A stretch of DNA of 64,000 bases, taken from the NCBI GenBank assembly GCA_021772775.1, contig JAJFLH010000034.1:62001-126000 (forward strand), read 5' to 3'. Within the stretch, counting starts at the first letter, position 1, and every line of letters starts with the position of its first letter. This stretch comes from Mariprofundus sp. (GTDB lineage Bacteria > Pseudomonadota > Zetaproteobacteria > Mariprofundales > Mariprofundaceae). Both the position numbers and the translations under genes were made by a program. A model generated the notes under the pieces. That model had not been told where the DNA came from and ran no database searches. It saw nothing but the letters and a program-made list of their open reading frames with translations. Shown piece after piece: positions 1 to 64,000 of this stretch.

Positions 1-21
1 TAGCATCAATCTTTTTTCCAT

Positions 22-43
22 TTTTATGACCTGGATCACATTT
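22..43 (+). promoter_or_regulatory. CRP-type binding site
   Basis: The core TATGA-N6-TCACA at 25-40 differs by one base from the CRP core TGTGA-N6-TCACA, and A/T runs flank both sides as in strong CRP sites. Its centre (32.5) lies about 40 bp upstream of the start expected from the -10 at 61-66, which is the class II activator position. An FNR-like reading of the same palindrome is poorer. The binding protein is not known from this window. Confidence 0.6.
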
Positions 44-60
44 TCAGCCCTAAAGCCCCC

Positions 61-66
61 TATACT
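61..66 (+). promoter_or_regulatory. sigma-70 -10 element (TATACT)
   Basis: TATACT matches the -10 consensus at five of six positions. No good -35 is seen; the CRP-like site overlaps that region, as expected for an activator-dependent promoter. Transcription would start near 73 and run rightwards into the hairpin region before mutS. Confidence 0.5.
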
Positions 67-72
67 TAGCCC

Positions 73-229
73 ATCTGAAACTACTTAGCAGCAAAGAGCT
101 AAAGTAAAAACGTCATCTACCGATAAATATAGATAACGAAACAGACTGGCCCGGATGAATATGCTATCTCCCCTCCCCCCTCCCTGATGCATGTTCTCCG
201 GGCCTAAGTGTTTCAAATCAACACTTTTT
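73..229 (+). ncRNA. candidate small RNA with a C-rich hairpin loop
   Basis: Between the promoter and mutS lies a strong potential hairpin. GGCCCGGA at 148-155 pairs with TCCGGGCC at 197-204. After one bulged T (156), GAATATGC at 157-164 pairs with GCATGTTC at 189-196 with a single G-U. The 24-nt loop (165-188) is almost all pyrimidine, with C runs of 4, 6 and 3. A second hairpin followed by T residues ends the unit. Known small RNAs with C-rich loops bind Shine-Dalgarno sequences, so that role is an inference here. An alternative is a long structured mutS leader. No ORF with a good start is seen. Confidence 0.5.
206..229 (+). terminator. Rho-independent terminator of the candidate small RNA
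   Basis: AAGTGTT (206-212) and AACACTT (220-226) form a 7-bp stem with a 7-nt loop, and the T run reaches 229. The stem has only two G-C pairs, so it is not strong alone, but it directly follows the larger hairpin at 148-204. Confidence 0.45.
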
Positions 230-306
230 CATTAGCTTCCACCACCTTTAAACAATAAATGTAATTCACCCTTAAGCATCCCAGACCAGCGTGTTACATT
301 GCGCCC

Positions 307-1242
307 ATGGCAAAGAAGACGGCTAAAAACGCACACACCCCCATGATGCAACAGTATTTAAAGATCAAGTCCGAGTATTCGGATTGCCTGCTATTTTATC
401 GCATGGGCGATTTTTATGAAATGTTTTTCGAGGATGCTGTTGAAGCATCAAAAATCCTTGATATCACACTGACCAAACGCGGCAAAGCTAACGGAGATGA
501 TATTCCTATGGCAGGTGTACCCTGGCATCAAGCCGAGAACTATTTAGCTCGTTTGGTCGCTGCAGGCAAACGCGTGGCTGTATGTGAACAGATGGAAGCA
601 CCCGATACTGCCTCCAAAGGGCCAGTGCGTCGTGATGTGGTGCGTGTTGTCACGGCAGGAACCATCACTGAGTCGGAACTGCTCGACCAGTCCAGCTCTG
701 CTTCACTGGTCGCCTGTTATAAAAAGCATGAGCGCTGGGGACTGGCATCAGTTGACCTCTCCTGCGGACACTGGCATCTGCTCGAAGGAAGCGGTGATAC
801 ATCATTAGAAGAGCAACTGACCGTATTGAATCCTGCTGAACTGCTGTTGATTAGTGGACAAGAGACAGTGACAGAGACCGCCGTAACACGGCCGGGCGAC
901 TGGAGTTTCTCGGCCTCCGTAGCGCGCGAACAACTGGAACAAAATTTCGGCGTTTCAGACTGGCAATCGTTGAATTTAGAAAATCATGAGCAGGCTGCTG
1001 CCGCAGTTGGAGCCGTACTGGTCTATCTGGGGCAAACACAGAAATGTACACTACAGCATCTCTCTCTGCCCGTGTTCATCGAACAGGCTGAGGGCATGTC
1101 CATTGATATGCGTTCGCGACGCAATCTAGAGCTTTATAGTTCACTTAGTGGTGATCCAAAAGCCGGCATGATTGCTGTACTGGATGAAACATCTACCCCT
1201 ATGGGAGCTCGCTTACTGCGCAACTGGATGACCGTCCATTGA
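307..1242 (+). CDS. mutS: DNA mismatch repair protein MutS, N-terminal fragment (frameshifted)
   Basis: This part of MutS covers the mismatch-binding domain, the connector and the start of the core (lever) domain. The Phe-x-Glu mismatch wedge is present as F36-Y37-E38. The frame runs to a TGA at 1240-1242 in the middle of a conserved core stretch (GARLLRNWM, then VH and stop). The homologous sequence continues without loss in another frame from 1239. One extra C at 1235-1237 (CC to CCC) would restore one continuous reading frame through a Val-Pro-Leu-Thr junction, so a one-base deletion or a sequencing error explains the split. Alone, this fragment has no ATPase and should not support repair. 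Confidence 0.85.
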
Positions 1243-2903
1243 CCAATCTGAATGAGTTGCTTGAACGTCAGAATGCCGTAAAAAGTCTATTTAACGACAA
1301 CAAAACATTGGATACCTTGCGTAAACATCTGCACGGTGTTCGTGATATGGAACGCATGCTCACCCGCATCGTTTTGGGCCGCGCTTTGCCACGTGACTAT
1401 AAAGGTTTGGCAGATGCCCTGTTGGCTCTTCCCGAACTGTCGCAGGTGCTCGGTGATCGCAGTGGTCTGTTTGCCAATATGATCGTGGCATTGCATGGAC
1501 TGGAAACACTGGCTGATACATTATCGCGATCTATCGTGGATATGCCTCCGCAGGCATTTCGTGATGGCGGCATCATTCGTGAAGGTTTTGATGCTGAACT
1601 TGATCGTTTACGAGCTCTGGCCAAAGATGCGAACGACTGGCTGCGCGATTATGAGAGTCGCGAACGTGAACGCACCGGATTGGCCAACCTTCGTGTCAAA
1701 TATAACAAGGTTTTTGGTTATTTTATCGAAATTTCCAAAGCACAGGCTAAAGATGCGCCGGTTGATTATGTACGCAAACAGACACTGGTGAATGCTGAAC
1801 GTTTTATCACCGATGAGTTGCATAGTTTCGAATCTGAAATTCTCGGCGCAAAAGATGCAGCCATGCAACGTGAAGAGGAGTTAATCGAAACTCTGCGCCA
1901 ACAACTGTGTCAGCAGGCTACGGCTATTCAACTGGCCGCACGTGCAGTCGCAGGACTCGATGTGCTGGCCTGTTTTGCTTATCTGGCGCGTACACATCAT
2001 TATGTACAACCTGAAGTACATGCAGGACGCGCCATGAAACTGGTGGCTGGTCGGCATCCGGTAGTAGAACGGCATTTGAGCAATGACACACCATTTGTAG
2101 CCAATGATACACATATGGATCTGAAATCACGTCGATTCATGCTGCTGACCGGCCCTAACATGGGCGGTAAATCCACCTATATGCGGCAGGTTGCTTGGAT
2201 TGTATGGCTGGCCCATACCGGCTGTTTTGTACCGGCTGAAGAGGCTCGCATCCCATTGACCAAACGTATTTTCACCCGTGTCGGAGCCGGTGATGAACTG
2301 GCCAGTGGCCGTTCCACCTTCATGGTAGAGATGATGGAAACAGCAACGATTCTCAATCAACTCGAACCACGTTCATTGGTTATCATCGATGAAATCGGGC
2401 GTGGAACCAGCACATGGGATGGACTTGCCATTGCCTGGTCGGTGGCGGAATCATTGATTAAAGCCGATGATGTACTCACCCTCTTTGCCACCCACTATCA
2501 TGAGCTAACTGAACTGCCTGATGAACATAAACCGGCATTTAATGCCTCTGTAACCGTACGCGAATGGAATGGTTCGGTGATCTTTATGCATCAGGTGATC
2601 GAAGATGCAGCTGATCAATCTTATGGCATTGCCGTTGCACAACTGGCGGGTTTGCCGAGAGATGTAATCAAACGGGCGCGTGAACATCTATTTCATTTAG
2701 AGCATGGCTCGGAACTGGCTGCAGAGACAGGAAAGACACAGCTAGGGCTGTTTGCCGTCGCCGAAAAACGACAGCAGGAAGAGGAGTTACAAGGCCTGCG
2801 TGCTTTGCGTGACAGACTGGCTGAAGTGAATGTGGAGACCATGCGTCCCCTGGATGCTTTGATGCTGTTGGACAAATTAACCAAAGAGGTAACTGCAACA
2901 TGA
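1239..2903 (+). CDS. mutS: DNA mismatch repair protein MutS, core and ATPase fragment (frameshifted)
   Basis: This is the C-terminal two thirds of MutS: the rest of the core/clamp domain and the ABC-type ATPase. The Walker A motif GPNMGGKST lies near residue 305. Walker B ([10 protein letters not shown]) and the conserved ATHYHEL histidine motif follow. The only start for a separate protein is TTG at 1239, overlapping the upstream TGA, with no clear ribosome site, so this is best read as the continuation of the frame starting at 307. Joined, the two parts give about 865 residues, a normal MutS length. The stop overlaps the next ATG at 2900 (ATGA). Confidence 0.85.
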
Positions 2904-3217
2904 AAAACATAACGCTGATAATCATCGCGATGGTAGCTATGACTGCATGCACATGGGTGAAACCGACAGATGAAGCGGTAGAAGTTCGGGTACTTTATCA
3001 CCATCAGGTTGAGCAGTGCAAACAACTGGGGCGAACGACTGTATCTGTAATGGATAGCATCGCTTTTATTCCTCGCTCCGAACAGCAAGTCACCGAAGAG
3101 CTGGAAACTCTGGCGCGCAATTCAGCAGCAGAAATTCATGGCGATAGCGTTACCGCTATCAGTAAAGTCATTGCTGGCGAACAGGTTTATAATATCTATC
3201 GGTGCAAGGACAAATAA
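2900..3217 (+). CDS. DUF4156-type lipoprotein
   Basis: A 105-residue protein with a lipoprotein signal: a short hydrophobic stretch (residues 4-16) ending in MTAC, so Cys17 would be lipidated. The mature part has the C...LG spacing and the later Cys of the DUF4156 family (YjeI-like), whose function is unknown. Its ATG overlaps the mutS stop and its TAA overlaps the glnD ATG, so the three are probably co-translated. Assignment to DUF4156 is from recalled pattern, not a profile search. Confidence 0.7.
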   Translation: MKNITLIIIAMVAMTACTWVKPTDEAVEVRVLYHHQVEQCKQLGRTTVSVMDSIAFIPRSEQQVTEELETLARNSAAEIHGDSVTAISKVIAGEQVYNIYRCKDK

Positions 3218-5775
3218 TGGCTACAAAGGAACAGTTAAAATCATTATTTAAGGACATTAAAACCTCTTTCGATGCCAATGCAACTGGAGCTGAATTAAGT
3301 CAACAAATGTGCGCCAACGTTGATGCGCTGTTGATTGAATCGTGGCAACAAAATGCACCAACAGCGGCAGCTTGCATAGATTTAGTGGCTGTCGGTGGTT
3401 ATGGCCGAGGAGAGCTGGCGCCACATTCAGATTGGGATATCTGGTTTCTTGTACCTGAGACACTATCCTCTCAGATAGAAGAGGAAATTCAGGCCTTTTT
3501 GCTCTCTTTATGGGATATGGGTGCACACATTGGTCATGCTGTTCGCACCGTGAAAGAGACCGTAGTGCATGTGAACGAAGACTGGTCATCGGCAACAGCC
3601 GCTCTGGAATCACGTCTGTTGGCTGGCAGTGGTGCGCTCTATGAACCATTAGAAAACAAACTCAAGGCCTTTTTCAAGAAACGACGCAAAGCTTTTATCG
3701 AAGCCAAGTTAGTTGAACTCGAAGCGCGTTATGATCGCACCGGTCGCTCCGCTTTTATGATGGAGCCGGACATCAAAGAGTCCAGAGGTGGCCTGCGTGA
3801 TGTGCAAACGGTCTTCTGGCTGGCCAAGGCATGGTATGGAAGAGATAAAGTTGATGATTTAGTGCAACAAGGCGCAATCTCTCAACGTGAACGCGATCAC
3901 CTACTTGATGCACAAGACTTCCTATGGCGCTGTCGAGCCGGAATACATTTGGAGTCCAGACGCCCTTCAGACCGCTTGGGCTTTGAACAGCAGATGACAT
4001 TGGCGGAACGCATGGGTTATCAGCCCAACCAACATCTGCCGGCTGTTGATGCATTCATGAAGGATTATTTCCGCCATGTTGGCCGCATTTCGCGCATTAC
4101 CGGTATGATGCGCCTACATTTTCAGGAACTGCTGAATCCACAACACTTTACCTTGAAACGAAATATTGGTGATGGGTTCACTTTGGAAGGTAATCTGGTT
4201 GGCATTCGCCATGCCAATGTATTTAAAGAGGAACCGCTGCGTCTGTTGCGCGTATTCCATATTTCTCAACAGGACCGCAGACGCCTCTCCAGCCGGGTCT
4301 TACGTCAGATTCGTGCTGATGTTGAATTGATCGATGATAATTTCCGCAATAGCCCTGAAGCACGTGAACTCTTTCTGCATATTTTAAGACATGACCGCAA
4401 TGTACACTGGACCCTGCGCGGCATGAACATCACTGGCGTACTGGGGCGATTTATCCCTGAATTTCGTGATGTAGTTGGCCTCGGTCAATTCAATCGCTAT
4501 CACGCTTGTACTGTCGATGAACACACTTTGCGCGCTATCGCTGAAGCACGCAATTTCTGGCATCGCTCTCGTAATACACGTTTACCTCTGGCACACGATA
4601 TTCGCCACAAGATCAAACGCCCTGAGCTGCTTTATATTGCGCTTATTTTCCATGATATTGCCAAAGGTATGAAAGGAGACCATTCAGTGAATGGCGCTGT
4701 GATTGCACGCCGCTTTTGTGAACGCATCGGCTTAAACCGAGATGCCACTGATCTGGTCGCCTGGTTGGTAGAGGAACATCTGTTGATGGCAGTGAAAAGT
4801 CAGCGTTTCGATCTCTCTGATCCCGATGTCATTAGTGAATTTGCCAAACGTGTGGGGGACACAGAACGGCTGAACTATCTTCTACTGTTAAGCATAGCCG
4901 ATATTGCAGCTGTTGGCCCGAATGTCTGGAACGACTGGAAAGGAACACTGTTAAAAGAGCTCTATCTTGCGACCACCGAGTGTTTGCTCGGTGAAGATGC
5001 TGGCGGTGAAGCTGCTGAACAACGTTACCGTACTCGTCTGGAAACTGTACTTGAACAGAGCAAGAGCGATCCAGCTGAACTACAACAGGCCATGGAACTA
5101 CTACCAAAAGCCTGCGTAATGCATTTCCCCCCTGGCCAATTGAGTAAGATCACTAAACTATTAACCCTGCATGATGGCACTGCAGTGCAATTGTGGGTCG
5201 ACAGAAAACGTTCTGAAACACTGGCCTGTATTATTGCCCATCCTCACATGGGTCTATTTACAGCGCTTGCCGCCACCCTAACCTCAGGCCCGGCCAATAT
5301 CATCGCAGCTCAGGCTTATCAGCTGGCTGATGGACGTGTGCTTGATGTATTTCACCTACAAGGTGAAGGCGGCATTGCATTTGATATTGTCTCCGATCTT
5401 GAACGCTTAGAATCACGTCTGAAAACATTGCTGGATAAAGCTGATTTTGAGAAAGTTAAAATCAACATCTCGTTCAAGGTGAACGTATTGATGCAACATG
5501 TACCGGTGCGTGTTCGTGAACTACCCAAAGCCTCATTTCGGGAAACCGCTATTGAAGTATCTGCAGCCGATCAGCCGCGCTTATTGGCCCGACTGGCTGA
5601 TGCTATCTGTAGCGAAGGTTATTCCCTACACGGTGCATCAGTATCCACGTTTGGCGAACGTGCCGTCGATGTGTTTTTCATTGAGGGTAAACAATCGGGT
5701 TTATTGTCGACAGAACAGATATCAGACTTATGTGAAAAACTGACTGAAGTGGCGACACTGCCGGATCAACGGTAG
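3217..5775 (+). CDS. glnD: [protein-PII] uridylyltransferase / uridylyl-removing enzyme
   Basis: GlnD adds UMP to PII proteins when glutamine is low and removes it when glutamine is high, linking nitrogen status to glutamine synthetase control. The nucleotidyltransferase motif GGYGRGELAPHSDWD is near residue 60. The HD hydrolase motif (FHDIAKG, then DHSVNG) is near residue 485. Two ACT domains, which sense glutamine, occupy roughly the last 180 residues. ATG at 3217 is chosen over GTG at 3202 because AAGGA (3206-3210) sits six bases before it. This gives 852 residues, normal for the family. It overlaps the lipoprotein stop by one base. Confidence 0.95.
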   Translation: MATKEQLKSLFKDIKTSFDANATGAELSQQMCANVDALLIESWQQNAPTAAACIDLVAVGGYGRGELAPHSDWDIWFLVPETLSSQIEEEIQAFLLSLWDMGAHIGHAVRTVKETVVHVNEDWSSATAALESRLLAGSGALYEPLENKLKAFFKKRRKAFIEAKLVELEARYDRTGRSAFMMEPDIKESRGGLRDVQTVFWLAKAWYGRDKVDDLVQQGAISQRERDHLLDAQDFLWRCRAGIHLESRRPSDRLGFEQQMTLAERMGYQPNQHLPAVDAFMKDYFRHVGRISRITGMMRLHFQELLNPQHFTLKRNIGDGFTLEGNLVGIRHANVFKEEPLRLLRVFHISQQDRRRLSSRVLRQIRADVELIDDNFRNSPEARELFLHILRHDRNVHWTLRGMNITGVLGRFIPEFRDVVGLGQFNRYHACTVDEHTLRAIAEARNFWHRSRNTRLPLAHDIRHKIKRPELLYIALIFHDIAKGMKGDHSVNGAVIARRFCERIGLNRDATDLVAWLVEEHLLMAVKSQRFDLSDPDVISEFAKRVGDTERLNYLLLLSIADIAAVGPNVWNDWKGTLLKELYLATTECLLGEDAGGEAAEQRYRTRLETVLEQSKSDPAELQQAMELLPKACVMHFPPGQLSKITKLLTLHDGTAVQLWVDRKRSETLACIIAHPHMGLFTALAATLTSGPANIIAAQAYQLADGRVLDVFHLQGEGGIAFDIVSDLERLESRLKTLLDKADFEKVKINISFKVNVLMQHVPVRVRELPKASFRETAIEVSAADQPRLLARLADAICSEGYSLHGASVSTFGERAVDVFFIEGKQSGLLSTEQISDLCEKLTEVATLPDQR

Positions 5776-5822
5776 TTCCTTCAAGCCAGTAGAGCATAGA
5801 GCTGGCAAAAGGTGGCATTGAT

Positions 5823-6746
5823 ATGAATTTATTTGAACGCATCATTGCAACACGAGAAGTAAAGAAAAATGGTTTTATACTGGCACTTGGTGGCGGTGGT
5901 GGACGTGGACTGGCCCACCTTGGTGTGCTTAATCTGCTCGAAGAATATGGACTCAAACCCGATGCTATTGTCGGCACCAGTATCGGAGCCTTGTTTGGTG
6001 CTATGTATGCTGTTCAACCGAATGCTAAAGCCGTCATTGAGCATACTCTCGCTATTCTCGACTCAGAGCAATTTGCATACTTACCCTTATATCCTGCAGA
6101 TAAGGCCAAGTGGCACGATAAAAACTGGTTAGCAAAACTATCCTCTGTCGCCCGGCAAACACTGCTATATGTCCGGGCAGCTACGAATCGCTCAGTGTCT
6201 GATACCGATGCCCTGATTGATATCGCTCAGACCTTTTGTGGCGACAACTCTTTTCATGATACCAGCATTCCAATGTTTATCACCGCGGTACAGTTCCCCA
6301 GTGGTGAATGCCATCTGTTTTCTGACGACTCCGATATAATACTGTCCTCTGCCATTGCTGCCAGCATGGCTATCCCAGGCGTATTTAATCCGATTAGCAT
6401 TGGAGGGCATAAATACGTTGATGGCGGGCTGGCTTCCGACATACCAGCCAAGGAGGCTCAGTTGCTTGCGGATCCAGATCAACTGGTTGTCGCCGTCAAT
6501 GTAGGCGCAAGACCAAGCAAGGACCATCTGCCTAAGAATAACTATGAGATGTTGGATTGGGCTGATCAAATCAAATCACTCCATTTGCGCAAACACAATA
6601 GAAGCTTCGCTGATCTGTTTATTGAACCTATGGTTGGGTTTACACAGTGGTATGACTTTTCTCATCCCGATCAAGAGATCGAGATGGGGCGACAGGCTGC
6701 ATTGAAAAAACTACCTGAATTAATGAAAAAGTTGGGGCGTGAATAA
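5823..6746 (+). CDS. patatin-like phospholipase family protein (RssA/YchK type)
   Basis: A 307-residue serine acyl hydrolase of the patatin family. The oxyanion loop GGGGGRGLAHLG is at residues 23-34. The nucleophile elbow G-T-S53-I-G follows. The catalytic Asp is in the DGG motif near residue 200, completing the Ser-Asp dyad. There is no signal peptide, so it is cytosolic or membrane-peripheral. Bacterial relatives such as RssA have no agreed substrate. It starts 47 bp after glnD and may be in the same transcript. Confidence 0.88.
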   Translation: MNLFERIIATREVKKNGFILALGGGGGRGLAHLGVLNLLEEYGLKPDAIVGTSIGALFGAMYAVQPNAKAVIEHTLAILDSEQFAYLPLYPADKAKWHDKNWLAKLSSVARQTLLYVRAATNRSVSDTDALIDIAQTFCGDNSFHDTSIPMFITAVQFPSGECHLFSDDSDIILSSAIAASMAIPGVFNPISIGGHKYVDGGLASDIPAKEAQLLADPDQLVVAVNVGARPSKDHLPKNNYEMLDWADQIKSLHLRKHNRSFADLFIEPMVGFTQWYDFSHPDQEIEMGRQAALKKLPELMKKLGRE

Positions 6747-6925
6747 AGATCATGTAGCTTGCTGCTGATTACGCTCAGTAAAAATGAAGTCGCAGACTAG
6801 AGCGATGCTGGCTGCTAAAGTATGGCTTGCTACTGAAAGTAGTCACTTTAAGCGCAACGATGAAGCGTTCAAAGATGGGATGAATAATAGTTTCATCGGA
6901 AACATGGATGTTGGGGGAGTGTGCA

Positions 6926-7618
6926 ATGAAGCATATTGATCGGGCTGTTATTCTTGCCGCAGGTTTAGGTACACGTTTAAAATGGCTGACGGATCACAAA
7001 CCCAAAGCATTGATGCAACTAGCAGGTGAACCTGCCATCGCCCACGTTATTCGCTCACTGGCAGCGCAGGGGATTCATGAGATTGCCGTCAATGCCCACC
7101 ATCACGCAGATCAGCTTGCAGACTATCTTGGCAATGGCGAACGTTTCGGATGCAACATTTCAATCAGTTTTGAAGAAGACCTGCTAAATTCAGGTGGTGG
7201 TGTAAAAAAAGCACTCTCGCTGTTGCCAGGCAACGGAGCAGTGCTGGTCTATAATTCAGATGTACTTGCCGATATTGATGTACAACGACTGGCCAGGCTA
7301 TTGCCTGAAAAGGGTGCATCCATCGCATTGGTCGAGAATCCATTACATCATCCACTCGGTGACTTTGTACTGCATGGCCAAAATGTAACGATGAATGGTT
7401 ATGATCGATATACCTTTTCTGGCGTCTCTGTATGGGATGATGCTGTGTTTCATAGTTATGAAGATGGCGAACCCTTTTCACTGGCACGCACACTGCGTGA
7501 ATGCATGGCCAAAAATCACTGCACAGGTTTTTTGCATCACGGTTACTGGTTTGATATTGGTCGACCAATCGACTTGATGCGAGCGAATCGAAAGATCAAT
7601 CATATGGGCAGTCGTTAA
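6926..7618 (+). CDS. sugar-1-phosphate nucleotidyltransferase, MurU-like
   Basis: The glucose-1-phosphate thymidylyl/uridylyltransferase fold is indicated by LAAGLGTRLKWLT near the N-terminus, a conserved KPKAL substrate loop and the metal-binding YNSDVL motif. The size (231 residues) and FDIGRP-type C-terminus resemble MurU, which makes UDP-MurNAc from recycled MurNAc-1-phosphate. The usual partner kinase AmgK is not adjacent, so the sugar is uncertain. ATG at 6926 is preferred to 6908 because the G-rich ribosome site GGGGGAG (6913-6919) lies between them. It begins a likely four-gene run to 9723. Confidence 0.8.
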   Translation: MKHIDRAVILAAGLGTRLKWLTDHKPKALMQLAGEPAIAHVIRSLAAQGIHEIAVNAHHHADQLADYLGNGERFGCNISISFEEDLLNSGGGVKKALSLLPGNGAVLVYNSDVLADIDVQRLARLLPEKGASIALVENPLHHPLGDFVLHGQNVTMNGYDRYTFSGVSVWDDAVFHSYEDGEPFSLARTLRECMAKNHCTGFLHHGYWFDIGRPIDLMRANRKINHMGSR

Positions 7619-7630
7619 CTTGGTTTTTCT

Positions 7631-8086
7631 ATGATGAAAATATGGATTGATGCCGACGCCTGCCCCAATGTCATTAAAGAAATTCTTTTCCGTGCCGCAG
7701 AGCGTATTCAAGTCCCTTTAACGCTGGTGGCTAACTGTAAAATTCAACATCCCAGATCTAATTATATCAATGCTATTCAAGTTGCCGCAGGTGCAGATGT
7801 AGCCGATGCCTACATCATTGATCAAGCTGAACCGGGTGATTTAGCGATTACAGCAGATATCCCACTGGCTGCCGGCCTGATTGAAAAAGGTGGATATGCG
7901 CTCAATCCAAGAGGTGAGATGTATACATCCGATAATATTCGTAGCATTTTAAGTATGCGTAATTTCATGGATGATCTACGCGGTGATGGTGTCATCACGG
8001 GAGGGCCTGCTGCACTGAATCAATCGGATCGACAAAAGTTTGCCAATCAGTTGGATCGTTTCTTGACCAAGCATGTGAGAAAATGA
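7631..8086 (+). CDS. YaiI/YqxD family protein (DUF188)
   Basis: A 151-residue protein with the [10 protein letters not shown] start typical of the UPF0178/DUF188 family, and later the family pattern of an Asp-rich ITADIPLA and LNPRGEMYT. The conserved acidic residues resemble a PIN-like metal-dependent nuclease fold, but no activity is established. Two adjacent ATG codons are possible starts. The stop overlaps the next gene by four bases (ATGA), so translation is probably coupled. Confidence 0.85.
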
Positions 8087-8517
8087 ATATGATTTTACAC
8101 CCTCAGCTGGATCAAGACTCTGTAATTATAGGGCAATTCCCGCTTTGCCTGTTGCTGCTGCTTAATGATAGCAATTATCCATGGTTTATTCTGGTACCTC
8201 AATATGAAGCGCTGACTGAGATTCATCAATTAAACGAACAGGATCAACAACAACTGATGCGTGAGTCCTCGCAACTGGCAAGCTGCATTGAGCAGGAGTT
8301 TCAGGCTGACAAAATCAATATTGCAGCGCTCGGAAATATGGTGCCACAACTGCATATTCATCACATTGTACGCTACAGAACAGACCCTGCCTGGCCGGCA
8401 CCGATCTGGGGCAAAGTGACTGCACTCCCCTACTCGGCAGCTGCAGCCCATGATCTATGTATCCGTATGCGCTCGCTACTTGCCGAGCACGGACTTCAGG
8501 CTCCGCTTGATCGTTAG
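8083..8517 (+). CDS. HIT domain protein
   Basis: A histidine-triad hydrolase/transferase of 144 residues. The active-site segment is L-H91-I-H93-H94-I-V. The first two histidines of the HxHxH triad are in place, with His93 in the nucleophile position; the third is replaced by Ile95, as in a proteobacterial subgroup that ends this motif HxHxIxR. Substrates are expected to be nucleotide derivatives. It overlaps the DUF188 gene by four bases and is followed 27 bp later by an aminotransferase. Confidence 0.85.
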
Positions 8518-8544
8518 AGTAAATAGTTCTGAGAGGAAGCATCA

Positions 8545-9723
8545 ATGACATCTTCATTTTATCCGCCACAACGTACCTTAATGGGGCCGGGCCCATCCGA
8601 TATTAATCCACGTATTAGCAGCGCGATGGCGCGTCCAACCATTGGCCATCTTGATCCGCTATTCGTAGGTATGATGGATGAAGTGAAAGGCTTGTTACAA
8701 TATGCATTTCAAACTAGCAATGAACTCACCATCCCTATTTCTGCGCCCGGATCTGCCGGCATGGAGTGCTGTTTTGTTAACTTAATTGAACCCGGTGATA
8801 CCGTAATCATTTGCCAAAATGGCGTATTTGGTGGCCGCATGAAGGAGAACGTTGAACGCTGTGGTGGCACTGCTGTGATGGTGCATGATCAATGGGGCTC
8901 TGCTTGTGAGCCGCAAAAACTCGAAGATGCCCTCAAATTACACCCCCAAGCTGTAGCAGTTGCATTTGTACAGGCAGAAACATCTACCGGTGTATCAACA
9001 GATGTAAAAACATTGGTAGATTTAGCACATAGATATGACTGTTTGGCCATTGTTGATGCGGTAACGTCACTGGGTGGAACAGAGCTACGGGTAGATGAGT
9101 GGAAAATAGATGCCATCTACTCCGGCACACAAAAATGTTTATCGTGCACGCCCGGCCTGTCACCGGTCTCATTCAGTCAACGCGCCGTTGATGTCATCAA
9201 AAAACGAAAAAGCACAGTACAAAGCTGGTTCCTCAATCTAAATCTGGTGATGGGTTACTGGGGCTCTGGCAGCAAACGCGCCTACCATCACACAGCACCG
9301 GTCAATGCTTTGTATGCCCTGCATGAAGCACTGGTGATTCTTGAAGAGGAAGGTCTTGAAAATGCTTGGGCACGCCATGCCCTGAACCACAATGCCTTAA
9401 AAGCCGGCATTGAAGCGCTGGGGCTGTCATTTGTTGTACCCCAAGCCAATCGGCTGCCACAGCTCAATGCCGTGACTATTCCTGAAGGCATTGATGATGC
9501 AGCTGTACGTACTGCGCTGCTCAATGACTACAATCTCGAAATTGGTGCAGGCCTTGGCCCCATGGCGGGGAAAGTATGGCGCATCGGCCTGATGGGTTAT
9601 GCAGCCCGCAAGGATAATGTACTGCTCTGTCTCTCTGCACTCGATGAAGTGCTTACGCGTATGCATGCGCCAGTTAATCAGGGAAAAGCAGTTTCAGCAG
9701 CCTTAGCTACTTATGCGCAATAG
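8545..9723 (+). CDS. class V aminotransferase, alanine/serine-glyoxylate type
   Basis: A fold-type I PLP enzyme of 392 residues. The PLP lysine is expected at K197 in SGTQKCLS, and the Asp that holds the PLP ring nitrogen at D171 (IVDAVTS). The early GPGPS motif and the GAGLGPMAGKVWRIG segment near the C-terminus, with the substrate-carboxylate Arg, are typical of alanine-glyoxylate/serine-glyoxylate aminotransferases, which would interconvert serine or alanine with glyoxylate. A cysteine desulfurase role is unlikely because the catalytic Cys loop is absent. The ribosome site GAGAGGAAG lies shortly before the ATG. Confidence 0.85.
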   Translation: MTSSFYPPQRTLMGPGPSDINPRISSAMARPTIGHLDPLFVGMMDEVKGLLQYAFQTSNELTIPISAPGSAGMECCFVNLIEPGDTVIICQNGVFGGRMKENVERCGGTAVMVHDQWGSACEPQKLEDALKLHPQAVAVAFVQAETSTGVSTDVKTLVDLAHRYDCLAIVDAVTSLGGTELRVDEWKIDAIYSGTQKCLSCTPGLSPVSFSQRAVDVIKKRKSTVQSWFLNLNLVMGYWGSGSKRAYHHTAPVNALYALHEALVILEEEGLENAWARHALNHNALKAGIEALGLSFVVPQANRLPQLNAVTIPEGIDDAAVRTALLNDYNLEIGAGLGPMAGKVWRIGLMGYAARKDNVLLCLSALDEVLTRMHAPVNQGKAVSAALATYAQ

Positions 9724-9888
9724 GTCGGTAACTATCTTCCGCATAGATGGAAAATATTACCACTCCATACTGTGTTGATTTGCAACACTAAGTACACACA
9801 CCACATGAACAGGGCTTCATTTATCATATTTACCAACGTATTTCTCACTTCAAGAATGCGTCATAACGACACATACATATCGGCCTGA

Positions 9889-9916
9889 TTGATGCTTGAG
9901 GGATACAAGGTTATAT
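9889..9916 (+). promoter_or_regulatory. sigma-70 promoter for the exported protein gene
   Basis: TTGATG (9889-9894) and TTATAT (9911-9916) are separated by 16 bp and lie about 45 bp before the gene at 9961. The gene also has a very strong ribosome site, AGAGGAGG, six bases before its ATG. The rest of 9724-9888 shows nothing recognisable. Confidence 0.45.
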
Positions 9917-9960
9917 TTGGCGGCTATTAATTACACAACGACAAACAGAGGAGGTTCGTC

Positions 9961-10776
9961 ATGTCACACAAACTGCGCACATTGATCACCTCCATGCTAA
10001 AAAGCTCAGCTCTACTACTCTGTGCACTACTGCTTCAGTTTACAGTAAGCCTGAACAGCTCTGCTGCTACAGCAAATAGCTCCGTAGTAAACAGCAATGT
10101 TGTCAGTGGCGACTTCGTTTATGTTCAGGAAGGTGATGGCAGCTTACTTCAATACCATGTCAGCAAAGTCGATTATCAGGGCATCCAAGCCTGGAAAATA
10201 TCATGGCAGTGTGATCAACTGACAGCCACCCACTTCTTACGCACTAGTGATGGTAAACCCTTATATGTGAAACGCGTGAACCATGTTTTAAAACGCACCA
10301 TCGAGATCACCTACAGTCAGGCTGAAGATTTACCCACGATCTATCGCAAAGAGAGTGCTGATGAATTAATCGAACGTAAAATTTGGGACAAGGATTTACA
10401 GGATTTAGGCGCACTACCTCAAATTCTAACCCGAGTTGTACAGTCTCAAGGCGAACAGAAAAAAATTAATTTCTCAGCCATCAATTATGATGACGGTAAA
10501 GTATACAAACTCGTCGCGAAACAGATGGGATTCCGCCGTGTGTTAACGAACGAAGACAGTATTCGCTGTGCCATTTATGATGTAAAACTTGATTCTTGGT
10601 TATCTTCTTTCGTGCCTAAAACGCGTTTACTCATTCCCCTGGAGAAAGACAGCAGCAATTTTGTCACTTATAACGGCCCCGGTCTCGATAGCGTCGCAGA
10701 TGCATGGTCATTACGACTCGTTGGCAAGGGCAGCTCACTGGCAATGGCTCCACACAAGAAAAACAACACACAATAA
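9961..10776 (+). CDS. exported protein of unknown function (DUF3108-like pattern)
   Basis: A 271-residue protein with a clear signal peptide: basic start, hydrophobic residues 15-30, then an SSAA-type cleavage region near 33-36. The mature part opens with a beta-rich region (SGDFVYV...QYHVSKVDYQG) and has a short Tyr/Arg-rich middle, which recalls periplasmic DUF3108 proteins, but the match is weak. No catalytic motif is visible. A small lipoprotein gene follows 88 bp later and may be expressed with it. Confidence 0.7.
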   Translation: MSHKLRTLITSMLKSSALLLCALLLQFTVSLNSSAATANSSVVNSNVVSGDFVYVQEGDGSLLQYHVSKVDYQGIQAWKISWQCDQLTATHFLRTSDGKPLYVKRVNHVLKRTIEITYSQAEDLPTIYRKESADELIERKIWDKDLQDLGALPQILTRVVQSQGEQKKINFSAINYDDGKVYKLVAKQMGFRRVLTNEDSIRCAIYDVKLDSWLSSFVPKTRLLIPLEKDSSNFVTYNGPGLDSVADAWSLRLVGKGSSLAMAPHKKNNTQ

Positions 10777-10863
10777 AGTCATCACCCTCACCGCCCATTA
10801 TCAATCCTGCATCACCACCGATACAGACAGCGCATTTTCAAAAAAGATATTTAGAGAGTTTTT

Positions 10864-11037
10864 ATGACCAAAATAATTTTGTTCGTTTTACTATTATCGT
10901 TAAACGGCTGTATTGGTACGATTGTCGGTGCTGCTGTTGATGTCACCACAGAGGTGATCAAAGTACCGTTCAAAGTTGGCGGGGCTGTGATCGATGCAGT
11001 CAGTGACGATGATAATGATGAAGAAGAGCACGATTAA
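10864..11037 (+). CDS. very small lipoprotein (57 residues)
   Basis: The reading frame encodes a lipoprotein signal with lipobox L-N-G-C16, then GTIVGAAVDVTTEVIKVPFK, a Gly/Val-rich stretch and a very acidic tail (DDDNDEEEHD). This layout matches a family of tiny proteobacterial lipoproteins that repeat VxxxxEVxKVPFKVGGAVxD, recalled as the NF038104 family, of unknown role. The frame is short but the lipobox, patterned tail and neighbouring exported-protein gene make it credible. It converges on the GIY-YIG gene with only 12 bp between them. Confidence 0.75.
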   Translation: MTKIILFVLLLSLNGCIGTIVGAAVDVTTEVIKVPFKVGGAVIDAVSDDDNDEEEHD

Positions 11038-11049
11038 TTACACTCCTTC

Positions 11050-11352
11050 TCATAAAGTCTGACTCTTTGTATGCTGATCAATCCACTGTTCTTTTGCTAC
11101 TTTTGACATCTTCTTTACCTGAGCTTCCCGTTTAAGCGCTTCAGAATGAGAACCGACAGGCTGCTGTAACATCAACAGCAATGGCCCCTTTCCACGCAAA
11201 AACTTGGCTCCTTTACCTGCCTCATGCTCAGAGAAGCGACGTGTCACATCAGTACTAATGCCAGTATAAAGTTGCCCACTATTGCAGCGAATCATATATA
11301 GAAACCAGGTTTTTCTATTACCTGCAATTTCAGTTTCCAACTCAAGCGACAT
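11050..11352 (-). CDS. GIY-YIG nuclease superfamily protein (YhbQ-like)
   Basis: About 100 residues forming a single GIY-YIG domain. The first strand reads FLYMIRC and the second LYTGIS, with the catalytic Arg in the following helix (TDVTRRFSEH) and the later acidic position in EAQVKKM. Stand-alone proteins of this size (UPF0213) have little-defined nuclease roles. The start at 11352 is preferred over 11373 because it gives an 11-bp overlap with the upstream ABC-F gene stop instead of a 32-bp one, indicating translational coupling. Confidence 0.85.
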   Translation of the reverse strand: MSLELETEIAGNRKTWFLYMIRCNSGQLYTGISTDVTRRFSEHEAGKGAKFLRGKGPLLLMLQQPVGSHSEALKREAQVKKMSKVAKEQWIDQHTKSQTL

Positions 11353-13228
11353 TTTCGAGCTCTTCGCTGGCACTCATCCAGGCTTCTTCCACCTCGTCTA
11401 TCTGTTTAAGCACATTGCGGTGCTGCAAACTCAGCTCTTTAAGTTGCGCTGCTGAGCTCTTCTCATAGATGCCAAGATCAGCCAACGCACTATCCAACTC
11501 TGCTTTTTTATGATGCAGAAGCTCCAATTCAGACTCCAGTTTTTTCACTCTATTGCGCAGTGGTTGCAGGGCCTTACGTTGATCGGACTTTTGGCGGCGT
11601 TCATCTTTTTTTGATGGTCGGGTCTCTTTTTTGACCTCATTCTTTGTTTCATTGGCATCGCGCTGTTGCAATAGCCATGCAGAATAATCATCCAAATCAC
11701 CATTGAAATGATCCACTGCACCATTCGAAACCAACATTAAAGAATCACAAACGGTACGCAGCAGATGGCGATCATGAGAGACCAGAACCATTGCCCCTTC
11801 AAAGCTTTGCAAAGCCACCGACAGGGCATGGCGCATTTCCAGATCCAAATGGTTCGTCGGCTCATCCAGCAATAGTAAATTCGGTTGCTGATAAACCAGA
11901 AGTGCCAACACTAGGCGGGCTTTTTCACCACCAGAAAATGGCGCAACCGGGGCCAGAGCCATATCACCCTGAAAATCAAAACCACCAAGAAACTTACGTG
12001 CTTCCTTCTCTGAAATCTGTTCATTTAACATTTTCAAATGTTGGATAGGAGATAGTTCATCATGCAGCTGCTCCAACTGGTGCTGAGCAAAATAACCAAT
12101 TGAAAGCTCCTTGGCCGCCACTCTACTGCCCTTCTGAGGCAACAGAGTATCTGCCATCAACTTGATCAGGGTCGACTTACCTTCACCGTTGGGACCAAGC
12201 AGACCAATACGATCTCCAGGCAATAGGCTAAACGATAGATCGTGCAGTATCGTCACATCGGCATAACCCGCCGAGGCTTTATTCAGCCTTAGTAGTGGAT
12301 TGGGGATCTCCCCCGGATGTTTGAAGCTGAATGAGAATGGCGAATCAACATGCGCAGGCGCAATCAACTGCATGCGCTCCAAAGCCTTGATTCGACTCTG
12401 TGCCTGCGTGGCTTTGGTCGCTTTGGCTTTAAAACGCGTCACGAAGCTCATCATATGATCAATCTGTTTCTGCTGTTTCTCATGCGATGCCTGCTGTAGC
12501 GCCAACTTTTCAGCCCGAACACGTTCAAAATCACTGTAGTTTCCACTGTATACGGTGAGTTCTTCCTGCTCGATATGGGCAATGCGATTCATGCATTTAT
12601 CAAGAAAGTCACGATCATGTGAAATCAGTAACAGTGCACCGCGATATTGCAGCAACCATTTCTCCAGCCAAACCACCGCCTCTAAATCAAGATGGTTGGT
12701 TGGCTCATCAAGCAGCAACAGATCAGAACGACACATCAAAGCATGCGCCAGATTAAGGCGCATACGCCAACCACCGGAAAAACTGGCTACAGAGCTATCT
12801 TCCGAACCAATTGCAAAACCCAAGCCATGCATCAGACGCGCCGCGCGAGCACGGGCGGCATAACCATCAATAGCAGCAAATCGTTCATGTAACTCTGCTA
12901 CACGCATGCCTTCACCGTTAGCTTCAGCCTGATCCATCTGGCCCTGCAACATAGTGAGCTCAGTATCACCCTGCATGATGTAGGTAATCGCCGCGGTATC
13001 GAGCGCTGGCGTCTCCTGCGCAACATGCGCGATAGAGATGCCTTTTTCATGATGAAAGCTACCAGAGTCTTCTTCAATATTGCCCTGTACCAGCGCAAAG
13101 AGAGAGGACTTACCACAACCATTCGCGCCTGTAATACCAACACGATGGCCGGCATGAATAGTCATGGAGGCGTCACTGAAGAGTAATTTATTACCGCGCC
13201 GCAGGGATATACGATCAAAATAGAGCAT
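11342..13228 (-). CDS. ABC-F family ATPase, YheS-like
   Basis: A duplicated ABC ATPase without membrane segments. The first Walker A is GANGCGKSS near residue 35, the second GPNGEGKST near residue 345; each half has an LSGG-like signature (FSGGWR, FSGGEK) and LLLLDEPTNHLDLE. A charged linker with the ABC-F (PtIM-type) pattern joins them, and a Lys/Glu-rich coiled coil forms the C-terminus. ABC-F proteins act on ribosomes at the E site. Start 13228 (MLYFDRISL) is chosen; the longer frame to 13339 would overlap the divergent yjbQ gene and adds a non-conserved leader. Length 628 fits YheS. Confidence 0.9.
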   Translation of the reverse strand: MLYFDRISLRRGNKLLFSDASMTIHAGHRVGITGANGCGKSSLFALVQGNIEEDSGSFHHEKGISIAHVAQETPALDTAAITYIMQGDTELTMLQGQMDQAEANGEGMRVAELHERFAAIDGYAARARAARLMHGLGFAIGSEDSSVASFSGGWRMRLNLAHALMCRSDLLLLDEPTNHLDLEAVVWLEKWLLQYRGALLLISHDRDFLDKCMNRIAHIEQEELTVYSGNYSDFERVRAEKLALQQASHEKQQKQIDHMMSFVTRFKAKATKATQAQSRIKALERMQLIAPAHVDSPFSFSFKHPGEIPNPLLRLNKASAGYADVTILHDLSFSLLPGDRIGLLGPNGEGKSTLIKLMADTLLPQKGSRVAAKELSIGYFAQHQLEQLHDELSPIQHLKMLNEQISEKEARKFLGGFDFQGDMALAPVAPFSGGEKARLVLALLVYQQPNLLLLDEPTNHLDLEMRHALSVALQSFEGAMVLVSHDRHLLRTVCDSLMLVSNGAVDHFNGDLDDYSAWLLQQRDANETKNEVKKETRPSKKDERRQKSDQRKALQPLRNRVKKLESELELLHHKKAELDSALADLGIYEKSSAAQLKELSLQHRNVLKQIDEVEEAWMSASEELENVA

Positions 13229-13320
13229 GCGGTATCTTATGCAGATAAGGAAAAACTTCATCCATGCATTTTGATTACGCTTTGGCAGTATGAGCACAGA
13301 TAATTTATGAGGAGTCAGCC

Positions 13321-13740
13321 ATGTGGAAACAGACAACAATTCGATTACAAGCTAAAGCCCGAGGTTTCCATCTGGTTACACGAGAAATACTGCATCAACT
13401 GCCTGAACTGGCCGAATTTTCTATTGGCCTAGCTCATATATTCATCCAACACACCAGCGCCAGCCTGACCATCAATGAGAACGCCGACCCTGATGTGCGC
13501 AGTGATATGGAAGCACATTTCAATCATTTTGTTCCACAAAATCAGGCTTATTATGACCATACGCTGGAAGGCTCAGATGATATGCCCGCACACATCAAAT
13601 CCAGCACAATAGGCAGCAGCATTACTATCCCGATTCATCATGGACGTTTAGCGCTCGGTACATGGCAAGGTATTTATCTTGGTGAACATCGTGATTGTGG
13701 CGGCTCAAGGCAGCTCATTGTCACATTGAATGGCGAGTAA
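13321..13740 (+). CDS. YjbQ family protein (UPF0047)
   Basis: A compact 139-residue protein with the family hallmarks: [16 protein letters not shown] in the middle, then [14 protein letters not shown] with the conserved His and Arg near the C-terminus. E. coli YjbQ has a weak thiamine-phosphate synthase side activity; its main role is not settled. It is divergent from the ABC-F gene and has a TGAGGAG ribosome site. It converges on the potassium channel gene with 5 bp between them. Confidence 0.9.
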
Positions 13741-13745
13741 CGCAG

Positions 13746-15407
13746 TTAAGTTAAATTCTCCATCAACGTCTCATGATGATGTAAAAGTGAATGCCCAATA
13801 GAGACATCGTTACCACAGAAAAGAATCGTGTCGCCAAGCTGTAGTGGCGTGTTCAGTTGCGGCAATACCATGACCTTATGCTCGCGTTCAATGCAGAGGC
13901 TAATTATGGGCAGCTGTTTGCTTTTTTCCCATGGATGCTGCAACAGATCATTAAGATGAACTACCTCACCTTTCTGCAATATCGCGCTCACCGCTGCAGC
14001 GCCATCATCATCCAAACAGACCTGCCATGTGCGAATATCACCAACATCGCCAATATGAAGTAGCTGCTGCGTCGATGTTTCCACCTGATGATCTTCGAGT
14101 TCGCTTATATGAGAGATGAATTGATGCAAAAGAGGCGTCGATAAACGTGCGGTTACTTCACGTGCAACAATATGATTATTTTGCATGATTTTGTGCGCAT
14201 CAATCGCTTTAAACAGTGCTTCATTCGCCTTAATATTTTGTCGCGCAACAATAAACAGACCGGGATTAAGTTCCTTGGCGGTCATTAAGATCGAAAGGTT
14301 ATCGGCATCATCCGCTGTGGCTGCAATAATGCCAACCGCTCGACCTATTTGCGCCTCTTCTAACGTATTGGCTTCGGTACCCCTACCGAGAATGCAATCT
14401 GATGGAGCTCCTCTTCTTTCCGGTTCAACATCGACAGTGATTGTCTCAACGCCATGTTTCAATAACTGTTGATGAATAGTGCGGCCCAAACGTCCATAAC
14501 CGCAAATAATCCACAGCCCCTTCGGCACCTGACTTAAATGCCTCTCTTCATGGATCACCCCTTCAGTAATAAGTTGATAAAGCATAAAATGAGTCGGTGA
14601 AAAGAGAGACAACATCATCTGCTCAGTGAATATATCAAAGGGATTAATCAGATGATCCGTGCCGAATGAAGCCATATTGGCCTCTACCTCTTTACGCTCT
14701 ACACGACAGGCTACCTCAATATTCGGATTGAGTAGTTTACAATTGATCGCAATCTTCAGGTTTACCCGATCATCATCCGTAATAGCTGCCACACCAACAC
14801 ATTTAGCATGACCAAGACCAGCCTTTATCAGATGCTCCGATTGCGATGCATCAGCACCCAGACCCGGTACAAACATCGCGTGATCTTCTATACTCAATTC
14901 ATTGATCACCTCCTGCGCAATATCAATCACGACTACCTGCTGCCTATTTTGGGTTCTATGGCGCACCAATAGATGGCCTGTATCACCATAACCACAGACC
15001 AGTAAGAAAGGGCTTTTGATACGGCGAACATGACGCCCATAAGCACTTTCAGTCAGTGCCATCTTAAAGGTGGGGTCTTGCATCAGTGTCAAAATAGTAC
15101 CAAAAGCATAGAGCCAAATGATCACTGTCGGGTAGATCATCAGCGATACCCAAAGCCGTTGTGCAGGAGAAAAAGGATAGGGTATTTCTCCAAAACCAAT
15201 GGTTGTGGCCATATAACTGACAAAATAGAAGGCATCGAGAAAACTCATGTACCAACGGTTACCATCCGGATCTATGCCGGGAATAAGTACCAGGCCCAGA
15301 ACAGCAACTGCAAAGACTGAAATCAACGCAATCAGCGGCATGCGCATTTTGCGCAGCACATAAATAACGACGGTATCTGTGGAGCGAGTTTTAGTGAAAA
15401 CGCTCAT
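13746..15407 (-). CDS. potassium channel with two RCK (TrkA-N/TrkA-C) modules
   Basis: A 553-residue channel. Two transmembrane helices (about 20-40 and 75-105) flank a pore helix and a selectivity filter reading TTIGFGE, where most K+ channels have TVGYG. Two Rossmann nucleotide-binding folds follow: VCGYGDTGHLL near residue 138 and ICGYGRLGRTI near 300, each with a downstream acidic ribose-binding residue (VVIDI, TVDVE). A C-terminal TrkA-C-like domain ends the protein. It would gate K+ flux in response to nucleotides. The small membrane protein upstream ends 7 bp before it, so they form an operon. Confidence 0.9.
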   Translation of the reverse strand: MSVFTKTRSTDTVVIYVLRKMRMPLIALISVFAVAVLGLVLIPGIDPDGNRWYMSFLDAFYFVSYMATTIGFGEIPYPFSPAQRLWVSLMIYPTVIIWLYAFGTILTLMQDPTFKMALTESAYGRHVRRIKSPFLLVCGYGDTGHLLVRHRTQNRQQVVVIDIAQEVINELSIEDHAMFVPGLGADASQSEHLIKAGLGHAKCVGVAAITDDDRVNLKIAINCKLLNPNIEVACRVERKEVEANMASFGTDHLINPFDIFTEQMMLSLFSPTHFMLYQLITEGVIHEERHLSQVPKGLWIICGYGRLGRTIHQQLLKHGVETITVDVEPERRGAPSDCILGRGTEANTLEEAQIGRAVGIIAATADDADNLSILMTAKELNPGLFIVARQNIKANEALFKAIDAHKIMQNNHIVAREVTARLSTPLLHQFISHISELEDHQVETSTQQLLHIGDVGDIRTWQVCLDDDGAAAVSAILQKGEVVHLNDLLQHPWEKSKQLPIISLCIEREHKVMVLPQLNTPLQLGDTILFCGNDVSIGHSLLHHHETLMENLT

Positions 15408-15414
15408 GCTTAAT

Positions 15415-15798
15415 TTAGCGACGAATGGCCGAAGATTCGATAACCAATAGCGTTACAGAAATAATATTCGCCAGCAACGCTCCGGCTGACAGCGAGACAA
15501 CACTGGCCATTGATGCGGCTGCGATAGTCCCCTCTTCGACATGCGCGCCATAAGCCCACACAATGGCCGCTGCTATCAGGCCAAGCACAGCAACCAAGCT
15601 GGATGACAACATCATGGCTCCAAGGTGAGAACGTTCCCCAAATTTCAATACCGTCGCAATAAGGTTCACGATGATCGCCGCATAGAGTTCATAAATATTG
15701 TGATCGGCCGGGTTATGAATATCACCAACATAAAAACCAAAGTTCAGTGTTAATGCCAACATGACAAAAAATCCAAAAATAACTTTACTGATATTCAT
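15415..15798 (-). CDS. small four-helix membrane protein (DUF6394-like)
   Basis: About 127 residues with four predicted membrane helices (roughly 5-24, 38-55, 62-85, 98-122) and short loops; PADHNIYELYAAI is a distinct motif between helices one and two. It directly precedes the RCK channel gene and is probably co-transcribed, which suggests an accessory subunit or shared regulation; that is inference. Start 15798 is favoured over the GTG at 15804 because AAGGCGG is then at normal spacing. The DUF6394 label is from memory of similar proteins beside TrkA-type channels. Confidence 0.75.
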   Translation of the reverse strand: MNISKVIFGFFVMLALTLNFGFYVGDIHNPADHNIYELYAAIIVNLIATVLKFGERSHLGAMMLSSSLVAVLGLIAAAIVWAYGAHVEEGTIAAASMASVVSLSAGALLANIISVTLLVIESSAIRR

Positions 15799-15908
15799 AT
15801 GCACCCGCCTTCATAGTAAACTCAATAGATATGACTGCTTACGCCGATAGGCAATACAGCAGCCATTAAAACCTTATGTCAGATAAGCACAAATGAGGCC
15901 AAGACATA

Positions 15909-17051
15909 ATGACAACGCAACACTCACCTGATTTGCGATCATCCATGCTCCCCCATAGGCTGCGAATCATGAAAATTGTCTGTTATATCTCTGGTCATGG
16001 TTTTGGTCATCTGGCTCAGATGGCTCCCGTATTGAATCTCATTCATCATATCAGACCTGATTGTCAGTTTTTCATTCGCTGTGCATTGCCAAAACAGGAG
16101 ATCCAGTCGCGTTTAAAGTTCCATTTTGAACTGGACTTCACCCCTGTCGATGTGGGCGTGGTACAAAAAAACGCAGTTGAAGAGGATAGGCAAAGCTCAA
16201 TCGAGCAGATGCAGATCTGGATTGATCAAATGGATTGGCAAGTAGAGCAGGAGATTGAGTTACTACGACCTTTTAATCCTTCGCTGATCATCTCCAATAT
16301 CTCTCCATTGGCATTCCCGGTTGCCAAGGCATTAGGTATTGCAGGCATTGGACTGGCTACACTGGACTGGCATACGATTTATGCGCATTGGTTGGATCCC
16401 GACGATGCCATGCTCAAAAAACTGGCTGAAGCCTATTGCCAATGTGATCTATTGCTTACTCCTCCGATGGCAATGGATATGCAGGTATTCCCAAAACAGC
16501 ATGAGATCGCTCTGATAAGCTCTCAGGCTGTTGAGATACAATCAGCTATAGCTTCAAATACCCCCTCCAAGAGAGCCCTGATACTGTTCGGCGGCTGCGG
16601 CAGTCCACCCTATGATTTACATGCTCTCGCCAATATGCCGGACTGGCTATTTTTGATTCCTGATGCTCCGGAAGATGCTCCAAATAACGTTCAAAGCGTC
16701 CAATTTGATGCCAACCATCGCCCAATCGACATGATGCCGTTTATTGATGTTGTACTCTGCAAACCCGGCTACGGCGTACTGTCAGAGTGTTGGTCTACAA
16801 CAACCCCCATCGCATGGGTTGAACGGCCTGATTTTCCGGAATTCCCCATGCTTAAAACATGGTTGAATGAATCATTTCCAGCCTGTGGTATGACACGCTC
16901 TGATTTTCAACAGGGCCGATGGCAACATGCCTTAGATACAGCTCATAATCATTCAGCTCACTACCCAGAACGTGATGGAGACGGCGCAATCGATGCTGCT
17001 AACTTGATATTGAATCACCACCTTTTCACCACAGAGGGTGCAAAGGAATAG
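15909..17051 (+). CDS. glycosyltransferase-like protein (GT-B fold, MurG/L-arabinokinase N-terminus type)
   Basis: The recognisable protein begins MKIVCYISGHGFGHLAQM, a GT-B nucleotide-sugar fold start with the GHGFGH loop seen in glycosyltransferase-like domains of L-arabinokinases and MurG relatives. The second half contains CKPGYGVLSECWS, the donor-binding segment with the conserved Pro-Gly-Tyr-Gly and Glu. The substrate is unknown. The in-frame ATG at 15969 starts exactly at this fold and may be the true start; 15909 has a GAGG ribosome site about ten bases upstream. Next to it on the minus strand is comM, unrelated. Confidence 0.75.
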   Translation: MTTQHSPDLRSSMLPHRLRIMKIVCYISGHGFGHLAQMAPVLNLIHHIRPDCQFFIRCALPKQEIQSRLKFHFELDFTPVDVGVVQKNAVEEDRQSSIEQMQIWIDQMDWQVEQEIELLRPFNPSLIISNISPLAFPVAKALGIAGIGLATLDWHTIYAHWLDPDDAMLKKLAEAYCQCDLLLTPPMAMDMQVFPKQHEIALISSQAVEIQSAIASNTPSKRALILFGGCGSPPYDLHALANMPDWLFLIPDAPEDAPNNVQSVQFDANHRPIDMMPFIDVVLCKPGYGVLSECWSTTTPIAWVERPDFPEFPMLKTWLNESFPACGMTRSDFQQGRWQHALDTAHNHSAHYPERDGDGAIDAANLILNHHLFTTEGAKE

Positions 17052-17135
17052 AAAGAGCGCACTTTATAGCCTGAGGTAAGAGTTGGTCTCTCCTTAAATG
17101 GACAACTAATGTGAATCTGTTTTTACCCTGCGAAA

Positions 17136-17170
17136 CTCTGCATCCTCTGCATCCTCTGCATCCTCTGCGG
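17136..17170. repeat. tandem 9-bp repeat (CTCTGCATC)
   Basis: Three perfect copies of CTCTGCATC are followed by a partial fourth ending CTCTGCGG. Short tandem CTCTGC(A/G)TC arrays of this type are scattered between genes in many bacteria. It lies in the gap between two converging genes (17051 and 17191). A related-looking element is at 25101-25176. Confidence 0.8.
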
Positions 17171-17190
17171 TAAATGCCTTTGAATGCAGA

Positions 17191-18711
17191 TTATGATTCT
17201 TCACCCCGATATTGCAGTGCTTCGGCAATGTGGGCTGCATTTATCGTTTCTGAACCATCCAGATCGGCAATCGTGCGTGCAACTTTGAGAATACGGTGAT
17301 AACTGCGCGCCGATAAAGAGAAGTGCTGCATGGCATGATCCAGCAGCTGAGCCGATTCCTTGTCCGGTCTGGCATAGAGCTCAATTTCAGTATTCGTCAT
17401 GCGTGCATTGACTCGGCCTTCACCCAAGCGCTCATATTGGCGCTGACGGGCCTTCTGCACACGTTCAGCAATCACGCGTGATGATTCACCCTGCTGCATA
17501 TTGGCCAACTCTTCACGTTCCACCGGTGGCACATGCACTCTCAAATCAAAACGGTCCAACAATGGGCCTGAAATACGCCCCGTATAACGCCGAACCTGAG
17601 AAGGCGAACATTGGCACGCTTTGCTTGGGTGACCAAGATAACCGCATGGGCATGGATTCATCGCTGCGATCAACTGAAATCGAGCCGGATATTCTGCAGA
17701 ATCAGCCGCGCGGGCAATGCAAACACGTCCATCTTCCAAGGGTTGGCGCAATGTTTCCAATACCACGCGTTTATGTTCAGGCAATTCATCCAGAAATAGA
17801 ATACCATGATCAGCCTTAGAAATTTCACCCGGCTTCGGATTGCTGCCACCACCGATAATCGCCACATCAGAAGCAGAGTGGTGCGGCTGCCGTAAAGGCG
17901 GCTGCAAACTCATGGCAGGCCTCGAAGTATCACCGGAGACACTGTAGATACGCGTGACTTCAAGTGCTTGCTCCGTCGTTAATGGTGGCATAATGCCGGG
18001 CAAGCGATGCGCCAACATGCTTTTCCCAACGCCCGGCGAACCGCTTAAAAGCAGATGATGCGCACCAGCGGCAGCTATCTCCAATACGCGCCGTGCCTGT
18101 TGTTGGCCCCGAATATCAGCCATATCTTCTGTACTGACAGGCTCAACATGTTGATCAGCCATTGTTTCAGCCTCACTGAGAAGTTTACTGCCATCCAAAT
18201 GCTGAGCGACTGCCAACAAATGCTTAGCCGAATAAATGATCATATCCTGAACGGCCACCGCTTCATTTACATTACCCTCGGGCACAACCACCTTTTTAAA
18301 GCCTTGAGCACGTGCAAACAGCACCAGCGGCAACACGCCGCGCACCGTATTGATCCGCCCATCCAAAGCCAGCTCTCCAATCAAGAACAGACTCTCTGCA
18401 GGTGAAGATGCTTGCACACCATGGTTGAGCTGACCGGATGCAATCAACAAACCAATCGCGATAGCCAGATCGAAATGTGAGCCATCTTTGCGCTTATCAG
18501 CTGGTGAAAGATTGACCGTAATCCTACGCAGTGGAAATTCAAAACCGGAATTCGTAACCGCCGCCCTCACCCTATCTCGTGCCTCACGCACAGCGCCCTC
18601 AGGTAAACCAATAAGCGACCAAACTGGAAGCCCCTTTGAAAGGTCGACCTCAACATCAACCCCCTCGGCATCAAGTCCGCGAATCGAAGCACTGGATAGT
18701 CTGGCTAACAT
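17191..18711 (-). CDS. comM: YifB/ComM family Mg-chelatase-like ATPase
   Basis: ComM is a hexameric helicase that helps branch migration when foreign DNA is integrated during natural transformation. The N-terminal Lon-protease-like fold domain starts MLARLSSASIRGLDAEGV. The AAA+ module has Walker A GSPGVGKSM near residue 215 and Walker B ILFLDELPE. The Cys cluster CPCGY...CQCSPSQ and the arginine-containing GRISGPLLDRFDL segment follow, and the Mg-chelatase C-terminal domain ends the protein. Start 18711 gives 506 residues, equal to E. coli YifB; the longer frame to 18765 adds unconserved sequence. Confidence 0.92.
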   Translation of the reverse strand: MLARLSSASIRGLDAEGVDVEVDLSKGLPVWSLIGLPEGAVREARDRVRAAVTNSGFEFPLRRITVNLSPADKRKDGSHFDLAIAIGLLIASGQLNHGVQASSPAESLFLIGELALDGRINTVRGVLPLVLFARAQGFKKVVVPEGNVNEAVAVQDMIIYSAKHLLAVAQHLDGSKLLSEAETMADQHVEPVSTEDMADIRGQQQARRVLEIAAAGAHHLLLSGSPGVGKSMLAHRLPGIMPPLTTEQALEVTRIYSVSGDTSRPAMSLQPPLRQPHHSASDVAIIGGGSNPKPGEISKADHGILFLDELPEHKRVVLETLRQPLEDGRVCIARAADSAEYPARFQLIAAMNPCPCGYLGHPSKACQCSPSQVRRYTGRISGPLLDRFDLRVHVPPVEREELANMQQGESSRVIAERVQKARQRQYERLGEGRVNARMTNTEIELYARPDKESAQLLDHAMQHFSLSARSYHRILKVARTIADLDGSETINAAHIAEALQYRGEES

Positions 18712-18899
18712 GTATTTATTGTAGACCATCAACAAAGATATTGCTGATAGCCTTCTCTTCATCAACGTTCCTGCGTTGTTGAGCGTGCAATTGTGCCCCC
18801 TAAATTTGGGACAATGTATTGATATCGAAAGGCGACATTGTTTTTCATTACCAAAGCAATATATACTCTATACGTGATTAGAATGAGAGGTACCTATAG

Positions 18900-21581
18900 A
18901 TGCTAATTCGCGACATTATGATTGCCCAACCCATACATGTCTCACCAGACACTTTGCTGAGTGAAGTTGTGGAAACCATGGCAAGCAAAAGGATCGGCTT
19001 CATGGTGGTTGCAAATCAAGGCAAAGCAGTCGGTGTATTGACCGAAGGTGACCTTGTCGCATTGGCTGCGTTACAAACGGATATGAAAAACAGTGTTGCG
19101 GCTAAACATATGCATTCGCCAGTATTCAGTGTTCAAGCTGATGCCAACATCTTTCACGCCTATGATGAATTGGTACTGCAAAAAATGCGCCATCTTGTCG
19201 TGGAAGATGAAGCAGGAGATCTGGCTGGTGTCGTTACAATGTCCAGTTTCATTGCCAATCTGGGTGTAGAACATTTTTCTGAACTGCAAACCATTGCCGA
19301 TATCCTGAATCCCATAGAAACAACCGTTTCACCCTGCACCCCTTTGATTGAAGCTATACAACTGATGAAAACATGTGGGCACGCCATGGTTGCGCTTGAT
19401 CGAGGAAAGCCTGCCGGTATTCTAACTTCGCGCGGCATCGTTCGGCTCTGCATGCAATCGCAAGAGCAATTGGCTTCCCTGACTGTAGCAGATGTCATGA
19501 GATCACCAGCTTGTATCAATCGAAAGGCATTTGTTCCCGAAGCATCGGGTTTGATGAAGCAACAAAACACACGACACCTGATTGCAATCGGTGATCATGA
19601 TGAATTCATGGGGCTTGTTACCATCAGTGATGTTGCCCAAAGCATGGAGGGGCGCTATGTCGAGTTCATGCGCACAGTCATGCGAGATATGGAGCATGAC
19701 CTGCTTGCCGTGGGTGGCCAAAACCGTGCCCTGTTCGAACGCAATCCTAATGCCGTCTTTTCTCTCGACATTGCAGGTGAGATCTCGCATGTCAATCCAG
19801 CTGGCATCTTATTGACAGGTTATGGTACCGACTCTCTACTTGGCAAACACATTAGCGAATTGTACGAGAATGACTGCAAAGATGAGGGAAACAAAGCATT
19901 TACATCTGCGATTCAAGGTGAAGCACAGAGCGTTCATATACGCATGCATGGCAGTGGTCACAGCATCATTCATGTGTTTATGAGCTTTGTTCCTATCACT
20001 GTGGAAGGTTCTATCTCAGGCGTTTATTCAGTTGCTTTCGACATCACAGAGCGCGTTTTGGCTGAAGTACGTCTGCACAAGTTATCACAGGCTCTACAGC
20101 AGGCTGGAGAGCCAATAGCCATCAGTGATTCCCATGGCATTATCGAATTTGCTAACAAGAAAATGCATCATCTCTTCAATTACGAGAGTGGCGCGCTTGT
20201 AAATATGAAACTGAGCATGCTGGAACAAAAGTGTGATGGGCTCAGCAAGTATAAGGAGCTGGTCTGGCCGTCCATTGCAGAAGGTGTACCGTATAAAGGT
20301 GAATTTATGCACCAGACCAAGTCCGGAGATACGCTTGATTTACGTCTCTCTTGCGCTCCGGTACATGTGCCAGGAGCAGAGCGCATCGACTACTTTGTAA
20401 ATATCTATGAAGATATGACATTACGCCGAGACGCTGAGCAGAATGCCCTGCAAGCACAAAAACTGGAAACGATTGGAACACTAGCCGGCGGTATTGCACA
20501 TGATTTCAATAATTATCTAGGAGCGGTTAGCGGTTCTCTATATTTAATCAAACGCGAAGCTGCAGACATGCCACATACAGTAGAACGATTGAATAAACTC
20601 GAAGCGCTTACCGACCGCGCAGCTTCACTAGTTTCCCAGCTTTTGACTTTTTCGCGGAAAGACAAACCGATCAAAGAGGTGATTTCCTTCTCAGGCGTGA
20701 TCGAAGAGACAATTGAGTTAAGCCAATTGCTGGTGCCTAAAAATGTAGTTGTACATAATCAGATTGGCAAACACGTCTATGTCGATGGCAATGCAGGACA
20801 ACTTCAACAGGTACTATTAAATCTGATGAGTAATGCCTGCGATGCGAGTAAAGATTCAAATAACCCTCAGGTGACAGTGAACCTATCCACCATTGAAATC
20901 GACTCTGAATTGGCTCATCGAAACGGAGTGAAAGAGGGTGAGCGCTATGCATTGTTGAGCGTAACAGATAACGGACGTGGCATTGATGAGGGAATCCGAG
21001 AAGTTATTTTCGATCCTTTTTTTACAACCAAAGATGTAGGAGAAGGCACAGGCATGGGGCTAGCAATGGTCTATGGTGCTGTACAAAGTCACCTGGGGTG
21101 GATTGATTCCTCCCCTAACACGGGGACCGGAACAGAATTTAAAGTATACCTCCCGATTGCAAGAAAACCTGAGGCACAACTGTTATCATCCCTGAATGAG
21201 AGTGCCCCCACTCTTTTGCTGGTTGATGATGAACCCATGATGTTAGTGATCGGGACTGAGGTTCTAGAATCGCTTGGCTATCAAACTATTGCATGTGATA
21301 ATGGTGAAGATGCCGTAAATCTGTTTCGGGAGCAGCCGGATCATTTTTCCGCAGTTGTGCTGGATGTTATGATGCCACGCCAAAATGGCCCCGAGACGGC
21401 GTTAGCCCTTCGCAAAATCAGAGCTAACCTACCCATACTATTTGCCACCGGTTACGATCATCATGCGGTTTCCAAAGAACTACTGGCTCAACCTGGGATT
21501 AGCCTGATTAAAAAGCCGTGGAAGCCGGAGTTTTTGGAGTCGACTCTGCAATCCCTGCTTGGAGGCTACGGCGAATCATAA
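18900..21581 (+). CDS. cytosolic hybrid histidine kinase: CBS x4, PAS x2, kinase, receiver
   Basis: An 893-residue kinase with no membrane segment. Four CBS repeats in two pairs (about 1-120 and 130-255) should bind adenine nucleotides. Two PAS domains follow (about 270-385 and 395-510). The HisKA domain has the phosphoacceptor in [13 protein letters not shown] (His534), and the ATPase has N, G1 and G2 boxes ([25 protein letters not shown]). The C-terminal receiver carries the phospho-Asp at 822 (VVLDVMMP). The HDFNN H-box is typical of kinases that return phosphate to their own receiver. No partner regulator is adjacent. A CBS front end suggests sensing of energy charge. Confidence 0.9.
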
Positions 21582-21820
21582 AATCATTCATAATATTTGC
21601 TCTCCCTTGTACATATGTGCGCCCTTTCTGTTGCTCGATATATAAAGCCACCGACCACCACCATTGCAACTCACTACTGCGATTCATCTGAGCTGGCTGT
21701 GCATCGGATGCATTTTGACCTATAGAGTAAAAGATCAACTTCTACAGTTTGATATCCCGATATTGAAGGATGCACTGGATAAGCAGCTAACATCACCTCA
21801 CAGCACCCAACATTTACATC

Positions 21821-22063
21821 TCATGATCTGTTGCTTCTCATTTGATGCCATAGAGACCGCACCCTTGCTTTGATCGCCTCATAAAATGGTCGTCCAAGTA
21901 GTAATAAACTAAGTGCAAAACATATCTCTGCGGCAACCAACAGAGATGTTGTTACCACAGCAATTGTTTCAAGGTCGCCATCCAAAACGAAAGGGACAAC
22001 AAAAACCAACAGCCACAATGTCCAGGAGAGCCAAAACAGTAACAAACCTAATCTACGCTTCAT
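21821..22063 (-). CDS. small two-helix membrane protein
   Basis: An 80-residue protein with two hydrophobic helices (about 5-26 and 38-60) joined by a short loop and ending in a basic tail. It resembles the short stand-alone 'transporter suffix' proteins: MKRRLG start, Trp/Phe-rich first helix ending in VPF, and a second helix starting with Thr/Ala. No function is known for these. Downstream in the same direction there is no close gene; the stretch 21582-21820 shows nothing I recognise. Confidence 0.6.
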   Translation of the reverse strand: MKRRLGLLLFWLSWTLWLLVFVVPFVLDGDLETIAVVTTSLLVAAEICFALSLLLLGRPFYEAIKARVRSLWHQMRSNRS

Positions 22064-22099
22064 TTTTTAGTGCACTCTGCTTTGTTCAACGGCGACCTG

Positions 22100-23566
22100 T
22101 TAATCGCATAGTTCAGTGTCAGGACACCAAATAGAATATCTCGATTTTCCTGCTTGTTTGGCTTGATACATCGATTTGTCCGCAAGCTTCAGCAAAGAAT
22201 CTGCATCTTCGGCATGAGCAGGATAGAGGCTAACACCAATGCTTGCAGATACACCCGCCTGTTCATTATCAATCGGAACAGCCCGCTGAATGCACTCCAG
22301 CACTTTATCAAGCAGCGGAGGCAAACAGGATTCATTAGCCAGATCCCCAAATAGCAGCACAAATTCATCGCCGCCAATGCGAGCAACAGTATCTTCACCA
22401 CGCACCAGAGTTCCCAAACGATGGGATATCACGCACAACACCTCATCACCGGCATCATGGCCTAATGTATCATTCACCGCTTTAAAGCCATCCAGATCGA
22501 GAAAACATACCGCTAACAACTTATCAGTACGTTTGCTGTGCAATATTGATTGTTCCAGCCTGTCATTCAACAGACGGCGGTTTGGCAGACCTGTTAAAGT
22601 ATCATGATTGGCTTCCAGCTCTAAACCATGTTGGCGCTCAACCAGTTGAGATACCGATGACAACACACCTGCGTAATTATCGACTTTCCCCTCTTCACCC
22701 CGGATTGCCGATAATGTTAGCCAAGCTACTTCTCTTTCAGCACTTATCCCCTGCCCAAAAATCTCTCCTGACCAATGCCCCTGTTCACCAGCCAGTTGCC
22801 AAATATCACTGACAACATCTTGAGCAAAGAGTTGCGGTTTCAGGCTCTGGAAATGCTGGCCGATAATCTGATCATACTGGCTATCAACATAGGTGCAAAA
22901 AGCTGGATTGGCATCAATAAGCAGACCAGCAGGATCGGTTACAAAAATTGCTTCAAAGGTACTGTCGATCACATTTTTAGATAAGATGAGTTTATGTTCA
23001 ATACGCTGACGTCGGGCAGTTTCCCGCATTAGCTCAAGCGTTTGTGATGACAGCGAATCATACATTTTAAGGACTGTTTCAATAAGCGCTGTCATGGCAC
23101 CACTCATGGCGTGGCTGGCATGATCTTTTGCATGTTTCAAATCCATACCCTGCTCTATACCTAGCACAATCTGAGCCATTCGACGATCCGTATCGAGAAT
23201 ATGGAATGCAAGCCAATGTGTCAGAAATGACAACACTTTTTCACTGACCTCTTCATCGCGCAAGGTATGGCGCTCCTGCTTCACTATTTCGACTTCATCG
23301 ACAAAACTCTGATGCGTCTGTGCATGCTCAGCAGTCATCTCATCAGCAGGCAAATACTTATTCCAAAGCGCCTCTTCTGTTGTAAAATGGTAGATCGTAT
23401 AATCACTCAGTTCATCAAGCAGCTGATTAATTGCCACATCATCCAGGTTGTTCGCCAACTGATAGGCAAGCCGATTAATGATCTCCACCAGTTTTTGATG
23501 CTGCTCATCAACAACGGCTAATCCCGTCTCAAAATTCACATTCCATGGGAAAATTTCGGAAACCAT
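22100..23566 (-). CDS. diguanylate cyclase with hemerythrin and PAS sensor domains
   Basis: The N-terminal bacteriohemerythrin domain (about 1-140) has the diiron pattern: H in DEQHQKL, HFTTEE, HAQTH and a final HILDTD. A PAS domain lies at about 190-310. The GGDEF domain covers 325-480 and has an intact active site, IGGDEFVLL, with an RGED inhibitory site exactly five residues upstream, so the enzyme should make c-di-GMP and be product-inhibited. Hemerythrin-GGDEF proteins respond to oxygen or redox state of the diiron site in other bacteria. The start has a GGGAGGG ribosome site. It stands alone. Confidence 0.92.
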   Translation of the reverse strand: MVSEIFPWNVNFETGLAVVDEQHQKLVEIINRLAYQLANNLDDVAINQLLDELSDYTIYHFTTEEALWNKYLPADEMTAEHAQTHQSFVDEVEIVKQERHTLRDEEVSEKVLSFLTHWLAFHILDTDRRMAQIVLGIEQGMDLKHAKDHASHAMSGAMTALIETVLKMYDSLSSQTLELMRETARRQRIEHKLILSKNVIDSTFEAIFVTDPAGLLIDANPAFCTYVDSQYDQIIGQHFQSLKPQLFAQDVVSDIWQLAGEQGHWSGEIFGQGISAEREVAWLTLSAIRGEEGKVDNYAGVLSSVSQLVERQHGLELEANHDTLTGLPNRRLLNDRLEQSILHSKRTDKLLAVCFLDLDGFKAVNDTLGHDAGDEVLCVISHRLGTLVRGEDTVARIGGDEFVLLFGDLANESCLPPLLDKVLECIQRAVPIDNEQAGVSASIGVSLYPAHAEDADSLLKLADKSMYQAKQAGKSRYSIWCPDTELCD

Positions 23567-23847
23567 ATTCCAGTAGCCCTCCCGCCAATGGATTTCAGAC
23601 TAATTTCTACCAGTCAAAAACTATCGTATGATACCTAAAAACAGCTAATCAAGCCACCAAAATTCATTACATGCGAAAGCATCGACAAGATTCATTTAAA
23701 GAGATGTGGATTAAATACATCCAGCACTAAATCAGTATAAAGAAGCAAAAACATCGTTTTACTTTTACTTACAAACCGCTCCTTACATTCTCAGTTTGAG
23801 AGACCATCAGTGACCTGCGCGAAAGTGCCTAATGAATCAGCGATGCC

Positions 23848-25014
23848 TTAAATGACTTCATGCCCTGAATGGAAAAGCACCGTATTGGTCCGACAGTCCA
23901 ACCCCTCCAGCGGCAGTAGTGTTTCATAGGCAGCTACCTTCTCTCTCTTCGCCGAAGTCTCAGGATGTTTGGCAATCAGGAAGGAGCAGATATCACAATA
24001 CTCTTCGATGGAAATATCATAAGTACCAATACGCCGACCCAAAGCGATGATCTCCTCTTTATCCGCACCAATCAGCGGCGGTAACAGAGGCAGATCAGAA
24101 GCATCATAAATCGCATGAATATTGGCCAACGTCTGACTGGCAACCTGACCTAAGGAGTCTCCAGTCACCAGTGCCTGTCCATGCTCTTCGCGCGCAATAA
24201 GTGCTGCCGAGCGAATCATCTGACGTTTATAAATAATCATACGATATTCAGATGGCACATGTGCAATGGCGTGACGCTGAAACTCTTCCAGATCAATCAT
24301 ATAGAGTTTGACACGGCCCTGATAACGGGAAAGCTGAGCAGCCAGATCTTTAATCTTAGCAAAGTCGCGATTGATGGTGCTGTTATAGAGATGCACCAAC
24401 ACTACCTCCATACCGCGTTTCATCATCGTATAAGCAGCTACCGGTGAATCAATACCACCGGAGAAGAGCACAACACCTTTGCCTGACGTACCAACCGGCA
24501 GGCCACCGATACCCTGGATTTTACGGGTATAAATATAAACAGACTTGGCGCCGACTTCGACACGTACATCAATCTCAGGTGCATCAAGGTTTACAGCCAG
24601 TTCAAGTTTGGTTTTAAGATAACCACCCACTTCAAAGTTCAACTCAGGTGAAGTGATAGGAAAACCTTTATTACTGCGCCGGCTGGTCACACGAAACGGT
24701 CTACCCGCCACATTATCGCCAAAATCTTCCAACACAGCAGCTTTAGCAGCCTTCTGTATTGCCGAGAGATCCGGTTCACACTCATGCACCACTGAGAAGT
24801 TACGAATCCCCGGCAGCAGCGCTAAGAGATCCAGCAATTCGTCGGTAACCTCTTCAACATCAGCTGTCATGCGCCCATGTTCACGGTAAAAGCCATTCGG
24901 CTTTAACACCGGCTTGATCACCCGCTTAATATTTTGCGCCATCTTGCGCTCGAACGTGGATCGGTTTTTGCCTTTTAAGGACAACTCACCAAAATGAAAT
25001 AATATCTTAGCCAT
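23848..25014 (-). CDS. thiI: tRNA 4-thiouridine synthase ThiI (no rhodanese domain)
   Basis: ThiI adenylates U8 of tRNA so that sulfur can be inserted to give s4U. The N-terminal ferredoxin-like region and THUMP domain (about 60-165) bind tRNA. The PP-loop motif FSGGIDSP near residue 182 binds ATP, and VTGDSLGQVASQTL is the conserved adenylation-domain segment. At about 388 residues it lacks the C-terminal rhodanese domain of E. coli ThiI, so sulfur transfer must use another route. Start 25014 is preferred; a GTG two codons upstream is possible. Confidence 0.92.
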   Translation of the reverse strand: MAKILFHFGELSLKGKNRSTFERKMAQNIKRVIKPVLKPNGFYREHGRMTADVEEVTDELLDLLALLPGIRNFSVVHECEPDLSAIQKAAKAAVLEDFGDNVAGRPFRVTSRRSNKGFPITSPELNFEVGGYLKTKLELAVNLDAPEIDVRVEVGAKSVYIYTRKIQGIGGLPVGTSGKGVVLFSGGIDSPVAAYTMMKRGMEVVLVHLYNSTINRDFAKIKDLAAQLSRYQGRVKLYMIDLEEFQRHAIAHVPSEYRMIIYKRQMIRSAALIAREEHGQALVTGDSLGQVASQTLANIHAIYDASDLPLLPPLIGADKEEIIALGRRIGTYDISIEEYCDICSFLIAKHPETSAKREKVAAYETLLPLEGLDCRTNTVLFHSGHEVI

Positions 25015-25100
25015 AACCACGCAACCTAATTACTTAAATCAGAAGTTACAGTGATTAATACATTTACCTTAATGTGAACATACACAGACATAATCATTAG

Positions 25101-25176
25101 CCACAGATAAATGCAGATGGAAAACAGTTCAAAAGATAAAATCTATATAGGTTTTATCTGTGTAAATCTGCATCCA
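25101..25176. repeat. inverted-repeat element with tandem CAGAT arms
   Basis: The left arm has CACAGATAAATGCAGATGG. The right arm, read on the other strand, has GGATGCAGATTTACACAGAT. Each arm thus holds two spaced CAGAT units and the arms face each other around about 35 bp of A/T-rich sequence. Dispersed elements with such CACAGAT/GCAGAT arms are known between genes in several bacterial groups. It fills most of the gap between thiI and uup. Confidence 0.6.
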
Positions 25177-25227
25177 CAAGATGCACCGCGCTTGCGAGAG
25201 AGAGGAGATCTATGGCAAAAATTAAGC

Positions 25228-27147
25228 TTATGTATCCAGCGATTCCTGCTTGGCTTCGATCTCTTCCCAGCGCTCATATGAGCTTTCAAGTTTGAATTCT
25301 ATCTCGCTTAAGCGTGACTGATCAGCCTGAAAGGCTTCGGGGTTAGCGGTGAAATAATCAGATTCACAGAAGCGGGCTTCAATCGCAGCCTTCTCTTCTT
25401 CCATCGATTCAATTTCTAGTGGTAAAGAGTCGAGTTCTGACTGCTCTTTGTAACTCAGCTTGGTCTTTTTCTTTTCCGCTTTGGGCGCTGCAGCGACTAC
25501 CTTTTGTGGTTTCGCCGCTTTACGTTCTATCTCCTGCTCTTCCAAACGCCGCGTTTTCCAAGCCAGATAATCGGAATAACCACCTTCGATTGGGGTGATT
25601 TGACCATCACCTTCAAAGGCCAATACACGAGATGCCACTCGATCCATAAAAGCACGGTCATGGGAAACTACAATCACAGTGCCGTCATACTTGGCCAGTG
25701 CCTGTTCAAGCACAGTCAGTGTACCGATATCCAAATCATTGGTCGGTTCATCCAGCACCAGCAGGTTAGCAGGTTCCAGCAGTAGCTTAGCCAGCATGAG
25801 GCGACCACGTTCACCACCCGAGAGCGCTTTCACCGGTGTATTCAACCGCTCTTTATCAAACAAGAAATCTTGCATATAGGAAACAATATGACGTGGTTCT
25901 TTACCACCAATATGTACAAAATTACCACCCTGTGGTAATAGAACTTCTTTCAATTTTAATTTCTCATCCAGCTCTCGCATCTGAGTAAGGAACGCCGGCA
26001 CCAATCGCGCACCGTGACGCACCCGCCCACCATCAGCCGTCATCTCATCCAGCATCATCTTCAATAGCGTGGTTTTACCAATACCATTGGCACCGACAAA
26101 ACCAACCCGGTCACCCGACATGATTTTGTGACTGAACGATTTGCAAATCACTGTATCACCAAAGCGGTGTGAGAGCTCAACCGTTTCGATCAGCATTTTA
26201 CCTACTTTGACACCAGATGAGACACGCAGCTCCACATCATCACTGCGTAAACGCCGGCCAGCACGTTGCTTGCGAAGCTCTTCTAAACCACGCACACGCC
26301 CTTCATTGCGCGTACGACGTGCTGGTATGCCCTGCCTGATCCAACGCTCTTCACCAGCCAGCATTTGATCAAACTTGCGATTTTGTGACTCTTCCACGGC
26401 CAGCATCTCCGCCTTCTTATCCAGATATTCAGCATAGGAGTATCGAAAATGGGTCAGATGCCCGCGATCCAGCTCAATAATCTCTTCAGCTACTGCATCG
26501 AGAAAATACCTGTCATGCGTGATAAATATGACCGACCCTGGAAATGCCGCAACAAAATCCTCTAACCACTCAATCGATTCAATATCAAGATGGTTGGTTG
26601 GCTCATCAAGCAGTAACACATCCGGTTCTGCCACCACGGCACGCGCCACAGCTACGCGCCGCAACCAACCACCGGAGAGTTCACCCACATCACGATCTGG
26701 GTCCAGATCCAATTTTGTAATCGCCGTTTCAATACGATTATGGAACTGCCATGCACCTAATCGATCCAGTTCGGACTGTAATTCGTCAATCTTTTTCAGT
26801 GCCCTCTCAGAGCTATCTGTCTCCAGAGCGTGCAGAGCATTGTGATAATCTTCCAAAGTCTGAGCTACTGTACCAAGACCTTCTGCCACGACATGAAACA
26901 CCGACTGACCCGCATCAAAGTGCGGCGCTTGCGGCAAGTAAGCAACTGTAATGCCCGAGCGCAAAGTGACTTGCCCTGCATCACACTCCACTTCACCCGA
27001 CATAATTTTCAACAGGGTGGATTTACCCTCACCATTACGACCAATCAGGCCGATGCGTACTCCGCGCCCGATACTCAGGCAGACGCCATCTAACAGCACC
27101 TGTGGTCCGAAGGCTTTATCAATGTGGTTTAAGGTCATTACTGGCAT
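25228..27147 (-). CDS. uup: ABC-F family ATPase Uup
   Basis: A duplicated ABC ATPase of 639 residues without membrane segments. Walker A motifs are GRNGEGKST near residue 40 and GANGIGKTT near 355; signatures are LSGGWLRR and LSGGERGRL; both halves have LLLDEPTN or LVLDEPTND. The C-terminal 80 residues are a Glu/Lys-rich coiled coil starting TKLSYKEQSELDSLP, the DNA-binding extension typical of Uup. Uup acts on ribosomes and reduces precise excision of transposons. This is the second ABC-F protein of the window (the other is at 11342). Confidence 0.9.
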   Translation of the reverse strand: MPVMTLNHIDKAFGPQVLLDGVCLSIGRGVRIGLIGRNGEGKSTLLKIMSGEVECDAGQVTLRSGITVAYLPQAPHFDAGQSVFHVVAEGLGTVAQTLEDYHNALHALETDSSERALKKIDELQSELDRLGAWQFHNRIETAITKLDLDPDRDVGELSGGWLRRVAVARAVVAEPDVLLLDEPTNHLDIESIEWLEDFVAAFPGSVIFITHDRYFLDAVAEEIIELDRGHLTHFRYSYAEYLDKKAEMLAVEESQNRKFDQMLAGEERWIRQGIPARRTRNEGRVRGLEELRKQRAGRRLRSDDVELRVSSGVKVGKMLIETVELSHRFGDTVICKSFSHKIMSGDRVGFVGANGIGKTTLLKMMLDEMTADGGRVRHGARLVPAFLTQMRELDEKLKLKEVLLPQGGNFVHIGGKEPRHIVSYMQDFLFDKERLNTPVKALSGGERGRLMLAKLLLEPANLLVLDEPTNDLDIGTLTVLEQALAKYDGTVIVVSHDRAFMDRVASRVLAFEGDGQITPIEGGYSDYLAWKTRRLEEQEIERKAAKPQKVVAAAPKAEKKKTKLSYKEQSELDSLPLEIESMEEEKAAIEARFCESDYFTANPEAFQADQSRLSEIEFKLESSYERWEEIEAKQESLDT

Positions 27148-27164
27148 GCGCGTAGCCTAACCTC

Positions 27165-27330
27165 TAGGAACCTGTCGGACTATGGCAACTCGTAGCGAGC
27201 AGGTTGGGAAGTGAGTCAAAAATAGTATGATTTTGAGGAGCATAGTAGGACTATGTGACGATGAAGCAGGATGTTTCTGGCCGCTATCCCTGCCGCGCAG
27301 TAGATTTCGGCATAGTCTGACAGACTCCTA
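27165..27330. mobile_element. MITE-like element with 20-bp terminal inverted repeats
   Basis: The ends, 27165-27184 and 27311-27330, are inverted repeats matching at 17 of 20 positions, both starting TAGGA when read inward. The 166-bp interior has no reading frame but holds a small palindrome (CATAGT-AGG-ACTATG). It sits between uup and cpxP. No clear target duplication beyond a possible TA is seen. Confidence 0.65.
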
Positions 27331-27336
27331 CTGAAC

Positions 27337-27369
27337 AAAAAAACGCCCTACTTGTGTAGAGCGCTTTTA
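27337..27369 (-). terminator. Rho-independent terminator of cpxP
   Basis: On the minus strand AAAAGCGCTCTAC pairs imperfectly with GTAGGGCGTTTTT (two mismatches of 13) around a short loop, and the stem runs into seven T residues. The 3' end of cpxP is about 40 bp upstream. Confidence 0.75.
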
Positions 27370-27406
27370 TGGCATGGCTTAAACAGAGTGAAATCAGATC
27401 AATAGC

Positions 27407-27922
27407 TTAATCGCGATCACATCTTCTTTTACCATCGGGGCCGCCCTGACCTCTTTTACCACCTTTACGAAACTTCGATTTCATCTCACTGGCGGCTTTA
27501 CGCTGCTCCGGACTGAGTATGGCATGCACCTGACTCCTAATATCACTGCGCTGTATCACCATCTGTTTGACCAGTTCTGCTTTTTCATCGGCCAGCGTTG
27601 CTACCTGTTTGGCATAATCAGCCTGGCCTGGATCAAGTTTATGCATCGCATCACGATTCATTCGCATCGCCTCATGGATGCTCTTACCCGACTCACGACC
27701 ATCACTGTGAATGGCTTCAAATTGCTGCCGCTGCTGATCGGTCAAATTCAAGCGATCCGCCAATGCCGCCATACGCGACCCTCCATCCTGTGGCCCAGAA
27801 AAGGCATAGGCTGTGCTGGCTTGCGCTGAAAACAGCATTAGAACTGCGGCACAAAGCAGTAGTGTTAACGGCTTCTGCTCTTTGTTGGATAATCTCTTCT
27901 GTCTATATTGATCTCTCATCAT
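27407..27922 (-). CDS. cpxP: CpxP/Spy family periplasmic stress protein
   Basis: A 171-residue exported protein: the signal peptide hydrophobic core is at about 20-36 with cleavage after YAFS or nearby. The mature part is helical with two LTxxQ-type motifs, LNLTDQQRQQFEAI and LSPEQRKAASEM, the hallmark of CpxP/Spy/CnrX proteins. CpxP inhibits the CpxA sensor and binds misfolded periplasmic proteins; Spy is a chaperone. It is divergent from cpxRA, as in enterobacteria, which supports CpxP. The C-terminal tail is rich in Lys, Arg and Gly. Translation could begin at either of two adjacent ATGs. Confidence 0.85.
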   Translation of the reverse strand: MMRDQYRQKRLSNKEQKPLTLLLCAAVLMLFSAQASTAYAFSGPQDGGSRMAALADRLNLTDQQRQQFEAIHSDGRESGKSIHEAMRMNRDAMHKLDPGQADYAKQVATLADEKAELVKQMVIQRSDIRSQVHAILSPEQRKAASEMKSKFRKGGKRGQGGPDGKRRCDRD

Positions 27923-28002
27923 TGTCTCCTTAGATAATCACTACGCTTCTTTGGCGCATGGCAAATGCTAAAGATGAAGCTGCAATGTTGTTTCTCCACT
28001 GT

Positions 28003-28039
28003 GCAAATATCATGCAAATGAATGTAAAGAATATGTAAA
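28003..28039 (+). promoter_or_regulatory. CpxR operator: four phased G(C/T)AAA half-sites
   Basis: GCAAA at 28003 and 28014 and GTAAA at 28024 and 28035 are direct repeats spaced 11, 10 and 11 bp, so all face the same side of the helix. The last two form GTAAA-N6-GTAAA, within the accepted CpxR box GTAAA-N(4-8)-GTAAA. The site lies between divergent cpxP and cpxR and could control both. Confidence 0.7.
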
Positions 28040-28044
28040 AGCAG

Positions 28045-28063
28045 CCCCCCCCCCCTTCCCCCC
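28045..28063 (+). repeat. poly-C tract (C11-TT-C6) in the cpxR promoter
   Basis: Eleven C, two T and six C lie directly between the CpxR operator and a possible -10 (TATTCT, 28068-28073). The tract occupies the place of the -35 element and spacer. Long homopolymers of this kind are prone to slippage. Confidence 0.8.
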
Positions 28064-28089
28064 TAACTATTCTGTGGCAATATAAGCAC

Positions 28090-28773
28090 ATGCATGTATT
28101 ACTGATTGATGATGATATCGAACTGTGTGAGCTGATGGGGCGCTTTCTGAAATCCGAAGGTTTTGATATTTCGATGGCCTATGATGGCATTCGGGGTTTG
28201 AACATGGCTCTGAACAACGATGTTGATCTGGCTGTGGTAGATATCATGATGCCCGGCAAGAATGGCATGGATCTGCTCAGAGAGTTGCGCCAAAGCTCAA
28301 ACCTGCCTGTGATCATGTTAACGGCCCGTGGTGAAGAGATGGATCGTATCATCGGCCTGGAACTGGGAGCTGATGATTACATTCCCAAACCATGCAATCC
28401 CAGAGAGTTAGCAGCCAGAATAAGATCAGTGCTGCGCCGGACAGAACAGCAGCAATCTGTTTCACCTGAACAGCTCAATAAATTCGGCACACTTGAATGG
28501 CTACCGCAATCGCGCACCGTGTTGGATCAATCAAGCCCCATTGAACTGACGGCCACCGAATACAACATTCTGGCCGAACTGATGCAGCATGTTGGCAAAG
28601 TGGTAAGCAAACATGATCTGAGCCAAATCGCTCTGGGCAAACGTTACGGCCCATTTGATCGCACCCTTGATGTCCATATCGGACATCTGCGTAAAAAACT
28701 GCCTGAGACTCAGAATAGCCAGCCCCGCATCAAAACAGTGCGCAGTGTGGGCTGGCTGTTTATCGCCGAGTAG
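28090..28773 (+). CDS. cpxR: response regulator CpxR
   Basis: A 227-residue OmpR/PhoB-type regulator. The receiver has the acidic pocket at D7-D9, phospho-Asp 51 (VVDIMMPGKNG), the conserved Thr in MLTARGEE and Lys in YIPKPCNP; the winged-helix DNA-binding domain covers about 125-225 (DRTLDVHIGHLRKKL is the recognition region). Its place opposite a CpxP-type gene and 2 bp before a CpxA-type kinase gene supports the Cpx assignment. No clear ribosome site is seen before the ATG, which is close to the poly-C tract promoter. Confidence 0.9.
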   Translation: MHVLLIDDDIELCELMGRFLKSEGFDISMAYDGIRGLNMALNNDVDLAVVDIMMPGKNGMDLLRELRQSSNLPVIMLTARGEEMDRIIGLELGADDYIPKPCNPRELAARIRSVLRRTEQQQSVSPEQLNKFGTLEWLPQSRTVLDQSSPIELTATEYNILAELMQHVGKVVSKHDLSQIALGKRYGPFDRTLDVHIGHLRKKLPETQNSQPRIKTVRSVGWLFIAE

Positions 28774-28775
28774 TC

Positions 28776-30137
28776 ATGCGCCTATTCTGGAAAGTTTTTC
28801 TCATTCTTATATTGACGCTGCTGTTTACAGCCGCCGTTTCAACCTGGTTAAGTCAGACATGGATGCAACAAAACAAGCAGGTAGAAATGCGCCTGAATAC
28901 ACTCTCCGACCTCGGTGAAACCGCGATCACGCTGTATGAACAGGAGGGAGCATCCCGTCTTCATCAATGGCTGCGTCAAAGCATACGTAAACAGCGTATT
29001 CGTGGTACATTGATTGATGCTCAGGGCATACAGCTTTCATCACGCCCTTTATCGCCTGAATTACAGCAATTAGCGCAACGCGCCGCTAAAACAAAAGAGC
29101 AGGTCAATATCATTCATCTTCCTCGGTTGGCGACTGCAACACCGATTCAAAGTGAGTCCGGCCAATTCATCTGGATAGCATCCACACACCTTCGCCCTGA
29201 GCAGATGCGCGAGGGAAGCAGACAGATGTTGGTGATTCGCATCGCCATATTCTTACTGGCTCTTGCTCTGGTCAGCTGGTTTTTGACCCGCATATTCACC
29301 GGCCCTATTCGCCAACTACAGAAGACAGCGGAGCAACTGGGAGAAGGTAGCCTTAATACAACGACCCCTGAGCAACTATCCACACGCAGAGATGAATTAG
29401 GCGATCTGGCCCGCAGTTTTGATACCATGGCAGGGCAATTAAACAATCTCGTTCACAGCCATAAACAGCTGCTACGCGATATTTCACATGAACTGCGCTC
29501 GCCACTGGCACGCCTTCAGGTTGCGCTCGAACTGGCCCGTAATGAAAGCGATGGTAAAGCCGATGCAGAATTTGATCGTATTGCTCTGGAAGCTGAAAGA
29601 CTCAATGCTTTAATCGGCGAAGTACTTACACTGGCGCGTTTTGAGCAGGGTGCCGTTGAAACCAGCATCACCCCACTACAACTGGATGAACTACTGCAAG
29701 AGATTGCCACCGATGCTGCTTTTGAGGCGGAAGCGATGGGTAAACGTGTCGAGTGCACTGAACTTACCCACTGCGACATCAAAGCTGACCGCTTATGGAT
29801 AGGCAGTGCTCTGGACAATGTCATTCGCAATGCGGTGCGCCACACCAACAGTGACACAGCGGTTGAGATCTCACTGCAAATGCATCACAGCAACGCTATC
29901 ATCACCATTTGCGATCATGGTGAAGGCGTATCGGACTCCGACCTGCCCCAACTATTTGAGCCATTTTTCAGAGCCTCTGAAGCCAGAGAACGCCATAGCC
30001 CAACAGACAATAGCGGTTACGGTCTAGGCCTCGCCATCGCCAAACGCGCCATTGTTTTACATGGTGGAGATATCAACGCCGGCAATCATCCCGAAGGTGG
30101 ACTGCTCGTTACCATTACCCTGCCTGTCACAGCATAA
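28776..30137 (+). CDS. cpxA: sensor histidine kinase CpxA
   Basis: A 453-residue inner-membrane kinase. A first membrane helix (about 5-24) and a second (about 150-172) enclose a periplasmic sensor of some 125 residues. HAMP follows (about 173-225), then HisKA with His238 in RDISHELRSPLARL and an ATPase with N box (NVIRNAVRH), G1 (DHGEGV) and G2 (GYGLGLAI). CpxA phosphorylates CpxR under envelope stress and is restrained by CpxP. It starts 2 bp after cpxR, so expression is coupled. Confidence 0.9.
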   Translation: MRLFWKVFLILILTLLFTAAVSTWLSQTWMQQNKQVEMRLNTLSDLGETAITLYEQEGASRLHQWLRQSIRKQRIRGTLIDAQGIQLSSRPLSPELQQLAQRAAKTKEQVNIIHLPRLATATPIQSESGQFIWIASTHLRPEQMREGSRQMLVIRIAIFLLALALVSWFLTRIFTGPIRQLQKTAEQLGEGSLNTTTPEQLSTRRDELGDLARSFDTMAGQLNNLVHSHKQLLRDISHELRSPLARLQVALELARNESDGKADAEFDRIALEAERLNALIGEVLTLARFEQGAVETSITPLQLDELLQEIATDAAFEAEAMGKRVECTELTHCDIKADRLWIGSALDNVIRNAVRHTNSDTAVEISLQMHHSNAIITICDHGEGVSDSDLPQLFEPFFRASEARERHSPTDNSGYGLGLAIAKRAIVLHGGDINAGNHPEGGLLVTITLPVTA

Positions 30138-30277
30138 AAAAGATTCATCGCGCATTTTCGGGAATGACAGACCGCCGCCAAATGCAGACACTAACTGGAG
30201 TTGCACTTGGAAGTTGAATCCGCGTATTAGCTAGAGCAGCGAACAGGTGCTAAATGACCACTCTTGTCTTCCATCAA

Positions 30278-30505
30278 TTACATATTGGAGACAGCTGCTC
30301 CACCATTCTTTACGAAACCAAATACGATTGTTTGGAATACTTTGAATCCATCCACACAAAGCACTCGGTCATGCACATTTTGAAGATCTGAACCACCTCG
30401 TGCTCTTTCTTCCACCTTGATATCAGCAAAGGCTGAAGTAGCACTGCCGAGACCTAAGATTACTACACTCACACAGAACACCTTTTTCAAATTCCTATTT
30501 AACAT
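30278..30505 (-). CDS. small exported protein of unknown function
   Basis: 75 residues with a good signal peptide: basic start (MLNRNLKK), hydrophobic 9-22 and an AFA cleavage site near 27. The mature 48 residues hold one Cys in RVLCVDGF and no domain I recognise. Its ATG directly abuts the rsgA TGA (TGAATG), so it is likely translated by coupling with rsgA. The base composition is A/T-rich like rsgA. Confidence 0.6.
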   Translation of the reverse strand: MLNRNLKKVFCVSVVILGLGSATSAFADIKVEERARGGSDLQNVHDRVLCVDGFKVFQTIVFGFVKNGGAAVSNM

Positions 30506-31567
30506 TCAATGTTTGCTCTTATTCTTTTTCGCTGTTTTAATAAGCCTGCTCAAATCCTTGTCTTTCTTTCTTTTTTTGGCAGATGACAATTCATTAAAAT
30601 CAGACTCTTTTTTTAGTTTTAAATAGCTCTGGTAATGCTCTGAATCCAGCTCTCCATTTTTTATTGCAGCTATAATGGCACAGCGAGGCTCATTGGTATG
30701 ACCGCAATCAGCAAAATGACATTGTTCTGAAAATTCTAATATGTCAGAAAAACTATCGCCCAAGCCTTTTCTAGCACTTAGGATTCCTAATTCCCGCATA
30801 CCCGGCATATCGATTAACATCGCCCCCTTCTCAAGAACTATCAAGTGACGGCGCGTAGTCGTATGTTGCCCCTCTCCAGTGCCACTAACAGCTTTGGTTG
30901 CTAATTCAGAGTTGCCTATCAGACGATTAATTAATGTGGTTTTCCCCACGCCAGAAGAACCTAAAAGACAATATGTCTTTCTAGGGAGCATCATCTCCTG
31001 AACTTTCTCAATTCCACTGCCTGTTACATTACTAAGTGCGATGATCTCAGTATTAATTCCTGTACTTCTAATTGTAGCAATCAATTGTTCCAGTTCATCA
31101 GAAGAGACCAAGTCTGTTTTCGTGAGTAATATTATTGGCTCAATATAGCCATCATTCACCATCACTAAGTAACGTTCCAATCTGCGAATATTAAAATCGA
31201 AGTGACATGATTGAACAATTAATGCTACATCAATATTTGTAGCAATCATTTGATACTCAATATCATTGCCCGCAACTTTACGACGCAAAAATGATTTTCT
31301 TGGAAAAATATCCTGAATATTCGCAGGGCTTCCATCTTCATGATAATCAATACAAACCCAATCTCCAACACATGGGAAATCTATAGCTGACTCTGTGGCA
31401 TGAAAAAACTTACCCGTTAGAATAGCGTGGCTTTCACCATCTTCATATTTAACGGTAAAACGTCCTCTGTCTACCGCAATCACCCTAGCAACACTATATT
31501 TCGAACCACATAGCTCTCTAGTATGATTCTTAAGCCATTTATCTAAGCCTAAATCAGCCATGTCCAT
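30506..31567 (-). CDS. rsgA: ribosome small subunit-dependent GTPase A
   Basis: RsgA is a circularly permuted GTPase that helps mature the 30S subunit. An OB-fold lies at about 30-90. The permuted motifs follow in order: G4 (TKTD) near 150, G1 (GSSGVGKTT) near 206, a switch region TTTRRHL and G3 (DMPGMREL) near 255. The C-terminal zinc site C-x5-C-x-H-x5-C (CHFADCGHTNEPRC) is complete. The start has AGGAGG nine bases upstream. The gene appears richer in A/T than the genes around it and lies between cpxRA and an IS element, so transfer is possible. Confidence 0.93.
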   Translation of the reverse strand: MDMADLGLDKWLKNHTRELCGSKYSVARVIAVDRGRFTVKYEDGESHAILTGKFFHATESAIDFPCVGDWVCIDYHEDGSPANIQDIFPRKSFLRRKVAGNDIEYQMIATNIDVALIVQSCHFDFNIRRLERYLVMVNDGYIEPIILLTKTDLVSSDELEQLIATIRSTGINTEIIALSNVTGSGIEKVQEMMLPRKTYCLLGSSGVGKTTLINRLIGNSELATKAVSGTGEGQHTTTRRHLIVLEKGAMLIDMPGMRELGILSARKGLGDSFSDILEFSEQCHFADCGHTNEPRCAIIAAIKNGELDSEHYQSYLKLKKESDFNELSSAKKRKKDKDLSRLIKTAKKNKSKH

Positions 31568-31865
31568 AGGAGTATGCCTCCTTAGTTGTATAGCGGGAAA
31601 GTGGTTCTGACTTCATGAAAATGTCATTAAATAATTTGTACATAATAAATCCTTTTCGAAGCATCAAGGCTTCAAATATCTAAAAATGGAAAAATAAAAG
31701 GATGGTTGCGAAAACGTGCAAATAGGAATCTCATCCACTGGGAATGAAACAAAGAAAAAAGCACTATCCGCTAGTATGTGTACAAATCAAATCATCAAAG
31801 ACCGAGGTTAAAGATCATAAGGGATAGCTGTCAACATTAACTTTTTTCCTTAATCGGAACAAACG

Positions 31866-31889
31866 CTTTTGGCCCAGAGTGTGTGAAAA
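31866..31889 (+). repeat. left terminal inverted repeat of the IS1182-type element
   Basis: It begins CTTTTGGCCCAGAG and is the exact reverse complement of 32848-32871. Confidence 0.9.
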
Positions 31890-32044
31890 CACAGGCCTGG
31901 GGTTAAGGTTCATCTCAACCGAGCAAAGAGCCCCAGATAGAATCGGTTTTTGTATTCACTGATTCATGTTAATCTAAAGAAAGATGTGGGGCTCTCCATG
32001 CGCGATGAAGCCAGATTTTGCAGATACTCGATCTGAGAAAAGGC

Positions 32045-32797
32045 TCAGGCACGGATCGCCTGTACCAGCCCCCTGACGCCCATCATATTGATGACCCGTT
32101 TCAAATTATATACGAGCACATGCATGCTCATTTCCGTGCTGACCCGATCCATCGTTCTGGTCAGGAAGTGAGTAGCCCCCATCCATGCTTTGATGGTTCC
32201 AAAGGGGTGTTCAACCGTTTGCCTGCGAATACGCATAGCATCTACTTTCAGCTTCAGCCTGAGCTTCATTACTTCCAGAATATTCTCATGCTCCCGCCGC
32301 TTTATTCGACGCGGCTCAACTGATGTTGTGCATTGCTGTTTGATTGAACACGCACTACACAGGCAGCAAAGCTCCAATAGCAATGCAGACCCATACCCCT
32401 TTCATTGGTTGTGAAGTGCCACTGCAACCGCTCTCTGGATGGAGATAGATACTCATTAGTATCTGGTAGATTGCGGAACTCCTGCTGGGTAAATCTACCT
32501 GCCTTTCTACCACTCGATGTAATTGATTCTGGGAGATACGTTATGATACCAGCATCATCGCATGCTTTGATCTCCTCACTCTTGAAGTAGCCACGATCTG
32601 CAGTATCGAGCTGACGCATATATCCGTCGATGCTTTTATCAATATTATCCACGCGACTGAAACCCAACTCACGCATGTCCACTCGTCGACAAAGAGATCA
32701 ATCACGCGAACTGGGTTCTCTTCAGCAACATAATCATCAAGCAACTCAGGAAACAGCGTGCTTTGGCTGCGACTTTCTCCAATAACAAACGTTTCAT
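32045..32797 (-). pseudogene. IS1182-type transposase, frameshifted with internal deletions
   Basis: Pieces of one transposase lie in order on the minus strand. The start (ATG near 32797) shifts frame almost at once; then LLDDYVAEENPVRVIDLFVDE is readable, then MRELGFSRV in another frame. A deletion joins GYMRQLDTADR directly to GYFKSEEIKAC, which are far apart in intact proteins, apparently through the shared ADR codons. The C-terminal block MRIRRQTVEHPFGTIK...MGATHFLTRT is in a third frame (32045-32383). The protein cannot be functional. Confidence 0.85.
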
Positions 32798-32973
32798 GTA
32801 GTCCCCCACAAGACGTTGTGAGATAATTATACCATTAATGATCAGCATTTTCACACACTCTGGGCCAAAAGAAGCAGAGAAAAACGAAAAAAGCAATCCT
32901 AAACTAGCCAGCTAACGGGGGCATCAAAAGACATGAGCGAAACCCATGGTTCCCGCTAATCTGCGATGAACCT

Positions 32974-33002
32974 AAAAAAAGAGGCGGCATCAGCCACCTC
33001 TC
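32974..33002 (-). terminator. Rho-independent terminator of valS
   Basis: On the minus strand AGAGGTGGC and GCCGCCTCT form a 9-bp stem (one G-U type mismatch) with a 4-nt loop, followed by seven T residues. It lies 24 bp past the valS stop. Confidence 0.85.
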
Positions 33003-33025
33003 TCTTCTTTAGTACCATCTGTTTC

Positions 33026-35683
33026 TTAGAGTTTGTTCAGGCTTTCAAGACCAGCGTTCATTTCAGCATGTTTGGCTTTCAGCTCTTCGAGTTCATCTTT
33101 TACTTTAGCAACTACCTCTGCAGGTGCATTGTCGCAGAACCGAGCATTGCCCAATTTACCTTCACGCATGGCGATCTCTTTATCGAGTTTAGCGATATTT
33201 TTCTCTAAACGTGCCACCTCTTCCTCGATATTGACCAAACCAGCCAATGGCAGATAAACAGTTGCATCGGAGAGTGGTGCAACAGCGGCCCCCTCCACTT
33301 CAGCAGCTGCATCAAGCCAGTTAATGGATCCCAGGCGAGCCAGGCTTTTCATCAAGCTTTCATGAGAGTCCAGATCAGAACGTACATTGGCAGCACAAGC
33401 AACTTCAGCTTCAATACGTTTACCCGGATTCACATTCATTTCACCACGAACCGAACGGATCGCAGAAACCACTTCAATCACTTTGCGTATGCGACGAACT
33501 GCATCGCTATCATGATCATCACGTGAATCATGCCAGTCTGCTGTAACCAGGCGTGCATCTGGGCCATGCAGCTCCTGCCACAATGTTTCTGTGATATATG
33601 GGCAGATCGGGTGCAATAGTTTCAACCAACCTTCAAGCGCGGTTAACATTACGGTCTTCGTTTCTGCTTTAGCAGCTTCATCATCGCCATACAGCGATAC
33701 TTTGGCGGCCTCAACATACCAATCGCAATAGGTACCCCAGATAAAGTTATACAAGGTGCTTGCCGCTTCATTGAAACGGTATTCAACCATCGCTTTATCT
33801 ATTTCAGCTGCAGCTGTGTCCAGCTCTGCCAGAATCCAGCGGTTCACATCAAGCGTTGGGCGAATAGAAGCATCAGGCTTGGCATCTTCACGGTTCATGA
33901 ACACAAAGCGTGCCGCATTCCAGATCTTGTTCATGAAATTACGATTCGAAACAATACGTTCTTCATCGAGTTTCACATCACGACCCGGTGTTGCCATATG
34001 GGCCAGCGTAAAACGCAGTGCATCCGCACCATATTTTCCGGTCATCTCCAGAGGGTCAATCACATTGCCCTTGGATTTGGACATTTTCTGACCTTCTGAA
34101 TCACGAATCAGGGCATGAATATAAATGTCTTTAAACGGTACTTTTCCGGTGAATTTCATGCCCATCATGATCATGCGGGCAACCCAGAAAAAGATAATAT
34201 CAAAACCGGTAACCAGTACATTGGTTGGATAAAACTGATCCATTTCAGGTGTTTCATCCGGCCAGCCAAGTGTAGAGAACGGCCACAGCCCTGATGAGAA
34301 CCATGTATCGAGTACATCTTCATCCTGCTTGATATTGCTTGACCCACAGCCCTGACAGCAATCAGGTGTTTCACGGCTTACACTGATATGATCACAATCG
34401 GTGCAATACCAGGCTGGAATGCGATGGCCCCACCAGAGCTGACGGGAGATACACCAATCCTGGATATTACGCATCCACTCAAAATAGGTTTTTTCCCAGT
34501 ACTGTGGCACAAAACGAATCTCACCATCTTCCACAGCTTTGATCGCAGGCGCAGCCAACGGTTTGATATCCACATACCACTGATCGGTCAGATAAGGTTC
34601 CAGCACCGCATGTGAGCGATCACCACGTCCAATCTGATGTGTGTGCTCTTCGATTTTGTGCAGCAGACCTTCAGCATCCAGATCAGCCACCACATGTTCA
34701 CGCGCTTCAAAACGATCCATGCCACGGTATTTCTCTGGCACCATCGCATCATCAAGCATATGGGCTTGTGGGGTGAGAATATTGATCAAAGGCAGATCAT
34801 GGCGTTTACCAACATCATAATCGTTAAAGTCATGCGCCGGAGTAATTTTCACACAGCCCGTTCCAAATTCAGGATCAACATAATCATCAGCAATGACCGG
34901 AATCGTACGGCCGGTCAGTGGTAGAATCAGCTCTTGGCCAACCAAATCCTTATAACGTTCATCATCTGGATGTACTGCCACAGCAGCATCACCAAACATC
35001 GTTTCAGGACGCGTTGTCGCTACAATCACATATTTGGAAGGATCTTCAGCATGTGGATAACACATATGCCAGAAATGACCCTTCTCCTCTTCATGTTGCA
35101 CTTCGAGATCAGAAACAGCTGTTTCAAGGATTGGATCCCAGTTCACCAGACGTTTTCCACGATAGATCAGCCCTTCTTCGTAGAGGCGTACAAACACCTC
35201 TTTCACCGAACGCGATAGACCTTCATCGAGTGTAAAACGCTCACGCGACCAGTCACATGATGCACCAAGCTGTTTGAGTTGATTGACGATGGTGCCGCCA
35301 GACTCCTCTTTCCACTCCCAAACACGGTCAAGGAAACGCTCACGCCCCATATCACGGCGATGCAACCCCTCTTTATCCAACATACGCTCAACAACCATCT
35401 GCGTTGCAATACCGGCATGGTCGGTGCCCGGCTGCCAGAGGGTAGATTTACCTTTCAACCGCTGCCAGCGAATCAATGAATCCTGAATGGTAAATGTAAA
35501 AGCATGGCCCATATGCAGGCTACCTGTCACATTCGGTGGCGGAATTACGATAGAATAGGAATCATCAGCTATGTTGCCATCAACCGTTTTAGGACGGAAT
35601 GCATCCGAATTCAGCCACTGATCATTAATTGCAGGTTCAACCGCTTGTGGGTCGTAGGTTTTAGCTAGCTCTTGCTGGCTCAT
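33026..35683 (-). CDS. valS: valyl-tRNA synthetase
   Basis: A class I aminoacyl-tRNA synthetase of 885 residues that charges tRNA-Val and edits mischarged threonine. The HIGH motif is PPPNVTGSLHMGHA near residue 50 and KMSKS appears as GQKMSKSKGN near 530. The editing domain lies between them with the conserved TTRPETMFGD. The Cys-rich CTDC...CQGC insert near 420 is a zinc-type site found in some ValRS. The C-terminal coiled coil (about 815-885) is the ValRS tRNA-binding arm. Its length is slightly below E. coli ValS. Confidence 0.97.
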   Translation of the reverse strand: MSQQELAKTYDPQAVEPAINDQWLNSDAFRPKTVDGNIADDSYSIVIPPPNVTGSLHMGHAFTFTIQDSLIRWQRLKGKSTLWQPGTDHAGIATQMVVERMLDKEGLHRRDMGRERFLDRVWEWKEESGGTIVNQLKQLGASCDWSRERFTLDEGLSRSVKEVFVRLYEEGLIYRGKRLVNWDPILETAVSDLEVQHEEEKGHFWHMCYPHAEDPSKYVIVATTRPETMFGDAAVAVHPDDERYKDLVGQELILPLTGRTIPVIADDYVDPEFGTGCVKITPAHDFNDYDVGKRHDLPLINILTPQAHMLDDAMVPEKYRGMDRFEAREHVVADLDAEGLLHKIEEHTHQIGRGDRSHAVLEPYLTDQWYVDIKPLAAPAIKAVEDGEIRFVPQYWEKTYFEWMRNIQDWCISRQLWWGHRIPAWYCTDCDHISVSRETPDCCQGCGSSNIKQDEDVLDTWFSSGLWPFSTLGWPDETPEMDQFYPTNVLVTGFDIIFFWVARMIMMGMKFTGKVPFKDIYIHALIRDSEGQKMSKSKGNVIDPLEMTGKYGADALRFTLAHMATPGRDVKLDEERIVSNRNFMNKIWNAARFVFMNREDAKPDASIRPTLDVNRWILAELDTAAAEIDKAMVEYRFNEAASTLYNFIWGTYCDWYVEAAKVSLYGDDEAAKAETKTVMLTALEGWLKLLHPICPYITETLWQELHGPDARLVTADWHDSRDDHDSDAVRRIRKVIEVVSAIRSVRGEMNVNPGKRIEAEVACAANVRSDLDSHESLMKSLARLGSINWLDAAAEVEGAAVAPLSDATVYLPLAGLVNIEEEVARLEKNIAKLDKEIAMREGKLGNARFCDNAPAEVVAKVKDELEELKAKHAEMNAGLESLNKL

Positions 35684-35786
35684 GGGGTTCTTCCTCAGTG
35701 TTTCTTATTTAGTTGCTCGTATGCTACGTCCCGCTACTGGGTGGGCAAGCCGAGATAGTTCATCATGCTTCATCGCTTTGAGCTTG

Positions 35787-35792
35787 ATTATA
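35787..35792 (-). promoter_or_regulatory. possible -10 (TATAAT) for valS
   Basis: A perfect TATAAT on the minus strand lies 104 bp before the valS ATG. No good -35 is present at 16-18 bp, so the call rests on the hexamer and on position only. The remaining part of 35684-35973 holds no gene I can support. Confidence 0.3.
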
Positions 35793-35973
35793 TTTATTGA
35801 GACTCACAATTGGATGATGCGAGCTTCTGAATAGAGGCAAAAAAGCGCCTCCGTAATTGCCCTCCACCCAGCACCAACAGGCTTTAGAGCAAGCTACGGT
35901 GCCGCCTTATCAAATTAAACAGACAGCGATAAATCTCTCTTCATCAATCCCGATGGCATCGCCATCGCTGTTT

Positions 35974-36636
35974 TTAATGCACGTATTTCCTGGCCTTTTT
36001 CAATTTCGCTGCGGCTTCGGCTTTACGGCCTTCAGAATATACTGGACGATTGGCTACAGCAGGTAAGGCAATGACCTTCTCCAAATATGGAACTGCTTTT
36101 TTATATTTCTTGCGCTCCATCCAATAGTCTCCCATGAAATAATTGGCATCCATATCATCCGGTGCTGCTGCAATAGCTTTGTTCAGATACTCCAGAGCTT
36201 TACCGTTATCACCGAAACCAATAAAACCGCCGGGTACCATATAGTAGAAACTACCGAGAGTGGTGTAGACAGAACCATGCAGAGCATTGGCATCAATTTT
36301 TTCTGCTGCCAGCAGCAGGTCACGTCCCTGCTCCATCTGAGGCATCGCGTTGAACATCGAGGATACCCCGCCCATCGCACCGGCGTAACCAGCCCTAATG
36401 ATCGCTTCCCAAATCTTCGGCTCAGCACGATCTGCATACTCTCCATTCAGCGCAGCAGCTTTATCTACCAGCGCCTTAAAACTTGCTTCCTTCTGATCAT
36501 CGGCGGTTTTGTAATTAGCCTGACCCCATTCAAGCTGTAGCGCCAGTACAGCATCATCCATTGGTGCCGCAGAAGCAGGTGCCGCAAGCAGGCACAAACC
36601 AGCCACGCTACTCATCATCCATTTCATCATTTTCAT
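35974..36636 (-). CDS. exported tetratricopeptide-repeat protein
   Basis: A 220-residue protein with a signal peptide (hydrophobic 9-20, cleavage after APASA). Two to three TPR-like helical pairs are visible in the second half: GKALEYLNKAIAAAPDDMDANYFMGDYW and KKAVPYLEKVIALP. A Gly/Met-rich stretch (GYAGAMGGVSSMF) lies between. TPRs mediate protein contacts; the partner is unknown. Start 36636 is chosen over 36666 because AGGAG is then seven bases upstream and the product begins with the signal peptide. Confidence 0.75.
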   Translation of the reverse strand: MKMMKWMMSSVAGLCLLAAPASAAPMDDAVLALQLEWGQANYKTADDQKEASFKALVDKAAALNGEYADRAEPKIWEAIIRAGYAGAMGGVSSMFNAMPQMEQGRDLLLAAEKIDANALHGSVYTTLGSFYYMVPGGFIGFGDNGKALEYLNKAIAAAPDDMDANYFMGDYWMERKKYKKAVPYLEKVIALPAVANRPVYSEGRKAEAAAKLKKARKYVH

Positions 36637-36746
36637 ATACAAACTCCTAACTCTTTTTAAACACACAAGATATTTTTCGGCTCGATTGTTTAATCTTCCT
36701 GCTATTTTTTCAACCTATTTATTCCGTAACCGTCCCTCAATAAAGA

Positions 36747-37430
36747 TCAGCATGGAAGTCGTAGTGCCTTGCAGAGGAACTGCATCATCGGCTGAGCCGT
36801 GGTAAAATAATCACAGGCAATAGCTGCAAAATCTTCCTGCTCAACCAGTGCTGGAGCAATCTGACTAATGGCAATGAAATCTTTACGCCTCAGATCTTCG
36901 ATCATGGCATGATCCTTGGCAAAACCACGCGGTGCTGTTTTGAGACTATCACCTGCAAGATTAAACCAACGGCTGAACTGAGCATCATCTCGAGCAGCTA
37001 ACCAAAGTTCCGGTTCATCAGCAATCAAACGACGGATTTTCAGCAGTGCGTCCGAAGCTGGATGCCAAATCCCCACACCTACAAAACATTCCGAAGCACT
37101 GATATGGGCATAATAACCCGGCGCATGCACATCTTTGCCCGTCTCATGACGGAACTGGATGCCTATATTGGTTTTGTACGGAGTTTTATCTTTGCCAAAA
37201 CGGGTATCGCGGTAGACGCGCATCAATGAACCACCCATTTTACGACTGTCCGCCACGAAGTGCGGTGCAAACTCAGGCAAACGTTCACCAACGGCATCGA
37301 TAAAAGCCAGTGCGGGTGATCTCACCTGATCTTCATAATCCTGTTTGTGTTCAGTAAACCAGTCACGGCTATTGTTGGCCGCCAGCTCCTCTAAAAAAGC
37401 AAAACTATCAACGGTAAAATGATCACTCAC
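36747..37430 (-). CDS. DUF2461 family protein
   Basis: 227 residues with the family pattern: FLEELAANNSRDWFTEHK at the start, RVYRDTRFGKDKTPYKTN in the middle and GYYAHIS with GVGIWHPA following. Members (TIGR02453) are widespread and of unknown function. It is the last of four closely packed minus-strand genes (PAP2, holC, PilZ, DUF2461), starting 3 bp after the PilZ gene stop. Confidence 0.9.
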   Translation of the reverse strand: MSDHFTVDSFAFLEELAANNSRDWFTEHKQDYEDQVRSPALAFIDAVGERLPEFAPHFVADSRKMGGSLMRVYRDTRFGKDKTPYKTNIGIQFRHETGKDVHAPGYYAHISASECFVGVGIWHPASDALLKIRRLIADEPELWLAARDDAQFSRWFNLAGDSLKTAPRGFAKDHAMIEDLRRKDFIAISQIAPALVEQEDFAAIACDYFTTAQPMMQFLCKALRLPC

Positions 37431-37433
37431 GAT

Positions 37434-37859
37434 TCAGCGTCCTCCGAAGTCTGCGGCGTATTGATTAATCCATTCATTGGCAGATTCTTCGGCTGATAAA
37501 TATCGCCCTTCTTTGATTGCCTTCTGTCGATAGTCCTCAATATGGCACACCTGCTCCACCATACGCGCCAGAAAACGGCTCTCTTCATCGAGAAATTTAA
37601 CGCCTATTTCAAAACCTTCTCCCTTGGCCTGTCGCCAGCAAACCACACAAGCCGCCTCAAAAGGAGGATTCACATGCGGCACATTGACTCTTAAAATAGT
37701 GCCATCTTCAAACGCAACATTGGTCTGAAAGGCAACACCACCCTCACCAACATCTGACATGGATAGATACTCCAACTCTTCATCCGATTGCATAAAAACA
37801 TGAATAGGCACATCGACTGGATGGCGGATAAACTCTCTGCGTTCATCACCCATCATCAA
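37434..37859 (-). CDS. PilZ domain protein
   Basis: A 141-residue protein that is essentially one PilZ domain, the common c-di-GMP receptor. The arginine motif RREFIR is at residues 7-12 and the second motif (D/N)xSxxG appears as SDVGEGG with the Ser replaced by Gly. C-di-GMP binding is therefore likely but not certain. It overlaps holC by four bases. In this window it could read the signal made by the hemerythrin-GGDEF enzyme. Confidence 0.88.
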   Translation of the reverse strand: MMMGDERREFIRHPVDVPIHVFMQSDEELEYLSMSDVGEGGVAFQTNVAFEDGTILRVNVPHVNPPFEAACVVCWRQAKGEGFEIGVKFLDEESRFLARMVEQVCHIEDYRQKAIKEGRYLSAEESANEWINQYAADFGGR

Positions 37860-38320
37860 CTCTTCTTACCCAGATAGGTTGGCTCCAGCCCCATCTGCCT
37901 GTAGGTGCGAAAGCGTTCGCGAGCGGCCTGTTTTAGCGATTCATCCCAGCCATCGACAAAATCTACAATATGAACAAAACCCGACACATCGGGAGGAATC
38001 TCCAAACCACCATTGATCAACACTTCAGCCCGGTTATCACGCTGAATGGATGTCGCCAATAGAATCGGATGCTGGCTATTGGCTTCGACATCATCTGTGG
38101 CAATACCATGCGCAAGAAAGGATTCCGGATGAATCGTCCATAGCCTTTCATCCAGTTGAGCGGCAAAACTATTATCGGGACAGAGGATCAATACATGTGG
38201 AATTAAACGCGCACGTCGCAGTAGCAAATTACAAATGCCTTCAACCCGATCCGCTCTATCCAGTAGTTCAAAATGAACTTTTGTTTCAAGCTGCTTAGCC
38301 AAGTTTACTCTTCCATACAT
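37856..38320 (-). CDS. holC: DNA polymerase III subunit chi
   Basis: Chi joins the clamp loader to single-strand binding protein. The 154 residues show the HolC pattern: KVHFELLD near the start, RVEGICNLLLRRAR, VLILCPDNSFAAQLDERLWTIHPESFLAHG and a C-terminal FVHIVDFVDGW. It overlaps the PAP2 gene by 26 bp if started at 38320; a later start would reduce this. The overlap with the PilZ gene (four bases) is tight. Confidence 0.88.
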   Translation of the reverse strand: MYGRVNLAKQLETKVHFELLDRADRVEGICNLLLRRARLIPHVLILCPDNSFAAQLDERLWTIHPESFLAHGIATDDVEANSQHPILLATSIQRDNRAEVLINGGLEIPPDVSGFVHIVDFVDGWDESLKQAARERFRTYRQMGLEPTYLGKKS

Positions 38321-39008
38321 GCATCAAAACAAACAATGCGCCTACCGGCATAATCAGTGCCAACGATTGCGCCGTTGATGGCTGCACATGATACCCCAGC
38401 CCCAATACCGCAGCCTGTACAGCCACAATAAAACCGGGAATTTTCCAGCCCCACTGGGAATCCTGCCAGGCATCGATCGGCCAGGCTTTCGACCAGCGCC
38501 AGAACAGCCACATCGTGGTGATACCAATCAACAGACCTACAGCAACATCTATGGGGAAGTGTACCCCACCGTAGATACGACCAATCGCAGCCAATACAAA
38601 TAACGACGCGATGCTCCAGCTGCGCCAGTCTTTACATTGCCAAATCAGAAAGGCCAACAACACCATCACGCCATCAGAAGTGGAGTGACCAGATGGAAAA
38701 CTATGCGATGTAAGGCTATGGCCCAGCACATGTACATTTTCCAGTACAGCCGGTGGGCGCGGCATATCAAAGATGCGTTTCAATAGCTGTGCAAACAGAC
38801 CGGAGACAATAAATGCAGCTACAGACGCAATACCAAGGCGTAGATTAAACAACATCAGTAGCGAGCAGAGCAGCGAAATAATCAGTCCATCACCCAGACC
38901 AGTAATGGTTCCAAAGAAGATATCACCAAAGCTCGAATGAGCATCGTTAATAAGACGAAAGAGTGCATGGTTATCAGTGACGTATTGCATGGACGCAACA
39001 CTACTCAT
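38295..39008 (-). CDS. PAP2 family membrane phosphatase
   Basis: A 237-residue membrane protein with about six helices. The three phosphatase motifs are present: KRIFDMPRPP near residue 87, SFPSGHST near 107 (the PSGH motif) and RIYGGVHFPIDV near 145, giving the catalytic histidines. Relatives dephosphorylate lipid phosphates such as undecaprenyl or phosphatidylglycerol phosphate at the membrane. The exact substrate cannot be told. It follows the PilB-type gene by 37 bp. Confidence 0.9.
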   Translation of the reverse strand: MSSVASMQYVTDNHALFRLINDAHSSFGDIFFGTITGLGDGLIISLLCSLLMLFNLRLGIASVAAFIVSGLFAQLLKRIFDMPRPPAVLENVHVLGHSLTSHSFPSGHSTSDGVMVLLAFLIWQCKDWRSWSIASLFVLAAIGRIYGGVHFPIDVAVGLLIGITTMWLFWRWSKAWPIDAWQDSQWGWKIPGFIVAVQAAVLGLGYHVQPSTAQSLALIMPVGALFVLMHVWKSKLG

Positions 39009-39045
39009 CTCTGTATGCCTCTACTACTAACAGCAACAGAAAAGC

Positions 39046-41496
39046 TTATATTACCGAGTAAACAAAATCGTTGTAATCAATAACACCATTAGCAGCCAAC
39101 TCCAGCGCTGATGCTGATTTGGGTTTCATACCATTTTCCGCAGCAATACGTTGCATCTCCTGCCCCTTCGCACCATCGTGAATAGCTTGTCTGACGCGTT
39201 CATTGACGACAAGAAATTCATAGGACATGACCCGTCCGCTATAACCTGTCTTATGACAATGATCACAACCGACAGCTCTATATAGCTTCTTCGGCACATC
39301 AAAACCAAGATCTGCTACCATTGTAAAGGCAGGATCATCTTTATCCAATTCAGAGCGACATTTCAGGCAGAGTTTTTTCAATAGATTCTGGCTAATGACA
39401 CCCAGCAGAGCTGGCGCAATAAGGTAGTTAGGAATCCCCAAATCATTCAAACGGATAATTGTATCGACAGCTGAATTGGTATGCAGAGTAGAGAGCAGTA
39501 GATGCCCAGTCAGCGCCGCTTCAATACCGATCTCTGCCGTTTCCGGATCACGCATTTCACCGATCATAATAATATCCGGGTCATGCCTGAGTACATTACG
39601 CAGAATACGCGCAAAACTCATGTCGATCTTATTATTAACCTGAATCTGATTGGCATTATTGATCTCTGACTCGACCGGATCTTCGATGGTCAACACATGG
39701 GCAGGAAGATGAGATATTGATTTCAATAGTGCAAACAGGGTCGTTGATTTACCGGAACCTGTGGGGCCAGTCACCAACACTAAGCCATAGGGTTTCCTCG
39801 CCATGATAGAGAGCTGTTTCATATCCTCTTGACGCAAACCCAGCACATCCAGATCAACAGCCATCTCTTTGTTCAACACACGTAGCACCAGCGACTCACC
39901 ATAGGAGTTAGGGATGCAGGAGACACGAAATTCATATTTACGTCGGCCATCACGCAACTGCAGTTTGCCATCCTGAGGCAAACGCTGCTCGGCGATATCC
40001 ATACCACATAAAATTTTGATACGGGCAGAGATCTGCTTGCTTAGCGTCTTCTCCAGAGCATTCTCTGATAACAGCTGGCCATTAAGCCGATAAGACAAAC
40101 TAATTTTTTTAGCCTGAGGCAAAATATGAATATCGGACGCTTTTTTTCTCAAACCATTACGAATAATACGATTCACCAAACGAACAATCGGAGCATCCTC
40201 AGAAGATTGGGTGATTTGTGATTCATTCAGAGGTTCATCGGGGTCATCCCCCTCATGGTGTAAAAATTCACATGAGAGCTCTTCATCCGCCAAGTCCTCT
40301 TCGAGCAGATCAGAAATTGCACTTTTTAACTGTGAAGCTTTGACCATCACTTCATGAACTTTTTTACCGGTCTTAAAACAGATTTCATCGTAGGCCTGCA
40401 GCCCCATCGGATCGGCCAGTGCAATGGTCAATGAATGTTTATCACTATCAATGGGCATGACCTGGTACTTTTCAACCACATCCCTGCCAACTTCAGTTCC
40501 CGCCAGCGGATTGATCCTATAAGCATCCAGATCGACTGTCGGCAGACGAAATTTTTTAGCCAGTGCCGTTAATAGTTCATCTTCAGTAATAACTTGAGAA
40601 CTAAGTAAAACTTCACCAATGCGCTGGCCACGTACTTTTTGCTCATCCAGAGCAAATTTAACGTCGTCATCACCGATTAATCCAGCCTCGATTAAAATCT
40701 CACCCAAACGCATTTTTCTGCGACTCTGAATTTCCAGCATAGAGTCAATCTGCTTGGTTTTAATTTTCCCTTTTTCAACCAGAATATGGCCGAGTGGTCT
40801 ATCCTTCTTCGACTCTGACTGCTCTTCCAATGCGTTTTGCACATCGTCAACGGTCACCAACTCCTGATCAATAAGAAGATCACCGAGTTTCATGCGATTA
40901 CGGTTCTGTAAAACCAGCGCATGATCAAGATCACTCTTTTCGAGCTTACCCTGCTCTTTCAACACATCACCTAAGGAGGGCATACTCTGTGCCTGAACTT
41001 CCAAGGCATGCTGCAACTCGTTTGTGCCAATACTTTCCTGGTCGATCAATAGATCACCAAGTCGCTCCGGGTTTTCCTGATAACGGATGCCATGATGATA
41101 AAAGAAAATGCGATCATATCGCAGCGTATCGTCTCGCCCAGTAGCAAAAAAACCAGGTGTATTGGACATCGCCGGGTATGCAAACACTTCAAAACTTTCA
41201 AGATTTACAGTAATGACTTTCAACTTCTCCATATGCTGGAGTTTGGTCGGGTGCTCTACAGTTGAACCTTCAGTATGATGTAAACCGACATAGACAATAT
41301 CTTCAACATCAAACTTTCGAGAACCAGCAGTATCAGGCTGATCTTTCTCAAAGAAATGCAGCTTATTCATAATCTGCGAGAAACCAAGCATATGGCCTTC
41401 AAGCGTTTCACCACTCATAAGGTTAATCGTGACACCTTGAAAACGATGCTTTTTTTGTCCTGATGCTTGCACTGTACTTTTCACTATGGCTCTCAC
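39046..41496 (-). CDS. PilB/GspE-type assembly ATPase with six MshEN-like repeats
   Basis: An 816-residue secretion/pilus ATPase. Residues 1-135 form a beta-rich domain I do not recognise with certainty (DUF6982-like). Six repeats of the RLGxxL...ALxxQ type start at 145, 174, 203, 234, 263 and 292, then the canonical LPTVDL and a MshEN-C like region to about 400. The ATPase has Walker A GPTGSGKST, the Asp box and Walker B IIMIGEMRDPETAEI, the His box, and a zinc site (CLKC...CDHC). It powers pilin or type II secretion polymerisation. A FimV-like gene lies 26 bp upstream. The start may be GTG at 41484. Confidence 0.9.
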   Translation of the reverse strand: MRAIVKSTVQASGQKKHRFQGVTINLMSGETLEGHMLGFSQIMNKLHFFEKDQPDTAGSRKFDVEDIVYVGLHHTEGSTVEHPTKLQHMEKLKVITVNLESFEVFAYPAMSNTPGFFATGRDDTLRYDRIFFYHHGIRYQENPERLGDLLIDQESIGTNELQHALEVQAQSMPSLGDVLKEQGKLEKSDLDHALVLQNRNRMKLGDLLIDQELVTVDDVQNALEEQSESKKDRPLGHILVEKGKIKTKQIDSMLEIQSRRKMRLGEILIEAGLIGDDDVKFALDEQKVRGQRIGEVLLSSQVITEDELLTALAKKFRLPTVDLDAYRINPLAGTEVGRDVVEKYQVMPIDSDKHSLTIALADPMGLQAYDEICFKTGKKVHEVMVKASQLKSAISDLLEEDLADEELSCEFLHHEGDDPDEPLNESQITQSSEDAPIVRLVNRIIRNGLRKKASDIHILPQAKKISLSYRLNGQLLSENALEKTLSKQISARIKILCGMDIAEQRLPQDGKLQLRDGRRKYEFRVSCIPNSYGESLVLRVLNKEMAVDLDVLGLRQEDMKQLSIMARKPYGLVLVTGPTGSGKSTTLFALLKSISHLPAHVLTIEDPVESEINNANQIQVNNKIDMSFARILRNVLRHDPDIIMIGEMRDPETAEIGIEAALTGHLLLSTLHTNSAVDTIIRLNDLGIPNYLIAPALLGVISQNLLKKLCLKCRSELDKDDPAFTMVADLGFDVPKKLYRAVGCDHCHKTGYSGRVMSYEFLVVNERVRQAIHDGAKGQEMQRIAAENGMKPKSASALELAANGVIDYNDFVYSVI

Positions 41497-41522
41497 CTCG
41501 CAACCATCATACTAGAGACCTC

Positions 41523-43367
41523 TTAAAAAGGGCTCTGAGACTCTTCTGTTGCAGCTGTCGAATCACCGAAACATGCATTCCACACATGCGATGGTAGAAA
41601 ATAGCAAAACCGTTCCCAACGCTGTTCATCCGATGTTTCACTCATCTGATTGATCAAATCGTTTCGTTTATCAAGACGAGCTGTTTCATGATATAGCTGT
41701 GCCCTCAATGCTGAAGCTTTGAGAGAATCAGGAAATTCTGCATCAACCTGATCAAGCGTTTTTTCTGCTTTTTCATAATCACATAGACTCAGACTCTCCT
41801 CTATCTGATTAAGTAGCGGATCCGCCTCATCAGCCACTGGCGTAGCCTCTTCTTCGGCACCAAAAGGGAGAAAGTCAGCTTGTTCTTCACTCGAAGGAGC
41901 TTCACTCAGAGGGTCTTCACTGACACTCATCGGATCCTCACTAACACTCATGGGATCTTCACTCAAAGGGTCTGGTAATTCATCAAACTGACTTTCCATC
42001 ATACCGACATCGTTCACATGGTGATCATTCAGTAGCAGATGATCTGACTCGGGCTCAAACTCGGTATCAAGTTCAGCATCGGCCTCAGACTCATCGACTA
42101 CTTTTCTCTTTTGCATCATCATCATGACAACTACGATAATCAACACCACAAGCAGGATTACAATCAATGCAAACTGCCATGTCATAAATGGATCTGCCGA
42201 TGTCGCTGAAGTGCGTTTATCGATCGCTTCAGTTCGCATTTTTATCACTTCGATATCTTTTTGCAGACTATGGATATCGTGTTTCACGCCCTGCATGGAG
42301 ACATTAAGGTTGGATACAGACTCATCAAGCGTGGCCATTTGTAGTTTGCTGGTCATCATTCCTTTATGAATGCCATCAAATTGAAGATCAATACCCTGCT
42401 TCAACTCCGTGACCGCACTATTGATCGCGTTGGCATTACCCAGCGAAATCTTTCCACTGTAGCGCAACGGTTGAGCTACCGGGGCCACAGCCGTTGCCGC
42501 AGCAGCTGGAGCAAGAGCTGAAACGCCCTTAGCCTTACTCGCTTCAACAGTAGGGTTTTGGCGGCGCAACAACTGAGAGAACTTATTCATAGCCGCATCG
42601 TTAGCATATTTCTTCACCACATCAGCACGCGGTACGGTCAGCCAAATACCTTTAATCAAATGATTGATGTTACCATCAACAAAGGCATCCGCATTGTTTT
42701 CATACAACGATAACATCACCTGTTTATTGCTAAACCGTTTATCCAAGCGCAAGCGATAGGCAATTTTGCTCAAGCTATCCCCCGCCTGGACAGGCCCATA
42801 ACGCCAGGTACGAGCCCATACATCTCCGCTGCTCTTCTCGGAGCTTGCATCAACGCCAGCTGGTGCCGTTTCTTCTTCACCAGAAAGGCTTAATGTAATA
42901 AGAGGTTCTTGCTGTTTTACTTCCTTCGATAAGTTCGCAGCATCAAGCATCAGTTGATAATGTTTAAAGTAGGTTCCACGCCCTGCCTTTTTTGCTTTCA
43001 AAACAATCGACAGCATGGGCGTCTTTATCGATCCGCTAGAGCGTAATTGAACCATAGGTTTAGCTGAATATTTACCATCAATCAGCACTTTGATCGTAGA
43101 CAAATTCGACTGCCATTGAAGGCCAAGCAGCCTGTACTCCTGCTTACTAGCTAATTCAATACGAACAGTCTTCATGTCATCTGCAGCATTGAGCAGCATA
43201 GGAATATCGGCTTTCAAGCTTTGATTCAAATGACTATCAAGTGAAAGCGCTCCGAAACCTAGCGCATCTACATGCGCTGGCATGGCCAACAGACCAGATA
43301 TCAACAACAATAGAGTACGGCAGCCGATTCCAAAGGTGAGCTTTACCCGCTCTTTCAGGCACCCCAT
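41523..43367 (-). CDS. FimV-like peptidoglycan-binding membrane protein
   Basis: About 614 residues. A signal peptide or anchor (about 17-36) precedes the FimV N-terminal domain (LGFGALSLDSHLNQSLKADIP). A LysM-like FimV segment lies near 200-255 (VQAGDSLSKIAYRL...YENN...INHLIKG). A membrane helix (about 400-422, ending in a run of Met) leads to an acidic cytoplasmic part with short tandem repeats and a final TPR-like region. Pseudomonas FimV places type IV pilus machinery at the cell pole and supports assembly. The next gene is a PilB-type ATPase. Start 43367 has AAGGG at good spacing. Confidence 0.85.
   Translation of the reverse strand: MGCLKERVKLTFGIGCRTLLLLISGLLAMPAHVDALGFGALSLDSHLNQSLKADIPMLLNAADDMKTVRIELASKQEYRLLGLQWQSNLSTIKVLIDGKYSAKPMVQLRSSGSIKTPMLSIVLKAKKAGRGTYFKHYQLMLDAANLSKEVKQQEPLITLSLSGEEETAPAGVDASSEKSSGDVWARTWRYGPVQAGDSLSKIAYRLRLDKRFSNKQVMLSLYENNADAFVDGNINHLIKGIWLTVPRADVVKKYANDAAMNKFSQLLRRQNPTVEASKAKGVSALAPAAAATAVAPVAQPLRYSGKISLGNANAINSAVTELKQGIDLQFDGIHKGMMTSKLQMATLDESVSNLNVSMQGVKHDIHSLQKDIEVIKMRTEAIDKRTSATSADPFMTWQFALIVILLVVLIIVVVMMMMQKRKVVDESEADAELDTEFEPESDHLLLNDHHVNDVGMMESQFDELPDPLSEDPMSVSEDPMSVSEDPLSEAPSSEEQADFLPFGAEEEATPVADEADPLLNQIEESLSLCDYEKAEKTLDQVDAEFPDSLKASALRAQLYHETARLDKRNDLINQMSETSDEQRWERFCYFLPSHVWNACFGDSTAATEESQSPF
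41911..41973 (-). repeat. 21-bp tandem repeat in the FimV-like gene
   Basis: Two to three near-identical 21-bp units encode the heptapeptide SVSEDPM repeated in the acidic linker after the membrane helix. In-frame change of copy number would alter linker length without breaking the protein. Confidence 0.8.
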
Positions 43368-43779
43368 CACAACCACCCTTGAACCATCAAATCATTTACC
43401 ATACTCACATCAATCTCCCCTACTTTGTTGCGTTGGTGCAAACACATCAAAGCACTCCTGCACATTCAGCAAATCCAATGCCATAATATTGTGACACATC
43501 ATCAGCGCATGCAAACATAATCAAAATCATCTGCCACTATTCAAACAGATGGTGGCACCCTATGTCACACCGTTTCGCATGGAAACAGGCATTTCAAACG
43601 CATCATTGTTTAACACCCAAAACGTGTGGCATTGAAGGTATGTCTGGATTCGTTCAGCCTGCATGCCTGAATCATCGAGCATATGAATCAATGCATCTCT
43701 TTAACTGGACAAATATCAAACGAATATCGATATGAACTGTGGAGTACCATTATTTTTAAACAACGATTAAGCTTTTGAC
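43368..43779. other. gene-free stretch between the FimV-like gene and alr
   Basis: The stretch lies between divergent genes and must hold their promoters. I find no open frame with a credible start, no terminator hairpin and no promoter that stands out. Confidence 0.6.
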
Positions 43780-44892
43780 ATGAGCCATATTGCAACATAT
43801 CCCACTGTGCAAAGCACAAACCGTCCAGCCATGGCTCACATTAACCATCAGCATTTACAGCACAATTATGCATTGTTGCAGGAACGAGCGGGTTCAGCTG
43901 AGATCATGGCAGTTGTCAAAGCCAATGCGTATGGACATGGCATAGAGAGTATTGCATCAAGTTTATCTGATGCTGGTTGCCAAAGTTTTGCCGTCACAGA
44001 TGCCTACGAAGGTTTTGTTTTACGCCAATCACTAGTCATTCAAAATAGTGTTGAAATCACGCTACTATCAGGACTGTTTAGCCCTGCCGATGCTGAATTG
44101 GCCAGCAGTGCCAGACTGAGCCCCATCATCACTGAAGATCAACACATTCAATGGCTTCAAGATGCCGACTTCAATGCTCATGTATGGATCAAAGTGGATT
44201 CTGGCATGAACCGCATGGGTGCTGCCGATCCAGCCAAATTAATCAGGCAGTGTAGAGAGGCCAATATCTCTATCTGTGGTATCATGTCACATCTGGCCTG
44301 TGCTGATGAATGCGACCATCCGATGAATCAAATCCAGTTTGAAAGATTCACACAGATCTGTGATGAAATCGCCCCCGAATTACCCCGCTCCCTGCTCAAT
44401 AGCGCTGGCATGGTAACAATGCCTGAACATACAATGTCTATCGTGCGGCCCGGCATCGCGCTATATGGCGCAGAGCCCGTACCATCAACACCTATGGGTC
44501 TAAAACCCGTCATGTCTTTGCATGGCAGCATCATGCAGCTACGCGAGGTACCAAGCGGCACACCTGTCTCATACGGCGCCAGCTTTGTAGCATCTCAGAG
44601 CACCTCTATCGCCACCGTTAGCCTCGGTTATGCCGATGGGGTACCGCGTGCTTTATCTGGTATTGGTTCGGTCTATATCAATGGAAGCATCTGCCCTATC
44701 ATTGGACGCGTCTGTATGGATTACACCATGATTGATGTCAGCCATATCGATGCAGCTGTCGGTGATCAGGTCGAATTTTGGGGCGATCATATTCTGGCCA
44801 ACGATGTAGCCACACAACTGAACACCATCAGTTATACTCTATTCACTGGCGTAGGCAGCCGCGCCCAACGCATTAACGGAACTTCACTTTGA
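43780..44892 (+). CDS. alr: alanine racemase
   Basis: A fold-type III PLP enzyme of 370 residues that makes D-alanine for peptidoglycan. The PLP lysine lies in VVKANAYGHG near residue 46. The Tyr base and PLP-phosphate region (GYADGVPRAL) and the KVDSGMNRMG substrate-site segment are intact, and the CMDYTMIDV motif follows. An internal ATG at residue 18 (MAHINHQ) could also start the protein. The stop overlaps ygfZ by four bases (TTTGACA), so the genes are coupled. Confidence 0.94.
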   Translation: MSHIATYPTVQSTNRPAMAHINHQHLQHNYALLQERAGSAEIMAVVKANAYGHGIESIASSLSDAGCQSFAVTDAYEGFVLRQSLVIQNSVEITLLSGLFSPADAELASSARLSPIITEDQHIQWLQDADFNAHVWIKVDSGMNRMGAADPAKLIRQCREANISICGIMSHLACADECDHPMNQIQFERFTQICDEIAPELPRSLLNSAGMVTMPEHTMSIVRPGIALYGAEPVPSTPMGLKPVMSLHGSIMQLREVPSGTPVSYGASFVASQSTSIATVSLGYADGVPRALSGIGSVYINGSICPIIGRVCMDYTMIDVSHIDAAVGDQVEFWGDHILANDVATQLNTISYTLFTGVGSRAQRINGTSL

Positions 44893-45848
44893 CACTCATA
44901 TCTTTACCCACCATCAACAGAGCAACAGCAGACCACTTGAAGCAGTCAAATCACATCTCTATAAATAGACACTGGTCTGTACTCAAGGCCTCTGGCCCTA
45001 CCATTCGGGATTACCTGCAAGGGCAAATCAGCCAGGACATAAACAAGCTCAATGATCAACAGGCCATTCACACGGCTCTTTTATCACCGCAGGGCAAAGC
45101 GGTCTCGGAACTCTATATTATCGCTGCTCACAATGAGGAGCTTCTTATACTCACACCCATCTCTCATGCTGAAGCCACTGTCGCCCGTTTGCGCCAATTC
45201 ACGCTTGGTCACCAGCTGCGCATGGGTATTGTCCAAACACTAGCTCTCTACGATATGCATGGCTCCGATCTCTCCGATACCATGCAGAGACTTGATTTAG
45301 CTCCGCCCGAACTAAGCTGGCTCTCTTGCAGTAAAAAAACAGATAGCGACACATTCTGCCTTACCATGCACAACACAGGACAAAGCTATTGGCTTATTGG
45401 CAACAGCTCTGAGCTGGATCAACAGATCAACAGTTCACAACCTGCAGACAACGACGAAGCTGAAGCACTACGCATCCTGCTTGGCTTTCCCCGCTTTGGC
45501 ATGGAGTGGGATGAACAGTTGCATCCACTCAATGCCAACCTGATCGAATTCGATGGGGTAGATTTTAAAAAGGGATGTTATGTGGGGCAGGAAGTGACCA
45601 GCCGCATGCATTGGCGCGGTGGCATCAAGAAAAAACTCTATCGCGTACAGATTGATGGACGCCCTGATGCGCTACCCTGCCCTATTCGCAGTTCTGCCAA
45701 TATTGGCGAATTGAGATCAGCTGCCATTGATGAACGTGGTGAATGTTTTGGCATTGCACTGCTGCCTATCGAGGTAGTAGAATCAAATACAGATTTAACA
45801 TTAGACAATGGTACACACATAACAACTCTGGAGGCCTGTCATGCCTGA
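44889..45848 (+). CDS. ygfZ: folate-binding protein YgfZ (GcvT-like)
   Basis: YgfZ uses folate to help maintain iron-sulfur enzymes such as MiaB. The 319 residues show the signature KKGCYVGQEVTSRMHWRGG near residue 220, with the conserved Cys. The N-terminus carries YLQGQISQDI, typical of the GcvT fold in this family. It sits between alr and a DUF4936 gene, with which it overlaps by 8 bp. Confidence 0.92.
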   Translation: MTLISLPTINRATADHLKQSNHISINRHWSVLKASGPTIRDYLQGQISQDINKLNDQQAIHTALLSPQGKAVSELYIIAAHNEELLILTPISHAEATVARLRQFTLGHQLRMGIVQTLALYDMHGSDLSDTMQRLDLAPPELSWLSCSKKTDSDTFCLTMHNTGQSYWLIGNSSELDQQINSSQPADNDEAEALRILLGFPRFGMEWDEQLHPLNANLIEFDGVDFKKGCYVGQEVTSRMHWRGGIKKKLYRVQIDGRPDALPCPIRSSANIGELRSAAIDERGECFGIALLPIEVVESNTDLTLDNGTHITTLEACHA

Positions 45849-46104
45849 TGCATTCATCTGGTATCACGCCAATGAAAATATAGAACCTGAACTACTGGAT
45901 TGGCTAGCTCAGGTAGAAGAGAAAGCAGATGTACGCGGCAAACTCTTTATCCGCAAAGAGGATGATAAAACCACATTCATGGAAACGTATACGAATGTAT
46001 CCCGAGCCACCATCAATCGCATTGAAAAAATGGCCGCTTCTCAACCCATATTCAACGACATTCACAGACAGTGCGAAAGCTTTGTCGAGGTCAGCAACGG
46101 TTAA
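45841..46104 (+). CDS. DUF4936-like small protein
   Basis: 87 residues (IWYHANENIEPELLDWLAQVEEKADVRGK...) with the pattern of DUF4936 proteins, which are found next to ygfZ in other proteobacteria and have no known function. The 8-bp overlap with ygfZ suggests co-translation, so a role linked to YgfZ is possible. It converges with malQ and shares 4 bp with its end. Confidence 0.75.
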   Translation: MPDAFIWYHANENIEPELLDWLAQVEEKADVRGKLFIRKEDDKTTFMETYTNVSRATINRIEKMAASQPIFNDIHRQCESFVEVSNG

Positions 46105-47576
46105 ATGCGTTGACTTTGCTTATTAAGCTCCGCTGAACGCGTCCAACAGTCGGCATCATGATCCGGCAAAGACGACAAACGCCAACACCAGTTATTCTCT
46201 AACGTACCCGGAGTATTGAATTTCGCTTCAGTCCCAAGCGCCAAGAGATCTTGCATAGGAATCACTGCAAGCTCAGCTTTTGAAGATAGCGCAGACTCAA
46301 TCAATGCCCATGGCATATCTTCGGGCTCTGCATCCAACACCTTCAGTGCGTTGCCTCGAGTCTGTTGATCACTTGATGCAAACCAACCCATTGTGGTGTC
46401 ATTATCATGGGTGCCAGTATAGACAACAGCATCTTCACCAAAACTATCCGGCAGATATGGGTTATCCGCATTACCATCGAAAGCGAAATGCAGAATTTTC
46501 ATCCCAGGCAATTTAAACTCTTCCCGCAGTGCAGTCACTTCATCGGTAATAATGCCTAAATCTTCAGCAATCAGAGGCAGCTCACCAAGCTCCTGCTGCA
46601 AGGTTTGCAACATAGCCCCACCAGGGGCCGCTCGCCATTCACCAACAATGCCATCTTCACTCTCACCAGGAATCGCCCAAAACGATTCCAAAGCCCGAAA
46701 GTGATCAATGCGAAGCATATGCATTAACTCCAACTGGCGCGCCACACGAGAAACCCACCAACTGAAACCATCAGCCTGCATCTTCTCCCAGCGATATAGC
46801 GGATTACCCCAACGTTGACCGGTTTCAGAGAAATAATCGGGAGGTACACCCGCCACATCCTGACAGAGCCCCTTCTCATTCACGGTGAAATATTCACGAC
46901 CCGCCCATACATCTGAAGAGTCATGTGCCACATAGATGGGCAGATCACCAAACAGCTGAATACCACGGGATTCAGCATATACTTTCAACTTATGCCATTG
47001 TTGATCAAACAGAAACTGCTCAAAAACAATCTGCTCAATCAATTCAGCATGTTCTTCACGAGCGGACAATAACGCTTCCGGATCTCTGTCTCGCAAAGCT
47101 TCTGACCACTGCCACCAGGCATGATCATTCAACGCCACTTTCAAGGCTGCAAACAGCGCATAATCGCTCAGCCAATATGCATGTGCAGCCTGAAAAGCTT
47201 TAATTTCCTGTTGAAGCTCTGAGCTGTTTACAACAGCAGACCAGAACTGTTTTCCGGCAAGATTGCGAAGCTCTTTATGCTTCTGCGCCGAGCAGTTATC
47301 GGTCAATTGAGCAGCTTGCAGCCAGCCACGATCAACACAATCACGCAAATCAAGCAGCTCCGGATTACCGGCAAAAGTGGACAGGGATTCATACGGTGAA
47401 CCGTGCCCATGTGTCGGCCCTAGCGGCAGAAACTGCCAAACACTAAAACCACCACTGACCAAATCATCAATAAAGCTACACGCTTCCTGACCCAACACCC
47501 CTTTATGAAAAGGGCCAGGTAACGATGTGATATGTAACAGTACCGCCGATCTGCGCCGATCAATCCATCCACTCAT
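46101..47576 (-). CDS. malQ: 4-alpha-glucanotransferase (amylomaltase)
   Basis: A GH77 enzyme of 491 residues that disproportionates malto-oligosaccharides. The start RRSAVLLHITSLPGP and LPLGPTHGHGSPY are typical. Catalytic residues are recognisable: the nucleophile Asp in MLRIDHFRAL, the acid/base Glu in IAEDLG and the transition-state Asp in YTGTHDNDT. It is the first of the glycogen/alpha-glucan genes and follows the GH57 gene in the same direction with a gap of 46 bp. Confidence 0.93.
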   Translation of the reverse strand: MSGWIDRRRSAVLLHITSLPGPFHKGVLGQEACSFIDDLVSGGFSVWQFLPLGPTHGHGSPYESLSTFAGNPELLDLRDCVDRGWLQAAQLTDNCSAQKHKELRNLAGKQFWSAVVNSSELQQEIKAFQAAHAYWLSDYALFAALKVALNDHAWWQWSEALRDRDPEALLSAREEHAELIEQIVFEQFLFDQQWHKLKVYAESRGIQLFGDLPIYVAHDSSDVWAGREYFTVNEKGLCQDVAGVPPDYFSETGQRWGNPLYRWEKMQADGFSWWVSRVARQLELMHMLRIDHFRALESFWAIPGESEDGIVGEWRAAPGGAMLQTLQQELGELPLIAEDLGIITDEVTALREEFKLPGMKILHFAFDGNADNPYLPDSFGEDAVVYTGTHDNDTTMGWFASSDQQTRGNALKVLDAEPEDMPWALIESALSSKAELAVIPMQDLLALGTEAKFNTPGTLENNWCWRLSSLPDHDADCWTRSAELNKQSQRI

Positions 47577-47622
47577 GTCTTACCCACTTGTCATCTAAAT
47601 TTATTAACGGTTAAAAAACGAC

Positions 47623-49320
47623 TTAGGAGTCAGCTCCGCCACGGCGCATCGTACCACCGCCTTCAGCGTCACCGCCACCGCGAGAAATATCTTCATCCAA
47701 AGAACATGGAGGAACACAGCCCAGCAGCTGATACAGTTTTTTCAAATGGCGGCGATAGAGCTGATCGAAATCACGCACTGCAGCACCAGGATTATAATCA
47801 CCGAACCACCAACACCAATCCGAACCTTCACAAATACGTAACTGCTCTTCGGCTTCAGCTTTTTGTTCCGGACTTAGCGCATCTATATGCGTGTCAAAGC
47901 TCTTCTTGGCTTCAATCAAGAGTTCCCATGCACGTGTTTTGGCTCTGTCACCAATCCATGTTGAGAGATTACCATAAACCCATGAACCTGATGTCAACTT
48001 TTGCAATTTATCGGTTGCAGGACTCTGCGCCAAATAATCACTAAATGTTGTCAGCTGATAATCTTCATGATCAATAATCGATTGATAGAGTTTGATCAAG
48101 AAAGGTAGAGCATTCTCATGGTAATGTTCCCACGCATTTTCGCCATCCATAATGATAGCAACAACGGGCGCATCCATACCCTGAGTGCGATGATGGATCC
48201 CCGCCAGCTCATGCATGAAATTATTTACCGCATCCTGAGTGCCCCAACGCGAATACTCAAAACCAATCAGATCTGAAAGACGATCATCACGGAAGAAGCA
48301 GGTGATCTCCTGATCTCCATCACCAACCAACCACGGATGGTAAAGATCACGATTACCCTGCTGTTCACGCACATTATATTTAAGCGAATGATGCAATACC
48401 GATTCACCGGTAGCACACCACTGAAAACCAGACTCTCCCAACAGAGCCAGCGTATCTTTCGACACAGCACCTTCTGCCGGCCAGCAACCTGCAGGAGCTC
48501 CACCAAAACGTTCCGCGTGATGAGAACGGGCAAGATCAATATGATCTTGTGCTCGGGCGCGACCACCCGGATAAGGTTCAGATGGAATCAACGCATCAGG
48601 CACAGTTTCAAGTGCTGTATTGAAATCCAGCATCAATGGAATAATTGGATGCGCGTAAGGGGTGGTGGTCAGTTCCACTTTGCCTGACTCAACCAAACGC
48701 CTGTGCATGGATGGAATTTCCGACAATAGCGAAGCAATCAAGGTCAGCAGATCGCGGCGATCCTGATAGGTAAAACCTGTCTCTTTCTCAATCAGACGAC
48801 GGGCAACAAAATTACTTTGGCGCACTGTTTCGCCCAGCCATGCCAAGTGATACCAGGTGACCAGATCAGAGTAGAAGCTGTCACCCAAATATTCGACCGC
48901 TTCGTTATTCTTGGCATGTTCAGCCATATTCCATAAACGCGAGAAAGCAGGATAACGATGCAGATTACGCTCGTGATTCAGTCGAAAACATGATTCCAAC
49001 AGATAAGCATGGTCTTGCTGCTGTAAATATCCTGATTTATGTGCCAGCGCAGCCAGCAGAGGGTCATTCAGATCATTTTGAGTACCATTGAGATAATCGC
49101 GCAGGTGTTCTGCATAATCTTCAATTTGGGCTACCAACGACGGCACATAGTTAATCACCGCTTTAGCCGCAGGCATCTGATCTAATATTTCAGCCATATC
49201 TGTATAATCTTTCATCGCATGTAGATAGACCCAGGGCAGGTGATATCGACCTGTATCAGCTTCGCAATAAAACGGCTGATGCATATGCCAATAAAAGATA
49301 ACGGATAATGGTTTAGTCAT
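47623..49320 (-). CDS. glycoside hydrolase family 57 protein
   Basis: A 565-residue GH57 enzyme. The family start FYWHMHQPFYC carries the metal/substrate His pair, and the catalytic nucleophile Glu is in CWPAEGAVS with the Asp acid in AIIMDGENAWEHY. GH57 covers alpha-amylase, 4-alpha-glucanotransferase and branching activities; the sequence alone does not decide. The C-terminus has a helical region with a Trp-rich WCWWFGDYN segment and ends in a Gly/Arg-rich tail. With malQ downstream and glgC upstream it belongs to glycogen metabolism. Confidence 0.9.
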   Translation of the reverse strand: MTKPLSVIFYWHMHQPFYCEADTGRYHLPWVYLHAMKDYTDMAEILDQMPAAKAVINYVPSLVAQIEDYAEHLRDYLNGTQNDLNDPLLAALAHKSGYLQQQDHAYLLESCFRLNHERNLHRYPAFSRLWNMAEHAKNNEAVEYLGDSFYSDLVTWYHLAWLGETVRQSNFVARRLIEKETGFTYQDRRDLLTLIASLLSEIPSMHRRLVESGKVELTTTPYAHPIIPLMLDFNTALETVPDALIPSEPYPGGRARAQDHIDLARSHHAERFGGAPAGCWPAEGAVSKDTLALLGESGFQWCATGESVLHHSLKYNVREQQGNRDLYHPWLVGDGDQEITCFFRDDRLSDLIGFEYSRWGTQDAVNNFMHELAGIHHRTQGMDAPVVAIIMDGENAWEHYHENALPFLIKLYQSIIDHEDYQLTTFSDYLAQSPATDKLQKLTSGSWVYGNLSTWIGDRAKTRAWELLIEAKKSFDTHIDALSPEQKAEAEEQLRICEGSDWCWWFGDYNPGAAVRDFDQLYRRHLKKLYQLLGCVPPCSLDEDISRGGGDAEGGGTMRRGGADS

Positions 49321-49364
49321 TGTGATACCTCAATATATGTAAAAACAGTAAAGGGGATAAAACT

Positions 49365-49392
49365 ATTTAGGGCTGTAAAAACAGCCCTAAAT
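49365..49392 (-). terminator. Rho-independent terminator of glgC
   Basis: A perfect 12-bp stem (ATTTAGGGCTGT/ACAGCCCTAAAT) with a 4-nt A/T loop lies about 20 bp past the glgC stop and just before the GH57 gene. On the minus strand it is followed by AGTTTTAT, a short T run, so partial readthrough is possible. Confidence 0.7.
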
Positions 49393-49412
49393 GATTGATC
49401 ATGTGAAGTAAT

Positions 49413-52434
<3,022 letters not shown>

Positions 52435-52484
52435 TAACCTGTCAAATAATCTCACAATAGATTGATTTAGAAGCGAGGCAACAC

Positions 52485-54680
52485 ATGGACAAACCTATTT
52501 TATCACCTGAAGCCTGGGCTATTATTGAAGCCCGCAGCCATGATCCATTTGCCTGGCTGGGTGTGCATGAACATGCCAATGGCGGTGTTATTGTACGTAC
52601 CCTTCAACCGCAAGCTGAGAAAATGTGGTTGATACCTAAGGGTGGCAGAGCTCAGGCTATGACACGCATAGAAGGCACGGATATTTTTGAGAAGCACTGG
52701 AAAGGTGGTAACTTTGATAAAAGCTATCGCTTCCGCATCGAAAATGCCGAAGGGCATCGCTGGGAAAAGGATGATGCCTATCGTTTTGGCCCAATCCTCG
52801 GCGAAATGGATCTCCACCTGATTGGTGAGGGTAATCACTTTGAGAAATACCGCATCATGGGCGCGCATCTGCGCCAGCATGAAGGCGTTTCAGGCATTGG
52901 TTTTTCCGTCTGGGCTCCAGCTGCATCGCGTGTATCGGTTATTGGTAACTTCAACCACTGGAATGGCTGTGAACATCAGATGCGTGTGCGCGGTTCATCC
53001 GGCATCTGGGAAATTTTCATTCCTGAACTGTGTGAAGGTGAAGTCTATAAGTTTGAGATTCGCTCCGAGCATGGCGAAGTATTTGAAAAAACTGATCCCT
53101 ACGCTCAGCAGATGGAACTGCGCCCTGCTACAGCCAGTGTGGTTCACAACAGCAAAGCCTACGAATGGGGTGATGCTGATTGGGTAGCGAACCGCGCCGT
53201 CAAACAGGCCGCAGACAAACCGATGAGCATTTATGAAGTACATCCCGGCTCATGGCGTCGCAACAGCGATGAAGATGGTGACTACCTCAGCTACCAGGAA
53301 CTGGCTCATCAGCTGGTCGAATACTGTCAATGGATGGGGTATACCCATATCGAACTGATGCCGATCACAGAGCATCCATTTGATGGCTCATGGGGTTATC
53401 AGACAGTCGGTTATTTTGCCCCGACCAGTCGCTTCGGCACACCCGATGATTTCCGTTATTTCATGGATTACTGCCATCAGAATGATATCGGTGTATTCCT
53501 TGATTGGGTACCTGCTCATTTCCCTAAAGATGCCCACGGCCTGGCGCGCTTCGATGGCACACCTCTGTATGAACATGCTGACCCGCGTCTAGGTGAACAT
53601 AAAGATTGGGGCACCTATATTTTCAACTTTGGCCGCAATGAGGTGCGTAACTTCCTGATTGCTTCAGCTCTGTTCTGGTTGGATGAATATCATATTGATG
53701 GCCTGCGTGTTGATGCAGTGGCATCGATGTTATATCTGGATTATTCGCGAGAAGCCGATGAGTGGGTACCGAACAAATATGGTGGTCGTGAAAACCTGGA
53801 AGCGGTTGAATTCCTCAAACAGTTCAACTGTCTGGTGCATGAACGCTTTCCGGGTGCAGTCACCATGGCTGAGGAATCAACCTCATGGCCAATGGTCTCA
53901 CGCCCCACTTATCTCGGAGGCTTAGGCTTCACCATGAAATGGAATATGGGTTGGATGAACGACACTCTCTCCTATTTCGAAGAAGATCCCATTCATCGTG
54001 CTTATCATCACCATGCACTCACCTTCTCTCTGGTCTATGCATTCACTGAGAACTTCATCCTTCCATTTTCGCATGATGAAGTGGTACATGGTAAAGGCTC
54101 CATGCCTGAAAAAATGCCTGGCGATGACTGGCAGAAATTTGCCAATCAACGCCTACTCTATGCCTTCATGTATGCTCATCCGGGTAAAAAACTGCAATTT
54201 AATGGTTTGGAGTTTGGTCAGTGGCCGGAATGGAATTTTGATGCATCATTAAGTTGGGATCAGTCCAACTTCATGCCGCATCGTGGCCTGCAACTGATGA
54301 TGCGTGATATGAACCATCTCTATAAAGATGAACCTGCTCTACATGAAGTCGATTTTGATCCAGCTGGTTTCCAATGGATCGACTGCAACGATGCTGAACA
54401 GTCTATTCTCAGCTTCATCCGCCGCGATAAAAATGGTAGTCCTATTGTAGTTGCATTGAATCTGACTCCTGTTCCACGTCACAATTATCGCCTTGGTGCT
54501 CCAGTGCCAGGTCGTTATCAGGAAGTATTAAATACTGATTCAGAACTCTATGGCGGCTCCAACATCGGCAATAGCGGTGGCGTTACTGCTGATAGCCAAG
54601 CCTGGATGGATCAACCTCACTCGATAAGCATCAGCCTACCGCCACTCTCCTGTGTGATTTTGCGTCCTGACGCTAAATAG
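52485..54680 (+). CDS. glgB: 1,4-alpha-glucan branching enzyme
   Basis: A GH13 branching enzyme of 731 residues. Two N-terminal beta domains come first: a GlgB N-terminal region and CBM48 (about 125-215, [27 protein letters not shown]). The catalytic barrel has the nucleophile Asp in [11 protein letters not shown], the acid/base Glu in MAEESTSWP and the third Asp in [14 protein letters not shown]. The length is like E. coli GlgB (728). A hairpin lies just downstream. It starts 50 bp after pgm. Confidence 0.96.
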
Positions 54681-54699
54681 AGACACATCACTGACATCC

Positions 54700-54733
54700 G
54701 GTGATTGAGCCTTGTAACAAAGGTTCAATCACT
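54700..54733 (+). terminator. hairpin downstream of glgB
   Basis: GTGATTGAGCCTT pairs with AAGGTTCAATCAC over 13 bp with one G-T wobble around a 6-nt loop. There is no T run, so it may act in mRNA stability or as a weak terminator. The stretch 54735-54901 before plsC shows nothing else. Confidence 0.5.
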
Positions 54734-54901
54734 GGCTAAGTCGGTATCGAAAGCAACCATTCCATTCAATCATTCAATATAAACTTCATACAGGTGCATC
54801 AATGATGCTCCATTTTTCACGTCTGAATTCACTCCGTCAGCAAACATCAATCCGAATATCTCATGCTGTTATAACTACGAAGAATATGTAGTAATTGTAA
54901 A

Positions 54902-55555
54902 ATGAAGCGTAATAGCAATGATATCAGCATGACAACCCCAAACCAGAGTGTTGGCCCCAATATTGTCTTACGGGCGATAAACCGCATATTTTGTCGTGGC
55001 TGGCATCGTCTATCACACCACGAACATCAGCTGCCTGATGGGCCGGTCATTCTGGTTGGTAATCACCTGTGTGGATTAGATCCATTGCTAATTCAGGCAA
55101 CCGTCAATCGCCCTCTCTCTTTCCTGATGGCGCGGGAATATTATCAAAAAATGTGGTACGCACGTCGAGGCTTTGACATGGTCGGTGCAATAGCTGTTAA
55201 TCCAGGTGGTGCCAATCGGCAAGCCCTACGCCAAGCCATTGATGTGGTGCGTTCTGGCAATGCCCTCTGTCTGTTCCCGGAAGGTGCAGCCAACCCGCCT
55301 ATTCCACTACATCGTATCATGCCCGGTGCTGCCCTGATCGCGCGCGAAAGTGGTGCACCTATTATTCCATTCCGTGTATCGGGTGTATGGCCCTTTGATC
55401 ATGTGAATTTATGGCGTTCCTTTTACCGTCGCAGCAGAGCCAAAATCATCGTTGGAGAGCCCATCTATCTGGACGAAGGAATGAAGGGAAAACAGGGCCT
55501 GCGTGATGACACCCATACAATCCGACATGCCATTCTCAAACTGGGCAAAAGTTAA
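54902..55555 (+). CDS. plsC: 1-acyl-sn-glycerol-3-phosphate acyltransferase family protein
   Basis: An acyltransferase of 217 residues that would add a fatty acid to lysophosphatidic acid. The catalytic NHxxxxD motif is present as GNHLCGLDPLL near residue 55, and the LFPEGAAN substrate-binding motif near 120. The GIPxxRA-type motif is degenerate, so a related acceptor is possible. It is separate from the glycogen genes by a hairpin and 200 bp. ATGs at residues 1 and 10 are both possible starts. Confidence 0.85.
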   Translation: MKRNSNDISMTTPNQSVGPNIVLRAINRIFCRGWHRLSHHEHQLPDGPVILVGNHLCGLDPLLIQATVNRPLSFLMAREYYQKMWYARRGFDMVGAIAVNPGGANRQALRQAIDVVRSGNALCLFPEGAANPPIPLHRIMPGAALIARESGAPIIPFRVSGVWPFDHVNLWRSFYRRSRAKIIVGEPIYLDEGMKGKQGLRDDTHTIRHAILKLGKS

Positions 55556-55639
55556 TAGCTTATCCCTATTACTTAACAACGCTTTAGCCAATTGCTACTG
55601 TAGACAATGGTAAGGATAATAAGAAACCTTTCAATACAC

Positions 55640-55699
55640 TGTTTATTAAAGACTTTTTCTTAATTCTTTGTTTATTATCTATTGCGTTAGATAATAAAC
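55640..55699 (+). repeat. 60-bp repeat unit A, containing a 12-bp palindrome
   Basis: The unit begins TGTTTATTA, repeats it 29 bp later, and ends with a 12-bp arm palindrome (GTTTATTATCTA, 6-nt spacer, TAGATAATAAAC). Unit B at 55814-55873 has the same length and layout and matches at 48 of 60 positions, all arm bases identical. A single TGTTTATTA at 55714 lies between them. Confidence 0.85.
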
Positions 55700-55813
55700 T
55701 TTATCCTAACTACTGTTTATTAGTTACATCTCTACTAATGATTTATGCCTAACTTAGGAGTTGACTACACACAGCAAAGAACAAGGAAGATAACAAACTT
55801 CTTACCAACATAT

Positions 55814-55873
55814 TGTTTATTAAGAACTTTTATTTCTTCCTCTGTTTATTATCTACCACCTTAGATAATAAAC
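55814..55873 (+). repeat. 60-bp repeat unit B, partly within the end of the HATPase gene
   Basis: This copy of the unit at 55640-55699 overlaps the 3' end of the minus-strand gene 55830-56897, encoding its last residues (LLSKVVDNKQRKK). The two palindromes are 174 bp apart. Confidence 0.85.
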
Positions 55874-56897
55874 CTTGCTCATAGCTATCATCTTCACCCC
55901 CTGACAGCCGGTAGACAGTATTACGTTTACCATGAGTGTCATCAGCTACCAGCAACCCTTGTCCTACCCAGCGCTTTAATAGTTTTGATGCTTTTAATGT
56001 ATCAACACTCGCGATTGCCCGGAGTTCTCTGTTAGCTATCGATCCATTCTTCTCAATCCAATCATAAACCTGATCCCATACAGGTGGCTGCTCTTCATTA
56101 AGTAACCATACATTGATTGAATCAGCAGGCGCTAATGGCGGTGATGAGAAATAGATAGGAGGATACAGTCCTGTTGCCTTCATCGCAGCGAACATCATGC
56201 GAACCCCCTCACCAGCATCAATGTTAGGGGGATCTGGAAACTCCCTTATATTTGTCGCAATCAATTGGTTGCGCGATTTTGACCCTAAAGTCTGAATGTT
56301 TTTCGTAGTGATCCCACCAATAAACAATCCAGGGCTTCTAACCTCTATTCGATTGTCAAAAATATAGACATGAATATCCTGATTAATGTGGTAATCACGA
56401 TGGATGACGGCATTGGTGATAACTTCACGGATTACTCGTACAGGATAACGGTGAACTGTTTCAAATCCGGAACGAGCCATGGTTAATCCTGTTGCAATCT
56501 CATTCACCACATATTCATATGCATCTGCGATCTGTTGTATCAAAGGCCCGCTTATCGTTTTCGGAGTTTTAAGGAGGTTTGGTGTATCTCCATATTCAAT
56601 CGTCATCCCCGAATAATGGAAGATTCGAATGGTTGCTTTTCTTGCCAAAAGACCAGCTGGATCATCGGCAAAAAGAAGAACCGCAGCACGCAATGGACGC
56701 ACGACACCATTATCTAATTTAGCCAGTCCGATCCTGCGCATACGGTCTTCGATATCTCCTGATGAAATAGCACGTGATCTGCAATATTGCTTCCAGCTAT
56801 CTGTCTCCAATAAATCAAAGTCAACATCAACCAGTTCAGTTTCTGCGCTAATCATTCCGCGCAGATAAGATAGGTCATTGATCTCTGTAGCAGTCAT
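55830..56897 (-). CDS. HATPase_c_4-type protein, C-terminal part of a split AlbA-2/HATPase regulator
   Basis: 355 residues with the GHKL-like ATP-binding domain of the RecG-C-terminus-like family: REVITNAVIHRDYHIN (N box), IYIFDNRIEVRSPG and a later GEGVRMMF loop. A winged-helix region follows near 270-330 (ASKLLKRWVGQGLLV). Such proteins are usually one chain with an AlbA-2 domain in front, often called transcriptional regulators. Here the AlbA-2 part is upstream, in the same frame, ending in a single TAG that directly precedes this ATG. The last residues come from a repeat (55814-55873). Confidence 0.75.
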   Translation of the reverse strand: MTATEINDLSYLRGMISAETELVDVDFDLLETDSWKQYCRSRAISSGDIEDRMRRIGLAKLDNGVVRPLRAAVLLFADDPAGLLARKATIRIFHYSGMTIEYGDTPNLLKTPKTISGPLIQQIADAYEYVVNEIATGLTMARSGFETVHRYPVRVIREVITNAVIHRDYHINQDIHVYIFDNRIEVRSPGLFIGGITTKNIQTLGSKSRNQLIATNIREFPDPPNIDAGEGVRMMFAAMKATGLYPPIYFSSPPLAPADSINVWLLNEEQPPVWDQVYDWIEKNGSIANRELRAIASVDTLKASKLLKRWVGQGLLVADDTHGKRNTVYRLSGGEDDSYEQGLLSKVVDNKQRKK

Positions 56898-57314
56898 CTA
56901 TCGATTACTACGCTCCATACGCTTCCATGTTCCACTTTCAAACACTGAATGGACCTTTGTGCTTTTTGTGACTTGTACTGCAAGCAGAGTCCCTTCCTCA
57001 CCATTCGATTTTTGATACGGCAACTCTGACCACTGAATTCCTGTTATTGGAGGCATAACTTGTACATCCATTTTGCGTTTTAGTTCATCGATAGCTTCTT
57101 TATTTTCCTCGATACCAAAAAGGCGATCCCCTCCCTCTGCTTTATCATAATCTTCCATACCCAGGACAAGTATTCCGCCATCGGTATTAGCAAAAGCCGA
57201 TATGGCAATCAGTGCTTTCCGTACAACACTTGATGAAACTCGCTTTGTCTCAAATCCTATTGATTCATCCATGCCACATAGTTGTTGAACAAGTTTTTGG
57301 TTAGATTCAGGCAT
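56898..57314 (-). CDS. AlbA-2 (Schlafen-like) domain protein, N-terminal part of a split protein
   Basis: About 138 residues: ESIGFETKRV, KALIAISAFANTDGGILVLGMEDYD and a Trp-rich end (SGTWKRMERSNR). This is the AlbA-2 DNA-binding fold with the conserved E-x-K and the FANTxGGxLxxG motif. Start 57314 (MPESNQK) overlaps the 83-residue gene by 8 bp; the longer frame to 57410 adds unconserved residues. The TAG at 56898-56900 is followed at once by the ATG of the HATPase part in the same frame, so amber readthrough, reinitiation or a nonsense mutation are all possible. Confidence 0.75.
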   Translation of the reverse strand: MPESNQKLVQQLCGMDESIGFETKRVSSSVVRKALIAISAFANTDGGILVLGMEDYDKAEGGDRLFGIEENKEAIDELKRKMDVQVMPPITGIQWSELPYQKSNGEEGTLLAVQVTKSTKVHSVFESGTWKRMERSNR

Positions 57315-57555
57315 TGTTATACTCCTGATACTTAGATTTCCGGCTACGCTTGGGTACTTTGGCTGCATGCTCGACTTCAATGCTTTCAAATAAAGCCGAG
57401 ACTGGCTCATCGGTTGGATCTTGCTGGATCAGTTCGCCACGAACTCCCTTAAGCCGATCCAGTTCTTTCAAGAAAATTTTCGTCTGCTCCATAATCACAT
57501 CGGCATAAATACAAAGTGATTCGATACGCCAGCTCATTTGGTGTTGCTCAAGCAT
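57307..57555 (-). CDS. hypothetical protein (about 82 residues)
   Basis: A small soluble protein with a hydrophobic-heptad start (IESLCIYADVIMEQTKIFLKEL) and a basic tail (KVPKRSRKSKYQEY). I do not recognise it. The 8-bp overlap with the AlbA-2 gene and the 5-bp gap after the peptidase gene place it in a tight minus-strand run, so it is probably translated. The frame opens with GTG at 57558 and ATG at 57555. Confidence 0.5.
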   Translation of the reverse strand: MLEQHQMSWRIESLCIYADVIMEQTKIFLKELDRLKGVRGELIQQDPTDEPVSALFESIEVEHAAKVPKRSRKSKYQEYNNA

Positions 57556-57560
57556 CACCT

Positions 57561-58691
57561 TTACGCGATTTCTAACTTGCGTTTGTATTTGGTGAGATTA
57601 TCGCAGCCGCCATCACGGACAATGACCATATCTTCCAGACGTACACCACCTAAACCGGGGTAATAGAGACCCGGCTCAACCGTCACGACCTGATTGGCTT
57701 TGAGAATATTGCTGCGTACGGAGATGCTTGGCGCTTCATGTATCTGCAGGCCGACACCGTGACCAGTGCCGTGAAAAAAACCGGTCTGCTTGCCACGTAT
57801 CATTTTTGTCGGGTACCCCTGCTTGTCAAAATGATCGGTAATACTCTGATGAATCACAATACCATCGACACCTGCTGCCACCATCGAGAGACCGATATCC
57901 TGACCTTCTCGCACCGTCTGATAGAGGCGCTTCACCTCAGGAGTGGCTTTACCTTTCACATAGGTTCGTGTCATATCGCCCCAATAACCGGTAGACAATA
58001 CCCTAGGGAATATATCGATGATGATGGGTTGATGGGCACGAATAAAACCCTCTCCAATATTGTGTGGATCAGCACCCTCTTTGCCACACGCCACAATCGT
58101 GTGAGCTGGCATCGCCCCACGGCCAATCAAAAAAGTTTCAATAACCCGCCGTACATCGGCTGACTTTACTTTTTTACCCGACTCAGGATCGCGTAAAATA
58201 CCATCATCACCAATGCCACATGCAGCCAGATATGCTTCTCCCTGCTGCATCGATTGGCGCGTTAAACGCTCAGATTGAGCCAAACAGCGAAGTTCATACT
58301 CTGATTTCACTGCCCTGTCTGGGAAAAAAGCGCCTTCGGTCGCATTTACTTCAAAACCCCAGCTTCGCAGTTGTTCGGCATAAGACAGAGGAAAATCACC
58401 CGGCACCATGAGTTGATCAATATTACGATCTTTCAAAAAACTCGCCGCAATACCAGCCAAACCACGATAAGAGTGCGATTCAGCTAACACACGCCATGAT
58501 GTATCCAGATGCGATTCATCGAATTTCGAACCTTTTTCAGCTCGCCCCACCTCAAGCGGTGAAAACAGGCCATGCCAGCGCCCTTCAATCTCTATGGCTA
58601 TAAAAGCATCGGGTACAAACATCCCACTGGCATAGAGCATATCGGCATTGTGTTCTGAATCGGCAATAATAAGTCGTGCTACTTGTTTCAT
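57561..58691 (-). CDS. M24 family metallopeptidase, Xaa-Pro peptidase type
   Basis: A 376-residue creatinase-fold peptidase that likely cuts an N-terminal residue before proline. The five metal ligands are visible: Asp in IIDIFPR, Asp in WGDMTRT, His in GTGHGVGLQIHE, Glu in TVEPGLY and Glu in RLEDMV. The N-terminal half (about 1-130) is the usual non-catalytic creatinase-N domain. Its start overlaps the stop of the YihY gene by one base (TAATG), so the two are coupled. Confidence 0.88.
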   Translation of the reverse strand: MKQVARLIIADSEHNADMLYASGMFVPDAFIAIEIEGRWHGLFSPLEVGRAEKGSKFDESHLDTSWRVLAESHSYRGLAGIAASFLKDRNIDQLMVPGDFPLSYAEQLRSWGFEVNATEGAFFPDRAVKSEYELRCLAQSERLTRQSMQQGEAYLAACGIGDDGILRDPESGKKVKSADVRRVIETFLIGRGAMPAHTIVACGKEGADPHNIGEGFIRAHQPIIIDIFPRVLSTGYWGDMTRTYVKGKATPEVKRLYQTVREGQDIGLSMVAAGVDGIVIHQSITDHFDKQGYPTKMIRGKQTGFFHGTGHGVGLQIHEAPSISVRSNILKANQVVTVEPGLYYPGLGGVRLEDMVIVRDGGCDNLTKYKRKLEIA

Positions 58692-60067
58692 TATGAGTCG
58701 TATCCTTTTAACACTTCATCGAGTGCATCATCTTTTTCTTCCTGACGCTGCATAAACTCACGCATATTCATGCGGCTCAACACATCAGTCCGCTCCCGCT
58801 CAATACGGAAGTAGATACCTGCCAACTGCCTGCCCAAAGAGCTCTCCTGCCAACTATCCGGCACATCCATAGCTATATCATTCAGATTCTGGAAAATATC
58901 ATCCAAATTCATCTTATCGACATCAAAACCGGGTAACCAGCCAGCCTCTTCTCGATGTGAGACGGTAGAACGCAACAAACCATCCTCACACAAACGATCC
59001 AGCCACTCCTGCAAAATATTATTAGGAACATCTGTCTCTTCAATCAGTTCATTCAGTTTCAGCGTATTGCCGGCATGCTGTGCTTGCACAGCTCTCAATA
59101 ACACCAAATGTGAAAAAAACTGTCGAACTCCAGGCTTTTGAAAACTGCTATTCTGCCTGTGGGACTGCTCCGGATGCTGCAAACAGAATGCAATTTCAGA
59201 GCCCAGTAACACAATCACCCAAGCCAGATAGATCCACAGCAAGAAGATAGGCAATGTAGAAAGTGCACCATAAAGGCGTTCATAATCGGCAATCTCGGTC
59301 ACATAAAAGGCGAAGCCAATTTTCGTCCATTCAAACAGAGCGCCGGCAATCAAACCTCCAACTGCAGCATAACGAAACGGTACCGTTGTATTGGGTAAAA
59401 CATAATAGAGACAAGCCATTGCCATTGATGACATCAGCCATGGCACCAAAAAAGGAGCTTCGGAGATATAAGATGCACCTTCCGCCACCTCTTTGAGCAC
59501 GGGAAGTGCTGTGAAATAAGATGTGATACTAATCGACGCACCAATCAATATAGGGGTTAGCGTTAACGTCGCCCAAAAAACAATAAATTTCGACAACCAG
59601 GCACGTGCTCGCGTGATGCGCCAAATATCATTAAATGCCTCTTCAACGGTATTCAATAGCGCAGTGGCAACAAACAACAGACCTATAATACCAAACACGG
59701 AAAGTGTGGTGGTCTCCTCAGCCACAGTACCCAAATAATCCTGCACAACTTGCTGGCTTGTGGGTAACATATATTCTAACAAAGCATTGCTGACGCTACC
59801 TGCCATATCTTCAAACGCCTGAAAACTGGTGAATACTGAAAAACCAAGCACTACCATCGGTACAATCGCCAACAACGAAGCATAAGCCAAGGCCGATGCA
59901 CGTTGAATACATTGATCCGCAATAAAACGAAAGATGACCCGAACAAAGAAACGAAGCAGGTGTACGGTATGTCGATAGAGTGCAGGAAGGCTGGCAATAT
60001 CGGCTACATCCATAGCCAATATCTGGCTAAACTTAAATGTCGCTGAGGATTTGGGGGACTTATCCAT
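58691..60067 (-). CDS. YihY/BrkB family inner-membrane protein
   Basis: 458 residues. Six membrane helices occupy roughly 40-310, including ASALAYASLLAIVPMV and the Glu-Ala-Phe-Asn (EEAFNDIW) motif of the family. After these comes a long cytoplasmic tail of about 145 residues with a winged-helix-like stretch (LLRAVQAQHAGN...LCEDGLLR). E. coli YihY is a putative virulence/transport-linked protein; the earlier RNase BN label is outdated. The family is named from homology only. Confidence 0.88.
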   Translation of the reverse strand: MDKSPKSSATFKFSQILAMDVADIASLPALYRHTVHLLRFFVRVIFRFIADQCIQRASALAYASLLAIVPMVVLGFSVFTSFQAFEDMAGSVSNALLEYMLPTSQQVVQDYLGTVAEETTTLSVFGIIGLLFVATALLNTVEEAFNDIWRITRARAWLSKFIVFWATLTLTPILIGASISITSYFTALPVLKEVAEGASYISEAPFLVPWLMSSMAMACLYYVLPNTTVPFRYAAVGGLIAGALFEWTKIGFAFYVTEIADYERLYGALSTLPIFLLWIYLAWVIVLLGSEIAFCLQHPEQSHRQNSSFQKPGVRQFFSHLVLLRAVQAQHAGNTLKLNELIEETDVPNNILQEWLDRLCEDGLLRSTVSHREEAGWLPGFDVDKMNLDDIFQNLNDIAMDVPDSWQESSLGRQLAGIYFRIERERTDVLSRMNMREFMQRQEEKDDALDEVLKGYDS

Positions 60068-60168
60068 GACTACAGCTTAACGGGCACCGTTGGTCTGTAA
60101 AGCACAGTCAAAAAAGTGATGCAAAGTAAAACAAAGCACCTACACGAAGTGGTAAAAATAAAACCTTC

Positions 60169-60321
60169 ATGTTGCAAAAGCGCTTCATAATAAAACAGCT
60201 AAAAGTATTAAATCGCCCTCACCTTGAATTATTCTTGAAGGAGTGTGAGTGGAGGTTTAATCTGGCTTCATCAAAAGAACAGCTTGTTGACCTAAAAAAG
60301 CTGCTCAAAGAATTTTATTAG
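60169..60321 (+). pseudogene. C-terminal remnant of an IS1595-type (ISXO2-like) transposase
   Basis: The frame ends ...LFLKECEWRFNLASSKEQ...LKEFY and stop. The HLxLFLKECEWRFN segment is typical of the end of ISXO2/IS1595 transposases. The rest of the gene is absent upstream. A sequence just after the stop (GGTGTCAGCCCC, 60321-60332) may be the old element end. The other half of the IS is not found nearby. Confidence 0.7.
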
Positions 60322-60482
60322 GTGTCAGCCCCTTTATTTTTACTCTCATCTTCAGTGGGGGAAGAACAGAATAACCGTGCCATTGCTCTAAGGTTTTCAC
60401 CTCACTCCCTCTATAGCCTCATCAATACGTTCAATTGTCAACTCTAAGGAGACGCTGAGTTTTCAAAGCCCCCTTATAAAGC

Positions 60483-60498
60483 TGGCACTTAATTTGCT
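60483..60498 (+). promoter_or_regulatory. sigma-54 (RpoN) promoter
   Basis: TGGCAC (60483-60488), 5 bp, then TTGCT (60494-60498) match the -24/-12 consensus TGGCAC-N5-TTGCW exactly, with GG and GC ten bases apart. Transcription would start near 60509 and reach the hemerythrin gene at 60590. It implies control by an enhancer-binding protein, not identified here. Confidence 0.75.
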
Positions 60499-60589
60499 CT
60501 TAATAATCAATGTAGTGCTTTTGCTAACCGCAAGCACTCAGCCATCACTGGCAATGCTCAATACAAAAGCAATCAACAGGCAGGTTAAT

Positions 60590-60982
60590 ATGGAGTGGCA
60601 AACGAAGTTCGAAGTTGGGAATCACAAAATTGACCTTGAACATCAAGTCTTCATAGAACTGGTCAAAGGGCTTGCTGAGGCTGAAGAACAAGGAAAATCA
60701 CGTGATCAAATAAGGCGTCTCATCGCCGAACTCGAAAAGTACGCTGAATTTCACTTCATCAGTGAAGAAAATATGATGATTGATGTTGAATATCCAGAAT
60801 ATGAAGATCATCACGAACACCATGCAACACTGCTAAGAGAGTTTCGTCGTTTTGTAATCTCATTTGAAATGGGTAAAAATTGTGTATTAAGTCTGGTTGA
60901 TTTTCTGATCAGCTGGTTCATCAGACACACTACAAATGAAGATTTACAACTGTCAAAATATATCAGTAAAAAAGAAGCCTAG
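60590..60982 (+). CDS. bacteriohemerythrin
   Basis: A 130-residue single-domain hemerythrin that binds oxygen at a diiron centre. Ligand pattern is complete: H in GNHKID, H and E in LEHQVFIEL, H and E in EFHFISEE, H-x3-H in DHHEHHATL, and H...D in FIRHTTNED. Start 60590 (MEWQTKFEVGNHKID) is chosen. The longer frame opens with TTG at 60494, inside the sigma-54 promoter's -12 region, so its leader-like first 32 residues are not likely translated. A large hybrid kinase follows 57 bp later. Confidence 0.9.
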   Translation: MEWQTKFEVGNHKIDLEHQVFIELVKGLAEAEEQGKSRDQIRRLIAELEKYAEFHFISEENMMIDVEYPEYEDHHEHHATLLREFRRFVISFEMGKNCVLSLVDFLISWFIRHTTNEDLQLSKYISKKEA

Positions 60983-61039
60983 AATTGCCTCGCTTCTTTA
61001 CAGACCAAAACTGCTGCTCTTCACAGCCAAAGTTGCTGA

Positions 61040-63778
61040 ATGGTTCATAAGGAGAACTCTTCTTTGAATAGGGACGAAAACGAAGCCATATATGATCTTG
61101 GGCGACTGCAGTCAGCCATATCTTATGCCAATATCGGCGTCTGGGACTGGAATATTCTTACTGGCGAGATCTACTGGTCAGACAAGGTGGCTCCCCTGTT
61201 TGGTTATAAGGAAGGTAGTACCAACACATCATATGAGAGCTTTATGGAAGCCGTTCATCCAGCTGATCGTGAACGGGTTCAGGAAGCCATCAAGCAGTGC
61301 GTAGAAAAGGGTCATGCCTACACCATTGAGCACCGCGTAGTATGGCAGGATAATACTGTCCACTGGGTGCGCGAGTCCGGTAATGTCAATCGAGATAACA
61401 GAGGTAATGCGGTCAATATGCTGGGAACGATCCAGGATATTTCTGAGCAGCGAAGGAGTCTGATTGAACTGAGGCATTCCAAGATCATGCTGGAAGAGCA
61501 GACTAAAAATCTCGCTTATATTGCTGCTGAAGTAGAAAAAAACAGGGGCAAAGCAGAGATGGCCAATCGAGCCAAATCCGACTTCCTTGCCAACATGTCT
61601 CATGAAATTCGCACACCGATGAATACCATCATTGGCATGTCACAGCTGGCTTTAGAAACCAATTTAAACAGTCAACAGCGTAACTATCTAGCGAAAGTAC
61701 ACCGTTCAGCCGAGTCCCTACTCGGTGTTATCAATGATATTCTGGATTTCTCGAAAATTGAGGCTGGCAAACTCGACATAGAGCATATTGACTTCTTTCT
61801 GGATGATGTTTTCGACAATCTCAGCAACTTGATCGGTCTGAGAGCTGAAGAGAAATCGTTGGAATTAATGTATAAAATACCGGCTGACCTCCCCAAAGCT
61901 CTAATCGGTGACCCGATGCGCCTCGGCCAGGTTCTGATCAACCTTGGCAACAACGCCGTCAAGTTTACTGAACAGGGTGAAGTGATCATTGATGTCAAAG
62001 TGATTGAGCAAACCAACACTCAGGTAACACTCCATTTTTCAGTGCGGGATACAGGCATTGGGATGAACCCCAAGCAACAGGCGAAGCTGTTCCACTCTTT
62101 CAGTCAGGCCGATTCATCAACCACCCGTAAATTTGGTGGATCCGGCCTTGGCCTGGCGATATGCAAACAACTCACCAGAATGATGAACGGTGATATCTGG
62201 TTAGATAGCAGCGAAGGCGAAGGGAGTATCTTCCATTTTACGACTCAACTGGGAATACAGCAGAATCAGGATATCCAGACTCATTTGATGCCTAATAACT
62301 TTGCTGGCATGCGTGTTCTGGTGGTGGATGACAACGAGTCAGCCCGGCAAATTCTTGCCTCAATGCTGAGTGCATTCGGCTTGAGTGTAGAACAGGTCGA
62401 CTCTGGGGAGGGCGCATTGGCGCTACTTAGAGCTGCTGATAACTCCACCCCTTACAAGCTGGTATTGCTAGACCGGAAAATGCCCAAGATGGATGGTCTC
62501 GAAACATCACATGCAATCAAACATGATAATCAACTGAATGGAATTCCGGCAATCATCATGATTACCGCCCATGGACAGGAAAGTATTCCCTCTACGACTG
62601 ATCAAACAGTTATCAAGGCCTTGCTAAGCAAACCGTTCACCGCTCCCAATCTATATCATGCCATCATGCGGGCCTTTGGACAGCACCTTGCGGATGAACA
62701 GGTCGGCTTCAACAGCAACGATATTTCTGAGCATATATCCAAACTACGTGGTGCCCGAGTGCTTCTGGTCGATGATAATGAAATAAATCAGGAGCTGGCT
62801 CTGGAGCTGTTGACCAGTAACGGCATTCGTGTTGAAACCGCCAACAATGGTCAGCAAGCTATGGATATGCTGGAGGAGAAGCGTTTCGACGGTGTACTGA
62901 TGGATTGCCAAATGCCAGTGATGGATGGTTTTACTGCTACGCGAAACCTACGTAAACAGCAGCATTGCAAAGGCCTTCCTATACTCGCGTTGACCGCCAA
63001 TGCTATGGCCAGTGATCGCGAAGAGGTTCTCAATGCCGGCATGAACGATCACATTGCCAAACCGATTAATATCAATGATATGTTTCATACAATGGCCAAA
63101 TGGATCACACCATCACATCCTGTTACAGAGACCACACTAGCGGACAAAAATAATTTCATGTCAAAGCTCAAGTCCCCTGAGCTAGCAGGCATTGATGTCG
63201 CTACTGGTCTGGCGATCTGTCAGGGAAACAGTAAACTTTATCACAAGCTGCTGCTTAAATTTTACAACAAGCAAGCTGATGTTATCGAACAATTCCAACA
63301 GGCACGGCTTGAAAAGGATCAGAAAACAGCCCTGCGTATCGTCCATACGCTAAAAAGCGTATCAGGAAATATCGGTGCAAAAGGCCTCTTTAAGGCGGCA
63401 GAAGCACTTGAGCAGGCCTGTAAACCGGAGATCGCCACTGCTGAAGTCAATCGACTTTTGCAGGTGATGGCGAAACAGCTTTCAACTGTGCTGCTTGGTT
63501 TAAAAGAGCTTGATCAAAACAGCCTCCTGGATGCATGTCAGTCGACCGGCATTGCCCCGCAGCAGTTTAAAAGCTTAGCCAGTCAATTGAGACTATTGCT
63601 TGAAGAAGATGACACTGAAGCAATCAAGCTGTTTGAAGCATTGGCGCGTATTCCAGAGATGAAGAGTTATCCCGACCTGATTGACCAGCTATCCAATGCC
63701 ATCAACGGATATGATTATGAAAGGGCAATTGAGTTGTTGGACGCATTAGTGAATCAAAAGTCGGCTTCGCATACATAG
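61040..63778 (+). CDS. hybrid histidine kinase: PAS, kinase, two receivers, HPt
   Basis: A 912-residue soluble phosphorelay kinase. A PAS domain with PAC lies at about 25-140. A coiled linker leads to HisKA with His188 in [11 protein letters not shown], and an ATPase with N, G1, F and G2 boxes ([25 protein letters not shown]). Two receivers follow: VLVVDDN (about 430) and VLLVDDNE (about 573), with phospho-Asps in [12 protein letters not shown] and [12 protein letters not shown]. An HPt domain carries His769 in [15 protein letters not shown] at 61064, with AAGGAG nine bases upstream, is a possible better start. Likely co-transcribed with the hemerythrin gene. Confidence 0.9.
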
Positions 63779-63851
63779 TGTTTATGCATGGAGTCTAACC
63801 GAGAGCTGAAAACAACGGTTTATCATAACATAGCTATGGAAGGAGCATAAA

Positions 63852-64000
63852 ATGAATCAAGCAACACCTCGTCAGACGATCCTTGTTGTCGATGATGCCC
63901 CAGAGAACATTGATGTTCTGACTGGCATATTATCTGATAATTACAGAGTAAAAGCCGCAATCAATGGCGAAAAGGCGCTGAAAATCGCGGAGAAATCGCC
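63852..64000 (+). CDS. response regulator (partial, runs off the window)
   Basis: The first 49 residues form a receiver start: ILVVDDAPENIDVL with the acidic pair, then YRVKAAINGEKAL. The ribosome site GGAAGGAG lies eight bases before the ATG. DxxENIxxL receivers of this type often precede GGDEF or HD-GYP outputs, but the output here lies outside the window. It starts 73 bp after the hybrid kinase and is probably its partner. Confidence 0.8.
   Translation, partial: MNQATPRQTILVVDDAPENIDVLTGILSDNYRVKAAINGEKALKIAEKS

Follow-up and report, generated by a model that had tools for sequence, protein, structure and literature searches.

A Candidate CRP-Controlled Small RNA with a C-Rich Hairpin Loop Upstream of mutS in Mariprofundus

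Introduction

The gap between lspA and mutS lies at the start of a 64,000-nt stretch of Mariprofundus sp. DNA (the window; positions 62001 to 126000 of contig C28 in genome G000). Does this gap encode a regulatory RNA and, if so, what controls that RNA and what might it act upon? An earlier note, made from the sequence of the window, had read the region as a CRP-controlled small RNA; conservation among relatives, compensatory stem changes, the C-rich loop, and the CRP-type site all support that reading.

Results

Layout of the element. mutS begins at 307, and the N-terminal part of its product shares 78% identity with the Mariprofundus micogutta protein; lspA, which we named from its own sequence (L101, 635 to 1111), lies upstream of the window on the minus strand and is divergently oriented. 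On the plus strand, the CRP-type site of the earlier note, TATGACCTGGATCACA (25 to 40), matches TGTGA-N6-TCACA at 9 of 10 positions, and the −10 hexamer TATACT (61 to 66) follows TCACA by 20 nt, which agrees with the class II spacing claimed for it; the site is centered on 32.5, approximately −40.5/−41.5 relative to the predicted start. The region had been described as free of ORFs, and zero plus-strand ORFs of at least 25 amino acids are found inside 89 to 306. The position of the −10 hexamer, the lack of an ORF, the T run, and the fold place a predicted small RNA of ∼155 nt at 73 to 229.

In the computed fold, the 5′ part of this RNA (83 to 138) forms small hairpins at 83 to 105 and 111 to 138, the second of which includes a motif, CCGATA (120 to 125), visible in many homologous sequences. 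Further 3′ is a two-storey hairpin. Its outer helix pairs GAAACA (138 to 143) with UGUUUC (209 to 214) and is conserved in relatives. Its inner hairpin (148 to 204) has a 5′ arm (148 to 164) composed of GGCCCGGA (148 to 155), a bulged U156, and GAAUAUGC (157 to 164), and a 3′ arm (189 to 204) composed of GCAUGUUC (189 to 196) and UCCGGGCC (197 to 204); it is located where the earlier note had put it, with the same 16 bp, one bulge, one G-U pair, and 24-nt loop. This C-rich loop, UAUCUCCCCUCCCCCCUCCCUGAU (165 to 188), is the presumed site of pairing with G-rich mRNA.

Fold and covariation. The fold of 75 to 235 has an energy of −46.8 kcal/mol, compared with −24.2 ± 3.2 kcal/mol for 200 dinucleotide shuffles, none of which was as good (z = −7.1). 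Conservation and covariation had been proposed as the check on the hairpin; we ran it, and the homologues show compensatory changes in the stem while keeping the C-rich loop. Across 14 Mariprofundus sequences, 96.9% of the inner-stem cells are paired, 8 of the 16 pairs show changes on both sides, and the covariation score was equaled by 0 of 500 shuffles; because the homologues share descent, these changes are not independent events. Pairing in the same 14 sequences was halved when the partner strand was slid by one base, and the compensatory changes were also seen with ten Mariprofundus sequences. As for the outer helix, duplexes formed by each homologue's own 5′ and 3′ flanks average −5.9 kcal/mol, versus −4.2 kcal/mol with swapped flanks (p = 0.0006 by permutation).

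The second hairpin of the earlier note fared less uniformly: it is there in the window, as AAGUGUU (206 to 212) and AACACUU (220 to 226) followed by a T run (225 to 229), but none of the relatives that we inspected showed it. Since it also overlaps, and competes with, the outer helix (138 to 143 with 209 to 214), hairpin 206 to 226 may represent either another way of folding or a terminator of local occurrence.

Promoter and activator. The CRP-type site and its class II spacing are conserved in homologues. Of 16 Mariprofundus homologues, 13 have an exact TGA-N6-TCACA 5′ of the stem; the exceptions are G022 and G019, which lack a CRP-type site, and G016, which carries a one-mismatch version. 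Counted on both strands, this motif occurs 18 times in the 4.2 kb upstream of 21 hairpins versus 5 times in 115.7 kb of other DNA from the same loci, a density ∼100-fold higher among sites that, sharing descent, are not independent events. The best −10-like hexamer lies 20 to 22 nt from TCACA in 16 of these 18 sites, and 20 to 22 nt is the class II distance for CRP; since the hexamer was selected as the best match over ten possible positions, the regularity of this gap is suggestive, not proof, of a class II arrangement. The promoter of the element has no −35 hexamer and went unflagged in a simple σ70 scan, which is how a promoter of the class II activator type should behave.

Three CRP/FNR-type proteins score over the Pfam cutoff in G000. 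One of them (L212) has a cyclic-nucleotide cassette, FGEMSLLDEEPRSANV, and a recognition helix, SRETISR, which we take to be close to that of CRP; among curated models it scores best against CRP (E value of 4e-26, below the equivalog cutoff), and, over its full length, its best PDB relatives are CRP/FNR-family regulators. The presence of this CRP-like protein, together with nine class III cyclase domains in the genome, makes control of the small RNA by cAMP-CRP plausible, and we regard control by a CRP-type regulator, in the broader sense, as likely.

Distribution of homologues. Genomes of the same genus carry the region, as judged by blastn. A covariance model built from ten Mariprofundus hairpins (R1) matches most Mariprofundus genomes, with E values of 1e-12 to 1e-24, and matches other genera more weakly. 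In a sample of 299 genomes from the phylum, E values of <1e-12 were confined to Mariprofundus; one genome of the same family scored 1.5e-11, and four belonging to another family (f17) scored 4e-5 to 7e-9. Most of the weak R1 matches are to other RNAs whose loops are C rich. We ruled out a repeat element, as G000 contains only one strong copy. In other Mariprofundaceae, the stems 5′ of mutS differ and the loop is of the same kind (pyrimidine, mostly C); in genera whose stem sequences are unrelated, such as CGGCUUGGGGA...UCCCCAAGCCG, the loop is still C/U. One relative (G024) has a tandem pair of C-rich hairpin RNAs 5′ of mutS, each with a T run (L117, reverse strand, ∼1190 to 1400).

Within 30 homologues, the loop is 16 to 29 nt long and contains 0 to 5 purines. 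It exchanges C and U from one homologue to another and stays almost purine free: 27 of the 30 loops have an uninterrupted C/U core of 12 to 27 nt, and in the other 3, with single A's inside, the core is 7 to 10 nt.

No Rfam 15 family matches the window at gathering score, and relaxing the threshold to an E value of 10 gave nothing credible in positions 1 to 500. At the hairpin of four homologues (L111, L117, L138, and L172), no bacterial Rfam family was found at E values up to 1. Overlap with the Zeta-pan RNA motif was checked through Rfam alone. We found no zetaproteobacterial small RNA in the literature searched.

As judged by comparing sequences, the element upstream of mutS is very likely a real gene for a structured, separately transcribed small RNA.

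Discussion

Proposed function. We propose that a CRP-family activator bound at 25 to 40 would bring RNA polymerase to the −10 hexamer at 61 to 66 in class II fashion, giving a transcript of ∼155 nt whose two-storey hairpin would hold the 24-nt C/U-rich loop single stranded. This loop, without Hfq, would pair with G-rich stretches of the Shine-Dalgarno type (GGAGG or GGGGAGGG) in target mRNAs, and such pairing would block ribosome binding and thereby repress the targets. That mRNAs with such sites would be repressed is what we infer from CyaR, a CRP-dependent small RNA able to act on a Shine-Dalgarno sequence. In sum, the element is probably a CRP-activated, trans-acting, Hfq-free small RNA with a loop that pairs with ribosome-binding sites rich in G; for the anti-Shine-Dalgarno mechanism considered separately, our analysis makes it moderately likely. 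CCUCC is present in 22 of the 30 loops and absent from 8, so a strict anti-Shine-Dalgarno sequence is not universal. Independence from Hfq is the best reading of a six-frame search in which none of 78 genomes of the order, among them G000, had a match above the Pfam cutoff; a very divergent Hfq may escape such a search, for which Escherichia coli, Bacillus subtilis, Caulobacter, and others of the control genomes were positive. A search for targets with GGGGAGGG-N(2,9)-ATG in 23 genomes, with 40 sites read in six, revealed no orthologous gene shared between species.

That null result is also what lends some weight to the strongest of the rival explanations, in which the C-rich loop of the small RNA binds a protein, such as one of the KH type or another with affinity for C, or acts as a sponge, rather than pairing with mRNA. 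The loop keeps its C/U composition more than its exact sequence, which would suit such a role, but two kinds of comparable loop have been described as pairing with mRNA, the C-rich one of RepG (PMC8295292) and the anti-Shine-Dalgarno loops of rhizobial RNAs (PMC3927594). We therefore give protein binding or sponging a minor share of the probability and prefer pairing with ribosome-binding sites.

Relation to mutS. In many Mariprofundus genomes the element lies ∼100 nt upstream of mutS in the same orientation, and this proximity invites the thought that it acts in cis, as a leader or attenuator controlling mutS expression. However, almost every mutS start in Mariprofundus comes after a block of the type CTTAAGCATC...GTGTTACATTGCGGGC-ATG, which in the window reads TTAAGC, 16 nt, TTACAT, 7 nt, ATG (272 to 306). 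The conservation of this block and its position, adjoining the ATG, suggest a promoter with its start at or next to the ATG and, hence, a separate, leaderless mutS transcript. In addition, the hairpin is kept where mutS is not adjacent: it lies ∼1.8 kb upstream of mutS in G002, where a CRP-type site, TTGTGATATCGATCACAT, precedes it; ∼2.6 kb upstream in G052; and at another locus in G028, a genome of another family, where it is preceded by the CRP-type site TGTGACACAGATCACA. A strong T run also ends the hairpin in several genera. Because mutS has its own promoter-like block and the element occurs away from mutS, the element is most likely a transcript separate from mutS; a role solely as mutS leader is disfavored by synteny and by the conserved block, and we consider cis control of mutS unlikely.

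mutS itself differs from its relatives by a one-base frameshift at 1225 to 1242 of the window, which reads RNWMTVH* where L102 has RNWIDRPLTDL; the 3′ part of the gene after the frameshift is the ORF at 1239 to 2903. This is either a true mutator allele or an assembly error. Loss of 4 bp in a repeat was ruled out, as the relatives point to a one-base frameshift.

Terminator-like features. In several genera, a run of 6 to 8 T's lies within a few nucleotides 3′ of the C-rich stem, so that the C-rich hairpin itself appears terminator-like there; several homologues have no clear T run within 30 nt of the stem, and in the window the T run stands after a further hairpin, not directly after the C-rich one. 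The many relatives with T runs, and the C-rich-loop terminator hairpin that also follows 6S RNA in related genomes, might be taken to mean that we are dealing with an ordinary terminator whose loop is C rich by chance. A neutral loop, however, would not remain nearly purine free while the stems diverge; moreover, no upstream gene in the window reads into the hairpin (lspA is divergent), and a conserved activator site stands 5′ of it. An ordinary terminator is about as unlikely as cis control of mutS. Action at the DNA level, as a G-quadruplex, an i-motif, or a protein-binding palindrome, is very improbable: the opposite strand is indeed G rich, but the four-tract G-quadruplex pattern fits only 7 of the 30 loops and fails in 23, the strand 3′ of the promoter is the C-rich one even where synteny is lost, and the stem pairs include G-U.

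Other RNAs with C-rich loops. Hairpins of a similar kind occur elsewhere. Other Mariprofundus genomes have an ar14-like RNA, whose best match to ar14 (RF02344) is below the gathering score, with an E value of 0.0018; the only other R1 match in G000 (C33:125810-125870; L286, ∼1480 to 1600) is likely a copy of it, although that copy itself gives no ar14 match. The C-rich loop of the L286 RNA belongs to a hairpin, TTTGTCCTGTCCGGAG...CTCCGGACAAA, with a strong terminator after it. In several Mariprofundaceae genera, a C-rich-loop terminator hairpin lies directly 3′ of 6S RNA (L182, 1327 to 1570; L192; L193; and L201); the 6S RNA (RF00013) match is over the gathering score in L182 and weaker in the other three. 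The four family f17 genomes (L291 to L294, ∼950 to 1050) have two adjacent C-rich-loop hairpins of their own kind, GGAUAGCGA..UCGCUAUCC and GGCCCGGAAGCG..CGCUUCCGGGCC, with no Rfam match at that place; in L291, the pair has a histidine-kinase-like gene on one side and an entericidin-like gene on the other.

It is tempting to view the RNA upstream of mutS, the ar14-like RNA, and the post-6S terminator as zetaproteobacterial siblings, which would form one chaperone-free system in bacteria that lack Hfq, sensing energy or carbon status through cyclic AMP and competing for G-rich ribosome-binding sites; this larger scheme is speculative. Given that we found no zetaproteobacterial small RNA in the literature searched and no Rfam match, the RNA upstream of mutS would give this class of iron oxidizers its first family of regulatory RNA. 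It would also tie a CRP-type regulator to posttranscriptional control in bacteria where Hfq was not detected, and it offers a clean test of whether C-rich loops of terminators can function with no chaperone to assist pairing.

Comparison with known systems. Three described systems come close. RepG of Helicobacter pylori has a C/U-rich terminator loop whose partner, according to the part of PMC8295292 that describes this loop, is a homopolymeric G-repeat within the leader of tlpB. The window RNA likewise has a C/U-rich loop, in terminator position in several genera; RepG, here likened by description, comes from a distant bacterium, and that part of PMC8295292 mentions no CRP-type site for it. 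The cuckoo RNAs of alphaproteobacteria, SmelA075 and SmelA099, have variable stems that expose conserved C-rich anti-Shine-Dalgarno loops (PMC3927594). Variable stems exposing a C-rich loop are also a feature of the window RNA family, but in cuckoo and ar14 RNAs the hairpins number three or four and CCUCCUCCC is present in each, whereas the RNA of the window shows a single C-rich hairpin, with the loop CUCCCCUCCCCCCUCCCU and no exact CCUCCUCCC. In view of its loops, we take ar14 (RF02344) to be a member of the cuckoo family; it gave no match in positions 1 to 500 of the window at E values up to 10. Finally, CyaR of enterobacteria is a CRP-dependent small RNA that acts on the Shine-Dalgarno sequence of ompX (PMC11795201). 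CRP control and Shine-Dalgarno targeting are the shared traits, both only proposed for the window RNA; CyaR, in contrast, is Hfq dependent, and its loop is not poly(C). The best reading is that the RNA upstream of mutS represents a new family of a known kind, which belongs with none of RepG, cuckoo/ar14, and CyaR.

Follow-up and report, generated by a model that had tools for sequence, protein, structure and literature searches.

The second messenger c-di-GMP is sensed by the MshEN unit. In Vibrio cholerae MshE, the MshEN domain comprises two 24-residue motifs that are separated by a 5-residue spacer and followed by the MshEN_C subdomain (PMC5013675, PDB 5htl; statements on this and the other published systems follow the available excerpts of the papers cited). 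Both motifs contact the ligand via Arg1, Leu2, Gly3, leucines 17 and 21, and Gln24, with Gly3 and Gln24 making polar contacts (PMC5013675). Thermus thermophilus PilF contains three GSPII domains, one of which does not bind c-di-GMP, and such multi-GSPII ATPases were, as of 2024, reported only in Deinococcus-Thermus (PMC11731258). PilF repeats whole GSPII domains with N- and C-subdomains, and its GSPII-C has three motifs ahead of one C-subdomain (PMC11731258, PMC12002112). How the level of c-di-GMP controls pilus extension is poorly understood even with one MshEN pair, according to an excerpted review (PMC11656802).

The window analysed here is a whole stretch of 64,000 nucleotides from Mariprofundus sp. 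It encodes an ATPase that resembles PilF (PMC11731258, PMC12002112) in its PilB-type motor and in its several N-terminal units of the c-di-GMP type, which are unequally conserved. Unlike PilF, the three predicted motif pairs of the window protein share one C-subdomain, two modelled Sm-like barrels lie in front of them, and the protein belongs to a separate lineage. Unlike MshE, whose MshEN domain is one pair, it has three, and the last motif carries Lys where MshE has Gln61. Multi-unit MshEN ATPases are already known; what differs here is the three pairs, the single C-subdomain, and the two Sm-like barrels ahead. Among the literature matches listed, a six-motif ATPase is absent.

ATPase gene and catalytic core

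The gene and its catalytic elements are located as follows.

39046..41496, minus strand: ATPase gene, 816 aa, GTG start (ORF listing)
39079..40206, minus strand: T2SSE ATPase core, residues 431-806 (Pfam PF00437, E 4e-117)
39745..39768, minus strand: Walker A GPTGSGKS, residues 577-584
39256..39369, minus strand: tetracysteine zinc motif CLKC..CDHC, residues 710-747

The core matches PF00437 (T2SSE) with a score of 391 bits against a cut-off of 24.9, which places the protein in this superfamily. Walker A, Asp box, Walker B, His box, and tetracysteine motif are all found, and the preliminary description of a pilus-type ATPase is borne out by the profile match together with this full set. The complete set is also present in 12 of 16 relatives; of the other four, two (L049 and L051) are truncated at contig ends and two (L057 and L061) miss the strict Asp-box pattern only. 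The best full-length profile is TIGR02538 (PilB) at 508.1 bits, compared with an equivalog cut-off of 675.65, and TIGR02533 (GspE) scores 471.9 bits against 630.25. Because both scores lie below the curated cut-offs, the protein is assigned to the T2SSE / PilB-GspE superfamily and to neither subtype.

A second in-frame GTG at position 41484 of the window, corresponding to residue 5, lies four codons past the listed start and is preceded by GAGG. The alignment of the relative L046 begins at this codon, which may be the true start of the gene.

Six MshEN motifs

The MshEN region contains six motifs, designated R1–R6, and one C-subdomain.

40993..41064, minus strand: MshEN motif R1, residues 145-168, RLGDLLIDQESIGTNELQHALEVQ
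40906..40977, minus strand: MshEN motif R2, residues 174-197, Ser at position 1
40819..40890, minus strand: MshEN motif R3, residues 203-226, Lys at position 1
40726..40797, minus strand: MshEN motif R4, residues 234-257, Pro at position 1
40639..40710, minus strand: MshEN motif R5, residues 263-286, the sole unit matching the published relaxed motif
40552..40623, minus strand: MshEN motif R6, residues 292-315, Lys replacing Gln at position 24
40294..40551, minus strand: single MshEN_C subdomain, residues 316-401 (Pfam PF05157, E 3e-16)

Pfam detects one MshEN stretch in the window protein, at residues 316-401. A loose motif pattern matches at residues 145, 174, 203, 234, 263, and 292 and nowhere else, each unit being 24 residues long, whereas the same pattern matches 2000 shuffled versions of the protein 0.49 times on average and never more than 4 times. 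These are the six starts that the preliminary description had proposed. The 29-residue period it had assigned holds for four of the five steps; the step from R3 to R4 is 31 (spacers 5, 5, 7, 5, 5). Residues 145-316 show autocorrelation peaks of 0.287 at lag 29 and 0.228 at lag 58. The variation reported at the key Arg and Gly is also found: position 1 is R, S, K, P, R, and R, and position 10 is E, G, E, G, G, and Q, with a residue other than Gly in R1, R3, and R6.

A repeat HMM built from 17 rows, one of them the window's, detects six units in each of the 24 close rows scanned (L006-L029, the window's own locus among them). NCBIfam NF053729 covers one motif pair in 53 positions and has a cut-off of 38 bits. 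In the profile search that had been suggested for the repeats, it matches each of R1R2, R3R4, and R5R6, with in-phase scores of 42.9, 51.8, and 63.5 bits. The two out-of-phase pairs score 51.8 and 54.5 bits, and the five adjacent segments of the protein (42.9, 51.8, 51.8, 54.5, and 63.5 bits) all exceed the cut-off. Applied to five adjacent segments each of the window protein and L029, this profile scores every register and is therefore uninformative as a test of phase.

Predicted pairing of the motifs

The six motifs are computed to form three in-phase pairs, R1R2, R3R4, and R5R6, of which only R5R6 is joined to MshEN_C. This arrangement is favored because four lines agree: the structure models, the similarity of R1 to R3 and of R2 to R4, the variation of the R3-R4 spacer, and the four or six units of relatives.

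In an AlphaFold model, R5R6 with MshEN_C aligns to c-di-GMP-bound MshE with a Z score of 16.4 and an rmsd of 2.6 over 138 residues. In a separate model restricted to R1-R4, the R3R4 half aligns to c-di-GMP-bound PilF GSPIIB (Z 10.3, rmsd 1.3 Å, 57 residues) and to MshE (Z 10.5), and the R1R2 half matches X. citri PilB-N at Z 9.0 and PilF GSPIIA at Z 6.0; the alignment tool warns that helical-bundle Z scores of such size may mirror a common arrangement. All of the first ten MshEN-family rows are in phase; a single low row (6ejf_G, Z 4.3) lies across unit boundaries. Foldseek searches with the R1-R4 model yield E-values of 0.4 or worse, yet the top 13 ranks are all MshEN entries. The models are of middling quality (pLDDT 69.5 and 69.8, pTM 0.36 and 0.44; alignment of 17 sequences). 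Structure prediction had been set beforehand as a possible refutation of MshEN pairing; with moderate confidence, the predicted models contain the four-helix MshEN_N fold in every pair.

R1 matches R3 at 10.9 of 24 and R2 matches R4 at 10.6, compared with 9.2 for R1-R2, 8.9 for R2-R3, and 7.5 for R3-R4. The spacers were compared in 17 rows, the window's own and those of 16 named relatives from Mariprofundus or other Zetaproteobacteria, with two row pairs more than 97% alike. In all 17 they are 5, 5, variable (5 to 11), 5, and 5. Thus, length varies solely between R3 and R4. A C-subdomain after every motif array, as in PilF, is not found in the window protein; its pairs are consecutive, with 5-residue spacers except for the 7 residues between R3 and R4.

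The motifs could instead build a continuous α-solenoid, in which neighbors pair in any register and create up to five ligand clefts. All five adjacent segments exceeding the NF053729 cut-off would fit such a structure. We nevertheless regard it as most improbable, given the in-phase alignments with their one low straddler and the unit counts of relatives, which are four or six with one decayed five.

Contact residues and possible c-di-GMP binding

Work on PilF widens position 1 of the motif to R/K/L, and GSPII-C binds despite one motif starting with Pro (PMC11731258). A GSPII-A construct with Ser as the first residue of motif II had completely lost binding, and engineered GSPII-A shows that binding by an isolated N-subdomain is possible (PMC12002112). 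According to their titles, the PDB entries of PilF GSPIIB Q190E and Q218E contain bound c-di-GMP, so loss of one Gln need not abolish binding.

The strict published consensus is not found in both motifs of any pair. The extended (R/K/L) consensus is fully matched by none of the six units, and the relaxed consensus by R5 alone. Each pair contains one questionable contact: S174 in R1R2, P234 in R3R4, and K315, in place of Gln, in R5R6. The residues of R3R4 at position 1 are K and P and those at position 17 are V and I; both motifs have Gln24. Judged by the published mutants, R3R4 is the best candidate among the pairs for c-di-GMP binding. R1R2, with R and S at position 1, is doubtful as a site in the window species, although Pro takes the place of this Ser in six of 17 rows. 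R5R6, with Lys315 in place of Gln, is an uncertain site; Lys occupies position 24 of R6 in 17 of 17 six-unit rows and the equivalent position in nine of ten four-unit ORFs. The three potential sites of the preliminary description are matched by three pairs, but S174 and K315 make three an upper bound.

Gly3 and Gln24 are the only invariant positions in R1-R4, each being present in 68 of 68 cells of the 17 relatives' rows, a tally of sequences rather than of independent events. At the level of sequence, this invariance argues against R1-R4 as purely structural repeats. A structural role would mean that R1-R4 do not bind c-di-GMP and form a rigid spacer or docking arm for FimV, the PilZ protein, or a stator, with R5R6 or no pair binding. 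The loss of the position-1 Arg is consistent with such an arm: over 17 rows, this position is Ser in seven, Pro in six, His in three, and Ala in one for R2, and Pro in 12, Gln in two, Ala in two, and Ser in one for R4. In addition, the structures to which R1R2 aligns include X. citri PilB-N, taken from a PilB-PilZ complex, and GSPIIA, which does not bind; the ATPase gene is followed by a PilZ gene, and multi-domain PilF has a non-binding GSPII domain of its own (PMC11731258). Against the arm stand the invariance of two polar ligand contacts and the fact that the R3R4 residues at every contact position also occur in published binders. We consider the arm possible, if rather unlikely. The earlier suggestion that some repeats are structural only may hold, but for the added pairs R1-R4 it is opposed by the invariant Gly3 and Gln24. 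We infer instead that at least one added pair, R3R4 foremost, would bind c-di-GMP.

N-terminal domain

The preliminary description had left a further N-terminal domain unassigned. The domain is present and is modelled as two Sm-like barrels.

41272..41442, minus strand: Sm-like barrel 1, residues 19-75, five strands (1-429 model; Hfq/Sm rows with Z about 5; weak LSM profile)
41071..41235, minus strand: barrel 2, five-stranded, residues 88-142 (1-429 model)

The AlphaFold model of residues 1-429 (pLDDT 69.5, pTM 0.36) places five-stranded barrels at 20-73 and 90-141. Hfq/Sm is a common fold, and the likeness of barrel 1 to it (Z about 5) says nothing on function. The LSM profile scores 15.4 bits, below the Pfam gathering cut-off of 23.4. 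Among the 17 members, weak profile matches are to LSM in eight and to DUF6982 in two. DUF6982 also appears in four of eight relatives scanned singly, with a best score of 23.2 against a cut-off of 24.5 and nearly the whole model covered. A Pfam search of the window protein gave no DUF6982 match, a profile search of its own genome found nothing, and none of the literature matches listed names this family. Both barrels together may be remotely like DUF6982. Pfam and PDB sequence searches with N-terminal pieces of four relatives and the window protein returned chance-level matches only, and a profile search of the 17 N-terminal rows gave a best E of 0.046, to Sm proteins.

The N-terminal domain occurs in 39 of 398 sampled genomes of the phylum, in frames fitting ATPases of the same family or fragments. 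A Myxococcota locus (L063) considered as a relative of the N terminus was rejected; it holds two ORFs with ordinary MshEN regions.

Distribution and origin of the third pair

Among the genomes examined, six units occur in 21 of the 23 that belong to the window's genus and in 3 of the 11 from a neighboring genus. Other genera have the same N-terminal domain with four units. The four-motif ATPases of other Zetaproteobacteria (L030-L035, L088-L098) and of genome G078 (L084) share the N-terminal barrels, paired motifs, one MshEN_C, and the ATPase, but have two pairs instead of three and lie outside the six-unit clade. Of 19 four-unit ORFs, nine yield all four units with the repeat HMM, nine yield three, and one yields two, the remainder being read by eye; one (L092) is truncated, and L100 and L101 duplicate loci L035 and L030 and are not recounted. 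The residue table of four-unit proteins covers 10 of the 19 ORFs. Unit counts in relatives are four or six, except for a decayed five-unit paralogue (L099, G047:C28). The latter is present alongside another copy of the six-unit ATPase in its genome, and decay of R3/R4 has left it with about five units.

In a maximum likelihood tree of the C-subdomain and ATPase core, 20 six-unit rows lie on one side of a branch with support of 100/99. L099 falls within the six-unit clade, and the four-unit rows lie outside in several lineages, with the outgroups on long branches. The tree contains 20 of 24 six-unit rows (without L012, L016, L019, and L026), 17 of 19 four-unit ORFs (without the second L084 ORF and L095), and L099. 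The computed tree gives the six-unit form a single origin, as one clade beside four-unit lineages. The last two units of four-unit proteins best match R5 and R6 (13.4 and 10.0 of 24). Together with the six-unit clade, this match is most simply explained by a third pair gained once through duplication of the upstream pair. The three-pair motor is a lineage-specific elaboration of a known motor type in the iron-oxidising marine Mariprofundus lineage.

Ten phylum-sample loci with long frames were inspected. L081 and L087 encode multi-motif ATPases, L084 has the architecture of the window protein but with four units, and the other seven are different proteins with one ordinary motif region each. 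L084, from another family of the phylum, carries two neighboring four-unit barrel-MshEN ATPase paralogues, the only relatives outside the window's class in this sample.

Genomic context

The genes surrounding the ATPase gene are as follows.

41523..43376, minus strand: fimV-like gene (FimV_N, FimV_core), 26 nt upstream of the ATPase gene on the same strand
38295-39008: PAP2, between the PilZ gene and the ATPase gene
37856-38320: HolC, between the PilZ gene and the ATPase gene
37434..37859, minus strand: PilZ-domain gene, downstream of the ATPase gene on the same strand

A fimV gene lies upstream of the ATPase in 13 of 16 relatives and is not adjacent in L058, L059, and L061. About 6 kb upstream in L058 is an ORF that reads, by eye, like a prepilin peptidase. 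The order PAP2-HolC-PilZ is found downstream in 7 of 16 relatives; among the remaining downstream regions, four loci end soon after the ATPase, and others differ or are short. The 26-nt distance suggests co-transcription with fimV and work at the cell pole.

The window's own genome encodes four smaller T2SSE proteins and five PilB/GspE-like ATPases, of which one has a broken frame. The broken frame, at C25:132299-133803 (L002, L045), is interrupted before the C terminus by decay or sequencing error. Platform proteins number two only, at C3 and C25, each beside another ATPase, and a search of the contig of the window ATPase found no platform gene. The window motor would thus have to borrow a platform. 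The protein could also be a housekeeping PilB or GspE of its genome with incidental extra motifs, a role suggested by PilB TIGR02538 being the best full-length profile at 508 bits. This is very unlikely, as the scores fall below both equivalog cut-offs and the two platform genes adjoin other ATPases.

The genome has 25 GGDEF matches, which makes c-di-GMP production likely. The window itself encodes, at 22100-23566 (minus strand), a 488-aa protein that combines hemerythrin, PAS, and GGDEF domains. By its domains, this protein is likely a diguanylate cyclase that senses oxygen or iron in this iron oxidiser, and it is a possible source of c-di-GMP for the window ATPase.

Proposed mode of action

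We give about even chances to the window protein being an extension ATPase in the type IV filament family that plays an accessory role, is tuned by c-di-GMP through one to three sites per subunit, borrows its platform, and is possibly associated with the pole. Each subunit would read c-di-GMP at one to three sites of differing affinity. The response of the hexamer would be graded or cooperative and would stabilise or activate assembly. This orphan motor would borrow an inner-membrane platform, most likely PilC, and might act at the pole, perhaps docked there through the barrels.

A more elaborate version appears clearly unlikely. It posits a motor with multiple thresholds, in which each subunit has at most three MshEN sites differing in affinity and each hexamer at most 18. 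By this means, a pole-bound, FimV-linked orphan ATPase would compete for a shared PilC only when c-di-GMP exceeds set levels. The ligand would no longer be read by the ancestral R5R6, which lacks Gln at R6, but by the pairs added upstream, and the barrels would form a docking or ring-forming cap, a feature we have not seen described for pilus ATPases.

As a c-di-GMP-tuned accessory motor, the window ATPase would be a candidate for the control of attachment in iron-oxidising Zetaproteobacteria. MshEN, PilZ, and PilB were all absent from a term search of a paper on Zetaproteobacteria stalks (PMC8250860). The natural series of two and three pairs on the same core makes the benefit of an extra sensor testable by domain swaps.

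Other proteins with tandem MshEN motifs

Tandem MshEN motif pairs are also carried by L081, L087, and L005. The L081 ATPase has eight motifs, arranged twice as four motifs and a C-subdomain, and the L087 ATPase has four motifs without barrels; the repeat HMM found four units in L081 and two in L087, and the further units were read by eye. No tandem-motif precedent was found in the available excerpt of a Leptospira paper (PMC12943098). To judge from L081 and L087, tandem MshEN pairs appear to have a wider distribution than the excerpted literature suggests.

Two further proteins are encoded in the window's own genome. An NfrB-like glycosyltransferase in a 692-aa frame (L005, C24:22364-22690) contains two tandem MshEN pairs without a T2SSE core. 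On contig C29, a 124-aa protein (L074:1387-1761, minus strand) consists nearly entirely of MshEN-type motifs, and a nearby ORF looks like a histidine kinase that also carries a receiver domain. The 124-aa protein is possibly a stand-alone c-di-GMP receptor or adaptor.
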